Source: Promicromonospora thailandica (GTDB lineage: Bacteria; Actinomycetota; Actinomycetes; Actinomycetales; Cellulomonadaceae). Taken from it: 64,000 nucleotides of DNA. Location: NCBI RefSeq assembly GCF_024171955.1, contig NZ_JAMTCS010000008.1:1-64000 (forward strand), given 5' to 3'. Position numbers and translations under genes: made by a program. The notes under the pieces were generated by a model, which worked only from the letters and a program-made list of their open reading frames with translations, was not told the origin of the DNA and did not search any database. Of the stretch, positions 1 through 64,000 are shown one piece after another. Position 1 is the stretch's first letter; each line of letters opens with the position of its first letter.

Positions 1-441
1 CGCCTGGGCGGCGTGCCGATCCTGGTCGCCCAGGACGACGCCGACTGGCTGGCCCGCACCGACCCCGCCGTCCAGACCTGGAAGACCGACCTCCAGATCC
101 TGCCCGGCATCACCCTGACCCAGCCCGGCGGACACTTCCCCGGCTCCACCGTGGCCCACTGGGCCGCCGGCGCCCAAGGCCGCGGCGTCCTGCTCTCGGG
201 CGACACCATCTTCGCCAACCCCGACCGCACCTCGGTCTCCTTCATGCGCTCCTACCCCAACCGCATCCCCCTGTCCGGAACAGTGGTCCAGCGCATCGCC
301 GACCACGTCTCCCGGTTCGAGTTCGACCGCCTCTACAACAACTTCCGGGGCACCGTCGCGGTCGGCGCGCGCGCCGCGGTGCGGCGCTCCGCCGAGCGGC
401 ACGCGGCCTGGGCCCGCGGGGACTTCGACCACCTCACCTGA
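1..441 (+). CDS. MBL-fold metallo-hydrolase, C-terminal fragment
   Basis: The reading frame is open from base 1 and ends at TGA 439-441, so about 146 C-terminal residues are present and the start lies outside the window. The segment HFPGSTVAHW, followed by GVLLSGDTIF, looks like the second half of a metallo-beta-lactamase fold: a metal-binding His and the conserved Gly-Asp-Thr of the GD(T/S) motif. The catalytic HxHxDH motif would be upstream and is not visible. Substrate unknown. Family assignment is fairly safe, function is not. Confidence 0.65.
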   Translation, partial: RLGGVPILVAQDDADWLARTDPAVQTWKTDLQILPGITLTQPGGHFPGSTVAHWAAGAQGRGVLLSGDTIFANPDRTSVSFMRSYPNRIPLSGTVVQRIADHVSRFEFDRLYNNFRGTVAVGARAAVRRSAERHAAWARGDFDHLT

Positions 442-564
442 CCAGCCGCCCGGCCGCCTGAAACTGGCATCGTCAAGCTTTCCACCACCGGCACCCCATG
501 CGGTACAGTCAGCCGGGAGTCAAAACGCGGCTCGATGGCGCACATGCGCACGGAGGCTGCAGAC

Positions 565-1227
565 ATGACCGAACCCATGGAGATCGAGCGCGCACTCACG
601 CTCGGCACCAACCACGTCGTCGGACGGTACCGGTACGACATCGCCAGGCAGGTCTGGTGGTGGTCGGACGAGACCTACCGCATCCACGGCTTCGAACCCG
701 GTGACATCGTCCCCACCACCTCGCTCGTGCTCGCGCACAAGCACCCCGGCGACCGGGCCCGCGTCTCGCGGGTGCTGGCGCACGCCGCCCTCACCGGCGA
801 CCCGTTCAGCAGCGTGCACCGCATCATGGACGCCCGCGGGCGCGAGCGGACGCTCACCGTCGTCGGCGAGGGGCGCCGGGACCCGGCCACGCAGCGCGTG
901 TCCGAGCTCGTGGGCTTCTTCGTCGACATCACCGCGGGCATCGAGGTGCAGGCCAGCGAGGCCGCCACCGCCTCGATCCGCGCGGCGGCCGCCTCACGGG
1001 CGGTCATCGAGCAGGCCAAGGGCGTGCTGGCGTTCGTGCTGGACGTCGACCCGGACGCCGCGTTCGCTCGTCTGCGGGCCACGTCCAACGACACGAACGT
1101 CGCCGTGCGGGAGCTCGCGCAGCGGGTGGTCGCGACCGCCTGCACCGCGGGCAGCACGGCCGCCGACGTGATCGCCCTGGTGTCCTCGGGCCGGGACCGG
1201 GCTCAGGACCTGAGCGCCTCCGCGTAG
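565..1227 (+). CDS. PAS-ANTAR domain regulator
   Basis: 220 residues from ATG 565, chosen because CGGAGG (551-556) sits 8 nt upstream; in-frame ATGs at 535 and 544 lack such a site. Residues about 10-120 form a PAS-like sensor fold (WWWSDETYRIHGF near the start). Residues about 137-195 match the ANTAR helical bundle (SRAVIEQAKGVLAF, then an AxxxLRxxS and an LAQRVV segment). ANTAR proteins bind paired RNA hairpins and prevent transcription termination, so a signal-dependent antiterminator is likely. The ligand is unknown. The 3' end overlaps the convergent hydrolase gene by 25 bp. Confidence 0.8.
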   Translation: MTEPMEIERALTLGTNHVVGRYRYDIARQVWWWSDETYRIHGFEPGDIVPTTSLVLAHKHPGDRARVSRVLAHAALTGDPFSSVHRIMDARGRERTLTVVGEGRRDPATQRVSELVGFFVDITAGIEVQASEAATASIRAAAASRAVIEQAKGVLAFVLDVDPDAAFARLRATSNDTNVAVRELAQRVVATACTAGSTAADVIALVSSGRDRAQDLSASA

Positions 1228-2153
1228 AAGGCCCCGAGCCGTGCGACCGCCTGGTCCACGTGCTCGGGCCGGTCGTACAGGTCGTAGTGTCCGGCCCCGT
1301 CCACGACCAGCAGGTCCTTCGGCCCCCGCGCGCGGCGGAACAGCTCGTGCCCGTCCCGGTACGAGCCGAACGAACCCACCCGGTCGCCGACCACGACCTG
1401 GAGGGGCTGCGTGAGCAGCTCCTCCACGAGGTGGAAGGCGTCGAACCCGAGCAGGGGTGCCGCGCTGCGGGCCAGGAGCCGGTTGGCCGACCGGGGATGC
1501 GCCCCGCGCAGGGTGCGGTAGTAGTCGACGGCCTCCAGCAGGTCGGCGTCGGTGAGCCCGGCCCTCACGGCGGCCTCGCGGCTCTCCGGCGTCCACGGCA
1601 CGATCGTGGGCTCCGCCCCGCGGGCCTCGGCGGTCCGCTGCCGGGCCGCGGTGGCCAGGGTCCGCAGGACGTCGCCCTCCGGTCCGCCGGTCTCCCGGTA
1701 CGCCCGGCCGATGTTGATCACGGAGACCACCCCGACCGCCGAGATCCGGTGGTCGGTCAGCGCGGCGTTGACGGCGTAGCCGCCGCCCGCGCACACCCCC
1801 AGGACGCCGATGCGCTCCTCGTCGACGTAGCCGAGCGTGGTCAGGAGGTCGACCGCCGACCACACGTCCGAGACGCGCGCGGCCGGATCCTCCAGGTGCC
1901 GCGGCTCACCCGCGCTCTCGCCCTGGTACGAGGCGTCGAACGCGAGGGCGACGTAGCCCAGCTCGGCCATCCGCCGCGCGTAGAGTCCCGACGTCTGCTC
2001 CTTGACGCTGCTGCCGGGGTGCACGGTCACGATCGCGGCGTACCGCCGGCTCTCGTCGAAACCCGCCGGCAGGTGGAGGTCGCCCACCAGCTCGGTCGCG
2101 CCGTTGCCGAACGTGACTCGTTCTGTCGTCTGATCTGTCATCTGGTTGGTCAT
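1203..2153 (-). CDS. alpha/beta hydrolase, dienelactone-hydrolase-like
   Basis: 316 residues from ATG 2153 (MTNQMTDQ); a second ATG at 2141 is possible. A purine-rich GAGAGAGACGAAG lies just upstream as a weak ribosome site. The nucleophile elbow reads GVCAGGG near residue 120, so the nucleophile appears to be Cys rather than Ser, as in dienelactone hydrolases. A later GAGHYDLYD supplies the likely catalytic His. VTVHPGSSVKEQTSG fits the oxyanion-side loop of YcjY/DLH-type proteins. It is divergent from an AraC regulator (2248), which may control it. Substrate cannot be read from sequence. Confidence 0.75.
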   Translation of the reverse strand: MTNQMTDQTTERVTFGNGATELVGDLHLPAGFDESRRYAAIVTVHPGSSVKEQTSGLYARRMAELGYVALAFDASYQGESAGEPRHLEDPAARVSDVWSAVDLLTTLGYVDEERIGVLGVCAGGGYAVNAALTDHRISAVGVVSVINIGRAYRETGGPEGDVLRTLATAARQRTAEARGAEPTIVPWTPESREAAVRAGLTDADLLEAVDYYRTLRGAHPRSANRLLARSAAPLLGFDAFHLVEELLTQPLQVVVGDRVGSFGSYRDGHELFRRARGPKDLLVVDGAGHYDLYDRPEHVDQAVARLGAFYAEALRS

Positions 2154-2203
2154 CACTTCGTCTCTCTCGTGGCTGAGAGCATCAGTCTTGCGCCACGCGG
2201 GCG

Positions 2204-2209
2204 TACTCT
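2204..2209 (+). promoter_or_regulatory. -10 box TACTCT for the AraC transcript
   Basis: TACTCT ends 6 nt before GTG 2216, the spacing that recurs at leaderless starts in this window. No convincing -35 hexamer is visible at 16-18 bp upstream. Confidence 0.4.
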
Positions 2210-2215
2210 GAATGC

Positions 2216-2251
2216 GTGAGCGTCGCCCCTTCTTGTCCCGACGTCCGATGA
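2216..2251 (+). CDS. leaderless short upstream ORF (11 aa)
   Basis: GTG 2216 opens an 11-codon frame, VSVAPSCPDVR, ending with TGA 2249-2251. The stop overlaps ATG 2248 of the AraC gene as ATGA. The -10-like TACTCT places the transcript start at about the GTG. This arrangement predicts translation of the short ORF from the 5' end, then re-initiation on the regulator gene, which has no Shine-Dalgarno sequence of its own. Not homology-supported; inferred only from arrangement. Confidence 0.45.
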   Translation: MSVAPSCPDVR

Positions 2252-3279
2252 GCGCCGTCGACCCGCTGTCCGAGATCCTGACGCTGGCGGGCGCGCGCTG
2301 CGTGATCAGCGGCGAGCTGCGCGCGGGCGGCCGGTGGTCCGTCCGGTTCCGGACGGACGCCGTGGTCAAGCTGGACGCCGTCGCGCGCGGCGCCTGCTGG
2401 CTGATCGCCGACGACGGCGAGCCGCTGCGTCTGACCGCCGGCGACGCGGTGGTGCTCAACGGCGCGCGCACCATGGTGCTGTGCAGCGACCCGGCGCTGC
2501 GGCCCGTCGACGCGACCGGGCGGGCCCCCGAGGCAGCCGGCGAGACGACGCGGTACGGCGACGGCGAGGACGTGGTGGTCGTCGGCGGCCACGTCGACCT
2601 CGACCCCGTGGCCGGCAGCCTGTTCACGACGGCTCTGCCCCCGGTGCTGCGGGCCGGGGCGGGGACCGCCGAGGCGGCGGAGATGAGGCGGTCGCTGGAC
2701 CGGATCACGCGGGAGGCGGGGGCCGACCGGCCGGGCGCCGCCTTCGCCACCGACCAGCACGCGCAGCTCCTCCTGCTCGAGGCCCTGCGCGTGGGCCTCG
2801 GGCAGGAGGAGCTGGGGCGGGCGGCCCTGCGGCGGCCGGGGTGGCTCCGCCTGCTCGCCGACCCGCGGCTGCGGCCGGCGGTGCGCCTGCTGCACGGCGA
2901 CCCGGCCCGGGCCTGGTCCCTGGCCGGGCTCGCCTCCGCGGCGGGCATGTCACGCAGCCACTTCGCCCAGCGTTTCCGAGAGGTGTCCGGCGTTCCGCCG
3001 CTCACCTACCTGTCGCACTGGCGGGTGCTGCTGGCCGAGCGGGCCCTGCGCGACACCGACGTGACGGTCGCCGCGCTGGGGGCCCGGCTCGGCTATGCGT
3101 CCGAGAGCTCCTTCAGCCACGCGTTCACCCGCGTGACCGGGACGCCCCCGAGCCGGTACCGCCGCGCGGCCGCTCAGCGCAGCCGCGAGCCCGGCGCCGG
3201 GTCCAGCCGCACCGTGGAGCCCGACCGGGCCACGAGCGTGCTGACGGTCGCCGCGACGCCCGCGAACCGCGGGTGCTGA
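2248..3279 (+). CDS. AraC family regulator with cupin_6 domain
   Basis: 343 residues from ATG 2248 (MSAVDPLSEIL). An in-frame ATG at 2212 would add 12 residues but lies only 2 nt from the -10 box, and family members typically begin at the DPLSEIL segment. Residues about 5-190 form the cupin_6 ligand domain. The C-terminal part holds two AraC helix-turn-helix motifs (LASAAGMSRSHFAQRF and LGARLGYASESSFSHAF, ending PPSRYRR). The effector is unknown. It is divergent from the DLH-like hydrolase, a typical target. The last about 35 codons run past the usual family end and overlap the convergent NIPSNAP gene by 106 bp. Confidence 0.8.
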   Translation: MSAVDPLSEILTLAGARCVISGELRAGGRWSVRFRTDAVVKLDAVARGACWLIADDGEPLRLTAGDAVVLNGARTMVLCSDPALRPVDATGRAPEAAGETTRYGDGEDVVVVGGHVDLDPVAGSLFTTALPPVLRAGAGTAEAAEMRRSLDRITREAGADRPGAAFATDQHAQLLLLEALRVGLGQEELGRAALRRPGWLRLLADPRLRPAVRLLHGDPARAWSLAGLASAAGMSRSHFAQRFREVSGVPPLTYLSHWRVLLAERALRDTDVTVAALGARLGYASESSFSHAFTRVTGTPPSRYRRAAAQRSREPGAGSSRTVEPDRATSVLTVAATPANRGC

Positions 3280-3488
3280 TGCACGGCGTCCAGGACGCGC
3301 GTGCGCTCCGTGTCGTCCTCGAAGCGTCTGATCCAGACGAACGCCTCGTCGTCGCCGGCCGCGGTGAACGTGCCGAGCACGTCCATGCCCATCGCGCGGT
3401 GCAGCGGCACCACGATCTCGTCCATGTAGTGGACCAGGTCCGCTCCTCGGCCGGTGCGGGGGTGCTCGGTGCGGATCTCGTAGAACAT
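3174..3488 (-). CDS. NIPSNAP family protein
   Basis: 104 residues from ATG 3488 (MFYEIRTEH), preceded by a good GAGGAG ribosome site 4 nt upstream. The small ferredoxin-like alpha/beta fold with VVPLHRAMGMDVLGTF and DDEAFVWIRRFED matches NIPSNAP/dimeric alpha-beta barrel proteins. It is the last gene of a four-gene operon (FAD monooxygenase, CocE hydrolase, SnoaL-like, NIPSNAP), 43 bp after the SnoaL-like gene. Such proteins often sit in aromatic or polyketide catabolic operons, but the chemistry is not established. The 3' end overlaps the AraC gene. Confidence 0.7.
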   Translation of the reverse strand: MFYEIRTEHPRTGRGADLVHYMDEIVVPLHRAMGMDVLGTFTAAGDDEAFVWIRRFEDDTERTRVLDAVHQHPRFAGVAATVSTLVARSGSTVRLDPAPGSRLR

Positions 3489-3531
3489 CTGTCTCCTCGG
3501 GTCGGTCGGGTCCGGTCGGGTCCCGGGTGGG

Positions 3532-4053
3532 TCAGGACCGCGCCGCGCGGGCGGCGGCGCGGGTGTACACGTCGGGCGACCCCTCCCACGGCGCGGTGCG
3601 CAGCACGGTCCACCGGGCGATGACCCAGCGGTCGTCCCGGCGGCGGAGCACCAGCTCCCAGTAGCCGCGCATCGTGCAGTGGTCGACGAGTCCCCGGTCA
3701 CTGGGGAGATCGGCGGGCACGTGGTGATACGCCACGACGTGCGCGCGGCAGCGGACCTCGCCGACCTGCTCGCGCACCACGAGGCCGGACGTGCTGACGT
3801 TCGAGGTGCTGTGGTGGGTCACGTCGAAGCCCGCCAGGGTGCGGCGGGCGAGCGCGACCAGGTCGTCGGCCGCCATCGGCGTCGGCGGGCTGCCGGCCTG
3901 GTGCGTCGACAGGTCCAGCACCACCTCGTCGTCCAGCAGCCGGCGCAGGGCGGCCCAGTCCTGGTCGTCCTGCGCGTGGGCGAGCGCCGCGACGACGTCG
4001 GCGACCGCGAGCCGGTCGGCGACGCCCAGCGGTGCCTCCTGCGGCCCGGTCAT
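3532..4053 (-). CDS. SnoaL-like / NTF2-fold protein
   Basis: 173 residues from ATG 4053. The start overlaps the stop of the CocE gene as ATGA, so translation is coupled. VADVVAALAHAQDDQDWAALRRLLDDEVVLD is the typical N-terminal helix-strand of SnoaL-like (NTF2 superfamily) proteins, and RGYWELVLRRRDDRWVIARW the C-terminal strands. Members include polyketide cyclases, dehydratases and non-catalytic binding proteins. Its place after a FAD monooxygenase and an esterase suggests turnover of a small aromatic or polyketide-like molecule. Confidence 0.75.
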   Translation of the reverse strand: MTGPQEAPLGVADRLAVADVVAALAHAQDDQDWAALRRLLDDEVVLDLSTHQAGSPPTPMAADDLVALARRTLAGFDVTHHSTSNVSTSGLVVREQVGEVRCRAHVVAYHHVPADLPSDRGLVDHCTMRGYWELVLRRRDDRWVIARWTVLRTAPWEGSPDVYTRAAARAARS

Positions 4054-5840
4054 GCCGCCACCGCCGACTGCTCCGCCGGCCGGTCCACGACCGGCAGCAC
4101 CAGCCGGCTCAGCCGGGACGGGCCGTGGTGCACCCGGTTCACCGCGACGACGACGTCGTCCTCCCCGTCGGACGCGATCACCCCGCCGGTGTTGGTGTTG
4201 CGGTCGTAGCGCGGGAAGTTGCTGCTGGACACCTCCAGCCGGATGCGGTGCCCGGGCAGGAAGACGTTCGACGTCGCGCCCAGGTCGATCGTCAGCGCGT
4301 AGACGTCGCCCGGTGTCAGGAGCGCGGGCTCGGTGAGCGAGGCACGGTAGCGGGCGCGCCGCACACCCTCGCACAGCAGGATGGCGCGGCCGTCCGGGTG
4401 CACGTCCACGAGCTTGCCCGTGAAGTCGGTGTCCGTGGCCGACGAGGAGACGTGCAGCACCAGCGTGACGTGGCCGGTCACCTCGACGGGCCGGTCCAGC
4501 GGCGCGCCGGTGTAGCACAGCACGTCGTCGCGGGTCTCGACCTCCGCCTGGTCGGCGGGGCCGGGGTAGGTGCCGGGCACCGCCGCGAGCACGGCCCCGC
4601 CGACGGTCGGGACCGGGCGGCGCGGGTCGTACAGGTACGTGTCCGTGGCCTCGGTGCCGGAGACCGCGCGGGTCAGCGTGCCGTCGCCGGTGCGGGTGTT
4701 GGCCCGCCCGGCGCCGCCGAGGAAGTAGTCGGTGTACCGCGTGCCGGGCAGCGGCCAGTCCACCTCGTCGCGCCACTCGTCGATCCCCATCACGAAGATC
4801 CGGACCCGGTGCGCCTCGTCCCGCGGGTCGGACGCCGCGTCCTCGTCCCGGCCGCGCACCCAGCGGTCGAAGAACCGCAGGTGCGCCTCGGTGACCCCGG
4901 CGGCCTTGATGCTGCCCGCCGGCCCGAACGACCGGTCCGGGTAGGTGCCCAGGTCGGTGCCGTCGGCGTGGCTCCAGGGACCCATGACCAGCCGCTGCCC
5001 GTCGCGGGCCGCGGCGCTGCCGCCGTGCCGGCGCATCGTGGTGTAGGAGCGCAGGGTCTCGCCCGCGAACACGTCGTACCAGCCGCCCACGTGCAGTGCG
5101 GGCGTGGTGATGCGGGCCGCGTGGTCGATCGCCGCCGTCCGCTGCCAGAAGGCGTCCCGCTCCGGGTGGGCGAGCACGTCGCTCACCCAGGGCAGGTACC
5201 GGGACGCCGCGCCCTGCTCCGCGATCGGGAACGGCTCGTGCAGCAGCCGCGGGTCGGCCAGCCCGGCCAGCAGCAGCTCGGCGTCCGCCGGGTCGCCCTG
5301 GCCGGCGGTGAGGTCACGCCGCAGGTTGCGCAGCGCGGCGAGCGTGGCCCAGGTCAGCACGGCGTCCTGCGACAGCGCGCCGCCGCCGGAGTACCAGGGC
5401 GCCCCGTACTGGTCGGCCGACGTCATGACGGGCGCGATCGCCCGCAGCGCCGCGGGCGTGTGCGCGGCGGCCTCCCACTGGGCGAACCCCATGTAGGAGC
5501 CGCCCCACATGCCGACCGCGCCGTCGCACCACGGCTGGTCGGCCAGCCAGGCGAGGGTGTCGACGCCGTCGTCACCCTCGTGGACGCCGGGCACGAACAC
5601 CCCGGGGGAGCGCGAGGTGCCGCGCACGTCCTGGGCCACGACGGCGTAACCGGCCGCCACCAGGGCGAACACGTCCGGCAGCTTGGGGTTGCCGAACGTC
5701 CCGGCGTCGTCCTTGCCGTACGGCGTGCGCACCAGCAGCGCGGGGAACGGGCCGGGGCTCTGCGGCCGCCACACGTTGGTGGCGAGCGTGACGCCGTCCC
5801 GCATGGGCACGGGGACGTCCACCTCCACGACGAACGTCAT
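4050..5840 (-). CDS. CocE/NonD-type X-Pro dipeptidyl-peptidase family hydrolase
   Basis: 596 residues from ATG 5840, overlapping the upstream monooxygenase stop as ATGA. The alpha/beta hydrolase core shows PVPMRDGVTLATNVWRP at the N-terminus, the nucleophile elbow GGSYMGFAQW (Ser about residue 114), and GPWSHADGTDLG with the catalytic His. The C-terminal third (FLPGHRIRLEVSSSNFPRYDRN) is the jelly-roll PepX C-terminal domain. The family cleaves esters (cocaine esterase), acylamides or X-Pro peptides. No signal peptide is seen, so it is cytoplasmic. The operon context favours an esterase acting with the FAD monooxygenase. Confidence 0.85.
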   Translation of the reverse strand: MTFVVEVDVPVPMRDGVTLATNVWRPQSPGPFPALLVRTPYGKDDAGTFGNPKLPDVFALVAAGYAVVAQDVRGTSRSPGVFVPGVHEGDDGVDTLAWLADQPWCDGAVGMWGGSYMGFAQWEAAAHTPAALRAIAPVMTSADQYGAPWYSGGGALSQDAVLTWATLAALRNLRRDLTAGQGDPADAELLLAGLADPRLLHEPFPIAEQGAASRYLPWVSDVLAHPERDAFWQRTAAIDHAARITTPALHVGGWYDVFAGETLRSYTTMRRHGGSAAARDGQRLVMGPWSHADGTDLGTYPDRSFGPAGSIKAAGVTEAHLRFFDRWVRGRDEDAASDPRDEAHRVRIFVMGIDEWRDEVDWPLPGTRYTDYFLGGAGRANTRTGDGTLTRAVSGTEATDTYLYDPRRPVPTVGGAVLAAVPGTYPGPADQAEVETRDDVLCYTGAPLDRPVEVTGHVTLVLHVSSSATDTDFTGKLVDVHPDGRAILLCEGVRRARYRASLTEPALLTPGDVYALTIDLGATSNVFLPGHRIRLEVSSSNFPRYDRNTNTGGVIASDGEDDVVVAVNRVHHGPSRLSRLVLPVVDRPAEQSAVAA

Positions 5841-6934
5841 GCCGTCACCCGCTCGGCCATCATCCAGTGGCTGAACGCGACATAGGCCCGGGCGAACTCC
5901 TGCGGCGTCGGCGCGTGCTCGACCTCGGCGGACAGCCGCGCGACCTGGGCGTAGCGCGGCATCCGGTCCGCCTCGTACGCGGCCAGCGCGGCGGGGACGT
6001 CGCCGCCGGGCGTCAGCAGGTCGCCGAGCAGCGCGGCGTCCTCGATGCCCAGCGTGGCGCCGGCGGTGATGTGCGGCGACATGGCGTGGGCCGAGTCGCC
6101 GGCCAGCGCCACCCGCGACGACACCCAGTACGGCAGCGGCGGCACGAGCATGATCTGGTTGTGCAGGATCTGCTCCTCGGGCGTCGCCGAGATGAGGTCG
6201 GCCAGGAGCGAGCCGGGACCGTCTCCCTGCAGGTGGACGACGCGGTCCAGGGCCTCCTGCTTGCGGGAGCCGGTGGGCGGGGCGGAACCGAACTGGTTGA
6301 GCAGCCAGTACACGTGCCCGTCGTAGGTGCGCACGTAACCGCCGCGGGAGCGGCGGTCGCCCACGACGAGCCGGTCCTCCGGCACGGTGAGGCCGGTCGC
6401 CGGGATGACGGCGCGCCACGCGTGGTGGCCGTCGTGCTCGCGGACGTCGGCACCCGGCACGAGCTGGGCGCGCACCGAGGAGTAGGCGCCGTCCGCGCCC
6501 ACGAGCACGTCCGCCCGCTCGGTCGTGCCGCCGGTGAACCGCGCGGTCACGTGGTCGTCGTGCTCCTCGTACGCCTCGAAGCCGCTGTCCAGGCGGATGC
6601 TGTCCCGCCCGACGGCGTCCGCGAGGACGTCCAGCAGGCGCGCGCGGTGCACCAGCAGGTACCGGTGGTCGCGGTCGTCGTACCCGGGGGTCTCCAGCAG
6701 CGTCCCCGACGGGTCGTGGAACCGCATCTCGCTGGGCTTGCCGATGGCGCGCACCTGGTCGCCCACGCCGAGGTCGTCCAGCACCGCCAGGGCGTTGGCC
6801 CACAGCCCCAGCCCCGCTCCCGCGGCGCGGATCTCCGGTGCCCGCTCGTGGACCACGACGTCGAACCCGGCCCTGCGCAGCGCGATCCCGGTCGTCAGAC
6901 CGACGATGCCGCCGCCCGTCACCACTGCCCTCAT
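5837..6934 (-). CDS. FAD-dependent aromatic monooxygenase
   Basis: 365 residues from ATG 6934 with AAGGAG 7 nt upstream. The class A flavoprotein hydroxylase motifs are present: GGGIVGLTTGIALRRAG (FAD GxGxxG), the DG motif in LVGADGAYSSVR, and GDSAHAMSPHITAGATLGIEDA near the C-terminus. Length suits 3-hydroxybenzoate/salicylate-type hydroxylases. It is the first gene of the operon reading leftward to the NIPSNAP gene and is divergent from a LysR regulator with a dyad between them. The substrate is unknown, most likely an aromatic ring. Confidence 0.85.
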   Translation of the reverse strand: MRAVVTGGGIVGLTTGIALRRAGFDVVVHERAPEIRAAGAGLGLWANALAVLDDLGVGDQVRAIGKPSEMRFHDPSGTLLETPGYDDRDHRYLLVHRARLLDVLADAVGRDSIRLDSGFEAYEEHDDHVTARFTGGTTERADVLVGADGAYSSVRAQLVPGADVREHDGHHAWRAVIPATGLTVPEDRLVVGDRRSRGGYVRTYDGHVYWLLNQFGSAPPTGSRKQEALDRVVHLQGDGPGSLLADLISATPEEQILHNQIMLVPPLPYWVSSRVALAGDSAHAMSPHITAGATLGIEDAALLGDLLTPGGDVPAALAAYEADRMPRYAQVARLSAEVEHAPTPQEFARAYVAFSHWMMAERVTA

Positions 6935-7002
6935 GTTCCTGCTCCTTCGGTGGATGAACTGATCGGGACGACCGTAGGGAGCGAAAGCGGATTAGCACCA
7001 GT

Positions 7003-7026
7003 GCAACGTTGATAGGCGATAGTTGC
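7003..7026. promoter_or_regulatory. LysR-type operator dyad
   Basis: GCAAC (7003-7007) and GTTGC (7022-7026) are inverted arms with a 14-bp centre. They lie between the divergent FAD monooxygenase (starts 6934) and LysR gene (starts 7045), and overlap the LysR -35 box. This is the expected place for LysR autorepression and activation of the divergent operon. The assignment is inferred from geometry only. Confidence 0.45.
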
Positions 7027-7038
7027 GTGTGTGATAAT
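7009..7038 (+). promoter_or_regulatory. LysR gene promoter, leaderless
   Basis: TTGATA (7009-7014), 18-bp spacer, GATAAT (7033-7038). The predicted transcript start coincides with ATG 7045, which has no ribosome site, so the mRNA is probably leaderless. This is one of the clearest promoters in the window. Confidence 0.65.
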
Positions 7039-7044
7039 CCAGGG

Positions 7045-7953
7045 ATGGAGCATGTCGACCTGAACCTGATCGAGGCGCTCGACGCGCTGCTCACCGAGAA
7101 CAGCGTGACCAAGGCCGCGGAGCGGCTGAACACCTCGGCGCCGGCCATGAGCCGCACCCTGGCCCGGCTGCGCCGCGCCCTCGGGGACCCGCTGCTGGTG
7201 CGTGCGGGCCGGGACCTCGTGCCCACGCCCCGCGCCCTGGAGCTGCGCGGCGAGGCGCACGCCCTGGCCACCCGGGCGCGGGCGCTCTTCGCGCCGTCGG
7301 GCAGCGCCGACCCGAGCACCGCGGTGCGCATGTTCGACCTCCACGTGGCCGACATGCTGGCCACCACGTTCATCCCGTCCCTCATCGACGACCTGCGCGT
7401 CCAGGCCCCCGGCGTCTCGCTGCGCCTGCGGCCGGACAGCGTCGAGGAGATGCCCGCGCTGCGCGAGGGGCTGGTGGACCTGGAGATCGGGATCGTCCGC
7501 ACCGGTGAGCCCGAGATCCGCTCCGAGACGCTGGTGACCGAGACGCTCGTGGGCGTGGTGCGCGCCGGGCACCCGCTCGCCGACCAGACGGTCACCCCGC
7601 GCCGGTTCGCCGCGGCCGACCACATCGTCATGTCGCGGCGCGGGCGGGTGCACGGCCCGATCGACGACCGGCTGGCCGACCTCGGCCTCAACCGCCGGGT
7701 GGCCGCCGTGGTCCCGACGCTGTCCGCGGCGCTGCACCTGGCCCGGGAGACCGACGTCGTGAGCATCGCCCCGGCGGGGCTGGCGCGGCGGATGCTCGAG
7801 ACGCTCGGCCTGCGCACGTTCCCCATCCCGGTGCCGCTGCCACCGCTGACGATCGGCATGGCCTGGCACCCGCGCAACCACCAGGACCGCACCCACCGCC
7901 TGCTGCGTGAGCGCACGCGCCGCATCATGACGGCCTCGGTCGAGCAGGGGTGA
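7045..7953 (+). CDS. LysR family transcriptional regulator
   Basis: 302 residues from ATG 7045 (MEHVDLNLIEALDALL). The ATG at 7009 is rejected because it lies inside the -35 box. The N-terminal winged helix (NSVTKAAERLNTSAPAMSRTLARLRRALGDPLLVR) is typical of LysR proteins of the NodD/LinR type. Residues about 90-290 form the effector-binding fold. It is divergent from the monooxygenase operon, which it likely controls in response to an aromatic effector. Autoregulation is plausible given the dyad overlapping its promoter. Confidence 0.88.
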   Translation: MEHVDLNLIEALDALLTENSVTKAAERLNTSAPAMSRTLARLRRALGDPLLVRAGRDLVPTPRALELRGEAHALATRARALFAPSGSADPSTAVRMFDLHVADMLATTFIPSLIDDLRVQAPGVSLRLRPDSVEEMPALREGLVDLEIGIVRTGEPEIRSETLVTETLVGVVRAGHPLADQTVTPRRFAAADHIVMSRRGRVHGPIDDRLADLGLNRRVAAVVPTLSAALHLARETDVVSIAPAGLARRMLETLGLRTFPIPVPLPPLTIGMAWHPRNHQDRTHRLLRERTRRIMTASVEQG

Positions 7954-7998
7954 TTTGCCGATTGCGCTGAGCGTCATGATCGGTTGCTGAACCTGGCA

Positions 7999-8028
7999 TT
8001 GTCGGCAACTGTCCGCGCTGGCTAGCGT
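7999..8028 (+). promoter_or_regulatory. leaderless promoter for the NAD(P)-binding protein operon
   Basis: TTGTCG (7999-8004), 18-bp spacer, TAGCGT (8023-8028), then ATG 8036 seven nt later without a ribosome site. It would drive the overlapping genes 8036-11064. Confidence 0.5.
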
Positions 8029-8035
8029 CCTCGGC

Positions 8036-8674
8036 ATGAACCTCACCATCCTCGCGGCCTCGGGCCGGACCGGACTCGCGCTCACCCGGCAGGCGCTCGA
8101 GCGCGGGCACACCGTCATCGCCATCGCCCGGGACCCCGGGCGGGTCGTCCTGCCCGACCGGGGCCGCCTGCGTGTCGTGGCGGGCGACGTGGAGGACCCG
8201 GCGAGCATCGCCGCGGTGGTCGACGCCGACTCGGTCGTCCTGTCGGCCCTGGGCACCGAGCGCGCCGGCGTCCTGACCACCGGTGCCGAGGTGGTGGTGG
8301 CGGCCGGACCCCGGCGGATCATCTGGCTCGGCGCCTACGGGACCGGCGTCTCCGCCGGCGTCGCGGGGCCCGGCGCGGCCGTCCTCGAGTCCGTGCTGGG
8401 CGACCGCCTGGCGGACAAGGTCGCGGCCGACGCCGCCGTCCTGACGGCCGGGGGCACCGTGTTCCACGCCGGGGTGCTGTCCGACGGGCCCGTGAGCCCG
8501 GACCGCGCCACGGTCGGGCTCGAGGCGGGGCCACCGTTCGACCTCGGTGCGCGGGTCAGCCGCGAGACCGTCGCCGCCGCCATGCTCGACGAGGCGGAGT
8601 CGCCGCGGTTCCCGGGGGCCGTGGCCCTCCCGCTGGCCGTGCCCGTGCCGCACCCCGCGGAGGTGGCGTCATGA
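8036..8674 (+). CDS. NAD(P)-binding Rossmann protein (NmrA/SDR-like)
   Basis: 212 residues from leaderless ATG 8036. MNLTILAASGRTGLALTRQAL is a Rossmann dinucleotide-binding start (GxxGxxG-like ASGRTG), followed by ARDP (NADPH phosphate-binding Arg) and VVAGDVEDPASI, as in atypical SDR/NmrA-like proteins. A classical YxxxK catalytic pair is not evident. It resembles NAD(P)H-binding oxidoreductases or redox sensors. It heads a tightly overlapped operon with DedA, MOSC and flavin reductase genes; its stop overlaps the dedA start as ATGA. Confidence 0.75.
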   Translation: MNLTILAASGRTGLALTRQALERGHTVIAIARDPGRVVLPDRGRLRVVAGDVEDPASIAAVVDADSVVLSALGTERAGVLTTGAEVVVAAGPRRIIWLGAYGTGVSAGVAGPGAAVLESVLGDRLADKVAADAAVLTAGGTVFHAGVLSDGPVSPDRATVGLEAGPPFDLGARVSRETVAAAMLDEAESPRFPGAVALPLAVPVPHPAEVAS

Positions 8675-9294
8675 TCGACTGGCTCGCGCTGGCCGAGTCG
8701 ATGATCACCTCGCCGTGGCTGTACGCGGTGCTGATCGCGGTCTCCTGCCTGGACTCCTTCCTGCCGCTGATCCCGAGCGAGCCGGTCGTCATCGTCGCGG
8801 GCGTCTACGCGGCCACGGGGGACACCCACATCGGGCTCGTCGTCGCCGCCACGGCGCTCGGCGCCTTCCTGGGCGACCTCGTGCCGTACGCCGTCGGCCG
8901 GTTCGTCGGGTCGCGGTCCGCCGGGCGGCCCGCTCCGGGCACCAAGCGGCGCGCCGCGCACGACTGGTTCGTCCGCGAGCTCGACGTTCGCGGCGGCTTC
9001 GTCCTCGTGACCACCCGCTTCATCCCCTTCGGCCGGTACGTGGCCACGTTCGCCACTGGTCTGGTGCGCTACCCCCTGGGCCGGTACGCGTTGTTCGTCG
9101 GGTTCGCCACGGCGGCCTGGAGCGCGTACACGGCGCTGACCGGCTACCTCGGCGGGGTGATGTTCCAGGACAACACGCTGCTGGCGATCACGGTCGGCAT
9201 CGGCCTCGCGCTCGTGGTGACCGGCGGCATCGAGGGGGTGCGGGCCCTGCGCCGGCGCCGGGGCGCCGCCGTGCCGGACCCGGTGGCGGACTGA
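8671..9294 (+). CDS. DedA/VTT family membrane protein
   Basis: 207 residues from ATG 8671. The pattern of a hydrophobic first segment, the short re-entrant FLPLIPSEPVVIVAG, then TTRFIPFGRYVATFATGLVRYPLGRY is the VTT/SNARE-associated domain of DedA proteins, with the conserved Arg in RFIPxGR. DedA proteins flip undecaprenyl phosphate or phospholipids across the inner membrane. Its role within this redox-flavoured operon is unclear. The start and stop both overlap the neighbours (ATGA upstream, TGATG downstream). Confidence 0.85.
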   Translation: MIDWLALAESMITSPWLYAVLIAVSCLDSFLPLIPSEPVVIVAGVYAATGDTHIGLVVAATALGAFLGDLVPYAVGRFVGSRSAGRPAPGTKRRAAHDWFVRELDVRGGFVLVTTRFIPFGRYVATFATGLVRYPLGRYALFVGFATAAWSAYTALTGYLGGVMFQDNTLLAITVGIGLALVVTGGIEGVRALRRRRGAAVPDPVAD

Positions 9295-10115
9295 TGCCGG
9301 GCGCGACGGCGGGCGTGCCGCCGCTCGGCCGCGTGCGCGCGCTGCACGTCTATCCGGTCAAGGGCCTGAGCGCCCAGCCGCTGGAGCGCGTCGTGCTCCG
9401 CCCGGGCGAGGGTGTGCCGGGGGACCGCCGGTACGCCCTCGCCCGGGCGGACGGCCGGTACCGGCCCGGCCTGCGCGAGGGGCTGCCCAAGCAGGAGTTC
9501 CACGCCCTGGTCTCCGACCACCGGCTGGCCGGTCTCGACACCCACCTCGACGCGGCCGACGTGCTCACCGTCCGGGTCGCCATGGACACCACCAGGCACG
9601 AGGTGCTGCGGGCCGACCTGCGCACCGAGGGCGGCCGGCGCGACGCGCGACGCTTCTTCGCGCGCGTGCTGGACCTGCCCGAGGGGGCCGGACCGGAGAT
9701 CGCGCACGAGCCCGGCCGGCGGTTCACCGACGCCGCCGCGGCCGGCGACGGCCCGATGGGCTGGCTCTCGCTGGTCAACCTGGCCTCGGTCCGTGACCTC
9801 GGCGCCCGCACCGGCACGACGGTCGACCCGGGCCGGTTCCGCGCCAACGTGCTCGTCGACGGCCTGCCTCCGTGGTCCGAGCTGGACCTCGTGGACAGCG
9901 AGACGGGCCAGGGGCTGCGGCTCGGCGGGGCGCGGGTGCGGGTCGTGCGCCGCACGCGGCGCTGCGCCGCGACCGAGGTGGACCCGGCCACCGGCGTCCG
10001 CGACCTGCCCGTCGTGCGCCTGCTCGACCAGGCGTACGGGCACCAGCTCATGGGCGTCTACCTCGAGGTTCTCGCGGCCGGGACCGTGGAGCAGGACGAT
10101 GAGCTCGCCGCCTGA
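9294..10115 (+). CDS. MOSC domain protein, YcbX/mARC-like
   Basis: 273 residues from ATG 9294, overlapping the dedA stop. The N-terminal beta barrel (VRALHVYPVKGLSAQPLERV) and the MOSC domain with RRTRRCAATEVDPATG carry the conserved Cys expected to bind the molybdenum cofactor in YcbX/mARC proteins. These reduce N-hydroxylated compounds using electrons from a flavin/iron-sulfur partner. The next gene encodes exactly such a reductase (17-bp overlap), so the two probably form one system. No catalytic residue appears missing. Confidence 0.82.
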   Translation: MPGATAGVPPLGRVRALHVYPVKGLSAQPLERVVLRPGEGVPGDRRYALARADGRYRPGLREGLPKQEFHALVSDHRLAGLDTHLDAADVLTVRVAMDTTRHEVLRADLRTEGGRRDARRFFARVLDLPEGAGPEIAHEPGRRFTDAAAAGDGPMGWLSLVNLASVRDLGARTGTTVDPGRFRANVLVDGLPPWSELDLVDSETGQGLRLGGARVRVVRRTRRCAATEVDPATGVRDLPVVRLLDQAYGHQLMGVYLEVLAAGTVEQDDELAA

Positions 10116-11064
10116 GCGCCCCGGAACGCGCCACCTCGTGCTGCGCGTGGCCGCGACGAGCGACCTCACCCCGACGGTGCGCCGGTTCGTCCTGCGGGAC
10201 CCGGCCGGGCGTCCCCTGCCGGGCTACGAGCCGGGCGCGCACGTCGTGGTCACCACACCTGCCGGGCACCTGCGGGGCTACAGCCTCGTCGATCCCGGGG
10301 GGCCTGCGCCCCGGGAGTACGTCGTGTGCGTGCGCCGCGACGACCGCGGCCGCGGCGGCTCGCGGAGCATGCACGACGACGTCACGGTCGGCACCGACCT
10401 CGTCGTCACCGCACCGGCCAACACGTTCGCGCTCCGGCCCGCGGCCCGCTACCTGTTCGTCGCCGGCGGCATCGGCATCACCCCGGTGCGGGCGATGGTG
10501 CGGTGGCTGCGGGCCCGGCCGGGCGCCGACGTGCGGCTGGTGTACCTCACGCGCTCGCCCGCCGAGACGCCCTTCCGGGACGAGCTCGGCGGGCCGGGCG
10601 ACACCGTGCACCACAGCGCCGGGGGAGGGCGGCTCGACCTGTGGCCCTACCTCGCCGAACCCGCCGACGACCTGCGCCTCTACTGCTGCGGACCGCCGGC
10701 GCTGCTGCGGGCCGTGCGGGCGGCGACGGCGCACTGGCGGCCCAGCCGCGTGCACACCGAACGGTTCGCGGGCGGGACGGAGGGCGCGTCCGTGCCGTTC
10801 ACCGCGGTCTGGGCGCCCGACGGGCGACGCGTCCAGGTACCCGCGGACGTCTCGCTGCTCACGGCCCTGCGCCGCGACGGGGTGCGGGTCGACGCCTCGT
10901 GCGAGGCGGGCGTCTGCGGCACGTGCCGCCTGACGCTGCTCGACGGCGTGGCCGACCACCGGGACGCGGTGCTGACCGGTCCGGAGCGCGTCGGGCACGT
11001 CATGGCCTGCGTGTCCCGGGCCCGCACCTCGGAGATCGTCGTCGGGCCGCCGCGCGCGGCGTGA
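10099..11064 (+). CDS. flavin/2Fe-2S oxidoreductase (phthalate dioxygenase reductase family)
   Basis: 321 residues from ATG 10099 inside the end of the MOSC gene; GGAGCAGG precedes it. Domain order is a ferredoxin-reductase-type flavin domain (YEPGAHVVV, LRGYSLV), an NAD domain (FVAGGIGITPVRAM, LYCCGPPALL), and a C-terminal plant-type 2Fe-2S domain (CEAGVCGTC plus a later Cys in MACVSRA). This matches vanillate demethylase/phthalate dioxygenase reductases. It most likely delivers electrons to the adjacent MOSC protein. Confidence 0.88.
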   Translation: MSSPPERPGTRHLVLRVAATSDLTPTVRRFVLRDPAGRPLPGYEPGAHVVVTTPAGHLRGYSLVDPGGPAPREYVVCVRRDDRGRGGSRSMHDDVTVGTDLVVTAPANTFALRPAARYLFVAGGIGITPVRAMVRWLRARPGADVRLVYLTRSPAETPFRDELGGPGDTVHHSAGGGRLDLWPYLAEPADDLRLYCCGPPALLRAVRAATAHWRPSRVHTERFAGGTEGASVPFTAVWAPDGRRVQVPADVSLLTALRRDGVRVDASCEAGVCGTCRLTLLDGVADHRDAVLTGPERVGHVMACVSRARTSEIVVGPPRAA

Positions 11065-11076
11065 GCGCGCCCGGCG

Positions 11077-11673
11077 TCAGGCACGGCCCGTCCGGGCGGC
11101 CACCAGGGGCAGGAACACGTCGTCGACGATCTGCCGGATCGTCTCGTCGGGCACCGGCTCGTAGGTGAGCAGGAACTCCAGCCGGAACAGGTCGACCGGC
11201 ACCTGCAGCACCCGCGCGGGCACGGCGCCCGGGTCGAGCTCACCGCGCGCGGCCGCGCGCTCGTAGATGGTCTGCAGCACCGGGTTGCGACCGCCGGTGG
11301 CCTGGTCGACGAGGTCGCCGAGGGAGACACCGGTGGCGCGGTAGTAGTCGCCCACGCGGGTCAGCAGCTGCACCGCCATGACGGCCCGGGTGCTGTTGGC
11401 CTGCCGGAGCGCCGCGATCAGGTCGCCCCGCAGGCTGCCGGTGTCGGGCGCCTCCGGGCTGTCCCCGAACGCGTGCAGCACCGCCGCGCGCACGAGCTCG
11501 GCCTTGGCGGGCCAGCGCCGGTACAGCACGGCGCGGCCGGTGCGCGCGCGGCGCGCGACGGCGTCGTAGGTCAGGTCGTCGTACCCGCGCTCGGCGAGCT
11601 CGGTCCATGCCGCGTCCAGCAGCGCGTTCTCCAGCTCGGGCCCGCGGCGCCGTCGTTCTGTCGCAAGAGTCAC
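11077..11673 (-). CDS. TetR family repressor
   Basis: 198 residues from GTG 11673 (VTLATERRRRG), chosen because GGAGGAG lies 5 nt upstream; the longer frame to 11739 has no such site. The N-terminal helix-turn-helix (LAERGYDDLTYDAVARRARTGRAVLYRRWPAKAELV) and the C-terminal TetR_C_16-like helices are clear. It is divergent from a FAD monooxygenase gene. Near-identical direct repeats lie at its own start and at the monooxygenase promoter, so it probably represses both. Confidence 0.88.
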   Translation of the reverse strand: MTLATERRRRGPELENALLDAAWTELAERGYDDLTYDAVARRARTGRAVLYRRWPAKAELVRAAVLHAFGDSPEAPDTGSLRGDLIAALRQANSTRAVMAVQLLTRVGDYYRATGVSLGDLVDQATGGRNPVLQTIYERAAARGELDPGAVPARVLQVPVDLFRLEFLLTYEPVPDETIRQIVDDVFLPLVAARTGRA

Positions 11674-11725
11674 GGTGTCTCCTCCGCGTGCTACGGTACC
11701 AGCGTCGGTAAGAGTCACTGTGTAT
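11665..11725. promoter_or_regulatory. candidate TetR operator region
   Basis: AAGAGTCACGGTGT at 11665 and AAGAGTCACTGTGT at 11710 match at 13 of 14 bases, 45 bp apart. The first overlaps the tetR GTG and the second the monooxygenase promoter. Between them is the inverted repeat TACC-N6-GGTA (11697-11710). Either element could be the repressor site. Confidence 0.4.
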
Positions 11726-11753
11726 CTAAACCTTCCCACAAACGGAGCACACC

Positions 11754-12860
11754 ATGCGGATCCTTGTCACCGGCGCCGGCCTCGCGGGGCTGTCGGCGGG
11801 CCTCACCCTGTCGGCGGACCACGACGTCACGATCGTCGAGCGCGCCGACCGGCTGCGCACCGGCGGGTCACCCATCGACCTGCGCGGCGACGCCCTCGCC
11901 GTCGCCGACCGCCTCGGCATCCTCGGCGCCGTGCGCGACGCGCGCGTCACGATGACCGAGACCGTCACCTTCGTCGACGCGGCCGGGCAGGTGCGGGCCA
12001 CGCTGTCCCAGGACGCCGTCGGCGACTCGCCCGACGACGTCGAGATCGCTCGCGAGGACCTGATCCGCATCCTGCGCGACGCGCTGCCCGCGCACGTGCG
12101 GCTCGTCCTCGGCGACCACGTCACGGCCCTGGCCCAGGACGCGGACGGCGTCGACGTCACCTTCGCGCACGGGGCCGCAGCACGGTTCGACCTCGTCGTC
12201 GGCGCCGACGGCATCCACTCCCGCACCCGGCGGCTCGTCTTCGGGCCCGAGGAGGACGTCGTCCGGCCGCTCGGCTACCACGTCGCGTTCGGCGCCATGC
12301 CCGGCAGGGCCGACCCCACGACCCGCGTGAACTCGTTCTACAACTTCCCGGGGCACCTGATCGGCGTGGCGCAGTACCACGACAAGGTCGTCGCCGTGGC
12401 GAGCTACCGGTCCGACGGCGCCGAGCACGACCACCGTGACCCCGGCTCGGGGCGCCGCGCCCTCGCGCGCGCGTTCGCCGGGCACGACGAGTGGCGCGTG
12501 CCCGAGATCCTCGCCGCCCTGCTCGACGACCAGGACCTGTACTTCGACATCGTCGCCCAGGTGCACATGGACGCCTGGCACCGGGGCCGGGTGGTGCTGG
12601 TCGGCGACGCCGCGTCGTGCGCCTCGGGGCTGTCCGGCCGCGGCACGTCCCTCGCGCTGACCGGCGCCGACTTCCTCGCCGGGGCGCTGGCCGCCCACCC
12701 GGGCGACCTGCCCGCCGCGTTCGCCGCCTACGAGCGGCGGCAGCGGCCCTACGTCACGCACGCCCAGGCGACCGCCGCCCCGGGCGGGGCGCTGCTCATG
12801 CCGCCCACGGCGGAGGCGATCCGGGAGCGCGACGAGCAGCTCAACGCGCTCGCGGGCTGA
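11754..12860 (+). CDS. FAD-dependent monooxygenase
   Basis: 368 residues from ATG 11754, with CGGAG 7 nt upstream. FAD motifs: MRILVTGAGLAGLSAGL, LVVGADGIHSRTRR and VVLVGDAASCASGLSGRGTSLALTGA. It belongs to the class A flavoprotein monooxygenases, in the TetX/rifampicin-monooxygenase-like branch that is often paired with a TetR gene. It could hydroxylate an aromatic or inactivate a drug; sequence alone does not decide. It is not an obvious recent duplicate of the monooxygenase at 5837-6934. Confidence 0.83.
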   Translation: MRILVTGAGLAGLSAGLTLSADHDVTIVERADRLRTGGSPIDLRGDALAVADRLGILGAVRDARVTMTETVTFVDAAGQVRATLSQDAVGDSPDDVEIAREDLIRILRDALPAHVRLVLGDHVTALAQDADGVDVTFAHGAAARFDLVVGADGIHSRTRRLVFGPEEDVVRPLGYHVAFGAMPGRADPTTRVNSFYNFPGHLIGVAQYHDKVVAVASYRSDGAEHDHRDPGSGRRALARAFAGHDEWRVPEILAALLDDQDLYFDIVAQVHMDAWHRGRVVLVGDAASCASGLSGRGTSLALTGADFLAGALAAHPGDLPAAFAAYERRQRPYVTHAQATAAPGGALLMPPTAEAIRERDEQLNALAG

Positions 12861-12870
12861 CGGGTCGGGG

Positions 12871-13536
12871 TCAGGCGCCCTCGACCCGCCGGCGCAGCGC
12901 GGCGGCCGCGGCCCGGGGGTCCGCGGCGCGCGTGATCGCCCGGACGACGACGATGCGCCGCGCCCCGGCGTCGAGCACCTGGTCGAGGTTGCCGGCGTCG
13001 ATCCCGCCGATCGCGAAGTACGGCGTGGCGGGCGCGCGGTCCGCGACGGCGCGCAGCAGCCCGAGGCCCACGGCCGCCCGGCCGGGCTTGGTCGGGGTGG
13101 CCCACAGGGGGCCCACGCAGAAGTAGTCGACACGCGGGTCGGCGTCGGCGGCCAGCGCCTGGCCGAGGTCGTGCGTGGACCGGCCCAGCACCGGGCCGTC
13201 GCCCAGCAGGGTGCGCACCGCGTCGGGCGGCAGGTCGCCCTGACCCATGTGCACGGCCGGCGCACCGGTCAGCCGCGCGACGTCGGCCCGGTCGTTGACC
13301 GCCCACAGCGCGCCGTGCTCCTGAGCGACGCGCGCGACCAGCGCCTGCAGCTCGAGCTCCCGGGCCACGTCCAGCGACTTGTCCCGGAGCTGGACCACGT
13401 CGACCCCGCCCTCCAGCACCGCGTGCAGGAACGGCTCCAGGTCGCCCGTGTCCTGCCGGGCGTCGGTGCACAGGTACAGGCGGGCGTCGGCGAGGCGGGC
13501 GCGGGGATCTGTGCTGGTCTCGGTGCCGGGGTTCAC
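12871..13536 (-). CDS. thiE: thiamine-phosphate synthase
   Basis: 221 residues from GTG 13536 ([10 protein letters not shown]). TACACT (13543-13548, minus strand) lies 6 nt upstream, so the start is probably leaderless; a longer start at 13575 would run into the opposing riboswitch. TIM-barrel motifs are visible: [34 protein letters not shown], and [11 protein letters not shown]. ThiE joins HMP-PP and thiazole phosphate to give thiamine monophosphate in the cytoplasm. It is head-to-head with the riboswitch-led thiOSGF operon and appears to lack its own riboswitch. Confidence 0.92.
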
Positions 13537-13572
13537 GCCGCGAGTGTAGGCGGGGGTTAGGGTGGTCGCGTG

Positions 13573-13653
13573 CACGGGAGCCCCGGACGGGGCTGAGAGG
13601 GCGCAGGGCGCCGACCGTCGAACCTGATCTGGGTCATGCCAGCGAAGGGAGCA
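13573..13653 (+). promoter_or_regulatory. TPP riboswitch (THI element)
   Basis: The conserved core is unmistakable: a GC hairpin followed by CTGAGAGGGCG (from 13593), then ACCGTCGAACCTGATCTGGG and TCATGCCAGCGAAGGGAG (ending near 13651). These correspond to the pyrimidine- and pyrophosphate-sensing helices. The GGGAG of the 3' strand lies 7 nt before ATG 13659, so TPP binding likely hides the ribosome site and blocks translation. A -10-like TAGGGT is at 13558-13563. Confidence 0.95.
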
Positions 13654-13658
13654 GCATC

Positions 13659-17139
<3,481 letters not shown>

Positions 17140-17144
<5 letters not shown>

Positions 17145-17159
17145 CGGGCGCCACTTTTT
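17140..17159 (+). terminator. possible intrinsic terminator after thiF
   Basis: AGTGAC and GCCACT can form a 6-bp stem with one mismatch, followed at once by five T (17155-17159). T runs are very rare here. The stem is weak, so confidence is moderate. Confidence 0.4.
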
Positions 17160-17175
17160 CGGTCGGTCGCACGGC

Positions 17176-17203
17176 TTGACGGGCCCTCGGGAGGCATTAA
17201 GTT
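17176..17203 (+). promoter_or_regulatory. desA operon promoter
   Basis: TTGACG (17176-17181), 16-bp spacer, TAAGTT (17198-17203). The -10 overlaps the iron box by two bases, so repressor binding would block polymerase. Confidence 0.6.
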
Positions 17204-17220
17204 AGGTCAGGCAAACCTAA
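17202..17220. promoter_or_regulatory. iron box (DmdR/IdeR operator)
   Basis: TTAGGTCAGGCAAACCTAA differs from the actinobacterial iron-box consensus TTAGGTTAGGCTAACCTAA at only two positions. It lies 51 bp before desA. DmdR/IdeR with Fe(II) would repress the siderophore operon when iron is sufficient. Confidence 0.93.
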
Positions 17221-17270
17221 GTTCCGGTTTCGCCCCCCTTCCCCGCGATCCCTCCCGAGGAGACTTTCGC

Positions 17271-18833
17271 ATGCCCTCACGCCTGCCCGCAGCGCCGCCC
17301 GTGCCCAGCGCCGTGCACCACGACACGACCGCGCTGCTGCGCGGGGCCACGGCCGACGCCTACGCGGACACGGTCCGCGACGTCGCGCGCGACGTCGCGG
17401 CCCGGCTCTCGGCCGTCACCCAGCCCTTCTCGGGCGCCGGCCGCGCCGAGCTGCAGGACCTTGTCGACGCCGTCGACCTCGACGGGCCGGCGTCCGGCAC
17501 GGCCGAGGCGCTGCGCGAGGCAGGCGAGCTGTACGCGCAGCACGCGATCTGGTTCCACGTGCCCGCCTACGCCGCGCACCTGAACTGCCCCGTGGCGCTG
17601 CCCGCGGTGGGCGCCGAGACGATGCTCGCCGCCATCAACACCTCGGTCGACACCTACGACCAGTCCACGGTCGCCACGCTCATGGAACGGCGCCTCGTGG
17701 AGTGGACGGCGGGCCGGATCGGCTTCCCCGCCGGTGGCGCCGACGGCGTCTTCACCTCGGGCGGCACCCAGTCGAACTTCCAGGCCCTGTTCCTGGCGCG
17801 CGAGAAGGCCCGCCGGGCGGGCACGCGCCTGGAGTCCATGCGGATCCTGACCACCGGCGTGAGCCACTTCAGCATCGCCAAGTCCGCCCTGCTGCTCGGC
17901 CTGCCCGACGACGCCGTGGTCACCGTCGGCACCGACGCCGACGGCCGCATGAGCCCCGACGCCCTGGCCCGCACCCTGGTCGACGTCGAGCGCACCGGCG
18001 ACGTCGTGATCGCCGTCGTCGCGACCGCCGGCACCACCGACCGCGGCTGCATCGACCCGCTCGGCCCCGTGGCCGACCTGTGCGACGCCGTCGGCACGTG
18101 GCTGCACGTCGACGCCGCCTACGGCTGCGGCCTCCTGGTCAGCCCCACGCGCCGCCACCTGCTGGCCGGCATCGAGCGAGCCCGCAGCGTCACCGTCGAC
18201 TTCCACAAGGCGTTCTTCCAGCCCGTGTCCTCCAGCGCGCTGATCGTGCGCGAGCGTGCCGACCTGGCGCCCGTCGCCTGGCACGCCGACTACCTCAACC
18301 CGCGGGAGGAGGACGGCGAGCCCAACCCCGACCTCAACCAGGTCGACAAGTCCCTGCAGACCACCCGCCGGTTCGACGCCCTCAAGCTCTGGGTCACGCT
18401 GCGGGCCCTCGGCCCGGACGGCGTCGGTGCGCTCGTCGACGCCGTCTGCGACCTGGCCGCCGCCGTCCACGCCGACCTCGCCACCGACCGCGACCTCCGC
18501 GTCGTCGGCACCACCGACCTGTCCACCGTGCTGTTCCGCTACGAGCCCGACGGCCTCGACCCCGAGCGCGCCGACGCCCTCGTGCCCCAGGTGCGCCGCG
18601 TGCTGTTCGACTCCGGCCGCGCCCTGGTCGCCAAGACCGTCGTCGACGGCCGGCCCTGCCTCAAGCTCACCCTGCTCAACCCCGACGCCACCCTCGCCGA
18701 CGTACGCGGCGTGCTCGAGCTGGTCCGCTCCGCCGCCCACGGGCTGCTCGCGGGGGAGGCCCTCACCGACACCGACGAGCCGCCGTGCCGGACGGTGCAC
18801 CCTCGCCTGGCCCGGACCGAGGGGGAGGGCTGA
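17271..18833 (+). CDS. desA: lysine decarboxylase for desferrioxamine
   Basis: 520 residues from ATG 17271 with GAGGAG 8 nt upstream. PLP-dependent group II decarboxylase: TSGGTQSNFQALFLAREKARR, TAGTTDRGCIDPLG, HVDAAYGCGLL, and the Schiff-base Lys in TVDFHKAFFQP. DesA decarboxylates lysine to cadaverine, the diamine of desferrioxamines. First gene of the iron-box-controlled operon; its stop overlaps desB as TGATG. An ornithine or DOPA substrate is less likely given the neighbours. Confidence 0.93.
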   Translation: MPSRLPAAPPVPSAVHHDTTALLRGATADAYADTVRDVARDVAARLSAVTQPFSGAGRAELQDLVDAVDLDGPASGTAEALREAGELYAQHAIWFHVPAYAAHLNCPVALPAVGAETMLAAINTSVDTYDQSTVATLMERRLVEWTAGRIGFPAGGADGVFTSGGTQSNFQALFLAREKARRAGTRLESMRILTTGVSHFSIAKSALLLGLPDDAVVTVGTDADGRMSPDALARTLVDVERTGDVVIAVVATAGTTDRGCIDPLGPVADLCDAVGTWLHVDAAYGCGLLVSPTRRHLLAGIERARSVTVDFHKAFFQPVSSSALIVRERADLAPVAWHADYLNPREEDGEPNPDLNQVDKSLQTTRRFDALKLWVTLRALGPDGVGALVDAVCDLAAAVHADLATDRDLRVVGTTDLSTVLFRYEPDGLDPERADALVPQVRRVLFDSGRALVAKTVVDGRPCLKLTLLNPDATLADVRGVLELVRSAAHGLLAGEALTDTDEPPCRTVHPRLARTEGEG

Positions 18834-20188
18834 TGGCCGGCACGCACGTCCACGACCTGCCCGTCCACGATCTGGTCTGCGTCGGCCTCGGCCCCTTCGG
18901 CCTGGGCCTGGCCGCGCTGGCCGACCCGCTCGACGACGTCGACGCCGTGTTCCTGGACCAGCGCGACGGCTTCTCCTGGCACCCCGGCATGCTCATCGAG
19001 GGCACCACGCTCCAGGTGCCGTTCCTGGCCGACCTGGTGACGATGGCCGACCCCACCTCGCCCTACTCGTTCCTCGCCTGGCTCAAGGCGACCGGGCGGC
19101 TGTACCCCTTCTACATCCGCGAGTCCTTCTACCCGCTGCGCGCCGAGTACGACGAGTACTGCCGCTGGGTGGCCGGGCAGCTCACCACGCTGCGCTGGGG
19201 GCGGCGGGTCACCTCGGTCGTCCGCGTCGCCACGCCGGACGGGTACCTGTTCGAGGTCACCGCCGAGACCCCGCACGGGTCGGAGAAATACTGTGCCAAG
19301 CACCTCGTGCTCGGCACCGGCACCCAGCCGCGCCTGCCCGCGGTTCTGCGGGGACTGCGGGGCGCGGGTCCCGTCGTGCACACCGGCGACTACCTGACGC
19401 ACCGGGAGGCGCTCGCGGCGTCGGGCTCCGTGACGGTCGTGGGCAGCGGGCAGAGCGCGGCCGAGGTGTACCGCGACCTGCTGGACGGCTGCGGCACCGG
19501 GCCGGGGGAGCACCGCCTGGACTGGGTCACGCGCTCGCCCCGGTTCTTCCCGATGGAGTACACCAAGCTGACCCTCGAGATGACCTCCCCGGAGTACACC
19601 GACCACTACGTGTCCCTGCCCGCCGCGCTGCGCGACACGCTCGGCCGCGAGCAGCGCAACCTCTACAAGGGCATCAGCGGCGACCTGGTCGACGACATCT
19701 ACGACACGCTGTACCGCCGCTCCGCCCTCGGGCGGGAGCTGCCCACCACGCTCCTGTCCGACACCGAGGTGGTCGCCGCCCGGTACGACGCCGACGGCAC
19801 CGACGGCACAGGGGAGTACGTGCTGACCCTGCGGCACGGCCAGCTCGGCACCACCGCGGAGCACCGCACCCGCGCGGTCGTCGCCGCCACCGGCTACGCG
19901 GCGTCCGTGCCCGAGTTCCTCGCCCCCGGGCTCGTGGACCTCGACGAGCGGGGCCGCTACGTCGTGGCCCGCGACTACACCGTGGACGCCGACCGGCGCG
20001 TGCACGTCATGAACGGCGAGGAGCACACGCACGGCGTCACGGCGCCCGACCTCGGCTTCGGCGCCTGGCGCAGCTCGGTGATCCTCGCGGCGGTCACCGG
20101 CCGCGAGCCGTACCCGGTCGAGCGGCGCATCGCGTTCCAGCAGTTCGGCCTGCCCGGGGCCCGCGTCGCGACGGAGGCGGCCCGATGA
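18833..20188 (+). CDS. desB: cadaverine N-monooxygenase
   Basis: 451 residues from ATG 18833. Flavin-dependent N-hydroxylating monooxygenase of the IucD/SidA family: FAD motif VGLGPFGLGLAALAD, HPGMLIEGTTLQVPFLADL, NADPH-binding VVGSGQSAAEVYRDLL, and ATGYAAS near the C-terminus. DesB makes N-hydroxycadaverine from the DesA product. The stop overlaps the start of the fused desCD gene as ATGA, so the proteins are translated in series. Confidence 0.94.
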   Translation: MAGTHVHDLPVHDLVCVGLGPFGLGLAALADPLDDVDAVFLDQRDGFSWHPGMLIEGTTLQVPFLADLVTMADPTSPYSFLAWLKATGRLYPFYIRESFYPLRAEYDEYCRWVAGQLTTLRWGRRVTSVVRVATPDGYLFEVTAETPHGSEKYCAKHLVLGTGTQPRLPAVLRGLRGAGPVVHTGDYLTHREALAASGSVTVVGSGQSAAEVYRDLLDGCGTGPGEHRLDWVTRSPRFFPMEYTKLTLEMTSPEYTDHYVSLPAALRDTLGREQRNLYKGISGDLVDDIYDTLYRRSALGRELPTTLLSDTEVVAARYDADGTDGTGEYVLTLRHGQLGTTAEHRTRAVVAATGYAASVPEFLAPGLVDLDERGRYVVARDYTVDADRRVHVMNGEEHTHGVTAPDLGFGAWRSSVILAAVTGREPYPVERRIAFQQFGLPGARVATEAAR

Positions 20189-22602
20189 GCGCGACGTACC
20201 GCACCACCACGCGCCTCGGGGAGGTCACCGTCGAGCCCGTCGTCCCGGCGCGCGACGCCGGCCTGGTCCAGGCCTGGCTCGCCCACCCGTCGGCGTCCTA
20301 CTGGCAGATGGGCGGGCTGACGGTCGAGGAGGTGCGCGAGTACCTGGCCGCCGTGCAGGACCACCCGCACCAGGACGCCTGGCTCGGGCGCCTCGACGGC
20401 GAACCGGTCTTCCTCACCGAGACCTACGACCCGGCGCACGTGCTGCTCACCCCGGTGCACGACGCGCAGCCCGGCGACCTCGGCATGCACCTGCTCGTCG
20501 CCCCGCCCGACACGCCGCGGCACGGGCTCACCGACGCCGTCATGACCGCTGTCATGCGGTTCTGCCTCACCGAGGGCGACGGCGGTCGGGGCGCCGCCCG
20601 CGTCGTCGTCGAACCCGACGTCGGCAACCGCAGGATCGCCGCCAAGAACGCCGCCGCGGGGTTCCGGGTGCTGCGCGAGGTCGACCTCGGCCGCGGCGCC
20701 CACGCCAAGCGCGCGGCCCTCAGCGTGGCCACCCGCGCCGACTTCACGGCCTCCCCGCTCGGTGCCGGCGTCGACCCCGCCCCGCACCTCGCACCCGGAC
20801 TCATGGAGCACGCGCACCGGCACCTGGTCGCCAAGACGCTCGCCGAGCTCACCCACGAGCGGCTCTTCGCCCCGGTGCCCGACGGCCCCGACGGCGCCCA
20901 CCGGCTCGACCTGGACGGCGTCACCTACCGGTTCACCGCCACGCGCCACGCCCTGGAGCACTGGGTGGTCGACCCGGCCTCCGTGCGCCGCACCGCGAGC
21001 GCCGGCGCGCGCGGCGGCGTCGGGCGGCAGGTCGAGCTGCCCGTCGACGCGCTCGAGCTCGTCGCCGAGCTGGGGCCCCTCCTGCAGGTGCCCGACGACC
21101 TGCTGGCCGTCTACCTCGAGGAGCTCTCCTCGACCCTGGCCAGCGCCGCCGCCAAGCGTGAGCGCGAGCTCGACGGCACCACCGCCTCCGTCCGGGGTCT
21201 GCTGGACGCGATGCGCACCGCGTCCGACGCCGGGTCGGTCGCCGCCTCGTTCCAGCAGGTCGAGGCCGCCATGTCCGAGGGCCACCCGAGCTTCGTGGCC
21301 AACAACGGCCGCATCGGCTTCTCCCTGAGCGACTACCGTGCCTACGCCCCCGAGCGCGGGCAGCGCCTGCGCCTGCACTGGCTCGCGGCCCGCCGCGAGC
21401 ACACCCACCTGGCCCTGGCCGCCGACGGCACCGAGGCCACCCACTACGGCACCGAGCTGTCCGACGCCGAGCGCACCGCCTTCGCCGACCGCCTGGCCGC
21501 CCGCGGCCACGACCCCGCCGACTACCTCTACCTGCCCGTGCACCCGTGGCAGTGGGACCACCGCGTGGCCGTCACCTTCGCCGCCGACGTCGCGCGCGGC
21601 GACCTCGTGCCGGTCGGGCCCGGGGCCGACGAGTACCAGCCGCAGCAGTCCATCCGCACCATGTTCAACCGCACCCGGCCCGAGCGGCACTACGTCAAGA
21701 CGGCGCTCGCCATCCAGAACATGGGCTTCCTGCGCGGGCTCTCGCCCGCCTACATGCGCGCCACCCCCGCGATCAACGACTGGGTGGCCGACCTCGTCGC
21801 GGGCGACGACACGCTGCGCCGCGCCGGCTTCGGCGTGCTGCGCGAGGTCGCCTCCGTGGGCTACACCGGCGACGTCTACCACCGCACGCCCCGGCCCAAC
21901 CCCCACCGCAAGATGCTCGCGGCCCTGTGGCGCGAGTCGCCCCTGCCCCGGCTGGCGCCCGGCGAGCGGCTCGTCACGATGGCGAGCCTGCTGCACCGCG
22001 ACGCGGGCGGCGCGGCCTTCGCCACCGCCCTCGTCCGCGCCTCGGGCCTCCCGCCCGAGCAGTGGCTGACGGCCTACCTCGACGCCTACCTCTACCCCCT
22101 GGTCCACTGCCTGCTCAGCCACGAGCTCGCCTTCATGCCGCACGGCGAGAACCTCATCCTCGTGCTGCGCGACGGCGTCGTGGTGCGCGCCCTCATGAAG
22201 GACATCGGCGAGGAGGTGGCCGTGCTCGGCCACCGCACCCTGCCGCAGACGGTCGAGCGCATCCGCGCGGTCGTGGACGACGACGAGAAGGCGCTCGCGA
22301 TCTTCACCGACGTGTTCGACGGCGTGCTGCGCCACCTGTCGGGCATCCTGGCGGCCGACGGCGTGCTGGCCGAGGACCGGTTCTGGGCGCTGGTGGCCGG
22401 CACGATCGACCGGCACGCGGCCGAGCACCCGGACCTGCGCACCCGGATCGACCTGCGGGCGGAGCGCTTCGCGCACTCGTGCCTGAACCGGCTCCAGCTG
22501 CGCAACACGCTGCAGATGGTGGACCTGACCAACCAGTCGGAGTCGCTGATCTACGCCGGGGAGATGGACAACCCCGTGCGCAGGGTCTCGATCAGGGGAT
22601 GA
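20185..22602 (+). CDS. desCD: DesC-DesD fusion: acyltransferase plus NIS synthetase
   Basis: 805 residues from ATG 20185. Residues about 1-190 are a GNAT/IucB-type acyltransferase (ASYWQMGGLTVEEVREYL, PGDLGMHLLVAPPD) that acylates N-hydroxycadaverine with succinyl or acetyl groups. Residues about 205-805 are an IucA/IucC NRPS-independent synthetase (EGHPSFVANNGRIGFS, YLPVHPWQWDH, HGENLILVLRDG, MKDIGEE) that joins and cyclises the hydroxamates. In Streptomyces these are separate proteins; the fused form is known in Erwinia-type DfoC. No frameshift or linker stop is seen, so the fusion is real. Confidence 0.93.
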   Translation: MSATYRTTTRLGEVTVEPVVPARDAGLVQAWLAHPSASYWQMGGLTVEEVREYLAAVQDHPHQDAWLGRLDGEPVFLTETYDPAHVLLTPVHDAQPGDLGMHLLVAPPDTPRHGLTDAVMTAVMRFCLTEGDGGRGAARVVVEPDVGNRRIAAKNAAAGFRVLREVDLGRGAHAKRAALSVATRADFTASPLGAGVDPAPHLAPGLMEHAHRHLVAKTLAELTHERLFAPVPDGPDGAHRLDLDGVTYRFTATRHALEHWVVDPASVRRTASAGARGGVGRQVELPVDALELVAELGPLLQVPDDLLAVYLEELSSTLASAAAKRERELDGTTASVRGLLDAMRTASDAGSVAASFQQVEAAMSEGHPSFVANNGRIGFSLSDYRAYAPERGQRLRLHWLAARREHTHLALAADGTEATHYGTELSDAERTAFADRLAARGHDPADYLYLPVHPWQWDHRVAVTFAADVARGDLVPVGPGADEYQPQQSIRTMFNRTRPERHYVKTALAIQNMGFLRGLSPAYMRATPAINDWVADLVAGDDTLRRAGFGVLREVASVGYTGDVYHRTPRPNPHRKMLAALWRESPLPRLAPGERLVTMASLLHRDAGGAAFATALVRASGLPPEQWLTAYLDAYLYPLVHCLLSHELAFMPHGENLILVLRDGVVVRALMKDIGEEVAVLGHRTLPQTVERIRAVVDDDEKALAIFTDVFDGVLRHLSGILAADGVLAEDRFWALVAGTIDRHAAEHPDLRTRIDLRAERFAHSCLNRLQLRNTLQMVDLTNQSESLIYAGEMDNPVRRVSIRG

Positions 22603-25217
22603 TGTCGCCCGTGGACTTCGACCTGTTCCGTGACGAGCTCGGCATCCCGCACGTGCGGGCGGCGTCGGAGGCCGCGGTGGCCTACGGCCAGGGCTGGGTG
22701 ACCGCGCAGGACCGGGGGCTGCAGGTCGAGGCCGACCGGATGCGGTCCGAGGAGCGGTTCGCGGAGCTGGCCGGCGAGACCGGGGCCGCCTGGGACCGGT
22801 TCGCGGCGCGCGAGCGCCTCGCCGCGACGGCCCGCGCGATCCACGACGCCGCCGGCCCGGCCGAGCGTGCCTGGCTGGCCGCCTACGCCGACGGCGTGAA
22901 CGCCGGCCTGCTCGCCGGCGGCCGGGACGTGCCCGAGCTGGCGGACGTGCCCCACCGGCCGTGGGAGCCCTGGACGCCGGTCGGCGTGTTCCTGGCCGTG
23001 CACGTGCTGTTCAACGGGTTCCCCCAGGTGCTGTGGCGGGCGCACGTGGCCCGGCACCTGCGTGTGCCCGGCGTGCCGCCGGAGCGGGTGCTGCACCTGT
23101 TCGACGCCGAGGCCGGGTCCGGCTCCAACGCGTGGGCCGTGCACGGCGACCGCACGGTCTCGGGCAGCCCGCTCGTGGCGGGCGACCCGCACCGCACGCT
23201 GGAGCTGCCGGGGCCGTACCAGCAGGTGCGGCTCGTGTGCACCGACCCGGCCGGGTCGTTCGACGTGGCCGGCCTGGCCTTCCCTGGCGTGCCCGGCGTG
23301 CCGCACTTCGCGCACGCCGTCTCGCCGGCCGGGTCGGTCGCCTGGGGTATCACCAACGCCGCCGCGCACCACGTGGAGGTGGTCGCGGACGGCGCGGACG
23401 CCGCCGACCCGGGCGCCTGGCGTCTGAGCTGGCCGGCGCGCGAGCTGTCCGACGTCGGCGTGGCCGCCTGGCGCACCCTGCTGCACGCCCGCACCGCGCG
23501 CGACGTGGCCGACGCCTTCGCCGGCTGGGTCGACCCGGTCAACCGGGTGCTGACCGCGGACGACACGGGGGAGGTGCTCAGCCTGACCGCGGGCCGGGTG
23601 CCCGCCGCGGCCGACCGCGCGCTGCCCGCGGCCCGGCCCGCCGACGGCTGGGTCCGCCTCCCGGACCCCGTGCGGGTGACGCAGGCCGCCGTCGACGCGA
23701 ACGAGCGGCCCACGACCCAGGCGCCCGCCGGGCAGGACGGGCGGCCCGGCGCCGGTCCGCGCGACCTGCGGCCGGACCGGGAGGCGCACGACCTCGGCTG
23801 GTCCTACGTGCCGCACCGGGCCGAGCGGATCCGGCAGCTCCTGGCCGCCGCCACCGCACCGGAGTCGCCCGCCACGCAGGCCCGCATCCACGGCGACACG
23901 CGCGACCTCGGCGCGGCCGGCCTCGTCGCGCACCTGGGGGGCGACCCGTCCGCGGCCGCCGTCCGCCTGCGCGCCTGGGTGGCGGCGGGCGCGCACGTCG
24001 ACGCGGCCTCCGCCGACGCCGCCCTGTACATGCGCTGGCGGCACGCCCTGACGCAGCGGCTCGCCGCCCACCCGGCCCTCGCGCCGCTGCACGCCCCGCA
24101 CGGGCTGGACCCGGCGCTGGAGCCCCTGCTCGGCAGCGTGTTCGACGTGCCGACGGCGGTCGGCGCGGGCCTGGCCGGCCTCCTCGCCGCCGACTGGCTC
24201 GGGATCGACGGCGCGACCGAGGCTGCCGGGGCGCTGGCCGGTGTGCCGGACGACCGGCCGGTCTGGGGCGACCTCCACGTCGTCGCGCCGACGGCCCCGG
24301 TGCCCGCGCTCGCGGCCCCGTACGCCGCGGCGGTGCGTCCGGCCCCGGTCTCGGGCAACAACGAGTCGGTGCGCTGCACGGGCGGCTCGCCCGGCCTGGC
24401 GACCACGGTCTACCGCGGGTCGGTGGCCCGGTACGTGTGGGACCTGTCCGACCGGTCGCGCAGCCGGTGGGGTGTGCCGTTCGGGTCCGGCGGACGCCCC
24501 GGCGGCCCCCACTTCGACGACCAGCACGCCACGTGGGCCGCCGCCGGCACGGTGCCCGTGGTGACCGACCTGGACGATCCGGCGCGCCTGTACCCGCAGG
24601 ACACGACCCGGCGCCTGCTCAACGGGATCCGGGGTGCCCAGGTGTGGCGCGGCGACTTCGGCGCGCACGGTGCCGTGACCGCCCACGTGCTCGACCCGGA
24701 CGCCGACGCCGGCCTGCTGCACGGGTGGTTCACGCAGCCGCGGGCGGCCTTCTGGGGCATGGGCGAGCACACGCGCGACGAGGTGCGCGACACGTACGCC
24801 TACGTCGAGTCGCTGCCCACGCACCACGCCTACCTGCTGCGCTGGGACGACGAGCCCGTGCTGCTCGTGCAGGCCTACCACCCCGAGCACGACCCCGTGG
24901 CCGCCGCCTACGACGTGGCGCCCGGCGACCTGGGCATGCACCTCTTCCTCGGCGGGCGCGGCCCGACGGCGCGGCACGGCGCGCCGCGGGACGCGTGGAC
25001 GGTGCTCGGGCCGGCCCTGCGCGACTTCCTGTTCGCCGGGCCGGGCACGCGGCGGCTCGTCGCGGAGCCCGACGCCCGCAACGAGCGGGCGGTGCGCCGC
25101 ATGGCCGCGCTCGGCTTCACGGTGGGCGGGGAGGTCTCGTTCGAGTCGGCGCAGGGACCCAAGGTGGCGCGCCTGGCGTACCTCACGCGCGAGGAGGCCT
25201 ACGGCGCGGGCGTGTGA
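22599..25217 (+). CDS. penicillin-acylase-like hydrolase fused to a DesC-like acyltransferase
   Basis: 872 residues from ATG 22599, overlapping the desCD stop; a second in-frame ATG follows at 22602. Residues about 5-680 are a penicillin acylase-type Ntn hydrolase: GWVTAQDRGLQVEADRMR, the self-cleaving nucleophile GSGSNAWAV (Ser about 176), and GDPHR. Residues about 688-872 are a second GNAT domain, paralogous to the DesC part (PRAAFWGMGEHTRDEV, PGDLGMHLFLGG). No signal peptide is visible, so it acts inside the cell. From memory, some desferrioxamine clusters carry a separate penicillin-amidase (desG) and acyltransferase (desH); this looks like both in one chain. A role in altering the acyl or aryl groups of the siderophore is an inference. 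Confidence 0.82.
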   Translation: MMSPVDFDLFRDELGIPHVRAASEAAVAYGQGWVTAQDRGLQVEADRMRSEERFAELAGETGAAWDRFAARERLAATARAIHDAAGPAERAWLAAYADGVNAGLLAGGRDVPELADVPHRPWEPWTPVGVFLAVHVLFNGFPQVLWRAHVARHLRVPGVPPERVLHLFDAEAGSGSNAWAVHGDRTVSGSPLVAGDPHRTLELPGPYQQVRLVCTDPAGSFDVAGLAFPGVPGVPHFAHAVSPAGSVAWGITNAAAHHVEVVADGADAADPGAWRLSWPARELSDVGVAAWRTLLHARTARDVADAFAGWVDPVNRVLTADDTGEVLSLTAGRVPAAADRALPAARPADGWVRLPDPVRVTQAAVDANERPTTQAPAGQDGRPGAGPRDLRPDREAHDLGWSYVPHRAERIRQLLAAATAPESPATQARIHGDTRDLGAAGLVAHLGGDPSAAAVRLRAWVAAGAHVDAASADAALYMRWRHALTQRLAAHPALAPLHAPHGLDPALEPLLGSVFDVPTAVGAGLAGLLAADWLGIDGATEAAGALAGVPDDRPVWGDLHVVAPTAPVPALAAPYAAAVRPAPVSGNNESVRCTGGSPGLATTVYRGSVARYVWDLSDRSRSRWGVPFGSGGRPGGPHFDDQHATWAAAGTVPVVTDLDDPARLYPQDTTRRLLNGIRGAQVWRGDFGAHGAVTAHVLDPDADAGLLHGWFTQPRAAFWGMGEHTRDEVRDTYAYVESLPTHHAYLLRWDDEPVLLVQAYHPEHDPVAAAYDVAPGDLGMHLFLGGRGPTARHGAPRDAWTVLGPALRDFLFAGPGTRRLVAEPDARNERAVRRMAALGFTVGGEVSFESAQGPKVARLAYLTREEAYGAGV

Positions 25218-25228
25218 CGCAGGTCACC

Positions 25229-25248
25229 GCACCGGTAGGTGCTTACCG
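25229..25248. promoter_or_regulatory. overlapping dyads ahead of the ABC exporter
   Basis: GCACC-GGTA-GGTGC (25229-25242) and CGGTA-N6-TACCG (25233-25248) overlap in the 68-bp gap before the exporter genes. They could be an operator or a small hairpin; neither resembles the iron box closely. Confidence 0.3.
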
Positions 25249-25272
25249 AAACTAACATCTTGCGCCCACGCG

Positions 25273-25278
25273 GATAAT
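25273..25278 (+). promoter_or_regulatory. -10 box GATAAT for the ABC exporter
   Basis: GATAAT lies 7 nt before ATG 25286, giving a leaderless start. The in-frame ATG at 25277 overlaps the box and is therefore unlikely to be used. No good -35 is visible, so activation by a regulator at the dyads is possible. Confidence 0.5.
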
Positions 25279-25285
25279 GGGAGTG

Positions 25286-27163
25286 ATGCCTCCCACAGAC
25301 GAACGCTCGAATCGATCCGAACCTTCCTCTGAGCCCCGGAGCGAACTCTCCACCTTCGCCTCCGTCCGCCGCCTGCATCCCTACGTCCGCACCGCGCTGC
25401 CGCGGCTCGCGGCCGGGCTGGCGGCCTCGCTGGGCGCCAGCCTCATGGCGCTCGCCATCCCGCGCGTGCTGCAGTGGGTCACCGACGGCCCCCTCACCGC
25501 AGGGGCGCGGGACCACGACTGGTCCGGCCTGGCCTGGTCGGTCGCCCTCGTCGCCGTGCTCGGCGCGGGGGAGGCCGGCCTGATCCTGCTGCGCCGCACC
25601 CTCGTGATGTTCCCGGGAACGCGCGTCGAGGCCGCGATGCGCATGTCCCTGTTCCGCCACCTGCAGGACCTGCCGGTCTCCTTCCACGACCGCTGGCCCG
25701 GCGGGCAGCTCCTGTCCCGCATCATGGGCGACCTCGGCCTGCTGCGCCGCTGGCTCGTCTTCGGCATCATCCAGCTCGTGGTCAGCATCGTGACCATCGT
25801 CGTCGGCGTCGGCCTGCTCGTGGCCACCGGCGGCTGGCTCGGGATCATCTTCCTGTGCGGCGCGATCCCGGTGACCGTGCTGGCCTTCCGGTTCTCCCGC
25901 CGGTACCGCAAGATCTCGCGCCTGTCCCAGGACCAGTCCGGCGACCTCGCCACCACCGTCGAGGAGTCCGTGCACGGCATCCGCGTGCTCAAGGCCTTCG
26001 GCCGCGGCCCCGACGCGCTCGACCAGTTCACCGAGCAGGCCGCCGAGCTGCGCGAGACCGAGATCCGCAAGGCCACCACCGACGCGGGCCTCACCACCGC
26101 GCTGCGCGTCATCCCCGAGGTCACCCAGGCCGTCGCGCTCGTCGTGGGCGCCTACCTCGTCGCCCAGGGCGACATGACGCTCGGCGCCCTGGTGGCCTTC
26201 TTCACCACCACCGCCGTCATCAACGGCCCCGTGGTGGACCTCGGCATGACCCTGTCGATGACGCTCAACGCGCGCACCGCCGTCGACCGGTTCTTCGAGG
26301 TCATGGACACCGTCAACCCCCTCACCGACCCGGAGCGGCCCGCCCGCCCCGAACCCGTGACCCCCGGCCGGGGCGGCGCCACGGGCGGGCACGTCGCCTT
26401 CCGCGACGTCACCTTCCGGTACGACGACGCCGCGCGCCCCGTGCTCCGGCACGTCGACCTCGAGCTCCCGCCCGGTACCACCACGGCCCTCGTCGGCCTC
26501 ACCGGCTCCGGCAAGTCGACCCTCGCGATGCTCGCGCCCCGCCTGTTCGACGTCACCGTGGGGCGCGTCGAGGTCGACGGCGTCGACGTGCGCGACCTGA
26601 CCCGCACGCAGGTGCGCGAACGCGTCGCCGTCGCCTTCGAGGACCCCACGCTGTTCTCCGCCTCCGTGCGGGACAACGTGCTGCTCGGGGTGTCCGACGA
26701 CCTGCCGGACGCCGAGCGCGAGACCCTGCTCGCCGAGTCCCTCGAGATCGCCCAGGCGCACTTCGTCGCCGACCTCCCGGACGGCGCCGACACCCGCATC
26801 GGCGAGGAGGGCATGTCGCTGTCCGGCGGGCAGCGGCAGCGCCTCGCCCTCGCCCGCGCCATCGCCGCCCGCCCCCGCGTGCTGGTGCTCGACGACCCCC
26901 TGTCCGCGCTCGACGTCACCACCGAGGAGGCCGTCACCGCACGCCTGCGCGACGTCCTGGCGGCCACCACCACCCTGGTCATCGCCCACCGGCCCTCCAC
27001 CGTGGCTCTGGCCGACCGCGTCGCCGTGCTCCAGGACGGCCGCGTCACCGCCGTCGGCACGCACCAGGAGCTCCTCGCGAGCGACCCGCACTACCGCCAC
27101 ATCATCTCCAGCCTCACCTCCGAGCCCACCCCCAGCCCCACCTCACAGGAGGCGCTGTCATGA
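25286..27163 (+). CDS. ABC exporter half-transporter, degenerate NBD
   Basis: 625 residues from ATG 25286. An ABC type 1 membrane domain (residues about 30-330, six predicted helices) precedes the nucleotide-binding domain: Walker [10 protein letters not shown], signature LSGGQRQRL, Walker [13 protein letters not shown], His-loop IAHRPST. The catalytic Glu after Walker B is Asp and the Q-loop reads FEDPTLF, features of the non-canonical half of heterodimeric exporters. Its stop overlaps the partner gene as ATGA. Adjacency to the siderophore operon suggests desferrioxamine export, but other substrates are possible. Confidence 0.88.
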
Positions 27164-29001
27164 CGGCCACCACCGACCAGCCCACCCGCCACCGGCCCAC
27201 CGACGCGGCCACGGACGACGCCACCCTGCTCGGCAAGGAGGCCTCCCGCGCCGTCCGTCGCCGCTCGATGCGCCTGCTCGGCGACCTCCTGCGCCCCCAC
27301 ACGAAGGCCCTGGCCTGGGCCGCGCTGCTCGTGGTCGCCTCCACGCTCGGCCAGGTCGCCGGGCCGTGGCTCGTCGCCGTCGCCATCGACCGCGCGGTCC
27401 CGGCCCTGGCCGACGGGTCCGGCACCCCGCTCGCGCTCACCGGCGCCGGCTACCTCGCCGCCGCCGTGCTCGGGGGCGTCGCCGCGGGCGCCTACGTGCG
27501 CGCCGCCGCCCGCATCGCCCAGGCCGTGCTGCTCGACCTGCGCCGCCGCGTCTTCCGCCAGACCCAGCGGCTCTCCCTCGAGTTCCACGAGTCCTACACC
27601 TCGGGCCGCATCATCTCCCGGCAGACCTCCGACCTGGAGGCCCTGCGCGAGCTGCTCGACGGCGGCCTCACCGGCGTCGTCTCCTCGCTGCTGCTCATGG
27701 TGTTCACCTTCGCCGGCCTCGCCCTGCTCGACTGGCGCTCCGGCGTCGTGCTCGCCGTCGCCTTCGTCCCCGCCTGGCTGCTCACCCGCTGGTTCCAGCG
27801 CATGTCCCAGCGGTACTACCGCGAGCAGCGCACCGCGTCGGCCCGGCTCATCGTCAAGTTCGTCGAGACCATGACCGGCATGCGCGCCGTCCAGGCGTTC
27901 CGCCGCCAGCCCACCACCGAGGCCGAGTACGGGCGGCTCGGCGAGGACTACCGCGACGCCAACCTGCAGATCTTCGGCGTCAACGGCCGCTTCCAGCCCG
28001 GCCTCATCCTCATCGGCAACCTCACGGTCGTCGCGGCGCTCGCCGTCGGCGGCTGGCGGGTGCTCGACGGCGCGCTCGAGGTGGGCGTGCTCGCGGCCGT
28101 GCTGCTGTACTGCAAGCGGTTCTTCCAGCCCGTGCAGCAGCTCGGCATGTTCTACAACGCGTTCCAGTCGGCCACCGCCGCGCTGGAGAAGGTCTCCGGC
28201 CTGCTCGCGGAGGAGCCCACCGTCGTCGAACCCGCCCGGCCGCTGCCGCTGCCGGGCGGCCGGGCCCGGGGCGAGCTGCGGCTCGACCACGTGCGGTTCC
28301 AGTACGGCGACGGCCCGGTGGTGCTGCCCGACCTGGACCTCACGATCCCCGCGGGCCAGACCGTCGCCGTGGTCGGCACCACGGGCGCGGGCAAGTCGAC
28401 GGTGGCCAAGCTGGTCACGCGGTTCTACGACGCGTCGGCCGGCGCGGTGCGGCTGGACGGCGTCGACGTGCGCGACCTGGCGTCGGCGGACCTGCGCCGC
28501 GCCGTCGTCATGGTCACGCAGGAGGCCTACCTGTTCAGCGGGTCGGTGCGCGAGAACATCGCGCTCGGCCGCCCGGACGCGACGCAGGCCGAGATCGAGG
28601 CGGCCGCGCGTGCCGTGGGCGCGCACGAGTTCGTCCTGGAGATGCCCGACGGGTACGACACCGATGTGAACAAGCGCGGCGGGCGCGTGTCCGCGGGGCA
28701 GCGGCAGCTGCTGTCGTTCGCGCGCGCGTTCCTCGCCGACCCGGCGGTGCTCGTGCTCGACGAGGCCACGTCGTCGCTCGACATGCCGGGGGAGCGGCTC
28801 GTGCAGCGCGGCCTGCAGACCCTGCTCGCCGACCGGACCGCGATCATCATCGCGCACCGGCTCTCGACCGTGGCGATCGCCGACCGGGTGCTCGTCATGG
28901 AGCACGGGCGCGTCGTCGAGGACGGCACGCCCGAGGAGCTCGTCGCGGGCGAGGGGCGGTACGCGCGGCTGCACGCGGCGTGGCGGGACTCGCTGGTGTG
29001 A
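27160..29001 (+). CDS. ABC exporter half-transporter, canonical Walker B
   Basis: 613 residues from ATG 27160 with AGGAGG upstream, coupled to the previous gene. The membrane domain (residues about 40-330) is followed by Walker [11 protein letters not shown]-loop [14 protein letters not shown], a changed signature VSAGQRQ in place of LSGGQ, Walker [13 protein letters not shown] with the catalytic Glu, and IAHRLST. The altered signature pairs with the Asp-containing site of the partner, which is the usual asymmetry of TM287/288- or BmrCD-like exporters. The pair should function as a heterodimer in the inner membrane. Confidence 0.9.
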
Positions 29002-29008
29002 GCCGCGC

Positions 29009-30349
29009 TCAGCGCCCGCCGAGGTGCCTTCCGAGCGAGCCCGCGAGCACGCTCAGCGCGTGGTCGAGCTCGGCGTCGGTCACGCCGCCGAACCCCACGA
29101 CCAGGCCGGACAGCCGCGCCGTCCGGCAGTAGTCGGCCAGGACGGGCAGGTCGAACCCCGCGGCGCGAGCGGCGTCCCGCGCCGCGCGGGCGGCGTCCGG
29201 CCGCGTGAGCCAGGTCGAGTACATCCCGGCCAGAGGGCCGGCGAGCTCCGCGTGCGGTCCGAGCGCGGCGGCGACGCGCGGCGCCCGGGACGCGTAGACC
29301 CGGCGGGCCGTGCGGACCACCCTGTCGACCCAGCCGTCCCGCAGCAGCGTGAGCAGCGCGCGCTGCGTGGGCCACGGCGGCGTGTCGTGCGTGACGACGC
29401 GCCGCCGCAGGAGGCGGTCGTGGAGCTCCGGCGGTGCGACCAGCCAGCCGAGGCGCAGGCCCGGGCCCACCGACTTGGCCGCCGTGCCGAGGTAGGCCAC
29501 GCGGGACCGGTCGAGGGCCGCCAGCGCGGGCACGGGGGCCACGTCGTAGCGGAACTCCGAGTCGTAGTCGTCCTCCAGCACGACGGCGTCCGCCGCGCGC
29601 GCCGCGCCCAGCAGCGACAGCCGGTCGGCCGCCGGCATGACCCGGCCCAGCGGGTGCTGGTGGGCGGGCGTGACGTACGCGGCCACGCACCCGGTCAGGT
29701 CCGTGACCGGCGCGACGGCGGGGTGGTCGACGACGCCGCGGCCCACCGCCCGGACCGTCTCGACGGCTGCGCGGTACCCCGGGTCCTCGACCAGCACGTC
29801 ACCGGTGCCGAGCACGCCCAGGAGCTGACGCAGCCCGTCCGTGGTGCCCGCCGTCACCAGGATCTCGTCGGGCTCGACGGACAGGCCCCGGGTGCGGGCG
29901 AGGCGCTCGGCCAGCGCCTCGCGCAGCTCGGGCAGGCCGAGCGCGTCCGGGTAGCCGCGCGGCGCCCGCGCCACGGACACCTCGCGCCACGCCCGCCGCC
30001 AGCCCGGCAGGTGGCGCGGGTCGATCCACGGGGTGCCGGCGTCGAGCCGCACGTAGCGCTGCGTGCGTGTCGCGGGCCGAGGCGCGGCGGGCGCCACGGG
30101 CAGCACCTCGCCCGAGGCGACGAACGTGCCCGAGCCGCGCCGCGTCTCCACCCAGGCCTCGGCCAGGAGCTGGTCGTACGCCTGCTCGACGACGGCGCGC
30201 GCCACGTGCAGGTCGGCCGCCAGGGCGCGGCTGGAGGGCAGGCGGTCGCCGGTGGAGAGCGTGCCGTCGGTGACCAGGCCGCGCACGGCGGCGGCGAGCT
30301 GGGCCGGGAGGGGTTCGGGGCGGGTCCGGTCGAGGCGGACGGGGAGCAT
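29009..30349 (-). CDS. MocR/PdxR-type GntR-aminotransferase regulator
   Basis: 446 residues from ATG 30349 (MLPVRLDRTRP), with CGGAG 5 nt upstream; the longer frame to 30430 has no such support. An N-terminal GntR helix-turn-helix (LSTGDRLPSSRALAADLHVARAVVEQAYDQL) is fused to an aminotransferase fold-I domain with VLEDDYDSEFRYD and the PLP Lys in LGTAAKSVGPGLRLGW. MocR proteins bind PLP and often control vitamin B6 genes. The divergent gene is an FMN split-barrel protein of the pyridoxamine-phosphate-oxidase superfamily, with a palindrome between the two. Confidence 0.9.
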   Translation of the reverse strand: MLPVRLDRTRPEPLPAQLAAAVRGLVTDGTLSTGDRLPSSRALAADLHVARAVVEQAYDQLLAEAWVETRRGSGTFVASGEVLPVAPAAPRPATRTQRYVRLDAGTPWIDPRHLPGWRRAWREVSVARAPRGYPDALGLPELREALAERLARTRGLSVEPDEILVTAGTTDGLRQLLGVLGTGDVLVEDPGYRAAVETVRAVGRGVVDHPAVAPVTDLTGCVAAYVTPAHQHPLGRVMPAADRLSLLGAARAADAVVLEDDYDSEFRYDVAPVPALAALDRSRVAYLGTAAKSVGPGLRLGWLVAPPELHDRLLRRRVVTHDTPPWPTQRALLTLLRDGWVDRVVRTARRVYASRAPRVAAALGPHAELAGPLAGMYSTWLTRPDAARAARDAARAAGFDLPVLADYCRTARLSGLVVGFGGVTDAELDHALSVLAGSLGRHLGGR

Positions 30350-30397
30350 GCGGTCTCCGTGCTGTGTGCTGGTGCGTGTCGCGAGTGGCCTGTTCGG

Positions 30398-30417
30398 ACG
30401 GGCCGGAAATGGCCCGT
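30398..30417. promoter_or_regulatory. palindrome in the MocR/FMN-protein intergenic region
   Basis: ACGGGCC-GGAAAT-GGCCCGT is a perfect inverted repeat with 7-bp arms. TGGCC also recurs at 30386 and 30410, 24 bp apart, resembling the paired direct repeats of MocR operators. It sits between the divergent starts at 30349 and 30452. Confidence 0.5.
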
Positions 30418-30451
30418 GCCGGGGGGCCACATCGGGGCCAGGCTAGCGTTC

Positions 30452-31183
30452 ATGACCACTGCACCGCTGTCGCGCACCGCACCGCTCTCGCCCACTGCCC
30501 GTACCACCCCGACGCGTGGCAGGACGCGCCAGGTCGACGACCGGGCGCGCCTCATGGCGCTGCTGTCGGACGCCCTCGTGGCGCACCTGGGCGTCGTCGC
30601 CGGTGCCCATCCCGTGGTGCTGCCGACGGCCTTCGGCGTGGACCCCGACGGCCCGGACGCCGGCGGCACCCTGTACCTGCACGGGTCGGTGGCGGCGGGC
30701 TGGCTCGCCCCGGCCCTGGAGCAGGACGTCTGCGTGACCGTCACCGAGCTCGACGGCCTCGTGCTGGCGCGCACGGGCTTCCACCACTCGATGAACTACC
30801 GTTCCGCGGTGGTGATCGGTCGGCCGCGCCGCGTCACGGAGCCCGAGGAGCGACGCCGGGCGCTGGACCTGATCGTCGACCACATGGTGCCGGGCCGGTC
30901 CGCGGACCTCCCGGCCGCGACGCGCAAGGAGCTCGCGGCCACGGTCGTGGTGGCGCTGCCGCTCGCCGAGGCGTCGATGAAGCAGCGCACCGGGGGAGCG
31001 ACCCTCGAGCCGGGCGACCTCGAGCTGGCCGGCTGGGCCGGCGTCATCCCGCTGCGCCGGGTCGCGTCCGCGCCCCTGACGGAGGACTACGTGGCCGAAC
31101 CGGTGTCCCCGGCGGTGCTGCGGCGCGCGGCGCAGCTCGGTCTGCCGGCGTCCATGTCCACGTCCACCCCTGAGGCGGGTTAG
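30452..31183 (+). CDS. FMN-binding split-barrel protein (PNPOx-like)
   Basis: 243 residues from ATG 30452. No ribosome site is visible; the sequence TAGCGT lies immediately before the ATG, so the exact start is uncertain and the Ala/Pro/Thr-rich first 25 residues may not all be translated. VAHLGVVAGAHPVVLPTAFGVD, TLYLHGSVAAGWLAPALEQDVCVTV and FHHSMNYRSAVVIG match the split-barrel fold of pyridoxamine 5'-phosphate-oxidase-like flavoproteins (DUF447/Nim-type). It is probably controlled by the divergent MocR protein. It may act in vitamin B6 or flavin metabolism, or reduce xenobiotics. Confidence 0.75.
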   Translation: MTTAPLSRTAPLSPTARTTPTRGRTRQVDDRARLMALLSDALVAHLGVVAGAHPVVLPTAFGVDPDGPDAGGTLYLHGSVAAGWLAPALEQDVCVTVTELDGLVLARTGFHHSMNYRSAVVIGRPRRVTEPEERRRALDLIVDHMVPGRSADLPAATRKELAATVVVALPLAEASMKQRTGGATLEPGDLELAGWAGVIPLRRVASAPLTEDYVAEPVSPAVLRRAAQLGLPASMSTSTPEAG

Positions 31184-31288
31184 GCGCCGGCCTCGGGCGC
31201 GGGCCCGCAGCAGGTCGAGCCAGGTGGCGAGGGAGGCGTCGAGCGCGGCGTGCAGGTTCTCGGCGTCGGCCCGTACGGGATCCCCGTC
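31184..31288 (-). pseudogene. possible protein remnant
   Basis: In the 190-bp gap between convergent genes, the minus strand reads DGDPVRADAENLHAALDAS, then LATWLDLLRARARGRR, directly after an in-frame TGA at 31289-31291. It has ordinary amphipathic-helix composition and GC-biased third positions, but no start codon. It may be the tail of a decayed gene. Weak evidence; I see nothing else in this gap. Confidence 0.2.
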
Positions 31289-31374
31289 TCACGACTCCCG
31301 GCCGGGACTGCTGCGGTGCGGTGATGGCGTGGCCGAGAGCTGTGCGTCCGGCGTGGGGGGCAAGGGCTTCGTGA

Positions 31375-33354
31375 TCAGAAGGGTGGTTCGTCGGAGGCGC
31401 GGGGCATGCCGGGGATGGGTGAGGGGGCGGGCCGGCGTGCGGGGTCGCGGGGCCGGGCTTGGCGGGGGCCGGTCCGGCCGAGCTGGTGCCGGATGTCGTC
31501 GGCGAGGCTGGTGATGTCGTCGCTGGGGTGTGGCGCGGGGCTGGTCGCACGGCGTGCGGCGGGGTCGTGCGTCGGGATGCTGCCGCTGCCGGCGCCCATG
31601 CCGCTGCCGGCGCCCATGCCGCTGCCAGCGCCCATGGCGATGCCGGCGCTGGTGTCGTCGGTGCCGTGCTCGTCGGTGTCGGGGACGGTGTCGGGGACGG
31701 TGTCGGTGTGGTCGGGTCGGTGGGGTGGCCGGGTGTAGGTGTGGCCGGTGGGTGCGGTCCAGGTGGTGATCCCGGTGTCGGAGTCGCGGTGGACGTCCCA
31801 GCCGCCGTGCGTCTTGGCCAGGTGGTGCGTTCGACACAGGGCTTGCAGGTTGGTGGCGCGGGTCTGCCCGGGCGCCGCGGGTGTGGCGTCGGGGTCGTGG
31901 TGGTGGTCGTAGGGGTCGATGTGGTCCAGGTCGGCCCAGCGGGCGGGGCGCTCGCACTGGGGAAAGGTGCAAGTGGCGTCGCGGGCGGTGACGGCTCGGC
32001 GCAGGGTGGTACCGGGTTGGTAGGTGTGGGTCGAGTAGTCGGTCAGGATGCCGGTGGTGGGGTCGGTGAGCAGGCGTTGCCAGGTGGCGTCGGTGGCGAT
32101 GCGGGTGGCTGTGTCGGCGGGGATGGGTCCGTGGTGGTCCAGGTGGGCCGGGGTGTCGTCCAGGCCGAGCAGGGTGGTGGCGGGCAGGGTGATGCGGATC
32201 TGGGGCCGGGCGGGGATGACGTGGACGGTGGTGGCTCCGCAGGTGCAGCCGCCGCAGGTGCACCCGGTCGCCGGCACGGTCGTGCGCGGAAGTCGCTCAC
32301 CCACGCTGGCGCCCGTGCTGCTGGTGCTGCCCGTGCTGCCTGGGGTGTCTGCGTTGTCGGGGGTGCACTGGGGGTGGGGCGGGACGATGAGGCGGCCGGT
32401 GGTGATGGCGACCAGGGCGTCGGCGCGGGCCTGGGCCAGGGTGCGGGTGGTGCCGGGGGTGCGGGTCAGGGTGTGGGCGGCCTGGTCGATGGTGTCCCAC
32501 AGGGCGGCGGCGTCGGTGGCGGGAAGGTGGGCGCTGATCCAGGTCATGTGGTTGGCGGCGGGGTCGTGGTAGACCGCGCGGCGGGTGTGGGCGTGCTTGA
32601 CCACGGCGGTGGTGCCGTGCAGGGCGGTGGCGTGGGCGTTCATCTTCTCGCGTAGCCAGCGGCGGGTGTGGTCGGGGGCCTGGGGCAGGTAGCGGGTGAT
32701 GGCCTGGTCGCGTTCGGAGACGGTGGGGGGGTTGCCGGCGTGCAGGAGGATGTCGGCCTTGGCGGTGTCGATGTGGGCGTGGTGCAGTGCGTGCAGGACC
32801 TGCGGGTGGGTGGTCAGGGCGGTGCCGCGGGCCAGAAGCTTGGTGGCCTCGGTCTGGGGGATGCGGAGGCGGGCGCTGATCTCGCTGGTGGCGGCGTTGT
32901 GCTCGCGGGTCCAGGACCGGCGTCGGGCGATCTGTGCGGTCGCGGCTGACTGCATCGCGGTGGCCCAGGAGATCACTTCCTGCCAGCGGGCGGCGGCGTC
33001 CAGCAGGACCGCGTCGTCCAGGTCGGCGATCGGCAAGGCCTCGAGAAGGCGCACCAGACCCGCCCCGACCGGGTGCCCGTCCAAGCCCGCCGCGGCGTCC
33101 AGACCCGGCCCGGCGTCCGAGCCGTCGGCGTCCGGCGTGTCGGCTTCCGGCCCGGCGGTGCCAGTCGCCTCGGGTCGGGTGTGACCGCCGGTCCAGGTCA
33201 ACACCGCGGTCGGCAGAGCACCCTCGCGCCGGTCGCGGCAGATGCCCCAGCTCAGCAGCGTCGTCAGCGACGCGCCCCCGGTCGCCCGGGTTCCGTCCCC
33301 GAGGGTGTCCTCGACGAGGCTGCACATCCTGCCGATCTCCATACTCGCACCCAT
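31375..33354 (-). CDS. DUF222 / HNH endonuclease domain protein
   Basis: 659 residues from ATG 33354 (MGASMEIGRM), with AAGGAGG 6-8 nt upstream; the ATG at 33396 lacks one. The N-terminal half is DUF222 helical (RWQEVISWATAMQSAATAQIARRRSW, RLRIPQTEATKLL). The HNH centre is CTFPQCERPARWADLDHIDP, then NLQALCRTHHLAKTHGGW. A Pro/Thr/Asp-rich tail carries three GAGSGM repeats. DUF222-HNH proteins are multicopy in actinobacteria and are thought to be mobile or phage-related nucleases of unknown role. No partner gene is adjacent. Confidence 0.85.
   Translation of the reverse strand: MGASMEIGRMCSLVEDTLGDGTRATGGASLTTLLSWGICRDRREGALPTAVLTWTGGHTRPEATGTAGPEADTPDADGSDAGPGLDAAAGLDGHPVGAGLVRLLEALPIADLDDAVLLDAAARWQEVISWATAMQSAATAQIARRRSWTREHNAATSEISARLRIPQTEATKLLARGTALTTHPQVLHALHHAHIDTAKADILLHAGNPPTVSERDQAITRYLPQAPDHTRRWLREKMNAHATALHGTTAVVKHAHTRRAVYHDPAANHMTWISAHLPATDAAALWDTIDQAAHTLTRTPGTTRTLAQARADALVAITTGRLIVPPHPQCTPDNADTPGSTGSTSSTGASVGERLPRTTVPATGCTCGGCTCGATTVHVIPARPQIRITLPATTLLGLDDTPAHLDHHGPIPADTATRIATDATWQRLLTDPTTGILTDYSTHTYQPGTTLRRAVTARDATCTFPQCERPARWADLDHIDPYDHHHDPDATPAAPGQTRATNLQALCRTHHLAKTHGGWDVHRDSDTGITTWTAPTGHTYTRPPHRPDHTDTVPDTVPDTDEHGTDDTSAGIAMGAGSGMGAGSGMGAGSGSIPTHDPAARRATSPAPHPSDDITSLADDIRHQLGRTGPRQARPRDPARRPAPSPIPGMPRASDEPPF
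31585..31638 (+). repeat. three tandem 18-bp repeats inside the HNH gene
   Basis: GCTGCCGGCGCCCATGCC is present at 31585-31602 and 31603-31620, with a slightly changed copy at 31621-31638. On the minus strand they encode repeated GAGSGM in the linker-like tail. A shorter GTGTCGGGGACG repeat (VPDT) follows at about 31677. Copy number could vary by slippage. Confidence 0.8.
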
Positions 33355-33482
33355 CCGACCCCTCCTTGCACCCATGTCGCTCAACAACCCTGACACCCTC
33401 GAATATACGTTCGATCAGTCACCTCTGCAGCCCGGAATCCGAATCTGTGGACAACCCCGCCGGGTCTGTCGGAGCCCGCTGC

Positions 33483-33537
33483 TAGCATCCCGTCCGTGAC
33501 TCCGCACCGTTCCGTCCTTCCCCCTCCGGCCGCCTGA
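33483..33537 (+). CDS. leaderless short ORF upstream of the EamA gene
   Basis: TAGCAT (33483-33488) lies 7 nt before GTG 33496, which opens VTPHRSVLPPPAA and stops at TGA 33535-33537. The coordinates include the -10 box. The peptide has a Pro-Pro-Pro stretch, a known ribosome-stalling sequence, just before its stop. The downstream leader to ATG 33661 contains inverted repeats. A regulatory leader peptide is possible, but nothing beyond layout supports it. Confidence 0.35.
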
Positions 33538-33632
33538 CCGGAGCGGTACCACGACCGGCCCCGGTGGGCCGGCGTCCAGGCGTGCTCCGTGACCACGACC
33601 GTCCCGGAGAACCCGGGAGAACTCGGAACACG

Positions 33633-33648
33633 CCAGGCCACGGCCTGG
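33633..33648. promoter_or_regulatory. palindrome before the EamA ribosome site
   Basis: CCAGGCC-AC-GGCCTGG has 7-bp arms and ends a few bases before AGGAG (33651-33655) of the EamA gene. In RNA the 2-nt loop is too tight for full pairing, so a DNA operator is as likely as a hairpin controlling ribosome access. Confidence 0.3.
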
Positions 33649-33660
33649 CCAGGAGCACAC

Positions 33661-34572
33661 ATGTCATCCACCCGAACCGGGCTGCTGCTCGTCTGCCTCG
33701 CCGGAGTCCTGTGGGGCACCGGCGGCCTCGCGCTGGAGATCTTGCGCGACCACTCGCCGCTGTCCGTCCTCATGGTCAGCGCCTACCGCATGCTCGTCGC
33801 GGCCCTCGCCCTGCTGGTGGCGTCCGTGGTGCTGCGCCGAGGTCCGCGGCTCCTCGCGCTGGTGCGCGCGTACCCGGGGCGCTCGGTCGCCGTCGGGCTC
33901 GGCACGGCCGCCTACCAGGCGCTCTACTTCGGATCGGTCACGACGGCGGGGGTCACCGTCGCGACCGTCGTCAGCCTGGGCCTGGCCCCCGTGCTGCTCG
34001 CTGTCGTCGACCTGGTCCGCGCACGGCACCGGACGGTCACCCGCGGCACGCTCCGCCTGGCGCTGGTGCTCGGTGCGGCGCTGTCCGGCCTCGTGCTCGT
34101 GAGCGCGGCCTCGGGCTCCGGCGCAGCCGTCGGCACGCGACCCGTCGTCGGCCTGCTGCTCGCCGTCGCCTGCGGCTGCGTCTACGCGGCGACGACGGCG
34201 CTCGGCAGCACCGTGCTCACGTCGGCCGACGCCGACCCGCTGGCCCTGACCACCGTGGCCACCACGGCCGGCGCCGTCGGCCTGGTGCCCGTCGCGCTCG
34301 TGGGCGGCGGACCGTTCGTGACGAGCGACCCCGTCGCGCTCGGGACGCTCGGCTACCTCGGCCTGTTCACGATGGCCCTGGCCTACGGGCTGTTCTACAC
34401 GGGCCTGCGTACCACGCGCAGCGGCGCGGCGGTGGTGGCGACGCTGCTGGAACCGGTCACCGCTGCGGTCGCGGCCGCCGTGGTGCTCGGGGAGCGGCTG
34501 GGTCTCGCGGGCGTGATCGGCTCGGTGCTGATCCTCACCGCGGTGGCCGGGCTCGACGAGCCCGGCGCGTAG
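33661..34572 (+). CDS. EamA/DMT family transporter
   Basis: 303 residues from ATG 33661, chosen for AGGAG 5 nt upstream; an in-frame GTG at 33589 would add a non-hydrophobic 24-residue extension. Ten hydrophobic segments form two EamA repeats (GLLLVCLAGVLWGTGGLALEIL in the first, VVGLLLAVACGCVYAATTALGS in the second), with the typical second-repeat end ATLLEPVTAAVAAAVVLGERL. The family exports amino acids, metabolites or toxic compounds through the inner membrane. Substrate unknown. Confidence 0.87.
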   Translation: MSSTRTGLLLVCLAGVLWGTGGLALEILRDHSPLSVLMVSAYRMLVAALALLVASVVLRRGPRLLALVRAYPGRSVAVGLGTAAYQALYFGSVTTAGVTVATVVSLGLAPVLLAVVDLVRARHRTVTRGTLRLALVLGAALSGLVLVSAASGSGAAVGTRPVVGLLLAVACGCVYAATTALGSTVLTSADADPLALTTVATTAGAVGLVPVALVGGGPFVTSDPVALGTLGYLGLFTMALAYGLFYTGLRTTRSGAAVVATLLEPVTAAVAAAVVLGERLGLAGVIGSVLILTAVAGLDEPGA

Positions 34573-34573
34573 C

Positions 34574-35398
34574 TCAGGCGAACGACCAGCGCCCGCCCTG
34601 CTGCGGCTGCTGCGGCAGCGGGGCGGGCGCCCGGTCGACGGCGGCCACCTGGCCGGTGTTGTACTGGTCGGCGATGTACTGGCTGAACTGGCCGGAGTCG
34701 AGGTGGGAGCTGTCCACGTAGTCGTGACCCGCCGCGTACCCGGCCGATCCGTACCCGGTCTGCGCGTACCCGTCGGCCGCGGGCGCCGCGTGGTGAGCCG
34801 CCGCGTGCGCCGCCGCGTATCCGGGCTCCGGCCGGTAGGCCGGGTACGCCCCGGTGCTCACGTGCTGCGCGGCCGGCTGCCACCGGTCGGTGGGCGGGTT
34901 GGGCGTGTCGAACGACGCGGCGGCGTGCACGGCGGCGTTCTGGGCCGCGAAGAGCGCCGAGGCGCCCGCGTCCGGCTGCACACCGTTGAGCTCCCCGTGG
35001 ATCCGGCCGGCCAGGTTGGCCGCGATGGCGAACCGCAGCGGCGCCAGGGAGTCCACGGACATGGTGCCCGTCACGGCGGGTGGCGGGAGGAAGGCGAAGA
35101 CCTCGTCGTCGCCGAGCCGCAGGCCCTGGGCCAGGGCGGTGCTCAGCGTCTCCTCGAGCAGGTACTCGGCGCGCCCGTCCGGCTCCTCGAGCTCGGAGAA
35201 CATGGCGTCGAGCGTGTTCCAGCGGCGTTCGAGCGTGCCCTCGACGGTGTCGAGGAACCACCAGCCGTCGATCGACTCGAGGAACATGTCGCCGAAGCAG
35301 GAGGCGAAGCGCGGGGTCTTGTCCCCGATCCCTATCCACGACCAGGACGACAGCGCGAACTCGTAGGCGTCGGGCGTGAATTCTCGGATCAGGTGCAC
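34574..35398 (-). CDS. DUF1851 (Tdi1-like) domain protein with low-complexity tail
   Basis: 274 residues from GTG 35398 (VHLIREFTPDAYEF), a leaderless start with TTGCTC-16-AACATT upstream. Residues about 1-150 match DUF1851, seen in T6SS immunity protein Tdi1 and related SUKH-like proteins (TPRFASCFGDMFLESIDGWWFLDTVEGTLER). Residues about 165-274 are rich in Ala, His, Tyr and Gln and probably disordered. No toxin or T6SS gene is adjacent, so an immunity role is unproven; many actinobacteria carry such stand-alone proteins. Confidence 0.7.
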   Translation of the reverse strand: MHLIREFTPDAYEFALSSWSWIGIGDKTPRFASCFGDMFLESIDGWWFLDTVEGTLERRWNTLDAMFSELEEPDGRAEYLLEETLSTALAQGLRLGDDEVFAFLPPPAVTGTMSVDSLAPLRFAIAANLAGRIHGELNGVQPDAGASALFAAQNAAVHAAASFDTPNPPTDRWQPAAQHVSTGAYPAYRPEPGYAAAHAAAHHAAPAADGYAQTGYGSAGYAAGHDYVDSSHLDSGQFSQYIADQYNTGQVAAVDRAPAPLPQQPQQGGRWSFA

Positions 35399-35404
35399 CC
35401 TGCG

Positions 35405-35432
35405 AATGTTGCCATGGTCACACTCGGAGCAA
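35405..35432 (-). promoter_or_regulatory. promoter of the DUF1851 gene
   Basis: On the minus strand TTGCTC (35427-35432), 16-bp spacer, AACATT (35405-35410), then GTG 35398 after 6 nt. The layout matches the leaderless promoters in this window. Confidence 0.4.
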
Positions 35433-35580
35433 AAGAGGCGTACCGGGCACGTAACGATTCGGCTCGGGTGAAAAAGGGAAAGGTTTTCCTCCCTGTAACA
35501 CGACGGGCAGCATGCCGGACGCGAGCGGGCGCTCCGGAAACAGGTGGCCGCCCGCCCGGCGGCGTCGTTACGGTCGCGCC

Positions 35581-36453
35581 ATGGATCAGCACGAACGCGT
35601 CGCGGAGCCGGACCAGGAGCGGCTGGACGAGCGCGTCCAGGAGTACTACTCGGGCCGCACCGGCTGGGACGAGCACGCCCGGCTGACGACGCTCTGGGCG
35701 CAGGGCCGCGTCGAGCACACCCGCACGCAGGAGCTCGTGCGTGCGCGGCTCGCGCCGGGGGCCCGGGTGCTCGACGTCGGCGGCGCCACCGGCGTGCACG
35801 CCGCGCCGCTGGCCGAGGACGGCTACGACGTGCTGCTGGTCGACCCCGTGCCGAGCCAGGTGGCGCGCGCGGCCGAGCACGGCACGTTCGAGGCCCGGGT
35901 CGGGGACGCCCGCGACCTGGCGGCACTGGGCCTGGCCGACGACTCGTTCGACGCGGTGCTCCTGCTCGGGCCGCTGTACCACCTCGCCCGGCGGGAGGAC
36001 CGGCTGCGCGCGCTGCGTGAGGCGGTGCGCGTGACCCGTCCCGGCGGCACGGTCGCCGCGGCGGCGATCACGCGGCTGGGCGGTCTGGTCGGGCGTGGTT
36101 ACGAGCTGTTCCCGCCGTCGGCGTGGTACGCGATGCTCACCCAGGGGGTGCCGCCGGAGATGCGGTTCCCGAGCGGGCACTTCCACGACGCGTCCGAGCT
36201 CGCCCAGGAGGCAACCGACGCGGGCCTGGCCGACGTCGTCGTGCACGGCGTCGAGGGTCCGGCGGGTGGCGCGCTGGAGCGCGTGCCGGGCGACGACCCG
36301 CGCGCGCCCGAGCTCGCCGAGGCCGCGCTGACGATCGCCCGGGCCCTGTCGACCACCCCGGGTGTGACCGACATGAGCCAGCACGTCCTGGCCCTGGGGA
36401 CGGTCCGCGACAGCGCGGTCCCGGAGGACACCGACGGTACGGTCACGCCATGA
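35581..36453 (+). CDS. SAM-dependent class I methyltransferase
   Basis: 290 residues from ATG 35581, 6 nt after TACGGT (35569-35574), a leaderless start; the longer frame from 35512 is basic and unlikely. The SAM-binding motif I is ARVLDVGGATGVHAAPLAEDG, followed by the acidic end of strand 2 (LLVDPVP), GDARDLAALGLADDSFDAVLLLGPLYHL, and REAVRVTRPGGTVAAAAI. Methyltransf_11/25-like; the acceptor is unknown. The stop overlaps the DinB gene as ATGA. Confidence 0.85.
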   Translation: MDQHERVAEPDQERLDERVQEYYSGRTGWDEHARLTTLWAQGRVEHTRTQELVRARLAPGARVLDVGGATGVHAAPLAEDGYDVLLVDPVPSQVARAAEHGTFEARVGDARDLAALGLADDSFDAVLLLGPLYHLARREDRLRALREAVRVTRPGGTVAAAAITRLGGLVGRGYELFPPSAWYAMLTQGVPPEMRFPSGHFHDASELAQEATDAGLADVVVHGVEGPAGGALERVPGDDPRAPELAEAALTIARALSTTPGVTDMSQHVLALGTVRDSAVPEDTDGTVTP

Positions 36454-37010
36454 CCACACCCGAGACCAGCCGCGTCCCCCGGGCCGACCCGCCGCTCGTC
36501 GCCGACGAGGTGACGATGCTGCGCACCTTCGTCAACCACTACCGGGCCACGATCCTGCGCCAGTGCGAGGGGCTGACGGCGCACCAGCTGCGCACGCCGC
36601 ACCCGCCCTCGACCATGACGCTCGCCGGCCTGCTCAAGCACCTCGCGTACGTCGAGGACGTCTGGTTCTCGGTGCGCCTGCTCGGCAACGAGCCCGCACC
36701 GCCGTGGGACACGGTGGACTGGGACGCCGACGTGGACTGGGACTGGAACAGCGCGCTCACCGAGACGCCGCAGGAGCTGACGGCCCGGTTCGACGCCGCG
36801 GTGGCCGCCTCCGAGCGCATCCTCGACGAGGTGCTGGCCCAGTCCGCGGACCGGCAGGAGGACGCCCTGGACCGGCTCACGGCCCGTCCCGGCCGTCAGG
36901 GGCCGATCTCCCTGCGCTGGATCCTGGTGCACATGGTCGAGGAGTACTCGCGCCACGCGGGCCACGCCGACCTGCTGCGCGAGGCGCTCGACGGCGCGAC
37001 CGACCTGTAG
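36450..37010 (+). CDS. DinB / DUF664 family protein
   Basis: 186 residues from ATG 36450. DUF664-type four-helix DinB fold: TFVNHYRATILRQCEGLTAHQL, LAGLLKHLAYVEDVWFSVRLL (metal-binding His), and ISLRWILVHMVEEYSRHAGHADLLREALDG with the HMVEEYxRHxGHAD signature. Members are metal-dependent thiol S-transferases or bacillithiol/mycothiol-dependent enzymes. Being coupled to a methyltransferase hints at small-molecule modification. The exact reaction is unknown. Confidence 0.87.
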   Translation: MTTPETSRVPRADPPLVADEVTMLRTFVNHYRATILRQCEGLTAHQLRTPHPPSTMTLAGLLKHLAYVEDVWFSVRLLGNEPAPPWDTVDWDADVDWDWNSALTETPQELTARFDAAVAASERILDEVLAQSADRQEDALDRLTARPGRQGPISLRWILVHMVEEYSRHAGHADLLREALDGATDL

Positions 37011-37019
37011 GCACCGGCC

Positions 37020-37478
37020 TCAGAGCAGGAACCACGCGTACCCGGCGGCCTCCAGCACCAGCCAGAACCGCAGGAACCGCCCCACGAGGCCCGTGCCCAG
37101 GAACAGCCACATCCGCACCCGCAGCACGCCGGCCACCACCGACATCACCATGAACGGCGGCACGCCCGCGAACGCGCTCGCCAGCAGCACCGCGCCCGTG
37201 TAGACCGGGCGGCCGTCGGTGCGGTCGCGCCAGCGGGCCATCGCGGCGTCGACGCGGGGCGAGTCGAGCTTGCGGCGCAGCCAGGGCAGGCGCGTGGTCC
37301 CCGCGCCGGCCCAGTACCAGACCAGCTTGCCCAGCACCTGGCCGACGGCGGCCACGGCGGCCAGGACCGCGCTGGGATACGTCCCGTCCGCCGCGGCGAT
37401 CGCCAGGTACCCCTCGAGCGCGAGGAACGCCGCGACCGCCGCGGCAGCGGAGTAGAGGAACGTCGAGACCAGGAGCAC
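37020..37478 (-). CDS. small VTT/DedA-like membrane protein
   Basis: 152 residues from GTG 37478, 9 nt after the LysR stop, without a clear ribosome site, so likely translated by coupling. Hydrophobic stretches plus VGQVLGKLVWYWAGAGTTRLPWLRRKL, GAVLLASAFAGVPPFMVMSVVAGVLRV match the SNARE-associated (VTT) fold, shorter than classic DedA. Probably an inner-membrane lipid or solute transporter-like protein. Convergent with the DinB gene. Confidence 0.7.
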   Translation of the reverse strand: MLLVSTFLYSAAAAVAAFLALEGYLAIAAADGTYPSAVLAAVAAVGQVLGKLVWYWAGAGTTRLPWLRRKLDSPRVDAAMARWRDRTDGRPVYTGAVLLASAFAGVPPFMVMSVVAGVLRVRMWLFLGTGLVGRFLRFWLVLEAAGYAWFLL

Positions 37479-37487
37479 GAGACGGCG

Positions 37488-38408
37488 TCAGGCGGCCACG
37501 TCGGCGCCCGCGGCGACCAGCTGCCGGATCAGCGCCTCGGCCGGCGGCGCCGGGGGCCCCACCGTGAGCGCCATGACCCGGCGCAGCGCACCGGGCAGGG
37601 GCGCGGTCGCGATACCCGGGTGCCGGTGCGCGCGCAGCGTCAGGCCGGGCAGCAGGCTCACGCCCGCACCGGCGGCGACCAGCGCCTGGACCGCCACGTA
37701 GTCGTCCGTCTCGAACGCGATGCGCGGGGCGAAGCCGACTGCGGCGCAGCGTGCGACGAGATCGGCCCGGCAGCGCTCGCAGCCCGCGATCCACTCCTCG
37801 TCGTCGAGCGCCCGCAGGTCCGGCACGAACCCGGGGCCCGGGGCGGCGTCCAGGTCGGCCGCCGTCACCAGGTTCACGGGGTCGTCGAGGATCGTGGTCG
37901 ACTCGAACCGCGACAGGTCGTCCATGGTGCGCGCGTGGCGCACGTCCATGTGCTCGAACACGAGCGCCACGTCGACCGCGCCCGACTGCAGCGCGGCCAC
38001 GGCGTCCGGCGGCTCGTGCTCCACGAGCCCCACCGACAGCCCGGGGTGCTCCTGCACCAGGCGGGCCACGGCGTCCGGCACGAGCGTGGCCAGCGCGGAC
38101 GGGAAGGCCGCGAGCCGCGCCCGGCCCGCGCGCAGCCCCGCGAGCGCGTCCAGCTCGCGCCGCGCACCCTCCACGCGGCCCAGGATCTCCTCGGCGCGGT
38201 TCGCCAGCAGCCGTCCGGCCTCCGTGAGGCGGACGCCGCGGCCGTGCCGCTGGAGCAGCGGGATCCCGGCGTCGGCCTCCAGGCGGGACAGGTGATGGCT
38301 CACCGACGGCTGCGCGTAGTGCAGCTCCTTCGCCGCGGCCGTGACGGAACCGGTGCGGGCCACCGCCGCCAGGACCCGCAGCCGGGTGAGGTCGAGCTCT
38401 GCGGTCAT
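37488..38408 (-). CDS. LysR family transcriptional regulator
   Basis: 306 residues from ATG 38408, 6 nt after TAGCCT (38415-38420, minus strand), a leaderless start. Winged helix: LRVLAAVARTGSVTAAAKELHYAQPSVSHHLSRLEADAGIPLLQRHGRGVRLTEAG. The effector domain follows. It is divergent from a PLP threonine-dehydratase-like gene; GATAG direct repeats lie at 38431 and 38445 in the 95-bp gap. It probably controls that gene and the VTT-like gene behind it. Confidence 0.88.
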   Translation of the reverse strand: MTAELDLTRLRVLAAVARTGSVTAAAKELHYAQPSVSHHLSRLEADAGIPLLQRHGRGVRLTEAGRLLANRAEEILGRVEGARRELDALAGLRAGRARLAAFPSALATLVPDAVARLVQEHPGLSVGLVEHEPPDAVAALQSGAVDVALVFEHMDVRHARTMDDLSRFESTTILDDPVNLVTAADLDAAPGPGFVPDLRALDDEEWIAGCERCRADLVARCAAVGFAPRIAFETDDYVAVQALVAAGAGVSLLPGLTLRAHRHPGIATAPLPGALRRVMALTVGPPAPPAEALIRQLVAAGADVAA

Positions 38409-38503
38409 GGACCCAGGCTAGCCCAGAAAGATAGGCAGCATCGATAGAAAGTCTTCGTAACGCGTATTGGACCTATGGGTCATGTGCGGGTCACGCTGGA
38501 ACC

Positions 38504-39490
38504 ATGAACCCGACTGCTCCGGCGTTCGCCCCCGCCCTCCCCACCATCGCCGACGTCCTCGCCGCACAGGCCCGCCTCGACGGCACGGTCGTCCGCACGC
38601 CCGTGGGGGAGTACGCCGAGCTCGCGCGCGCCACCGGAACCACCGTCGTCGTCAAGCACGAGAACCAGCAGCGCACCGGCGCGTTCAAGGCCCGCGGCGC
38701 CACCAACCTCCTGCTGTCGATGACCCCCGCCGAGCGCGCCCGCGGCGTCGTCGCCTACTCCACCGGCAACCACGCCCAGGGCATCGCCTACGCCGCCCGC
38801 CTCACCGGCACCGCCTGCACCATCGTGATGCCCGACGACCCCAACCCGCTCAAGCTGCGCGCCGTGCTCGACCTGGGCGCCGACGTCATGCTCCACGGCG
38901 CCACGTTCGACGACGCCCGCACCCGCGCGACGGCGCTCGCGGGGGAGTCGGGGGCGCGCCTCGTGGGCGCCGCGAACGAGCCCGACATCATCGCGGGCGT
39001 CGGCACCCTGTACCTCGAGCTGTTCCAGCAGGCACCGGGCCTCGACGTGCTCGTCGTCCCGGTCGGCGGCGGGTCCGGCGCCGCGGCGGCCGGCCTCGTG
39101 GCCGCGGCCGTCGCGCCCGGCACCGAGGTGATCGGGGTGCAGTCCGCCGGCTCGCCGGCCGCCCACGACTCGTGGCACACCGGCCACCTCGTCGAACGAC
39201 CGAACCGGACCCGGGCCGAGGGCCTCGCCGTCGGCACCGGGTTCGAGGTCACGCAGGAGATCATGCGCGCCCACCTCGCCGACTTCGTGCTCGTCACCGA
39301 CGAGCAGATCGCCGCCGCCCAGCGCCTCTACCTCACCGGCGCCCGCACGGTCGCCGAGGGCGCGGGCGCGGCCGCCCTCGCCGCCGTCCTCGCCGACCCC
39401 GACCGGTTCGCGGGGCGGCGCGTCGGCGTCGTCTGCACCGGCGGCAACGCGGGCGCCGCGGAGCTGCGCGACGCCCTGACCGGCACCTGA
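38504..39490 (+). CDS. PLP-dependent threonine/serine dehydratase-like enzyme
   Basis: 328 residues from ATG 38504. Fold-II PLP enzyme: KHENQQRTGAFKARGATN with the Schiff-base Lys, YSTGNHAQGIAYAARLTGT, and the phosphate loop VGGGSGAAAAGL. There is no C-terminal ACT regulatory domain, so it is of the catabolic (TdcB-like), serine racemase or EutB type rather than biosynthetic IlvA. Divergent LysR regulation supports a catabolic role. Hydroxyectoine-utilisation EutB is an alternative, but no eutC is nearby. Confidence 0.83.
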   Translation: MNPTAPAFAPALPTIADVLAAQARLDGTVVRTPVGEYAELARATGTTVVVKHENQQRTGAFKARGATNLLLSMTPAERARGVVAYSTGNHAQGIAYAARLTGTACTIVMPDDPNPLKLRAVLDLGADVMLHGATFDDARTRATALAGESGARLVGAANEPDIIAGVGTLYLELFQQAPGLDVLVVPVGGGSGAAAAGLVAAAVAPGTEVIGVQSAGSPAAHDSWHTGHLVERPNRTRAEGLAVGTGFEVTQEIMRAHLADFVLVTDEQIAAAQRLYLTGARTVAEGAGAAALAAVLADPDRFAGRRVGVVCTGGNAGAAELRDALTGT

Positions 39491-39545
39491 CCAGCACCCG
39501 CTGACCGGCACGCGCCGGCCGGGACCCCCGGCTAGGCTCGTCCGC

Positions 39546-40166
39546 ATGGCCCGCTACTTCGACGTCCATCCCGTGGACCCCCAGCCCCGCACGGTCGGCC
39601 AGGTGGTCGCCATGCTGCGCGACGACGCGCTCATCGCCTACCCGACGGACTCCTCGTACGCGCTCGGCTGCCGCATGGAGTACCACGACGGCGCCGACCG
39701 CATCCGCGGCATCCGGCGGCTCGACGACAAGCACCACTTCACGCTGGTCTGCTCCGACTTCGCGCAGCTCGGCCAGCTCGTGAAGCTGGACAACTCCGCG
39801 TTCCGGGCCATCAAGGCGGCCACGCCGGGCGCCTACACGTTCATCCTCCCGGCCACCTCCGAGGTGCCCCGCCGCCTCGCGCACCCCAAGAAGAAGACGG
39901 TCGGCGTGCGCATCCCGGACTCCGCCGTGGCCCAGGCGCTGCTGCGCGAGCTCGGCGAGCCGCTCCTGTCCTCCACGCTCATCTTGCCCGGCGCGACCGA
40001 GCCCATGACGGACGGGTGGACCATCAAGGAGGAGCTCGACCACGTGCTCGACGCCGTGGTCGACGGCGGCGACGCCGGCACCGAGGCCACGACCGTCGTC
40101 GACTGGTCGGACGGTTATCCACAGGTGGTCCGCGTCGGGGCGGGCGACCCGGCCCGCTTCGAATAA
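39546..40166 (+). CDS. yciO: YciO family protein (Sua5/YrdC superfamily)
   Basis: 206 residues from ATG 39546, 7 nt after TAGGCT (39533-39538). It aligns along its full length with YciO: IRRLDDKHHFTLVCSDFAQL, KAATPGAYTFILPATSEVPRRL, KKKTVGVRIPDS and LGEPLLSSTLILPG. The superfamily makes threonylcarbamoyl-AMP for tRNA t6A; YciO is a side branch with weaker activity. The essential TsaC is probably encoded elsewhere. Confidence 0.88.
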   Translation: MARYFDVHPVDPQPRTVGQVVAMLRDDALIAYPTDSSYALGCRMEYHDGADRIRGIRRLDDKHHFTLVCSDFAQLGQLVKLDNSAFRAIKAATPGAYTFILPATSEVPRRLAHPKKKTVGVRIPDSAVAQALLRELGEPLLSSTLILPGATEPMTDGWTIKEELDHVLDAVVDGGDAGTEATTVVDWSDGYPQVVRVGAGDPARFE

Positions 40167-40175
40167 CCTAGCCGC

Positions 40176-41591
40176 ATGCCCTCACCCACGACCGACCCCA
40201 CCGGGCTCGAGCAGGCCCGCACCAAGATGACCGAGGCAGGCGTGGCACCCGCCGCCGTCGAGACGTTCACGCGGTTCTACCACCTGCTCCAGGCGGGCGA
40301 GACCGGCCTGATCCGCGAGGACGACGTCGACCCCCTCGTCGACATCCCGAACCGGGCTGACCTGAGGATCAGCGACGCCGACGCGGCCGACGCCCTGGGC
40401 CGCACCGCGATGCTCAAGCTCAACGGCGGTCTCGGCACCTCCATGGGCATGGACCAGGCCAAGTCCCTCCTCCCGGTGCGCGAGGCGCCCGACGGCACCG
40501 AGGTGCTCACCTTCCTCGACATCATCGTGGGCCAGGTGCGCGCCGCGCGGCAGGCCACCGGCGCCCGCCTCCCGCTGCTGTTCATGAACTCCTTCCGCAC
40601 CCGTGACGACTCGCTCGCGGCGCTGGAGCGCTACCCCGACATCGCCGTGGACGGCCTGCCGGTCGACTTCCTCCAGAACCGCGAGCCCAAGCTCCTGGCC
40701 GACGACCTCACCCCCGTCACCTGGGAGCAGGACCCGGACCTCGAGTGGTGCCCGCCCGGGCACGGCGACCTCTACCCGGCGCTGCACTCGTCCGGCGTCG
40801 TCGTGGCCCTCCTGGAGGCAGGCTTCCGCTACATGTGCGTCTCCAACTCCGACAACCTCGGCGCCACCCCGGACGCGACCATCGCCGGCTGGTTCGCCGC
40901 GTCCGGCGCCCCCTACGCCGCCGAGCTCTGCCGCAAGACCCCCGCGGACGTCAAGGGCGGCCAGCTCGTGGTCCGCAAGGCCGACGGCCGCATCGTGCAG
41001 CGCGAGACCGCCCAGACCCACCCCGACGACGTCGCCGCGTCCCTCGACGCCACCCGCCACCCCTTCTTCCACACCAACAACCTCTGGTTCGACCTCGAGG
41101 CGCTCGCGGCCGAGCTCGAGCGCACCGGCGGCGTGCTGGAGCTGCCGCTGATCCGCAACGACAAGACGGTCGACCCCGCCGACCCGGCCTCGCCCGCCGT
41201 GGTCCAGATCGAGTCCGCGATGGGCGCCGCCGTCGCCGTCTTCGAGGGTGCCACCGCGATCGAGGTGGAGCGGTCCCGGTTCCTGCCGGTCAAGACCACG
41301 AACGACCTGCTCGTGCTGCGCTCCGACGTCTACGACCTCACGGCCGACTACCGGCTCGAGGCGCAGGCGCCCGCGCCGCTCGTCGACCTCGACAAGGACC
41401 ACTACAAGCTGATCGACGGCTTCACGCGCCGCTTCGCGGCCGGTGCGCCCTCCCTGCGGGACGCCGACTCGCTCACCGTCCGGGGCGACTGGACGTTCGG
41501 GTCGGGCGTGCGTGCCGAGGGCAAGGCAACGCTGAGCGGCGAGGGCGGCACGGTGCCGGACGGCGCGACGATCGGCGCCGAGGGCTTCTGA
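40176..41591 (+). CDS. UTP-glucose-1-phosphate uridylyltransferase, eukaryotic type
   Basis: 471 residues from ATG 40176, 6 nt after TAACCT and only 9 nt after yciO, so a leaderless or coupled start. The nucleotide-binding loop LKLNGGLGTSMGM is the UGP2 signature, followed by PLLFMNSFRTRDDS, FLQNREPKLLADDLTPV, PPGHGDLYPALHSSG, and the C-terminal beta helix (LTVRGDWTFGSGV). It makes UDP-glucose for polysaccharide and glycogen/trehalose metabolism. This UGP2-like enzyme replaces GalU in several actinobacteria. Confidence 0.92.
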   Translation: MPSPTTDPTGLEQARTKMTEAGVAPAAVETFTRFYHLLQAGETGLIREDDVDPLVDIPNRADLRISDADAADALGRTAMLKLNGGLGTSMGMDQAKSLLPVREAPDGTEVLTFLDIIVGQVRAARQATGARLPLLFMNSFRTRDDSLAALERYPDIAVDGLPVDFLQNREPKLLADDLTPVTWEQDPDLEWCPPGHGDLYPALHSSGVVVALLEAGFRYMCVSNSDNLGATPDATIAGWFAASGAPYAAELCRKTPADVKGGQLVVRKADGRIVQRETAQTHPDDVAASLDATRHPFFHTNNLWFDLEALAAELERTGGVLELPLIRNDKTVDPADPASPAVVQIESAMGAAVAVFEGATAIEVERSRFLPVKTTNDLLVLRSDVYDLTADYRLEAQAPAPLVDLDKDHYKLIDGFTRRFAAGAPSLRDADSLTVRGDWTFGSGVRAEGKATLSGEGGTVPDGATIGAEGF

Positions 41592-41595
41592 CGGG

Positions 41596-43797
41596 TCAGG
41601 GCTCGACCCGCGTGGCGCCCCGCCACGCCTCCTCGATCGCGACGATCCGCTCGCGCAGCGCCGTCGGGTCGGTGTCGGGCGGCACCGGCCCGGCGGCCGC
41701 GGCGTCGGCCAGCCAGTCGGCCCACGCCTGCCAGCGCGGCAGGTAGAGGTCGCGCACCAGGCCGTGCCAGTGGCGTCCGGCGTAGTCGTGCAGGCCGTTG
41801 TGCTGGCCGCCCCACACGCTGACCAGGCTGCGCGCCTCGCGTTCCAGGGCGTCCCGCTCGTCCGGCGTCCCGCCCCAGGACCGGGCGGCGTCGATCCACG
41901 TCTCCACCCGGGTCGCGGGCCGCTCGGCGGCCAGCGTGTCGAGCGTGAGCAGGTCGGTGCGCAGCCGGGTCATGTGCGCGCGGACGCCGTCCGGGTCGCC
42001 CGCGCGGGCCGCCGCCAGGATGCCGCGCACGTGCGTGCGGGTGCCCTGCGCCAGCACGTGCCCCGTGAGCTCGGCGAGGTCGGCGTCCAGGACGTCGGCG
42101 GCGCCCCCGGCCACGTGGTCCCGGAGCGACCCGAGCGCGCGCGCCGCCTCCGCGAGGCGGGGGAGGGCCGCGGCGACGGCGGGGTCGTTCTCGGCGTCCA
42201 CGTTCGACGACGGCGTGGGCGGCTGGGGTCCTACGGCCTCGCCGGCGCTGCGCTGGGCCGGGAAGGGCAGGCCCGCCGCCCACGGCCGGGCGATGACGGG
42301 CGTGGGCACGGAACGGGTGCGTCCGGCACCGTAGAGCGTCGAAGAAATAGTGTGCCAAGCGCACAGCGCCACCTGCGCCGGTCCCGAGGACGCGTCACCG
42401 GACAGCCCGTAGCGGGTGAGCACGAAGTCCCGGAGCCAGGCGTCGAGGTCGGCGGGGGAGTGCGGACCGTCGTCCCACGCGAGGTCCGTGGCGAGCTCGT
42501 AGAAGACCTCGTTGTTCTCGACGGCCTCGGGGGCCAGGCCGACGCCGCGCAGGTGCGGCACGCCGTCGGGCAGCGCGCGCACGTCCCGGACGAGACCCGC
42601 CAGGTCGCCGAACAGGGCCGGGCGCCCGCCGAAGTTGTGCAGCGCGCACCAGACCCAGGGGCGGCCGGCGAGCGGGGCGCCGTCGGCGAGCAGCGCCGCG
42701 TGCAGCGGTACGTGCTCGCCCCAGAGGTCCAGCACGAGCGTGCGGTCGGCGGGCACGTCCGCGAGGTAGGCGGCGACCCGGTCCGGCGTCCAGAAGGCGC
42801 CCTGGTAGTGGAAGGGCCAGCCCTGCAGCACCCACACGGGGTCGGGCTCGTCCGCCGCCCGGGCCGCGGCGGCCAGCGCCTCGTAGGTGCCCCGGCCCGC
42901 GTCCCGCAGGTACGCCGGGTCGCCCGACGGCGGCACCGACTCGATGTACGGGTCCACGGCGTAGTACCCCGTGCCCGGCCCCAGCAGCTCGCGCTGCACC
43001 CGCCCGAAGATCGACTGCAGCTCGCGCGCACGCCCGGACCCGGGGCGCAGCAGGGGGATGCGCCAGCCCTGCCACTCGATCTCGTCGACGGGCCCGGGAC
43101 CCGCGAGGGACGGCGGCACGTGCCCGCCGAACCCCGGCAGCACGGCGGTCATGCCGAGCTCCCGCAGCCGCGCCAGGATCCGCCGCGCGAGCGCGGTACG
43201 CCGCTGTGCCCAGCGCGCGGGCAGCGGGCCGCCGAAGGAGTGCATGCCGCCCATGAAGGTCCACGGGAAGTGGGCCGCGCCGCCGATCCAGACGGCCGCC
43301 TCGGCGGCGGGCAGGCCCGCCCGCCGGAAGGTCTCGGCGAGCACGGCCTCGTGCGCCACGAGCACGAGGGGGTGCGTGACGCCGTGCAGCGCCATCCAGT
43401 CGATCTCCCGCTCCCAGCGGTCCCAGTCCCAGAACGGCGTCGTGTAGCCGAAGGTCACGACGTTGAGGTGGTACCGAACGGCGTGCGGCGAGGAGACGAC
43501 CGTGCGGGGCGCGTCGGGCAGCGGTCCGGGCCGTGCGTCCACCCGCGGCCGCAGCCACGTCAGCCGGGTGCCCAGGGCCGACCGCGTGTACCGGCCGAGC
43601 GCGACGGACGCCGCGACCGGGTCGGTGGCCCGGACGGTGAGGCGGCCGTGCCCGGCACAGAGTTCGGCACGGGCCCGGTCAGCGGGGCCGGCCGGGACCT
43701 CCTCGAGCGTGAGACGTGTGGCGTCCAGGCCCGCCCGGGCGGCCACGCCGCGGACGGCGTCGGCCCACGGCGCCTCGGCGGGTGCGGACGCCGTCAC
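41596..43797 (-). CDS. alpha-N-acetylglucosaminidase, GH89
   Basis: 733 residues from GTG 43797, overlapping the upstream oxidoreductase stop as GTGA. NAGLU/GH89 motifs: NVVTFGYTTPFWDWDRWEREIDWMALHGV, FPWTFMGGMHSFGGPLP, the likely acid/base Glu in DPYIESVPPSGDPAYL, WVLQGWPFHYQ, and GLAPEAVENNEVFYEL with the likely nucleophile. No signal peptide is seen, so it acts on imported oligosaccharides ending in alpha-linked GlcNAc. Last gene of the transport operon. Codons at 42348-42361 are unusually T-ending within an exact 17-bp repeat. Confidence 0.9.
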   Translation of the reverse strand: MTASAPAEAPWADAVRGVAARAGLDATRLTLEEVPAGPADRARAELCAGHGRLTVRATDPVAASVALGRYTRSALGTRLTWLRPRVDARPGPLPDAPRTVVSSPHAVRYHLNVVTFGYTTPFWDWDRWEREIDWMALHGVTHPLVLVAHEAVLAETFRRAGLPAAEAAVWIGGAAHFPWTFMGGMHSFGGPLPARWAQRRTALARRILARLRELGMTAVLPGFGGHVPPSLAGPGPVDEIEWQGWRIPLLRPGSGRARELQSIFGRVQRELLGPGTGYYAVDPYIESVPPSGDPAYLRDAGRGTYEALAAAARAADEPDPVWVLQGWPFHYQGAFWTPDRVAAYLADVPADRTLVLDLWGEHVPLHAALLADGAPLAGRPWVWCALHNFGGRPALFGDLAGLVRDVRALPDGVPHLRGVGLAPEAVENNEVFYELATDLAWDDGPHSPADLDAWLRDFVLTRYGLSGDASSGPAQVALCAWHTISSTLYGAGRTRSVPTPVIARPWAAGLPFPAQRSAGEAVGPQPPTPSSNVDAENDPAVAAALPRLAEAARALGSLRDHVAGGAADVLDADLAELTGHVLAQGTRTHVRGILAAARAGDPDGVRAHMTRLRTDLLTLDTLAAERPATRVETWIDAARSWGGTPDERDALEREARSLVSVWGGQHNGLHDYAGRHWHGLVRDLYLPRWQAWADWLADAAAAGPVPPDTDPTALRERIVAIEEAWRGATRVEP
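42345..42361 (+). repeat. 17-bp exact repeat, copy 1 (inside GH89 gene)
   Basis: AAATAGTGTGCCAAGCG is identical to 49094-49110, same orientation, 6.7 kb apart. On the coding strand it gives GCT, ACT, ATT and TCT codons in a gene that otherwise almost always uses G or C at the third base. Confidence 0.75.
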
Positions 43798-45158
43798 ACC
43801 GCCCCCAGCGCCGTGCGCGCCCACGCGGCGAAGTCCACCACGCCCGCCCCGGTGCGTGACTCCTCGGCGGCGAACGCCATGAGGTGGCTGTCCAGCGCCG
43901 TCGCGAACGACAGCTCTCCGGTGCCGACCGTGCCCTCGGCCACGGCGCGGCAGAACGCGTCCATGAGCGCGTCGTCGCCCCCGGCGTGCCCGCGGTGGTC
44001 CGCGGCGACCGTGTCGCCCCGGGCGACGAGCGTGTACGAGGGGTGCCGCAGGGGTCCGTCCACGCCCGAGCCCGTGAGCTCGACACCCGGCACCCGCGCG
44101 AGCTCGCCGGGCAGCCGCGCCGCGGGCGAGTACAGGTCCACCCCGATCTCGCCCGACCCCATGTGCCCGTGCAGCTGCCCGCGCGTGCCGGTGATCGCGA
44201 CGTGCCGGGTGTTCTCCGCGGTGAACGCGCTCGCCGTGAGCGTCGCGGTGAGGCCGGAGGCGAACGTCATCAGGGTCTGCTGGTGGTCCGCCACGTCGTT
44301 GTCGCACCGGTACACGCACCGTCCGTACGGGCCCCGGCGCAGGGCGGCGAGGCGGCCGGCGGGGGAGAGATCGTCGCCCAGCATCGTCACGGGGTGGCCG
44401 GTGACGTCCCGCAGGGCGTCCACGTAGTACCGCGGCGCGTAGAAGGGGCAGCGGTCCGCGGCGGGGCAGCCGTCGGTGCAGCGGCCCGGAGCACCCTCGG
44501 GCGCGTTCTCGGCGCGGAAGTGCAGCAGCGAGCCCTGGCTGGAGACCTGGTCCGGTGGCGCACCGGCGAGCCACCGGACCAGGTCGAGGTCGTGGCACGT
44601 CTTGGCGAGCACCATCGGGCTCGACTCGGCGGTGCTGCGCCAGCTGCCCCGCACGTACGAGTGCGCAAAGTGCCAGAACCCGATGTTCTCCCGCACCTCG
44701 ATGGTGGCGAGGTCGCCCAGGGCGCCCGACGCGACGACCGCGCGCACGGCACGCCAGAACGGCGCGAACCGCAGCACGTGGCCGACGGCGACCCGGGCGC
44801 CGGTGCGGCGCACCACGGCGGCGAGCCCCGTGAGGGCGGGCAGCGTCGGCGCGGCGGGCTTCTCCAGCAGCATCGGCAGGCCCGCCTCCGCGACGGCCGT
44901 GGCCGCCTCGACGTGCAGGGCGTCCGGCAGGGCGACGAGCACGGCGTCGGGCCGCAGCCGGGGCGCGTCGGCCACCAGACCCCGCCAGTCGGCGTAGCGG
45001 GCCGCCGTCGTGCCCGCGAGGGCGTCCAGGCGGGCGGGCAGCGGGTCGGCGACGGCGACGACGCGGGCCCGGTCCGGGTGCGCCCGCACCCAGCGGCCGT
45101 AGGCGTCCGCGCCGCGGCCGCCCGCGCCGAGCACGGCGAGACGCAGGGGTGAGGTCAT
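43794..45158 (-). CDS. Gfo/Idh/MocA family oxidoreductase
   Basis: 454 residues from ATG 45158, overlapping the upstream permease stop as ATGA. The Rossmann start LRLAVLGAGGRGADAYGRW and the EKPAAPTLPAL (the conserved EKP), followed by GHVLRFAPFWRAVR and TCHDLDLVRWLAG, are diagnostic. CTDGCPAADRCPFYAPRYY is a Cys-rich insertion seen in a subset of these enzymes. It may oxidise or deacetylate-prepare a sugar, or act as an NAD-dependent glycosidase of the GH109-like type. The GH89 neighbour implies an amino-sugar substrate. Confidence 0.88.
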   Translation of the reverse strand: MTSPLRLAVLGAGGRGADAYGRWVRAHPDRARVVAVADPLPARLDALAGTTAARYADWRGLVADAPRLRPDAVLVALPDALHVEAATAVAEAGLPMLLEKPAAPTLPALTGLAAVVRRTGARVAVGHVLRFAPFWRAVRAVVASGALGDLATIEVRENIGFWHFAHSYVRGSWRSTAESSPMVLAKTCHDLDLVRWLAGAPPDQVSSQGSLLHFRAENAPEGAPGRCTDGCPAADRCPFYAPRYYVDALRDVTGHPVTMLGDDLSPAGRLAALRRGPYGRCVYRCDNDVADHQQTLMTFASGLTATLTASAFTAENTRHVAITGTRGQLHGHMGSGEIGVDLYSPAARLPGELARVPGVELTGSGVDGPLRHPSYTLVARGDTVAADHRGHAGGDDALMDAFCRAVAEGTVGTGELSFATALDSHLMAFAAEESRTGAGVVDFAAWARTALGAV

Positions 45159-46003
45159 CGTTCGGCTCCCTGCACCAGGCCCGACACGATGTACCGCTGG
45201 GCGAGGAAGAAGATGATCACGACGGGCACGGTCACGGCGATCGAGCCCGCCAGCAGCACCGTGACCGGCACCTGGAAGTCGCCGAGCTGCGCGATGCCGA
45301 GCGGGGCGGTCCACAGGTCGCGGTGCTGCACCAGGAACAGCAGGGCGTAGAAGTACTCGTTCCAGGCGATCATGAACACGTAGATCGCGGTGGCGACCAC
45401 GCCCGGCACGGCGATCGGCAGCACCACCCGCACCAGCAGCTGCCCGAGGGTGCACCCGTCCATGAGCGCGGCCTCCTCCACGCTGGCCGGCAGCGCCAGG
45501 AAGAAGTTGCGCATCATGTAGAGCGCCACGGGCACGGTGGCCGCGACGTACACGACGAGCAGCCCCGCCAGCGAGCCGGTCAGGCCCAGCCGGGACAGGA
45601 TCACGAACTTCGGCACCGCGAGCACGATCCCGGGAAACAGGTAGACCGCGAGGATGATGCCGTTCGTCAGCGCCCTGCCCCGGTAGCGGAGGCGGGCGGC
45701 GGCGTAGGCGCCCAGCACGCACACGGCGACGCTCAGCACCACGGTCCCCAGGGCCACGCCCAGCGAGTTGAGCACGAACCGGCCGAGCCCGAACCCGCCG
45801 TCGGCCTCGTCCCGCATGGCCGTGGCGAACGCGGACAGGTCGAGGGTCGACGGGAGGCCGAGCGGGTCGCGCGTCACCTCCCCGAACGGCCGTACGGCCA
45901 GGACCACGCCGTACGCCACGGGCCCCAGGGACCACAGGAGCGCGACGGCGACGACGACGGCGCGGCCGGCGCGCGCGGCACGGGTGGGTCGGACACCGCT
46001 CAT
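45155..46003 (-). CDS. sugar ABC transporter permease (MalG-like)
   Basis: 282 residues from ATG 46003, overlapping the other permease as ATGA. Six hydrophobic segments and the EAA loop EEAALMDGCTLGQLLVRVVLPIAVPGVVATAIYVF identify a CUT1-type MalG permease. It pairs with the permease at 46000-46920. No ATPase gene is in the operon, so a shared MsiK-type ATPase encoded elsewhere is likely used. Confidence 0.9.
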   Translation of the reverse strand: MSGVRPTRAARAGRAVVVAVALLWSLGPVAYGVVLAVRPFGEVTRDPLGLPSTLDLSAFATAMRDEADGGFGLGRFVLNSLGVALGTVVLSVAVCVLGAYAAARLRYRGRALTNGIILAVYLFPGIVLAVPKFVILSRLGLTGSLAGLLVVYVAATVPVALYMMRNFFLALPASVEEAALMDGCTLGQLLVRVVLPIAVPGVVATAIYVFMIAWNEYFYALLFLVQHRDLWTAPLGIAQLGDFQVPVTVLLAGSIAVTVPVVIIFFLAQRYIVSGLVQGAER

Positions 46004-46920
46004 GACTCTCCCGCCCTCCGGGACAACAGCACGTACCCCACCAGGAGCACGCCCAGGATCAGGCTCATCAGCAGGCCGAACGCGGCGGCGCTGCCGATGT
46101 CGGCCTTGGTGACGAGCTCGGTGTACACCTGGATGGCCATGACCTGCGTGCTGCCGGCGCCCTCGGTCAGCAGGTAGACGTCGTCGAAGGTCTGGAACGA
46201 CCAGATGAACCGCAGCAGCAGGAGCAGCAGCGCCACCGCCCGGAGCTGGGGCAGCAGCACGAAGCGCAGGATCTGCCGGCGGTTCGCGCCGTCGAGCGCC
46301 GCGGCCTCCTCGATCTCGCCGGGCACGGACTGCAGGCGAGCGGTGAGGAACAGGAACGCGAGCGGCGCCGACTTCCAGACGTCGAACAGCACCACCACCA
46401 GCAGGGCCACGGGCACGGGGACACCCCAGACGTCGGCCGACGTGGTGCTGAGGAAGCCCACCGGGGTGTCCCAGCCCAGGTATGCCCGCCCGAAGGCGTT
46501 GACGAGGCCGTACTGGGGGTTGAGCAGCGTCTTCCAGATGGTCGCGGCGGCCACCACGGGCAGCACGTAGGGCACCAGCAGCAGCGCGCGCACCAGGCCG
46601 CGCCCCCGGAAGGGGCGGCGGAGCGCCAGTGCCAGCACGAGGCCGACGGCGAGCGACCCGGCCGAGGTGAGCCCCGCGTACAGCACCGTGGTCCACAGCG
46701 CGCCCCAGAACGCGCGCGACGCCGCGGCCCGCCGGAAGTTGTCGAGCGACCACTCGATCGGCTCCGTGCCGAGGAACGGGATGTCGACCAGGCGCACCTC
46801 GGAGAAGCCGAACACCACGACGAGGGCGAACGGGAGCAGCACCACCAGGGCGACCACCGTCAGCGACGGCGAGACGAGCAGCCACCCGGACCGGTTCTCC
46901 CGCGTGCGGGCGCTCGTCAC
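46000..46920 (-). CDS. sugar ABC transporter permease (MalF-like)
   Basis: 306 residues from GTG 46920, overlapping the binding-protein stop. Six hydrophobic segments, the N-terminal GWLLVSPSLTVVALVVLLPFALVVVFGFSEV, and the EAA loop EEAAALDGANRRQILRFVLLPQLRAV define a CUT1 MalF-type subunit. Forms the membrane channel with the MalG-like partner. Confidence 0.9.
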   Translation of the reverse strand: MTSARTRENRSGWLLVSPSLTVVALVVLLPFALVVVFGFSEVRLVDIPFLGTEPIEWSLDNFRRAAASRAFWGALWTTVLYAGLTSAGSLAVGLVLALALRRPFRGRGLVRALLLVPYVLPVVAAATIWKTLLNPQYGLVNAFGRAYLGWDTPVGFLSTTSADVWGVPVPVALLVVVLFDVWKSAPLAFLFLTARLQSVPGEIEEAAALDGANRRQILRFVLLPQLRAVALLLLLLRFIWSFQTFDDVYLLTEGAGSTQVMAIQVYTELVTKADIGSAAAFGLLMSLILGVLLVGYVLLSRRAGES

Positions 46921-48320
46921 TGGTCCTGCTGCAGAGCCGTCACCTCGGCCGCCATCTGCCGGGTCACCTCGGCCGGGTCGGTGCCCCGGTACAACGGCTC
47001 GAGCTGCTGGGCGAGCGTGCCCTGCGTGGCCACGAGCCCGGCGAGCGTCGCGTCGGGCGTGCCCTGGCCCCAGCGGGCCACGGCGGTCATGCCCTCGCCC
47101 ATGGCGGTCACGAGGTCGTCGCCGTACACCTCGGCCACCGACGACTGGACCTTCGGCCCGAAGCCCAGGCCGCCCCACGCGTCGAGGAACTCGGTCGGGT
47201 TCTCCGGGGTGCCGGTGCGCAGGGGCAGGCGGCCCTCCGTGGCGACCGCCAGCGTGTCCGCGTAGCCCTCGCTCAGCACGAACTCGATGTACTGCCGCGC
47301 CTCCTGCGCGTGCGCGTGCGCGGGGACGGCGTAGGCGAGCGTCGCGCCGAACTGGGCGGGCTCGCCGCCGTCGGCCGGTTCCAGGACCGTGATGAAGCCG
47401 GAGCTCTTGGCGAGGAACTCCGGGTCGTCGGCGCACTGCGCGCACGTGGGCGGCACGGCCTCGTCGAGGTTCGCGAGCTCGTCGAGGATGTGGGTCGAGA
47501 ACAGGAGCATCGCGGCGTCCCCGGCGAGGTAGGCGGCGCGTGCGGACTCGACGTCGTAGTCGCCCGCGACGGACGAGTCGCGCAGCTCCTTGAAGTACCC
47601 GGCCGCCTCGGCGCACTCGGGCGAGTCGAGCGTGACCGCGCCGTCGGACACGAGCCGGCACCCCGCGGACTGGAAGACCGACTCGATGCCCTCCGTGCCG
47701 GACGCCGTGCCGGGCTGGGTGCCCAGGGCGATGCCGGTGACGCCGAGCTCGTCCTTGACCGTCGTCGCGGCGTCGGCCAGCTCCTCGACGGTGGTGGGCA
47801 CCTCCACGCCTGCCTCGTCGAGCAGGTCGGTGCGGTAGGCGATGAGGTGCACCCACCCGTCGCTCGGCACCGCGGCGAGCGTGCTCTCCCCGGTGTCGGG
47901 GTCCTGCGCCGTGACGGCGCCGAGCGCGTTCTCGTTGAACGTCGCGGGGTCCAGCGTGTCGACGGCGGCCTGCGCGGTGTCGGTGTCGAGCAGGCCCTGC
48001 GCCTGCCAGGACGTCACCTGGGAGGCGCCCGCGAGGATGACGTCGGGCACCTCGCCCGAGGCGGCCCCGGTGACCAGCGCCTGGTCCTGGTCGGCGGCGG
48101 CCAGGGGCACGACGTCGACGTCGATGCCGGTCTGCTCGGTGAACCGTGCGGCCACCGCCTCCTGCGCGGCCACCCGCTCGGGCGTGGTCTGCGGCGTCCA
48201 GAACGTGAGGGTGCCGGTCTCCTCCTCCTGCGACGGCGCCCCGCACGCGGCCAGGAGGGCGGTCGGCAGGGCGGCGAGCAGGGCGACGACGACGGCGGAC
48301 GAGCGGGTGCGGCGGTGCAT
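46917..48320 (-). CDS. sugar-binding lipoprotein of the ABC transporter
   Basis: 467 residues from ATG 48320, with GAGGAG 5-7 nt upstream. The signal sequence ends in the lipobox LLAACG, so the protein is lipid-anchored outside the membrane. LTFWTPQTTPERVAAQEAVAARFTEQTGIDVDVVP and FITVLEPADGGEPAQFGATLAYAV are typical of family 1 solute-binding proteins. First gene of the GH89 operon, so it most likely binds a GlcNAc-containing oligosaccharide. Confidence 0.9.
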   Translation of the reverse strand: MHRRTRSSAVVVALLAALPTALLAACGAPSQEEETGTLTFWTPQTTPERVAAQEAVAARFTEQTGIDVDVVPLAAADQDQALVTGAASGEVPDVILAGASQVTSWQAQGLLDTDTAQAAVDTLDPATFNENALGAVTAQDPDTGESTLAAVPSDGWVHLIAYRTDLLDEAGVEVPTTVEELADAATTVKDELGVTGIALGTQPGTASGTEGIESVFQSAGCRLVSDGAVTLDSPECAEAAGYFKELRDSSVAGDYDVESARAAYLAGDAAMLLFSTHILDELANLDEAVPPTCAQCADDPEFLAKSSGFITVLEPADGGEPAQFGATLAYAVPAHAHAQEARQYIEFVLSEGYADTLAVATEGRLPLRTGTPENPTEFLDAWGGLGFGPKVQSSVAEVYGDDLVTAMGEGMTAVARWGQGTPDATLAGLVATQGTLAQQLEPLYRGTDPAEVTRQMAAEVTALQQDQ

Positions 48321-48356
48321 GGGCTCTCCTCGGTGTGCGGCCTCGGGGTGCCCCAG

Positions 48357-48385
48357 AGAATTCACCCGCCGGCCGGCACAGTCAA
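48357..48385 (-). promoter_or_regulatory. promoter of the GH89 transport operon
   Basis: On the minus strand TTGACT (48380-48385), exact 17-bp spacer, AATTCT (48357-48362), 37 nt before the binding-protein start. The spacer contains the perfect palindrome GCCGGCCGGC (48368-48377), a possible operator. Confidence 0.6.
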
Positions 48386-48409
48386 GGACGACGCGCTGAC
48401 GGGCCCGGC

Positions 48410-49063
48410 TCAGGCGGGGACGTCGACCACCCGGGCGTCGCCGGTGACGGGGGAGAGGGCCCCCGAGGAGGCGGCTGCGACGTCGGCGGCCAGCGCGTCC
48501 AGCGCGGCGGCGGGGACGAGCAGGCGCAGGTGCGCGACGGCGTCGTACACGGGCGGCTCGGTGACGGCGCCGTGCGCCGTGGCCCAGTCGCGCAGCAGGT
48601 TGTCGAGGCGGCCGGCGTCGGCGTGCGGCACGTCGACGGTGACCTCGTGCAACAGCTCGCGGCGCAGCACGGCGCCGGAGGCGGCGGCGACGTCCAGAGC
48701 GCCGGACACCGCGCCCGAGTAGGCCCGGACCAGGCCGCCCGCGCCGAGCTTCACGCCCCCGAAGTAGCGCGTCACGACGGCGACCACGTCGGTGACGCGG
48801 CGGTGCCGGAGCACCTCCAGCATGGGGACGCCCGCGGTGCCGCCGGGCTCGCCGTCGTCGGAGGAGCGGGCCTGGTCCGCGTGGGTGCCGAGCACCATCG
48901 CGACGCAGTGGTGGCGCGCGTCCCACAGCTCCTTGCGCAGGCGCGCGATGACGGCGTCGGCCTCCGCCGTGCTGCCGACCGGGGCGAGGTGGGTCAGGAA
49001 GCGGGACTTCTTGACGACCGTCTCGTGGTCGACGGGCCGGGCGATGGTGCTGGGGAGGTCCAC
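48410..49063 (-). CDS. yigZ: YigZ/IMPACT family protein
   Basis: 217 residues from GTG 49063 (VDLPSTIARPV). UPF0029 motifs: KKSRFLTHLAPVGSTAEADAVI, DARHHCVAMVLG, SDDGEPGGTAGVPMLEVL and VVTRYFGGVKLGAGGLVRAYS. YigZ is related to yeast IMPACT/Yih1; its bacterial role is unclear, possibly RNA or ribosome linked. Monocistronic, between the sugar operon and the recombinase-like gene. Confidence 0.92.
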   Translation of the reverse strand: MDLPSTIARPVDHETVVKKSRFLTHLAPVGSTAEADAVIARLRKELWDARHHCVAMVLGTHADQARSSDDGEPGGTAGVPMLEVLRHRRVTDVVAVVTRYFGGVKLGAGGLVRAYSGAVSGALDVAAASGAVLRRELLHEVTVDVPHADAGRLDNLLRDWATAHGAVTEPPVYDAVAHLRLLVPAAALDALAADVAAASSGALSPVTGDARVVDVPA

Positions 49064-49093
49064 CGCACGAGCCTACGGTGTGCCTCCTTCCAT

Positions 49094-49110
49094 AAATAGT
49101 GTGCCAAGCG
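49094..49110 (+). repeat. 17-bp exact repeat, copy 2 (upstream of recombinase-like gene)
   Basis: AAATAGTGTGCCAAGCG, identical to 42345-42361. It fills the spacer between a weak -35 region and the TATTCT -10 box (49111-49116) of the recombinase-like gene, so it could be an operator or a recombination site. Confidence 0.7.
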
Positions 49111-49122
49111 TATTCTCTCACC

Positions 49123-49722
49123 ATGACCAGCACCGGTGCGACGTCACCACGAGCAGGGGCCGCGGAGCCCGGCCGGTACCCGCGGCCGCCCGTGAGCCTG
49201 GAGGAGGCCGAGTGGGTGTGGCGCGAGCTGTCGACCGAGGCGATGCGGTCGGGTGCCAAGCCGGAGACGGTACGGCTCGCGGTGATCACGGGTCTGGTCC
49301 GTGCGACCGGCGCCCGGTACGGCGACCTGCTGCGGGTGCGGGTCGAGGACCTCGACCTCGGCCCGGCGCGGGCCCGGACCACGGAGGGCAGCGTGCTGGT
49401 GCGGCACGGCAAGCACCGGGCGCCGCACCGCCACCTGCTGCCGGCGGAGCTCGTGGTGCTGCTGCGGCACTGGATGGTGGTGCGGGAGGAGCTCGCGGTG
49501 GAGCTGGAGGGTTCCGTGCCGCGTGCGCTGCTGCTCACCGTGCACCACACGCACGACAACGGGACCACCGTCGCGTCGGGTCTGCCGATCACGCGGCAGG
49601 GCCTGGTGCTGTCCTGGCGCCGGTTCGTGCACCGCACCAACGCCCGGTACGGGGCCCTGCGCCCGCCGCTGCCCACGCGGTTCGAGCAGGTCCGTCGCGC
49701 CTGGCTCGAGGAGACCCCGTGA
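49123..49722 (+). CDS. truncated tyrosine-recombinase-like protein
   Basis: 199 residues from ATG 49123, 6 nt after TATTCT (leaderless). LVRATGARYGDLLRVRVEDLDL resembles the box I Arg region of tyrosine recombinases, VRHGKHRAPHRHLLPAELVVLL the beta-strand Lys region, and ITRQGLVLSWRRFVHRTNARYG the start of box II. The protein ends before the catalytic His/Trp and Tyr would appear, so it should not cut DNA. It could be a remnant, a regulator or a directionality partner. The similarity is by eye and not certain. Confidence 0.5.
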   Translation: MTSTGATSPRAGAAEPGRYPRPPVSLEEAEWVWRELSTEAMRSGAKPETVRLAVITGLVRATGARYGDLLRVRVEDLDLGPARARTTEGSVLVRHGKHRAPHRHLLPAELVVLLRHWMVVREELAVELEGSVPRALLLTVHHTHDNGTTVASGLPITRQGLVLSWRRFVHRTNARYGALRPPLPTRFEQVRRAWLEETP

Positions 49723-49776
49723 GTGCTGGGCCTTCGCCCTTCTTGGTGTGCCAGAAGGGCGAAGGCCCAGCACTCA
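49720..49776. terminator. 24-bp perfect inverted repeat, bidirectional terminator
   Basis: Bases 49720-49743 are exactly complementary to 49753-49776, with a 9-nt loop. The outer ends coincide with the stop codons of the two convergent genes (TGA 49720-49722 and, on the minus strand, TGA 49774-49776). There is no T run. The stem is far longer than a normal terminator, so a transcription/RNA-stability barrier for both strands or a former mobile palindrome are both possible. Confidence 0.85.
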
Positions 49777-50406
49777 GCGCGTCGTGATGCCCAGGAGGGG
49801 GGACGTCGGGGTCGAGGAGGGGAGCTCCTCGAAGCCGTAGCGGTCGTAGAACGCCCGCGCGGCGGTGTTCTCGGCGGCGTAGCCGAGGTGCACGCCCGGC
49901 ACACCGCGGTCGGCGAGCGCCGTGCGGAGCGTGTCGATGAGGCGGGAGCCGAGGCCGCGGCGCTGCAGCACGGGGAGCAGGTCGATGTGCAGGTGGGCGG
50001 GGTGGGTGGTGAGCTCGCCGTGGCGCAGGCCGCGGACCATGCGCTGGGGGTCGGCGCCGTCGCGCAGGAGCTGGGCCTCGGTGTAGCCGGGGTCGGCGCC
50101 GGTGGAGGGTCCGGGTGCGGGGTGGCGGGTGACGAAGCCGGGGGTCCACTCGCGGGCCCACCAGTCGGCGAAGGCGGCGGTGTCGGCGACGCCGAGGATG
50201 TATCCGGTGGCGCGGCCCTCGTGCTCGACGACCCAGGCGAGGTCGGGGGAGTGCTCGAGGTAGGGCAGGGCGTAGACCTCGGGCATGAGGAGGTCGTCGG
50301 AGTAGATGCCTGTCGCGTCGCCGCCGGCCGCGGCGGTGCGGACGCAGATGTCGGCGACGTCGTCGCGGTCGGTGGTGCGGTACGGGCGGATGAAGGGCTC
50401 GGTCAC
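49774..50406 (-). CDS. GNAT family N-acetyltransferase
   Basis: 210 residues from GTG 50406 (VTEPFIRPYRTTDRDD), 7 nt after TACCCT on the minus strand; the longer frame to 50445 is less likely. GNAT motifs: IRPYRTTDRDDVADICVRT, AHLHIDLLPVLQRRGLGSRLIDTL (acetyl-CoA pyrophosphate loop RRGLGS), and GYAAENTAARAFYDRYGF. It resembles O-GlcNAcase-linked and bacterial GCN5-type acetyltransferases. Substrate unknown. Confidence 0.87.
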   Translation of the reverse strand: MTEPFIRPYRTTDRDDVADICVRTAAAGGDATGIYSDDLLMPEVYALPYLEHSPDLAWVVEHEGRATGYILGVADTAAFADWWAREWTPGFVTRHPAPGPSTGADPGYTEAQLLRDGADPQRMVRGLRHGELTTHPAHLHIDLLPVLQRRGLGSRLIDTLRTALADRGVPGVHLGYAAENTAARAFYDRYGFEELPSSTPTSPLLGITTR

Positions 50407-50466
50407 CCGGGTCAGGGTAGCGGCGAGACCCCGAGTTTGCCGCATGCTCGTGCGGGTAACGCCAAG

Positions 50467-50487
50467 GTCACGGAATCGTCATGTGAC
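50467..50487. promoter_or_regulatory. inverted repeat ahead of ectA
   Basis: GTCAC (50467-50471) and GTGAC (50483-50487) are inverted arms 11 bp apart, extended imperfectly as AAGGTCAC/GTGACTTT. They lie about 20 bp before a TACGGT -10-like box (50506-50511) and 34 bp before ectA. Candidate site for osmotic control of the ectoine operon. Confidence 0.4.
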
Positions 50488-50520
50488 TTTGTCGCCCATT
50501 TTCGTTACGGTCGTTATGTC

Positions 50521-51039
50521 ATGCAGAACCTCGAAGAGGAACTCAAGCACATCCATCCGACCGAGACCACGGTGGCGTTGAGGGAGCCCACCGTCGATGA
50601 CGGAGCAGCGATGTGGCGCCTCGCGCGCGACAGCAAGACGCTGGACCTCAACTCGTCCTACGCGTATCTCCTCTGGGCCCGTGACTTCGCCCGGACGTCC
50701 GTGATCGTCACCGTCGACGGCGAGCCTGCCGGCTTCGTCACGGGGTACGTGCGGCCCGACGAGCCGACCACGTTGATGATCTGGCAGGTCGCCGTCGACC
50801 ACGCCTACCGCGGGCAGCGGCTGGCGTCCCGGATGCTCGCGCACCTCGCGGGGCAGCATCCCGGGTGCACGCACGTGGAGACCACCATCACCTCGGACAA
50901 CACGGCGTCGATCGCCCTGTTCATGTCCTTCGCGTCGGCCCAGGGTGCGCCCGTCGACGTGCGGACGGTGTTCCCGGCCGAGGCGTTCCCGGACGGTCAC
51001 GACGCGGAGCTGGTGTTCCGCATCGGCCCGCTGTCCTGA
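50521..51039 (+). CDS. ectA: L-2,4-diaminobutyrate acetyltransferase
   Basis: 172 residues from ATG 50521 ([11 protein letters not shown]); there is no strong ribosome site and the leader is very short. GNAT protein with the EctA pattern: [41 protein letters not shown], and [20 protein letters not shown] for acetyl-CoA. EctA acetylates diaminobutyrate, the second step of ectoine synthesis. First gene of ectABCD. Confidence 0.95.
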
Positions 51040-51091
51040 GGCCACCCACCCCACCCGAACACACCCACCCGAACACACAAGGAACACGCGC

Positions 51092-51112
51092 GTCCGGTCA
51101 CAGGGGCCGGAC
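51092..51112 (+). promoter_or_regulatory. hairpin before the ectB ribosome site
   Basis: GTCCGG and CCGGAC (6-bp arms, 9-nt loop) end 5 nt before GGAAGGAG of ectB, in an 86-nt gap that also has a CACCCGAACACAC direct repeat. It could modulate ectB translation; no T run for termination. Confidence 0.3.
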
Positions 51113-51125
51113 CGTGGAAGGAGCC

Positions 51126-52493
51126 ATGCGCCCGAGCACAACCATGCCCACCGTCCCGACGACCAGCAGCACCAGCACGAACAGCATCTTCGACGAGCTC
51201 GAGTCCCAGGTCCGCAGCTACTGCCGCAACTGGCCGGCCGTGTTCACCACCGCGCAGGGGAGCACCCTGCAGGCCGAGGACGGCAGGAGCTACCTCGACT
51301 TCTTCTCCGGTGCCGGCGCCCTGAACTACGGGCACAACCACCCGGCGCTCCTGGAGGCGCTGGTCGACTACCTGCGCAGCGGCGGCATCGTGCACTCCCT
51401 CGACATGCACACCACCGCCAAGCGCGACTTCCTGACGGCGTTCCGCGAGCGCATCCTGGCGCCGCGCAACCTGGACCACAAGGTCATGTTCCCGGGGCCC
51501 ACGGGGACCAACTCCGTGGAGAGCGCCCTCAAGCTGGCCCGCAAGGTGACCGGCCGGCAGCACATCCTGTCGTTCACGAACGCGTTCCACGGCATGACGC
51601 TGGGCTCGCTGTCGGTGACCGGCAACTCGATGAAGCGCAACGGCGCGGGCCTGCCGCTGACGAACAGCTCCAAGATCCCGTACGACGACTACTTCTCGGG
51701 CGCGATCGAGGACTTCCTGTGGCTCGAGCGGGTGCTGGGCGACAGCGGGTCCGGCGTCGACAAGCCGGCCGCGATCATCGTGGAGTCCGTGCAGGGCGAG
51801 GGCGGCCTGAGCGCGGCCCGGCCGGAGTGGCTACGCGCCCTGTCCGAGTTGTGCCGCGCGCACGGGATCCTGCTCATCGTCGACGACGTGCAGGCGGGGT
51901 GCGGGCGCACCGGCGACTTCTTCAGCTTCGAGGAGGCCGGGATCGTCCCCGACATCATCTGCCTGTCGAAGTCGCTCTCCGGTTACGGCCTGCCGCTCGC
52001 GCTGACCCTGATCCGTCCCGAGCTGGACCAGTGGGAACCCGGCGAGCACAACGGCACCTTCCGCGGGCACAACCCCGCGTTCGTGACCGGCACGGTCGCC
52101 CTGGAGCGCTTCTGGTCCGACGACGCGTTCTCGACCCGGGTCAAGCAGCGCTCCGCCGAGCTGCACGACGGCCTCGCGGCGATCGCGGCGGGGTACGACG
52201 GCGCGGTCGTGAAGGGCCGGGGGCTGCTCACCGGCATCAAGTTCCCCGACGACTCGGCCGCCACGAAGGTCGCCGCGGCCGCCTACCGGCGCGGTCTGCT
52301 GGTCGAGACCTCCGGGCCCGAGGACGAGGTGCTCAAGACCATGCCCGCCCTGACCATCAGTCCCGACGAGCTGCGGTCCGGCATCGAGATCATCGCCGCC
52401 GCGACGCAGGAGGTGCTCGGCGTGCCCAGCGCACCCGCCGACACACCCGGACCCCAGCGAACCGAGCCCCGAGGAGAGGACGACGACACGTGA
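51126..52493 (+). CDS. ectB: diaminobutyrate-2-oxoglutarate transaminase
   Basis: 455 residues from ATG 51126. AAGGAG is only 2 nt away, so ATG 51144 (MPTVPTTSS) may be used instead. Class III aminotransferase with EctB features: [66 protein letters not shown] and the PLP Lys in [15 protein letters not shown]. It makes diaminobutyrate from aspartate semialdehyde and glutamate, the first ectoine step. Overlaps ectC as GTGA. Confidence 0.95.
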
Positions 52494-52912
52494 TCGTGAC
52501 GCGACTGAGCGACCTGGAAGGCACCGACCGTGACGTGCGGTCCGAGACGTGGCGCAGCCGCCGCTTCGTGCTCGCCAAGGAGGGCGTGGGGTTCTCGTTC
52601 CACGAGACCGTCATGTACGCGGGTACCGAGACCGAGATGTGGTACGCGAACCACATCGAGGCGGTCTACTGCGTGGGTGGTATGGGCGAGCTCGAGAACC
52701 GGGAGACCGGCGAGGTGCACCAGATCTCGGACGGCACCATGTATCTGCTGGACGGCAACGAGAAGCACACGGTGCGCCCCACCACCGACCTGCGGCTGAT
52801 CTGCACGTTCAACCCGCCCGTGACCGGGCGGGAGACGCACGACGCGGACGGGGTGTACCCGCTGATCATCGAGGAGAGCACCGCGAAGAGCACCGAGGAG
52901 GCTGCCGTATGA
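52490..52912 (+). CDS. ectC: L-ectoine synthase
   Basis: 140 residues from GTG 52490 ([16 protein letters not shown]), with GAGGAG upstream. Small cupin: [42 protein letters not shown], and [30 protein letters not shown]. EctC closes the ring of N-acetyl-diaminobutyrate to ectoine. Full length for the family. Its stop overlaps ectD as ATGA. Confidence 0.96.
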
Positions 52913-53799
52913 CGGACCCGCTGGACGATCTGTATCCCACCCGTGTCGAGGGCGACGCGTCCGAGATCGCGCGGCAGGACCCCGTCGTCTGGGGCACCGC
53001 CGCCGACGGCCCGCTCGACCAGGGCCTCCTGGACGGCTTCGACCGCGACGGGTACCTCCTGCTGGAGGACCTGGTGACCCCGGAGGAGGTCGAGGAGTTC
53101 CGCGCCGAGCTGCGCCGCCTGTCCGCCGACCCCGCGGTGCGCGCCGACGAGCGCACCGTCGTGGAGTCCTCGTCGCAGCAGGTGCGCACCATCTTCGAGG
53201 TGCACCGCACCAGCGAGGTCTTCGCGCGGATCGCCCGTGACCCGCGGGTCGTGGGGCGGGCGCGGCAGGTGCTCGGCTCGGACGTCTACCTCCACCAGAG
53301 CCGGGTCAACCTCAAGCCCGGTTTCGGCGGCGGCGACTTCGCGTGGCACTCCGACTTCGAGACCTGGCACGCCGAGGACGGGCTGCCGCGGATGCGGACC
53401 GTCAGCATCTCCATCTCGCTGACGGACAACTACTCGTTCAACGGGCCGCTCATGATCATGCCCGGCACCCACAAGACGTACGTGTCGTGCACCGGCCGCA
53501 CCCCGAACGACAACTACCGGTCCTCGCTCGTGATGCAGAACGCCGGCACGCCCGACGAGGACATCCTGACCCGGATGGCCGACGAGCACGGCATCGACGT
53601 CCTGGCGGGCACGGCCGGGAGCGCCGTGATGTTCGACTGCAACTGCATGCACGGCTCGAACGGCAACATCTCGCCGTACGCGCGGTCGAACATCTTCCTC
53701 GTGTACAACAGCGTGGAGAACACGGCGGTGGAGCCGTTCGCGGCGCCGAGGCCGCGGCCGGAGTTCCTCGGGGCGCGGGACTTCTCCCCGGTGGGCTGA
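52909..53799 (+). CDS. ectD: ectoine hydroxylase
   Basis: 296 residues from ATG 52909. Fe(II)/2-oxoglutarate dioxygenase with the EctD signature [17 protein letters not shown] (His-x-Asp metal ligands), [24 protein letters not shown], and the second His in [14 protein letters not shown]. It makes 5-hydroxyectoine, a protectant against heat and drying as well as salt. Final gene of the operon and followed by a strong hairpin. Confidence 0.95.
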
Positions 53800-53825
53800 C
53801 CGGACACAGGGTCTGGACAGAAAGG

Positions 53826-53854
53826 CGCCCGGGTCGCATCGTGCGACCCGGGCG
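53826..53854 (+). terminator. hairpin terminator after ectD
   Basis: CGCCCGGGTCGCA and TGCGACCCGGGCG form a perfect 13-bp stem with a TCG loop, 26 nt after the ectD stop. There is no T run, which is usual in GC-rich actinobacteria. It lies between convergent ectD and dps and may serve both. Confidence 0.8.
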
Positions 53855-53895
53855 TCGTCGTGCCGGCTGAGGGTTCGTGGTTCAGGGTCGGTGGT

Positions 53896-54408
53896 TCAGG
53901 ACTGCGGGATAGAGCCCGAGGCCGACTCCAGGTGGGCTCGCACGAACCAGTGGAACTGCTCGAGCTGGTGCAGGTGCCCGATGAGCAGGTCGTTGGTCAC
54001 GTCGTCCAGGCTCTCGGTCTCCTCGGCGGCGGTGCGGTGGTCCTTGATGACCGCCTCGTACACGCCGTCCAGCGCCCCCAGGTGCTCGATCGCGGGTGCG
54101 CGTCCGAGCTTGTAGTCGTCCCACGTGCGGGCCTCGACGAGCGCGCCGGGTGTGCCGACGGGTACGACGCCGAGGGTCGCGATGCGCTCGGCGATCTCGT
54201 CGACCATCGCCCGTACCGCGTCGACCTGCGGGTCGAGCATCTCGTGCACGCCGATGAAGTGCGGTCCCACGACGTTCCAGTGCACGTGCTTGAGCGTGAG
54301 GTGCAGGTCGTTGAGCGCGTGCAGCCGCTGCTGCAGGATCTCGGCGACCTGTGCCCCTTGCTCGGGCGTGAGCGACGGGACGGTGTAGCGGGGCAGCTTC
54401 GGGGCCAT
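53896..54408 (-). CDS. dps: Dps family DNA-binding ferritin-like protein
   Basis: 170 residues from ATG 54408, with GAGGAGG 6 nt upstream. Ferroxidase ligands: LTLKHVHWNVVGPHFIGVHEMLD and MVDEIAERIATLG. QLEQFHWFVRAHL closes the bundle. Dps dodecamers store iron using peroxide and shield DNA. Only a 36-bp gap separates it from the membrane-protein gene above, so it may be partly cotranscribed with that operon as well as have a promoter inside it. Confidence 0.93.
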   Translation of the reverse strand: MAPKLPRYTVPSLTPEQGAQVAEILQQRLHALNDLHLTLKHVHWNVVGPHFIGVHEMLDPQVDAVRAMVDEIAERIATLGVVPVGTPGALVEARTWDDYKLGRAPAIEHLGALDGVYEAVIKDHRTAAEETESLDDVTNDLLIGHLHQLEQFHWFVRAHLESASGSIPQS

Positions 54409-54444
54409 GTCAGGTCCTCCTCTTTCCGGTGGGGCTTCCGGCGG

Positions 54445-55065
54445 TCAGGCGTCCGGTCCGGTGGGCCCATCGTCACGCGGAGCGCGTCCGGTCGCCAGCG
54501 CGAGGACGGCGGTGCCCGCCACGGCGAGCGCCGCGAGCAGGACGGCGAGGGGGTGGGTGGTGCCGGTGGTGAGGAGGGCGAGGGCGCCGAGGGCGGTGGT
54601 GGCGGTCAGGACGGCCAGGTCGCGGCGCCAGCCGGCCAGGAGGGCGGTGATCTCGGCGTGTCCGCGGGGTGGGAGGTGGGCGGCCCACCAGGTGAGGCGG
54701 GTCAGGAGGTAGGCGAGGGCGGTGATCGGCAGGGTCCAGGGGTCGAGGGGTTCGGTCTGGAAGCCCCACAGGAGCACGGCGGCGAGGACGGTGACGGCGC
54801 CTGCGGCGGCGGGGGTGGGGCGCAGGGCGAGGAGGGTGGTGGCGAGGGCGGTGACGGTGAGCACGAGTCCGGGGCTGAGTCCGGGGGTGCGGGAGGCGGC
54901 GGCCAGGAGCAGGACGGGGGTGAGGGCGGCCAGGGCGAGGCGGAGTGTCCAGCCGGGCAGGGTGGGGCCGGTGCGGGTGGTGATCCGGGGCAGTGGCCGG
55001 TGGGCGGGGTCGGTGAGGCGGTTGCGGGTGCGCTGGGCCAGCCGGCTGAGCCGGGTGGGGGTCAT
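54445..55065 (-). CDS. hypothetical membrane protein
   Basis: 206 residues from ATG 55065, overlapping the DUF58 stop as ATGA. About five hydrophobic segments rich in Leu, Ala and Thr (LALAALTPVLLLAAAS, LTVTALATTLLALRP, ILITALAYLLT-like) with a basic N-terminus. Not recognised as a named family. Position after DUF58 suggests it is a membrane subunit of the MoxR/DUF58 system. Confidence 0.7.
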   Translation of the reverse strand: MTPTRLSRLAQRTRNRLTDPAHRPLPRITTRTGPTLPGWTLRLALAALTPVLLLAAASRTPGLSPGLVLTVTALATTLLALRPTPAAAGAVTVLAAVLLWGFQTEPLDPWTLPITALAYLLTRLTWWAAHLPPRGHAEITALLAGWRRDLAVLTATTALGALALLTTGTTHPLAVLLAALAVAGTAVLALATGRAPRDDGPTGPDA

Positions 55066-56444
55066 GGGTGTCGTCCGGGGGTGCGCTGGGCGGTGCGGGC
55101 GAGGGTCTCGAAGCGGGTGGCGGCGCGGTGGCGTTCGCTGCCGGCCCAGCGGATGACGGGGACGCCTTCGCCGTCGAGGGCGGCGAGGCGGTCCTCGCGT
55201 TCGAGGCGGGTGATGCGCCAGGCGATGCGGAGGTGGTTGCCGATGACGGGGTGCAGGTCGGGCAGGGTGTCGACGACGACGACGGGGTGGCCGGCGGCGC
55301 GCCAGGTGCGGACGAGGCGGAGGGGTTCGTCGTCGAGGAGGGTGGTGAAGAGGTAGACGACGGCGTCGGCGGGTACCTGGGGTGGGCGGACGCGGTGCCC
55401 GGTGGCGCGGTCGGTGGGGTGGGCGAGGGCGAGGCCGTGGATGACGCGGCGCAGGTGGCGGCGCCCGGAGGCGGGTGGCAGGGGGCGGCGGCGTCGGGCG
55501 AGGTCCTCGAGGCCGACGCGGTCGCCGGTGTCGACGACGGCCTGGGCGACGGAGGCGGCGGCGTGGCGGGCCAGGTCGAGGGAGGTGGGTTCGTCGACGC
55601 GGAGGGTGCCGTAGCCGCGCCAGGTGCGGATGTCGGGGCCGACGTCGTCGCGGGAGTCGACGACGAGGACGGCGCTGGCCTCGGCCTGGGCGTAGGTGCG
55701 GCGCACGTAGAGGGTGTCGAGCTCGGGGGAGCGGCGGGCGGTGGTGCGCCAGTCGATGCGGCGCAGGCGGTCGCCGGGGGTGAAGGGGTGGATGTCGCGC
55801 AGCTCGGAGCCGTCGCCGAGGCGGCGGGCGGGGTGGGGGCCGGTCAGTCCGCGCAGGCGGCGGGGCAGGGGGAGGCGGCCGAGCGGGGCGGCGCCGGGTA
55901 CGACGAGGCGGCGGGCTCCGCCGACGGTGGTGGGTTCTTCCTCCCAGGTGTGCCGGGAGGAGCCGCGGACGTCGACGGTGAACGTGTCCTGGGGTCCGGT
56001 GCGTACGGAGGACAGGCGCAGCGGTACCTGCCGGGTCCCGTCGGGTGCGCTGCCGCGCGTGCGGGCGGCGAGCGCGAGGTGGGTGCTGCGGTGCCCGGCG
56101 GCGCTGATGCGGAGGTGGACGACATCGGCGCCGTGCCGGCTTCCGGGGGTGAGCTCCAGGGTGGCGGCGAGCTCTCCAGGCGTGCTCGGCTCGGTGGGCT
56201 GGCGGAGGGTGGCGCGCAGCGGTGCGGCGGGCCGGTGTGCGGTGGCCCAGGCGGTGGCGAGGAGCCCGGGCACGCCGACGAGGGCGAGGTCGGCGCGTCC
56301 GGCGAGCACGCCCAGCGCGAGCAGGAGCACGCCGGTGACGACGGCGGCGGTGCGTGCGCTGGTGGTGCGCCAGCCGCGTGCGCCGTCGGCGCGGGTGCCG
56401 CGGCTGGTGCGGCCGCGTTCGACGATGATGCCGCCGACCGTCAT
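55062..56444 (-). CDS. DUF58 domain protein
   Basis: 460 residues from ATG 56444, overlapping the moxR stop as ATGA. Two N-terminal membrane segments (VTGVLLLALGVLA, ALVGVPGLLATAW), a beta-rich middle, and the DUF58 signature GDGSELRDIHPFTPGDRLRRIDWRTTARR, followed by a vWA-like VLVVDSRDDV. DUF58 proteins are client or partner proteins of MoxR AAA+ ATPases. They are often linked to envelope stress or protein complex assembly. Confidence 0.9.
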   Translation of the reverse strand: MTVGGIIVERGRTSRGTRADGARGWRTTSARTAAVVTGVLLLALGVLAGRADLALVGVPGLLATAWATAHRPAAPLRATLRQPTEPSTPGELAATLELTPGSRHGADVVHLRISAAGHRSTHLALAARTRGSAPDGTRQVPLRLSSVRTGPQDTFTVDVRGSSRHTWEEEPTTVGGARRLVVPGAAPLGRLPLPRRLRGLTGPHPARRLGDGSELRDIHPFTPGDRLRRIDWRTTARRSPELDTLYVRRTYAQAEASAVLVVDSRDDVGPDIRTWRGYGTLRVDEPTSLDLARHAAASVAQAVVDTGDRVGLEDLARRRRPLPPASGRRHLRRVIHGLALAHPTDRATGHRVRPPQVPADAVVYLFTTLLDDEPLRLVRTWRAAGHPVVVVDTLPDLHPVIGNHLRIAWRITRLEREDRLAALDGEGVPVIRWAGSERHRAATRFETLARTAQRTPGRHP

Positions 56445-57442
56445 CGGGTGCGCACCGTGGCGGGGGTGGGCACGGTCTGCAGGAGGTCGCTGACGACGGT
56501 CTCGGGGCGGGTGGCCGAGGCCCACGCGGTGGGGGTCAGGGTGATGCGGTGCGCCAGGACGGGCACGGCGACGCGCTTGACGTCCTCGGGCAGCACGTAG
56601 TCGCGGCCGTCCAGGACGGCGACGGCGCGGGCGAGCAGCACGAGGTTCTGGGAGCCGCGGGGCGAGGCACCGACCTCGAGGGCGTGGTGGTCACGCGTGG
56701 CGGTGGTCAGGTCGACGCAGTAGCGCACGACGTCGGGGTCGACGTCGACGGCCTCGGTGCCCGCCTGCATGGCCAGGACCGTGGCGGGGTCGACGACGCG
56801 GCGTACGGTCGCGGCCTCCTGCCGGCGGGCGAGGCGCCGGGTGAGGACCTCGGCCTCCTGGGCGGGGTCGGGGTAGCCGACGGCGAGCCGGACCATGAAC
56901 CGGTCGAGCTGCGCCTCGGGCAGCGGGTAGGTGCCCTCGTACTCGACGGGGTTGGACGTGGCCAGGACGTGGAACGGGCGCGGCAGGGGGCGGCTGGTGC
57001 CCTCGATGGACACCTGCCGCTCGGCCATGGCCTCCAGGAGCGCGGACTGGGTCTTGGGCGCGGTGCGGTTGATCTCGTCGGCGAGGAACAGGCCGGTGAA
57101 GACAGGTCCGGGGCGGAACTCGAACGTGCGGGTCGCCGGGTCGAACACCGAGGACCCGGTGATGTCGGCCGGCAGCAGGTCCGGCGTGCACTGCAGGCGC
57201 GCGAAGTCGAGGCCCAGCGCGGACGCCAGGGACCGGGCGGCGAGGGTCTTGCCCAGCCCGGGCACGTCCTCGAACAGCACGTGCCCGCCGGCCAGGATCG
57301 TCGCCAGGGCGGTGCGCAGCGCGTCGTGCATACCGACGACGGCGGTGCCGACCTCCGCCAGGACCTGCTCGCCGAGCGCGGCGACGTCGGCGACGGGCAG
57401 CGGCGCGGGGGCGGGGGTCGTGAGGTCAGGCAGGTCAGGCAC
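56441..57442 (-). CDS. MoxR family AAA+ ATPase
   Basis: 333 residues from GTG 57442, with AAGGAG 5-6 nt upstream. Walker A DVPGLGKTLAARSLA, Walker B TGLFLADEINRTAPKTQSALLEAM, sensor 1 FHVLATSNPVEYEGTYPLPEAQLDRFM, and sensor 2 VGASPRGSQNLVLLARA. MoxR chaperones assemble or activate multi-subunit complexes with vWA proteins. Coupled on both sides to DUF58 and the small membrane gene. Confidence 0.94.
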   Translation of the reverse strand: MPDLPDLTTPAPAPLPVADVAALGEQVLAEVGTAVVGMHDALRTALATILAGGHVLFEDVPGLGKTLAARSLASALGLDFARLQCTPDLLPADITGSSVFDPATRTFEFRPGPVFTGLFLADEINRTAPKTQSALLEAMAERQVSIEGTSRPLPRPFHVLATSNPVEYEGTYPLPEAQLDRFMVRLAVGYPDPAQEAEVLTRRLARRQEAATVRRVVDPATVLAMQAGTEAVDVDPDVVRYCVDLTTATRDHHALEVGASPRGSQNLVLLARAVAVLDGRDYVLPEDVKRVAVPVLAHRITLTPTAWASATRPETVVSDLLQTVPTPATVRTR

Positions 57443-57959
57443 GGTGCTCCTTCACGTCGGTACCGGGTTCGGTACTGGGGTCGGTACTGCTGCTGGGTGC
57501 CGCCCCGAGGCGTTCGACGGCGTCGAGCCAGTCCTGCACGGTACGGGCCCGGGGCGGCACCCCGGAGGACAGCTGCCGCACCACCGTGGCACCGAGCAGC
57601 CGCTCGGCGTCGGCCTGCGCGGCGGGGTCGTCGGTGTCGACGCCGTGCGCGCGCAGCCGGTCCACGGCCAGCGCCCGGACGCGGCGCACGACGCGGTCGG
57701 TGACCAGGCCGTCGCGGCCGAACACGGACCAGCCCAGGTCGGACACGTCGTGCCGGCCGCCGGGACGGGTCTCCACGGCGGTGCGCGGCCACTCGGGGTC
57801 GGCCACGGTGTTCTCGGTCGCGGCCCACAGCATCGTGAGGGCGCAGGCCAGGGCGGTGGCCGCGGCGGCGTGCCAGGGGTCGACGACGTTCCACCAGACG
57901 AGGCACGCGGCGGCGAGGCCGGTCAGGACGGTGACGGTGACGACGCGGCGGACGTTCAT
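57435..57959 (-). CDS. hypothetical membrane protein of the MoxR operon
   Basis: 174 residues from ATG 57959. Two N-terminal hydrophobic helices (VTVTVLTGLAAACLVWWNVV, ATALACALTMLWAAT) precede a cytosolic helical part with VRRVRALAVDRLRAHGVD and a Ser/Thr-rich tail. It overlaps DUF4129 upstream (ATGA) and moxR downstream (8 bp). Not recognised as a named family; synteny makes it a component of the same system. Confidence 0.72.
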   Translation of the reverse strand: MNVRRVVTVTVLTGLAAACLVWWNVVDPWHAAAATALACALTMLWAATENTVADPEWPRTAVETRPGGRHDVSDLGWSVFGRDGLVTDRVVRRVRALAVDRLRAHGVDTDDPAAQADAERLLGATVVRQLSSGVPPRARTVQDWLDAVERLGAAPSSSTDPSTEPGTDVKEHRA

Positions 57960-58690
57960 GCGCCGCTCCGGCCGTCGTCCGAGGGGTCGGCGGCGGGTTC
58001 GACGTCGCGCACGTCGAGGCTGCGCGCGATGTCCGCGAGCGCCTCGCGGGCCTGGGTGACGGCGCGGTGGTCGATGGGGCGGTCGGTGAAGCGGGCGCGT
58101 TGGTAGAGGGTGCGCAGGTGGGTGACGGCGGTGGGGGGTGCGGGGGTGGCGGCCAGGACGGTGCCGGCGAACTCGGTGGCGGTCTGGGCGGGGTCGCGGT
58201 GGGTGCCTGCGCGGTCGGCGGCTTCCTCGAGGGCGACCCAGGCGGCGACGACGGCGTCGCGGGGGCGGGTGTGGCGGTCGAGGTGGGCGAGGGCGCGGGT
58301 GACGGCGTCCTGGATCTCGGGGAGGTCGACGTCGTCGCCGAGGGCGTCGGTGGTGGTGCCGCCGCGGAGGGTGTCGGGGTGGGTGTCGCGGCGTTCGCGG
58401 TAGATGGTCAGGAGGTGGCGGACGAGGCGGGTGCCGCCGGCGAGGAGGAGCAGGGCGATGACGATCGCAGCGGTGACGGCGAGCCAGGTGGTGTCGGTGA
58501 CCGGGTCGGGCACGGGTCGGGGTGGGGTGGTGGGGGTGGCGGTGACGGCGGGCTGGGCGGGGGTGGGGGGTTCGAGCACGGGGGTGTCGAGGTGGGGTGG
58601 GTGGAAGGTCCAGGGGGTGGCGGTGGCGGCGCCGAGCACGGCGAGGGTGATGAGGGTGAGGGTCGCGGTGAGGCGGGTGGCGGGTCTCAT
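57956..58690 (-). CDS. DUF4129 domain membrane protein
   Basis: 244 residues from ATG 58690, overlapping DUF3866 as ATGA. A first membrane helix (TATLTLITLAVLGAATATPW), a Pro-rich external segment, a second helix (WLAVTAAIVIALLLLAGG), and a C-terminal cytosolic domain with LDRHTRPRDAVVAAWVALEEAADRAG and PPTAVTHLRTLYQRARFTDRPID, which is the DUF4129 signature. Such proteins accompany MoxR/DUF58 and transglutaminase-like proteins; no transglutaminase is present here. Confidence 0.87.
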   Translation of the reverse strand: MRPATRLTATLTLITLAVLGAATATPWTFHPPHLDTPVLEPPTPAQPAVTATPTTPPRPVPDPVTDTTWLAVTAAIVIALLLLAGGTRLVRHLLTIYRERRDTHPDTLRGGTTTDALGDDVDLPEIQDAVTRALAHLDRHTRPRDAVVAAWVALEEAADRAGTHRDPAQTATEFAGTVLAATPAPPTAVTHLRTLYQRARFTDRPIDHRAVTQAREALADIARSLDVRDVEPAADPSDDGRSGA

Positions 58691-59877
58691 GCGGTGGGGG
58701 TGGTGGGCTGGGTGGTGAGGTGGTGGGCGTGCAGGCCGGCGACGGCGGCGGTGACGAAGGAGGCGGGGTCGGCGTCGAGGCCGCGGCCCATGGTGCGCAG
58801 GCCGGCGGGGCTGGTGCGGAGGGTGTCGAGGAGGGTGGGGTCGGCGGGGACGTCGACGAGGGTGTGGCCGGCGGTGGCCAGGGCGGTGGTCTGCTGGTGC
58901 AGGCGGGTGGTGAGGGTGGGTCCCCAGGCGGGGAGGTTCTCGACGTCGGGGGTGGGGGCGGGCACGGGGATGTCGGCGGGTGCGAGGGCGACGCGGGTGT
59001 AGGCGGTCAGGGAGTGGTGGGAGATGCCGAGGTGGCGGTCGCGGGGGTCGGCGCCGGAGACGCGCAGGGAGGCGACGGGGCGGCCGTGGAGGGTGGCGGC
59101 GGCGTTGACGGCTTCGCCGGCGGCGACGCCGGAGTAGCCCCAGCGGGTGCCGGTGCCGAGGTTGCCGGGTCCTTGGGCGACGACGGCGACGTCGCAGCCG
59201 GCGACGTGACGGGCGGCGAGGAGGCCGGTGTGGACGGTGACGGCCTCGAGGTCGCCGCCGTAGGCCTGGCCGACGGTGACGCAGGTGTGCAGCCAGCCGG
59301 CGTCGCGCAGGGCGGCGACGGTGCGGGAGAACGCGGCGGGCAGGGCGCCGCCGTCGGTCATGACGTAGGCGATCTTGAGGGTGTCGCCGCCGGGGGCGTG
59401 GCGCAGTCCGGCGACGACGGCGGGCAGCGCGGAGTGCAGGTCGGCGACGACGACGGGCATGCCGTGCAGGTCGTCGGCGTCGGCGAGGGTGGCGTGGTGG
59501 GGTGATTCCTGTTCGTCGACGCCGAGGACCATGGTCTGCAGGGGGGTGTAGCGGGCCTTGACGAGGTGGCCGGGTCCGGGGGCGGGGTCGGGCGGCAGGG
59601 TGGTGCCGGGGGAGGCGGGGCCGACGACGAGGGCGTACCCGCCGGTGCCGAGGCCGCGGGCGAGGGCGGAGACGTTGAGCAGCAGGGCGTCGCCCGGTGC
59701 GGGGTCGCCGACGAGGTCGGTGTAGGCCAGGGCCCGCACGGTGGCGGGTGCTCCGCCGTCCTCGGGGTCGTCCTCGGGGTGGCCCGGCAGGGGCCGGTCG
59801 AGGGTCACCTCGAGCTCGCGTGCCCCGCGCCACGCCTTGCCTGTGGAAATCACTGTGCCGATCCGCCACGTCATCAC
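58687..59877 (-). CDS. DUF3866 family protein
   Basis: 396 residues from GTG 59877 (VMTWRIGTVIS), 7 nt after TAGCCT on the minus strand; ATG 59874 is the alternative. The actinobacterial DUF3866 pattern is clear: AYTDLVGDPAPGDALLLNVSAL, LVKARYTPLQTMVLGVDEQESPHH, VVADLHSALPAVVAGL, and GPGNLGTGTRWGYSGVAAGEAVNAA. Function unknown. It begins a seven-gene leftward series and starts 24 bp from the divergent pafB gene. Confidence 0.87.
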   Translation of the reverse strand: MMTWRIGTVISTGKAWRGARELEVTLDRPLPGHPEDDPEDGGAPATVRALAYTDLVGDPAPGDALLLNVSALARGLGTGGYALVVGPASPGTTLPPDPAPGPGHLVKARYTPLQTMVLGVDEQESPHHATLADADDLHGMPVVVADLHSALPAVVAGLRHAPGGDTLKIAYVMTDGGALPAAFSRTVAALRDAGWLHTCVTVGQAYGGDLEAVTVHTGLLAARHVAGCDVAVVAQGPGNLGTGTRWGYSGVAAGEAVNAAATLHGRPVASLRVSGADPRDRHLGISHHSLTAYTRVALAPADIPVPAPTPDVENLPAWGPTLTTRLHQQTTALATAGHTLVDVPADPTLLDTLRTSPAGLRTMGRGLDADPASFVTAAVAGLHAHHLTTQPTTPTA

Positions 59878-59884
59878 AGGTTGG

Positions 59885-59894
59885 AGGCTACCGT
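59885..59894. promoter_or_regulatory. overlapping divergent -10 boxes, DUF3866 and pafB
   Basis: TACCGT (59889-59894, plus) is 7 nt before ATG 59902 and TAGCCT (59885-59890, minus) is 7 nt before GTG 59877. The two boxes share 59889-59890, so both promoters cannot be occupied at once. Both mRNAs would be leaderless. Confidence 0.6.
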
Positions 59895-59901
59895 TGTCCT
59901 G

Positions 59902-60987
59902 ATGTCCAGCGACCTGTCCTCCGCAGCCGGCCCCGGTCCCGCCGCCGGTCCGGCCCTGAATCCTGCCGAACGCCTCCTGAACCTCGTCATCGCGCTCGTG
60001 AACACGAACGCGGCGATGACGAAGCAGCAGGTGCGTGCCGCCGTGGCCGGGTACGCGGACGCGCCCAGCGCCGAGGCGTTCGAGCGGATGTTCGAGCGGG
60101 ACAAGGACATGCTGCGGGCGCTGGGGGTGCCGGTCGTGACGGTCGGCACGGGCGGGCACACCGACGAGCTGGGGTACCGCATCGACCAGGACGCGTACGC
60201 GCTGCCGTCGATCGACCTGACCCCGGCGGAGCTGGGTGTGCTGTCCCTGGCGGCGCAGTTCTGGCAGGACAAGACGCTGCAGACCGACATCACCCGCGCC
60301 ATGGTGAAGCTGCGCGCGGCGGGGGCGGGCGACCCGTCGGCGGACGCGCTGGCGGGCCTGGCGCCGTCCGTGCGGGCGGTCGGTGACGCGTACGGGCCCC
60401 TCATGGAGGCCATCGAGGCGCGCCGGGCGGTCACGTTCGCCTACCGCGCCGCGTACAACGGGGCGGTGCTGACCCGGCACGTGGAGCCGTGGCGCATCGC
60501 GGCCCGCGACGGCGGCTGGTACCTCATGGCGTTCGACCGGGACCGGCAGGCGCCGCGCGTGTTCCGCATGTCCCGCATCGAGTCCCGGGTGAGGATCGTG
60601 GGCGCGTCCGGCGCCTACCAGATCCCCGAGTTCGAGACCGACGTCATGCTCGGCAAGACGCACGGCGAGGTGCGGCAGGCCGTGGTCGCCGTCCGCCCCG
60701 AGCGGGCGAGCGCGCTGCGCGCCCGCGCCAAGGCCGTGCCCGACGGCGAGCGGCAGGCCTGGCTGGACCGGCTGCCCGGTGCCGGCACCGGCTCGGACGC
60801 GAGCGGACCCGGGTGGGACGTGCTGGAGGTCCCGTTCCGGTCCCTGACCGGGATGGCGTCGGAGGCCGCCGGGTACGGCGCGGCACTGGTGGTCCTGGAC
60901 CCGGAGGCCGTGCGCGAGGAGACCGTGCGTCGCCTGCGCGCCGCCGCCGCGCTCGCGCCCGCCACCGCGGGGGTGTCCCGTGGCTGA
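59902..60987 (+). CDS. pafB: WYL-domain regulator PafB
   Basis: 361 residues from ATG 59902, a leaderless start. An N-terminal winged helix (ERLLNLVIALVNTNAAMTKQQVRAAVAGY) is followed by the WYL domain with VTFAYRAAYNGAVLTRHVEPWRIAARDGGWYLMAFD and the C-terminal WCX region. PafB with PafC activates the LexA-independent DNA-damage response in actinobacteria, probably sensing single-stranded nucleic acid through WYL. pafA and proteasome genes are not on this side; DUF3866 is divergent instead. Confidence 0.9.
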   Translation: MSSDLSSAAGPGPAAGPALNPAERLLNLVIALVNTNAAMTKQQVRAAVAGYADAPSAEAFERMFERDKDMLRALGVPVVTVGTGGHTDELGYRIDQDAYALPSIDLTPAELGVLSLAAQFWQDKTLQTDITRAMVKLRAAGAGDPSADALAGLAPSVRAVGDAYGPLMEAIEARRAVTFAYRAAYNGAVLTRHVEPWRIAARDGGWYLMAFDRDRQAPRVFRMSRIESRVRIVGASGAYQIPEFETDVMLGKTHGEVRQAVVAVRPERASALRARAKAVPDGERQAWLDRLPGAGTGSDASGPGWDVLEVPFRSLTGMASEAAGYGAALVVLDPEAVREETVRRLRAAAALAPATAGVSRG

Positions 60988-61990
60988 GCGCGCGGACGAC
61001 CGGCTGCTGCGGCTGCTGGGCATCGTGGCCTACCTCGACGGCGCCGGGCCCGTACCCGTCGAGGACCTCGCCCGGCGCTTCGGCACCACGCCGGCGCAGA
61101 TCCAGAAGGACGTCGACGCCCTGTGGGTGTCCGGCACCCCGGGGTACTGGCCCGACGACCTGATCGACTTCGACGCCGCGTCCATCGACCGCGGCGTGGT
61201 GCACCTGACCGAGGCGCGCGGCATGACCCGGCCGCTGCGCCTCGGCACCCGGGAGGCAGTCGCCCTGGTGGCGGCGCTGCGCGCCATGAAGGCCACCGGC
61301 GCCGTCCAGGCCGACCCCGCCCGCTCCGCCGTCGTCGAGTCCGCGCTGGGCAAGCTCACCGACGCCACGGGCGAGGCCGCGAGCGCCGTGGACGTGCGGC
61401 TGGCGCCCGACGGTGACCGGCAGGTGGTGTCGGTGATCTCGGGGGCGCTGGCGGCGCGGCACCGGTTGCGGATCCGGTACGTGAGCTCGTCGGACGTGGT
61501 CAGCGAGCGGGAGGTGGACCCGGTGCGGCTGCACACGCAGGACGAGTTCGCCTACCTGGCGGCGTGGTGCTACCGGGCGGGTGCGCCGCGCACGTTCCGG
61601 GTGGACCGGATCCTGGAGGCGGTCGAGACGGACGTGCCGGTGCAGGACCATGCGGGGCAGCTCGCGGAGATCGACTTCGGGGCGCTGTTCGCGGGCGGGT
61701 CGGCGCCGCTGGCCACGATCCGGTTCGCGCCGCGGGCGCGCTGGTTCGCCGAGGAGGTGCCCGTGGAGTCGGTGCGGAACCTGCCCGACGGGGACTTCGA
61801 GGTCACGTTGCGGGTCACGAACCCGGGGTGGCTGCGCAGCACCCTGATCCAGCTGGGCCCGTACGTGCGGTCGGTGTCGCCGCCGGAGGCGGCGCAGGAC
61901 GTGGCGGGTGCCGCGCGGGAAGCGCTCGCCGTGTACGGGGTGACGGGCGACGCAGCGGGCGAGGCAGCCGTATCGCCGGATCGGCACTAG
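60980..61990 (+). CDS. pafC: WYL-domain regulator PafC
   Basis: 336 residues from GTG 60980, overlapping the pafB end by 8 bp. Winged helix LLRLLGIVAYLDGAGPVPVEDLARRFGTTPAQIQKDVDAL, then a WYL domain in which the motif is degenerate (FAYLAAWC in place of WYLxAxD), as is usual for PafC, and a WCX tail. It forms the heterodimer with PafB. Its first codons suggest translational coupling. Confidence 0.9.
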   Translation: MAERADDRLLRLLGIVAYLDGAGPVPVEDLARRFGTTPAQIQKDVDALWVSGTPGYWPDDLIDFDAASIDRGVVHLTEARGMTRPLRLGTREAVALVAALRAMKATGAVQADPARSAVVESALGKLTDATGEAASAVDVRLAPDGDRQVVSVISGALAARHRLRIRYVSSSDVVSEREVDPVRLHTQDEFAYLAAWCYRAGAPRTFRVDRILEAVETDVPVQDHAGQLAEIDFGALFAGGSAPLATIRFAPRARWFAEEVPVESVRNLPDGDFEVTLRVTNPGWLRSTLIQLGPYVRSVSPPEAAQDVAGAAREALAVYGVTGDAAGEAAVSPDRH

Positions 61991-62001
61991 GCTGGTCGAC
62001 C

Positions 62002-62334
62002 ATGTGGTTCTGGGTGTGGGCCCTGCTGATCGTGGGCAGCCTCGTCGGAGCGTTCTTCCTGGCCCGTTCTCTGTGGCGGTCGGCGAGAGGACTGCTGGAG
62101 GAGCTCGGGCGGGCGTCGCAGCGGTTCGCGGAGTCGGCCGACCGGTTGCAGGAGGCGGCGGACCAGGCGCGGGAGGCGGCGAGCACGCAGCATGCGGGTC
62201 CGAGCCTGTTCGACGACGTGACGATCCACTACCAGCGGGTCGACGCCCAGCGGGCGGCACGCACGGAGCGCAGGGAGGCGCGGCGGGCGCGGCACGTGTC
62301 GACGTGGCAGAAGTGGAAGCACTTCAACGACTGA
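62002..62334 (+). CDS. small membrane-anchored coiled-coil protein
   Basis: 110 residues from ATG 62002, 8 nt after TAGGCT (leaderless). One N-terminal membrane helix (MWFWVWALLIVGSLVGAFFLARSLW) is followed by a heptad-rich helix (ELGRASQRFAESADRLQEAADQAREAAS) and a basic tail. Not recognised, but a gene of this shape commonly lies between pafC and tatA in related actinobacteria, as far as I recall. Function unknown. Confidence 0.72.
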   Translation: MWFWVWALLIVGSLVGAFFLARSLWRSARGLLEELGRASQRFAESADRLQEAADQAREAASTQHAGPSLFDDVTIHYQRVDAQRAARTERREARRARHVSTWQKWKHFND

Positions 62335-62339
62335 CGCCG

Positions 62340-62372
62340 TGCCGGTCCTGTGCCGGTCCTGTGCCGGTCCTG
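62340..62372 (+). repeat. three tandem 11-bp repeats
   Basis: TGCCGGTCCTG is repeated exactly at 62340, 62351 and 62362, with a partial fourth copy, in the gap before tatA. Role unknown; probably a slippage-prone spacer. Confidence 0.75.
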
Positions 62373-62451
62373 TGCCGGGCCCGGGTGGGTCTGCGGGGTC
62401 CAGTCATCTCCGGTCCACCTGGGGGCTACCGGGAGGCCCTTCCGGTTCGCG

Positions 62452-62457
62452 TAGGAT
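62452..62457 (+). promoter_or_regulatory. -10 box TAGGAT for tatAC
   Basis: TAGGAT lies 34 nt before ATG 62492, giving a short leader that carries AAGGAG (62480-62485). No clear -35. This operon, unlike many neighbours, is not leaderless. Confidence 0.4.
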
Positions 62458-62491
62458 CGGACCTGTCCGTACCGCACCATAAGGAGTCACC

Positions 62492-62785
62492 ATGGGCGCC
62501 ATGCAGCCGTGGCACTGGATCGTCCTGCTCGTCGTCGTCCTGCTCCTGTTCGGGTCCACCCGGCTGCCGGGCCTGGCCAAGAGCGTGGGGCAGTCGATGA
62601 AGATCTTCCGCAAGGAGATGAAGGACCTGCGCGACGACGACAAGGGCAGGGACGGCGACGCCGCCGCACCCGGCACCTCGACGCAGAACACGACCGGGAC
62701 CAGCACGGGGACGAGCACCGGGACGGGCTCCGGCTCGGTACCCGGGATCGTCGAGAACAGGGACCGCGACATCCCCAAGGCCTGA
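62492..62785 (+). CDS. tatA: Sec-independent translocase subunit TatA
   Basis: 97 residues from ATG 62492, with AAGGAG 6 nt upstream. Short N-terminal helix with PWHWIVLLVVVLLLFGSTRLPGLAKSVG (hinge FG and the Pro), then the amphipathic KSVGQSMKIFRKEMKDLRDD and a Thr/Gly-rich tail. TatA oligomers open the membrane for folded proteins. tatC follows 3 nt later. TatB is not seen in the window. Confidence 0.95.
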   Translation: MGAMQPWHWIVLLVVVLLLFGSTRLPGLAKSVGQSMKIFRKEMKDLRDDDKGRDGDAAAPGTSTQNTTGTSTGTSTGTGSGSVPGIVENRDRDIPKA

Positions 62786-62788
62786 CCG

Positions 62789-63562
62789 GTGGCACGAACG
62801 AAGCGGGCGTCCGACGGCCGGATGCCCCTGCTGGAGCACCTGCTCGAGCTGCGCAAGAGGTTCGTCCTGATCGCGGTCGGCCTCGTGGTGGGGGCCGTGG
62901 TGGGCTGGTTGCTGTACGACCCGCTGCTGCAGCTGCTCCAGCGGCCCCTCGTGGTCGCGGAGCAGATGCGCGGCAACGAGATGACGCTGAACTTCGCCGG
63001 GCCGATGGCGGCCCTGGACCTGAAGATCAAGTCGTCGCTGTTCCTGGCCGTGTTCCTGACGTGCCCGTGGTGGCTGTACCAGGTGTGGGCGTTCATCACG
63101 CCCGGCCTGAACAAGAACGAGCGCCGGTACGCGTACGGGTTCGTCGGGGCCGCGTTCCCGCTGTTCCTGGGCGGCGCCTACATGGCGTGGCTCGTGTTCC
63201 CGCACGCCATCCAGATCCTGTCCGGGTTCCTGCCCGACGACGCGACGGCGTTCACCAACGCCCAGGAGTACCTGTCGCTGGTGATGCGGCTGCTCATCGC
63301 GTTCGGGCTGGCGTTCCTGTCCCCGGTGCTGCTCGTGGGCCTGAACTTCGCCGGCCTGATGACCGGCCGGGGCATGCTCGGCGGGTGGCGGTGGGCGGTG
63401 CTCGTGGCGTTCACGTTCGCCGCGATCATCACCCCCACCCCCGACGCGCTGACGATGATCCTGGTGGCGCTGCCGATCTGCGTGCTCTACTTCGGGGCCG
63501 TGGGCGTGTCGCTGCTGCACGACCGGCGGATCGAGCGGCGCCTGGAGGCCGCCGAGCTGTGA
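62789..63562 (+). CDS. tatC: Sec-independent translocase subunit TatC
   Basis: 257 residues from GTG 62789. Six hydrophobic helices with MPLLEHLLELRKRFVLI (the conserved HLxELRxR), FLAVFLTCPWWLYQVWAFITPGL and the conserved periplasmic FPxxI region. TatC recognises twin-arginine signal peptides. It forms the minimal TatAC system, as in many actinobacteria. Co-transcribed with tatA. Confidence 0.96.
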   Translation: MARTKRASDGRMPLLEHLLELRKRFVLIAVGLVVGAVVGWLLYDPLLQLLQRPLVVAEQMRGNEMTLNFAGPMAALDLKIKSSLFLAVFLTCPWWLYQVWAFITPGLNKNERRYAYGFVGAAFPLFLGGAYMAWLVFPHAIQILSGFLPDDATAFTNAQEYLSLVMRLLIAFGLAFLSPVLLVGLNFAGLMTGRGMLGGWRWAVLVAFTFAAIITPTPDALTMILVALPICVLYFGAVGVSLLHDRRIERRLEAAEL

Positions 63563-63603
63563 GGACCCGAGGGTCGGTACCGGTCCGTGTCACACACGGC
63601 CCG

Positions 63604-63609
63604 TAGGCT
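63604..63609 (+). promoter_or_regulatory. -10 box TAGGCT for helY
   Basis: TAGGCT lies 7 nt before ATG 63617, with no ribosome site between them, predicting another leaderless mRNA. Confidence 0.4.
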
Positions 63610-63616
63610 GTCCCTC

Positions 63617-64000
63617 ATGAACGACCTGAGCCCTTCGGAGCGGTACACGGCTTTTCGGACCCGGAGTCGTTCCGCGGCTCAGCACCCCGAGCTGGCACGG
63701 TTCCGGGAGGTCGTCGGGTTCGACCTCGACGACTTCCAGGTCACCGCGTGCGAGGCCCTCGAGCAGGGCCGCGGCGTCCTGGTCGCCGCGCCCACCGGGG
63801 CGGGCAAGACCGTCGTGGGCGAGTTCGCCGTGCACCTGGCCCTCGCCTCCGGACGCAAGGCGTTCTACACCACGCCCATCAAGGCGCTGTCCAACCAGAA
63901 GTACGCCGACCTGGTGCGCCGCCACGGCGCGGACAACGTCGGCCTGCTCACCGGCGACACCACCATCAACGGTGACGCGCCCGTGGTCGTCATGACCACC
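63617..64000 (+). CDS. helY: HelY-type Ski2-like RNA helicase, N-terminal fragment
   Basis: 128 residues from ATG 63617 to the window end; the gene continues beyond 64000. FDLDDFQVTACEALEQGRGVLVAAPTGAGKTVVGEFAVHLAL is the Q-motif and Walker A of DEAD/DEAH helicases, followed by AFYTTPIKALSNQKYADL (motif Ia) and VGLLTGDTTINGDAPVVVMTT. The order tatA-tatC-helicase matches the mycobacterial tatAC-helY block. Likely role in RNA turnover or processing. Confidence 0.85.
   Translation, partial: MNDLSPSERYTAFRTRSRSAAQHPELARFREVVGFDLDDFQVTACEALEQGRGVLVAAPTGAGKTVVGEFAVHLALASGRKAFYTTPIKALSNQKYADLVRRHGADNVGLLTGDTTINGDAPVVVMTT

Follow-up and report, generated by a model that had tools for sequence, protein, structure and literature searches.

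The closest described system is the DesG-DesH pair of Streptomyces coelicolor, as described by Augustijn et al. 2025 (PMC12161575). Desferrioxamine B was decreased about 1000-fold in the desG mutant and 16-fold in the desH mutant, while desferrioxamine E was increased. From the metabolite profiles of the mutants, it was proposed that DesG desuccinylates N-hydroxy-N-succinylcadaverine (HSC) and that DesH then acetylates, giving desferrioxamine B. Acetyl-CoA was inferred from the desH mutants as the donor of DesH, and according to the same paper, arylated desferrioxamines have not been identified in S. coelicolor. The original prediction for the locus analysed here held that the acylase and the acyltransferase are separate genes in other clusters, but this is contradicted by the same source, in which desGH fusions are described in Streptomyces atratus and in Micrococcus CH3 and CH7, and the argument for a consecutive pair is already made from the fused genes. 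A publication of 2025 thus already covers both the DesGH fusion and the acyl-exchange mechanism in other bacteria. Desferrioxamine B has medical use, and only models are so far available for how cells choose between it and the cyclic desferrioxamine E.

A four-gene operon with two gene fusions

We analysed a stretch of 64,000 nucleotides from Promicromonospora thailandica, hereafter the window. The desferrioxamine pathway is encoded in it by a tight operon of four genes, two of which are fusions. Neighbouring reading frames of desA, desB, desCD and desGH overlap by 1-4 bases. The features are as follows.

17202..17220, + strand: iron box, a DmdR1/IdeR-type palindrome (TTAGGTCAGGCAAACCTAA); desA starts 50 bp downstream
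17271..18833, + strand: desA-like PLP decarboxylase, presumed lysine decarboxylase (Pfam PF00282)
18833..20188, + strand: desB-like amine N-monooxygenase (PF13434, E 1.1e-112)
20185..22602, + strand: desCD fusion, 805 residues (succinyltransferase-type GNAT ~21-190; NIS synthetase DesD ~196-800)
22599..25217, + strand: desGH fusion, 872 residues (DesG 1-~660; short linker ~660-690; DesH ~691-868)
23124..23126, + strand: Ser176 codon, predicted nucleophile and beta-chain residue 1 (aligned with beta-chain residue 1 of 35sz and 4hsr)
24870..24872, + strand: Gln758 codon, a diagnostic residue of DesH (DesC, DfoC and NcdE have Glu)

The top NCBIfam model for DesA was the RhbB diaminobutyrate decarboxylase, with a score under the model cut-off, and the cluster context suggests lysine as the substrate. 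The iron box claimed upstream of the operon was found as a single match in both the window and the genome. The pattern TTAGGTNAGGCNAACCTAA matched this site alone in the window, with 0 matches expected from 100 shuffles, and the looser TTAGGNNAGNCNNNCCTAA matched it alone in the 5.38-Mb genome, both patterns being post hoc and drawn from a general consensus. The box is unchanged in 8 of the 9 named Promicromonospora loci, and that of P. citrea has one change. For scanning the loci of relatives, we took TTAGGTTAGGCTAACCTAA to be the iron-box consensus. From 171 candidates, we used the 79 named loci most similar to the present DesGH, and 56 of these had a + strand site with at most 4 mismatches from this sequence (row detail for 45 loci). 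The other 23, including several from Isoptericola and Cellulomonas, had no + strand site within the same limit. The operon is probably repressed by iron.

The desCD gene is a single open frame containing GNAT (PF13523, residues 21-168), IucA/IucC (PF04183, 355-604) and FhuF (PF06276, 625-775) domains. Residues 3-800 align with DfoC (5o7o; E 6.1e-180), and the best E value against DesD structures was 7.9e-167. An N-terminal GNAT and a C-terminal IucA/IucC synthetase therefore lie in one chain collinear with DfoC, and the prediction of a single 805-residue DesC-DesD protein paralleling DfoC agrees with the reading frame, the domain search and this end-to-end match. The predicted joining of an acylase to a second GNAT in one 872-residue protein was likewise confirmed. 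In the single frame at 22599-25217, Penicil_amidase (PF01804, E 1.3e-97) matches in two stretches and GNAT (PF13523) comes after it at 699-848; the AlphaFold2 model of the protein had a mean pLDDT of 85.7 and a pTM of 0.81. The published rule for DesG asks for PF01804 with a PF13523 GNAT within 1 kb (PMC12161575); here, both domains are in one protein.

In 12 of 12 genus-mates, a single open frame runs from the DesG C-terminus through DesH; 9 of these genomes are also the source of the nine named Promicromonospora loci. The whole DesGH is in one frame in 10 of the 12, being broken by a contig end in G008 and fragmented in G010, and DesC and DesD have a common frame in 11, G010 being without DesD. 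Because the desG-desH junction is in frame across the genus-mates, a missing stop, a frameshift or an assembly join was rejected as the cause. Both fusions are genuine, and an assembly artefact is very unlikely. In the window and in all 8 named Promicromonospora loci uncut by a contig end, desGH lies directly 3' of desCD.

Proposed acyl exchange and distribution of the fusions

We consider it probable that this is an iron-repressed desferrioxamine operon in which DesGH swaps succinyl for acetyl, making an end-capped siderophore. DesA and DesB would produce N-hydroxycadaverine. DesG would act as a cytoplasmic Ntn acylase, self-cleaved at Gly175-Ser176 with DesH staying on the beta chain, and would strip succinyl from part of the HSC. 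The freed hydroxylamine would then be acetylated by DesH, providing the cap for desferrioxamine B. We infer the substrates, the diamine and any benefit of tethering. The predicted removal of one acyl group and installation of another nearly matches the published mechanism, but the prediction applied it to finished desferrioxamines, whereas PMC12161575 assigns the editing to the monomer.

The desGH genes are fused in 21 of the 79 named loci, so that the fusion is not unique to the present cluster, as had been supposed before this neighbourhood search; the loci were chosen by similarity, and the fused fractions are therefore not prevalences. The fusions in Actinoplanes (8 of 8 loci), Micromonospora, Myceligenerans and Microbacteriaceae are new here. 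The double fusion (desCD plus desGH) occurs in Promicromonospora, Actinoplanes and one further genus, and was not found in print by a search of the open-licence literature. In two Cellulomonas and one Mumia, a lone desG was found, with no DesC- or DesH-like domain in the examined stretch; the existence of such genes counts somewhat against the proposed exchange. From a class-wide sample, 64 of 394 genomes matched DesGH at E 1e-60 or better, and 6 of these (the window included) had one uninterrupted full-length match. The match was in two pieces in one frame in G231, full-length with one stop in G352, and limited to the DesG end and DesH in one frame in G372; most of the remaining matches cover DesG alone and so are silent on the location of DesH.

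The starred (well-supported) branches of the DesG tree force at least five changes of fusion state, and one common origin of fused desGH was rejected (single clade, p-AU 6.3e-8), on a 'quick' tree that has two long rows (L162, L052) and does not distinguish gain from loss. This tree left out 31 of 112 rows, mostly close repeats but also L061, L074 and L128, and likewise the rows lacking DesH (L144, L147, L150); the 112 rows include some genomes twice (e.g. L102/L137, L104/L141, L130/L142). For desCD, three changes were counted on the DesD tree, the least forced number being one, and a single origin is compatible with this tree of 66 rows without proteobacterial DfoC, from which L088, L135, L137, L141, L143 and L162 were left out (short flanks bias the count). 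No signal of association between CD-fused and GH-fused states was detected with only 4 independent pairs.

Tentatively, at somewhat below even confidence, we suggest that DesGH is a dedicated self-cleaving deacylase-acyltransferase, joined several times independently, in which the hydroxylamine is passed from site to site. DesCD would make and join succinyl monomers, DesGH would divert some of them to end caps, and the protein ratio would set the degree of capping; Promicromonospora and Actinoplanes would have gained the desGH half separately. It is also possible, if rather doubtful, that tethering is a neutral by-product of adjacent genes, the joined proteins performing as the separate DesG and DesH do; this is compatible with the succinyl-to-acetyl exchange itself. 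Adjacent genes would in any case be expected to fuse repeatedly. In favour of neutrality, 76 of the 104 loci having both are unfused, separate pairs are 23-230 bp apart (domain to domain), and the unfused desG and desH of the relative Myceligenerans salitolerans share 17 bp in different frames. Against neutrality, the repeated state changes and the retention of the fusion in all genus-mates and all Actinoplanes loci are suggestive only. Recurrence in Promicromonosporaceae, Micromonosporaceae and Microbacteriaceae, besides the published Streptomyces and Micrococcus, gives indirect support for DesG-DesH as a consecutive pair.

Residues and relatives of DesG and DesH

We took Ser176, His198 and Asn368 of DesG to have the Ntn catalytic roles of beta-1 Ser nucleophile, His beta-23 and oxyanion Asn, respectively. 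All three, with Gly175, are invariant in 34 of 34 DesG rows, so that DesG has the residues expected of an intact Ntn enzyme. Ser176 and His198 align with beta-1 and beta-23 of 4hsr, and Asn368 was assigned by eye through the common A-N-x-R motif, at a position not placed by the printed alignment. Autoproteolysis is predicted at Gly175-Ser176.

A family profile was built from 34 DesG/DesGH proteins. It matched the beta chain of class III glutaryl-7-ACA acylase at 5.4e-106 and D-succinylase at 1.9e-60. The best penicillin G acylase chain (full-length 7reo) gave 2.1e-35, with beta chains at best 1.4e-15; class I GL-7-ACA acylases gave 1.3e-17 (full chain) and 5.6e-11 (beta), and PvdQ 3.9e-13. Since 7reo ranks above the class I enzymes, the nearness of DesG is limited to class III and D-succinylase. 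Foldseek placed D-succinylase at the top and cephalosporin acylases next; for beta chains, it gave 2.0e-20 for class III cephalosporin acylase and 1.5e-11 for class I GL-7-ACA acylase, followed at lower ranks by PvdQ (3.8e-10) and penicillin G acylase (6.8e-9). Judged from these comparisons, class III cephalosporin acylase and D-succinylase are the nearest characterised relatives of DesG. Among solved chains, 35sz is nearest; it outscored the top penicillin G acylase chain, as did 4hsr and the D-succinylase 7eby, and the closest solved kin of DesG are not, as they would be for a classical penicillin G acylase, penicillin G acylases. The identification of 35sz as DesG itself was not supported, as the match of the DesG of genus g73 to the 35sz beta chain reached just 405 bits across ~514 residues. 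Classical penicillin G acylase is a secreted precursor with a signal peptide. The acylase homology of DesG begins at residue 6-7, which leaves no room for one, and the predicted cytoplasmic location thus appears to be correct.

DesH is a GNAT of the DesC kind, located downstream of DesG and distinguished from DesC by Gln758 and other DesH-specific positions. This residue is Gln in 103 of 103 DesH, assigned by position after DesG, and the matching Glu79 is present in 66 of 66 DesC, assigned partly by a higher BLAST score to the DesC than to the DesH of the present strain; DesH pieces of at most 130 residues (one, L128) and DesC hits covering at most 120 query residues were left out of the counts. 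The Tyr/Glu/Lys positions mutated in NcdE are Tyr in 103/103, Glu in 94/103 (Asp in 9/103) and Lys in 100/103 DesH. The Glu/Gln switch is a one-residue target for studies of acyl choice.

These data bear on what is exchanged. DesG might free an aromatic or fatty acid from a donor, or DesH might take a non-acetyl acyl-CoA, yielding aryl- or acyl-capped desferrioxamines, and the 7reo match to the profile would suit this. We consider it unlikely, as DesG is much closer to class III cephalosporin acylase and D-succinylase than to penicillin G acylases and the chief loss reported for the mutants (PMC12161575) was the acetyl-capped desferrioxamine B. Trimming of finished or re-imported desferrioxamine by DesG in the cytoplasm, with re-capping by DesH, is very improbable: the apparently cytoplasmic DesGH would allow it, and the lone desG genes indicate that DesG can be retained without a capping partner, but the rise of desferrioxamine E as B falls fits monomer supply (PMC12161575), and desGH directly follows desCD. 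The succinyl-to-acetyl exchange remains our preferred reading, and DesGH, as one chain, lends itself to examining it in one reaction.

Comparison with known systems

By profile and fold, the characterised proteins closest to DesG are the Cupriavidus D-succinylase (PDB 7eby) and a class III glutaryl-7-ACA acylase (PDB 4hsr). They likewise have an N-terminal serine on the beta chain, but are only 20-26% identical to DesG in the Foldseek alignments, use other acceptors and have no fused acyltransferase. The different acceptors of D-succinylase weigh to some extent against the proposed exchange. The acyltransferase domain of NcdE from the nocardichelin NRPS (PDB 9nij) is a related GNAT, whose mutated Tyr/Glu/Lys positions are kept in DesH. 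It has Glu at the Gln position of DesH and, unlike DesH, sits inside an NRPS.

The N-terminal part of BsbCD1 (Tenacibaculum mesophilum) and BibC (Aliivibrio salmonicida) is presumably a GNAT. Their NIS synthetase is likewise C-terminal in a larger chain, but these systems yield bisucaberin-type products, unlike the present operon, and DesG or DesH was not found in their descriptions in the available part of PMC6164419. DesG-DesH of S. coelicolor (SCO4049-SCO4050) also consists of a penicillin-amidase-family acylase and a DesC-like GNAT, iron-regulated and desferrioxamine-linked; its two genes are at a separate locus, whereas here one gene ends the des operon after the fused desCD. In Erwinia amylovora, DfoC (PDB 5o7o) likewise has a DesC-type GNAT N-terminal to DesD. 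The present fusion is actinobacterial and its operon adds DesGH, so that, in contrast to the DfoC system, we predict a capped product in addition to the cyclic one.

The operon and its two fusion genes

The four des genes and their iron box are located in the window as listed here. Both fusion proteins were found where the original prediction placed them, and their domains were confirmed by Pfam.

Features of the des operon
17202-17220: iron box, 50 bp upstream of the first operon gene
17271-18833, + strand: PLP decarboxylase gene, first of the four operon genes
18833-20188, + strand: amine N-monooxygenase gene, preceding desCD
20185-22602, + strand: desCD, DesC-DesD fusion (805 residues); GNAT PF13523, then the NIS synthetase halves PF04183 and PF06276
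22599-25217, + strand: desGH, penicillin-amidase and GNAT fusion (872 residues); PF01804 (E 1.3e-97) followed by another PF13523

Neighbouring genes from the PLP decarboxylase to desGH overlap by 1-4 bases, and therefore, they very probably form one operon. The predicted iron box in front of it was confirmed as the sole match across the 5.38-Mb genome to TTAGGNNAGNCNNNCCTAA, a pattern composed after the site had been seen. Among the 79 named loci, i.e., the best of 171 candidates by similarity to the window DesGH, the box is unchanged in 8 of the 9 from Promicromonospora; a similar site, with up to 4 mismatches from what we take to be the consensus, was detected in 56 of the 79, and none in 23. 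Thiamine biosynthesis genes (13877-17144; ThiS, ThiG and ThiF/MoeB-like, assigned by eye from translations) end directly upstream of the box. Two MsbA-type ABC transporter genes (25277-27163 and 27160-29001, + strand), a candidate siderophore exporter, begin about 60 bp 3' of desGH. In a search of 80 loci, this pair also follows desGH at 2 Myceligenerans loci and 8 further Promicromonospora loci, and it lies close to the cluster in an Antribacter and in a Cellulosimicrobium; another Cellulosimicrobium has a single member, and the remaining loci gave no match above 350 bits.

The end of DesG and DesH share one open frame in all 12 other genomes of the genus, which makes an artefactual fusion by a frameshift or an assembly join very unlikely. 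The entire DesGH is visible in ten of them; a contig end splits it in G008, and it is in fragments in G010, with the junction in frame in both. DesC and DesD are in a single frame in 11 of the 12, and G010 is without DesD. Nine of these genomes are those of the nine named Promicromonospora loci, and the two series are one set of evidence.

Residues 3-800 of the 805-residue protein matched Erwinia DfoC (PDB 5o7o; E 6.1e-180), and the predicted parallel with DfoC is thus collinear. Its C-terminal part matched DesD structures best (E 7.9e-167), above the alcaligin protein (6.5e-152), NcdF (2.1e-136) and IucC (8.4e-69), and this ranking supports a desferrioxamine-type synthetase; the diamine used would be cadaverine. 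Fusions of this kind are already known in DfoC, BibC and BsbCD1 (PMC6164419).

Distribution and recurrence of the fusions

We examined 112 DesG loci (79 named, 32 further and the window, a few genomes being present twice), mostly picked by similarity, so that the fractions are not prevalences. DesG is fused to DesH in 28, has DesH as a separate neighbour in 76, and is without a detected DesH in 8; the fusion is therefore not unique, contrary to the prediction that acylase and acyltransferase are separate elsewhere. For the named loci the numbers are 21, 54 and 4 (one owing to a contig end), the fused ones being from Promicromonospora (8), Actinoplanes (8), Micromonospora (3), Microbacterium (1) and Myceligenerans (1). 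desGH is also fused in two genomes of genus g73 (probably Streptomyces), one of family f19, G025, and two of genus g112 placed among Micromonospora on the DesG tree. Family f19 is probably Microbacteriaceae, because G257, a genus-mate of the f19 genome, shares DesG with an Agromyces locus (L102). One record titled Sphaerisporangium cinnabarinum ATCC 31213 (L079) lies near Cellulosimicrobium funkei in both the DesG and DesD trees, and may be misnamed or contaminated.

Among the named loci, desCD is fused in 25/25 from Promicromonosporaceae with untruncated DesD, 8/8 from Actinoplanes, and also in Agromyces and some other Microbacteriaceae, while desC and desD are apart in 8/8 Cellulomonas loci with DesD and 3/3 from Micromonospora. 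The fused/apart label requires 3 changes on the DesD tree, with which a single origin would be compatible. Both fusions occur together in 16 of the 79 (all 8 from Actinoplanes and 8 of the 9 from Promicromonospora, where a contig end truncates the ninth), as well as in the window and G025. In Micromonospora, desGH is fused, and desC and desD are apart on the opposite strand. A comparison for association between the two fusions had 4 independent pairs and gave no signal.

On the DesG tree (81 rows), the fused/separate label needs at least 6 changes, gains or losses alike, 5 of which are forced by well-supported branches. A single clade for all 25 fused rows was rejected (p-AU 6.3e-8). A neutral origin of the desGH fusion is possible: most DesG-DesH pairs are unfused (76/104), and the closeness of the two genes makes fusion easy. 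In the unfused Myceligenerans salitolerans locus (L091), the desG stop codon (10218-10220 of L091) lies 17 bp inside desH (start at 10204, read by eye) in a different frame, and therefore, a small frame change could join both.

Properties of DesG and DesH

A profile from 34 DesG/DesGH proteins was searched against solved chains. The top chain was 35sz, of the penicillin-acylase family with substrate not stated (6.5e-157), followed by class III glutaryl-7-ACA acylase at 5.4e-106 and D-succinylase at 1.9e-60. Among penicillin G acylases, 7reo scored best (2.1e-35) and beta chains gave 1.4e-15 or worse; PvdQ gave 3.9e-13. Class I GL-7-ACA acylases, which likewise accept the glutaryl group, scored below penicillin G acylase chains (full chain 1.3e-17, beta 5.6e-11). 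A fold search with the AlphaFold2 model of DesGH (mean pLDDT 85.7, pTM 0.81; pLDDT below 50 at 369-402) placed D-succinylase at the top, followed by cephalosporin acylases. Uncleaved single chains gain score through their length, and the comparison was therefore restricted to beta chains: class III cephalosporin acylase gave 2.0e-20, class I GL-7-ACA acylase 1.5e-11, PvdQ 3.8e-10 and penicillin G acylase 6.8e-9. DesG thus partly resembles a desuccinylase, and these results support, but do not prove, a dicarboxylic acyl substrate. The same genome encodes a second, unfused PF01804 protein (785.7 bits; G000:C5:213461-215866), resembling DesGH only over residues 6-130 and 172-257.

Ser176, His198 and Asn368, presumably catalytic (Asn368 assigned by motif), are invariant in 34/34 rows, as is the Gly175-Ser176 site. 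Acylase homology starts at residue 6-7, leaving no space for a signal peptide, and DesG should therefore act in the cytoplasm, the site of the monomers, in agreement with the predicted cytoplasmic acylase. After self-cleavage of DesG, DesH would stay attached to the beta chain.

Judged by its residues, DesH is distinct from DesC. Across 103 DesH and 66 DesC domains, a Tyr is kept, and a Glu and a Lys nearly always; these are the residues mutated in structures of NcdE, the nocardichelin acyltransferase domain. Two residues before this Tyr, Glu is found in 66/66 DesC and Gln in 103/103 DesH, and DfoC and NcdE have Glu there, as in DesC. This position is a candidate determinant of acetyl versus succinyl.

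At three named loci (L094 and L119 in Cellulomonas, L130 in Mumia; DesG near 8001-10091), neither a DesC- or DesH-like domain nor desABCD was found within 18 kb, and therefore, DesG may have another use, apart from capping. The lone desG adjoins an ABC transporter gene in both Cellulomonas loci, and in L094 also a sigma-factor gene.

Comparison with known systems

The acylase-GNAT fusion is DesG joined to DesH. In S. coelicolor, the operon desJGH is under DmdR1 control; desferrioxamine B decreased about 1000-fold without desG and 16-fold without desH, desferrioxamine E increased upon either inactivation, and the effects were complemented (Augustijn et al., PLoS Biol. 2025, PMC12161575). According to the same report, DesG is proposed to take succinate off N-hydroxy-N-succinylcadaverine, and DesH to acetylate the resulting product. 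The predicted acyl exchange comes close to this proposed mechanism, which is already in print (PMC12161575).

desG beside desH, with no desD in the stretch, was observed at L076, L078, L081, L101, L118, L122-L128 and L132, hosted by Arthrobacter, Paenarthrobacter and Pseudarthrobacter. In the three rows inspected (L076, L078 and L081), a site 3 mismatches off the iron-box consensus lies about 90 bp upstream of desG. These loci resemble the separate S. coelicolor locus. The Promicromonospora fusions are real, well conserved and largely explained, and of a kind described in 2025; what is new here is the genus and the doubly fused operon.
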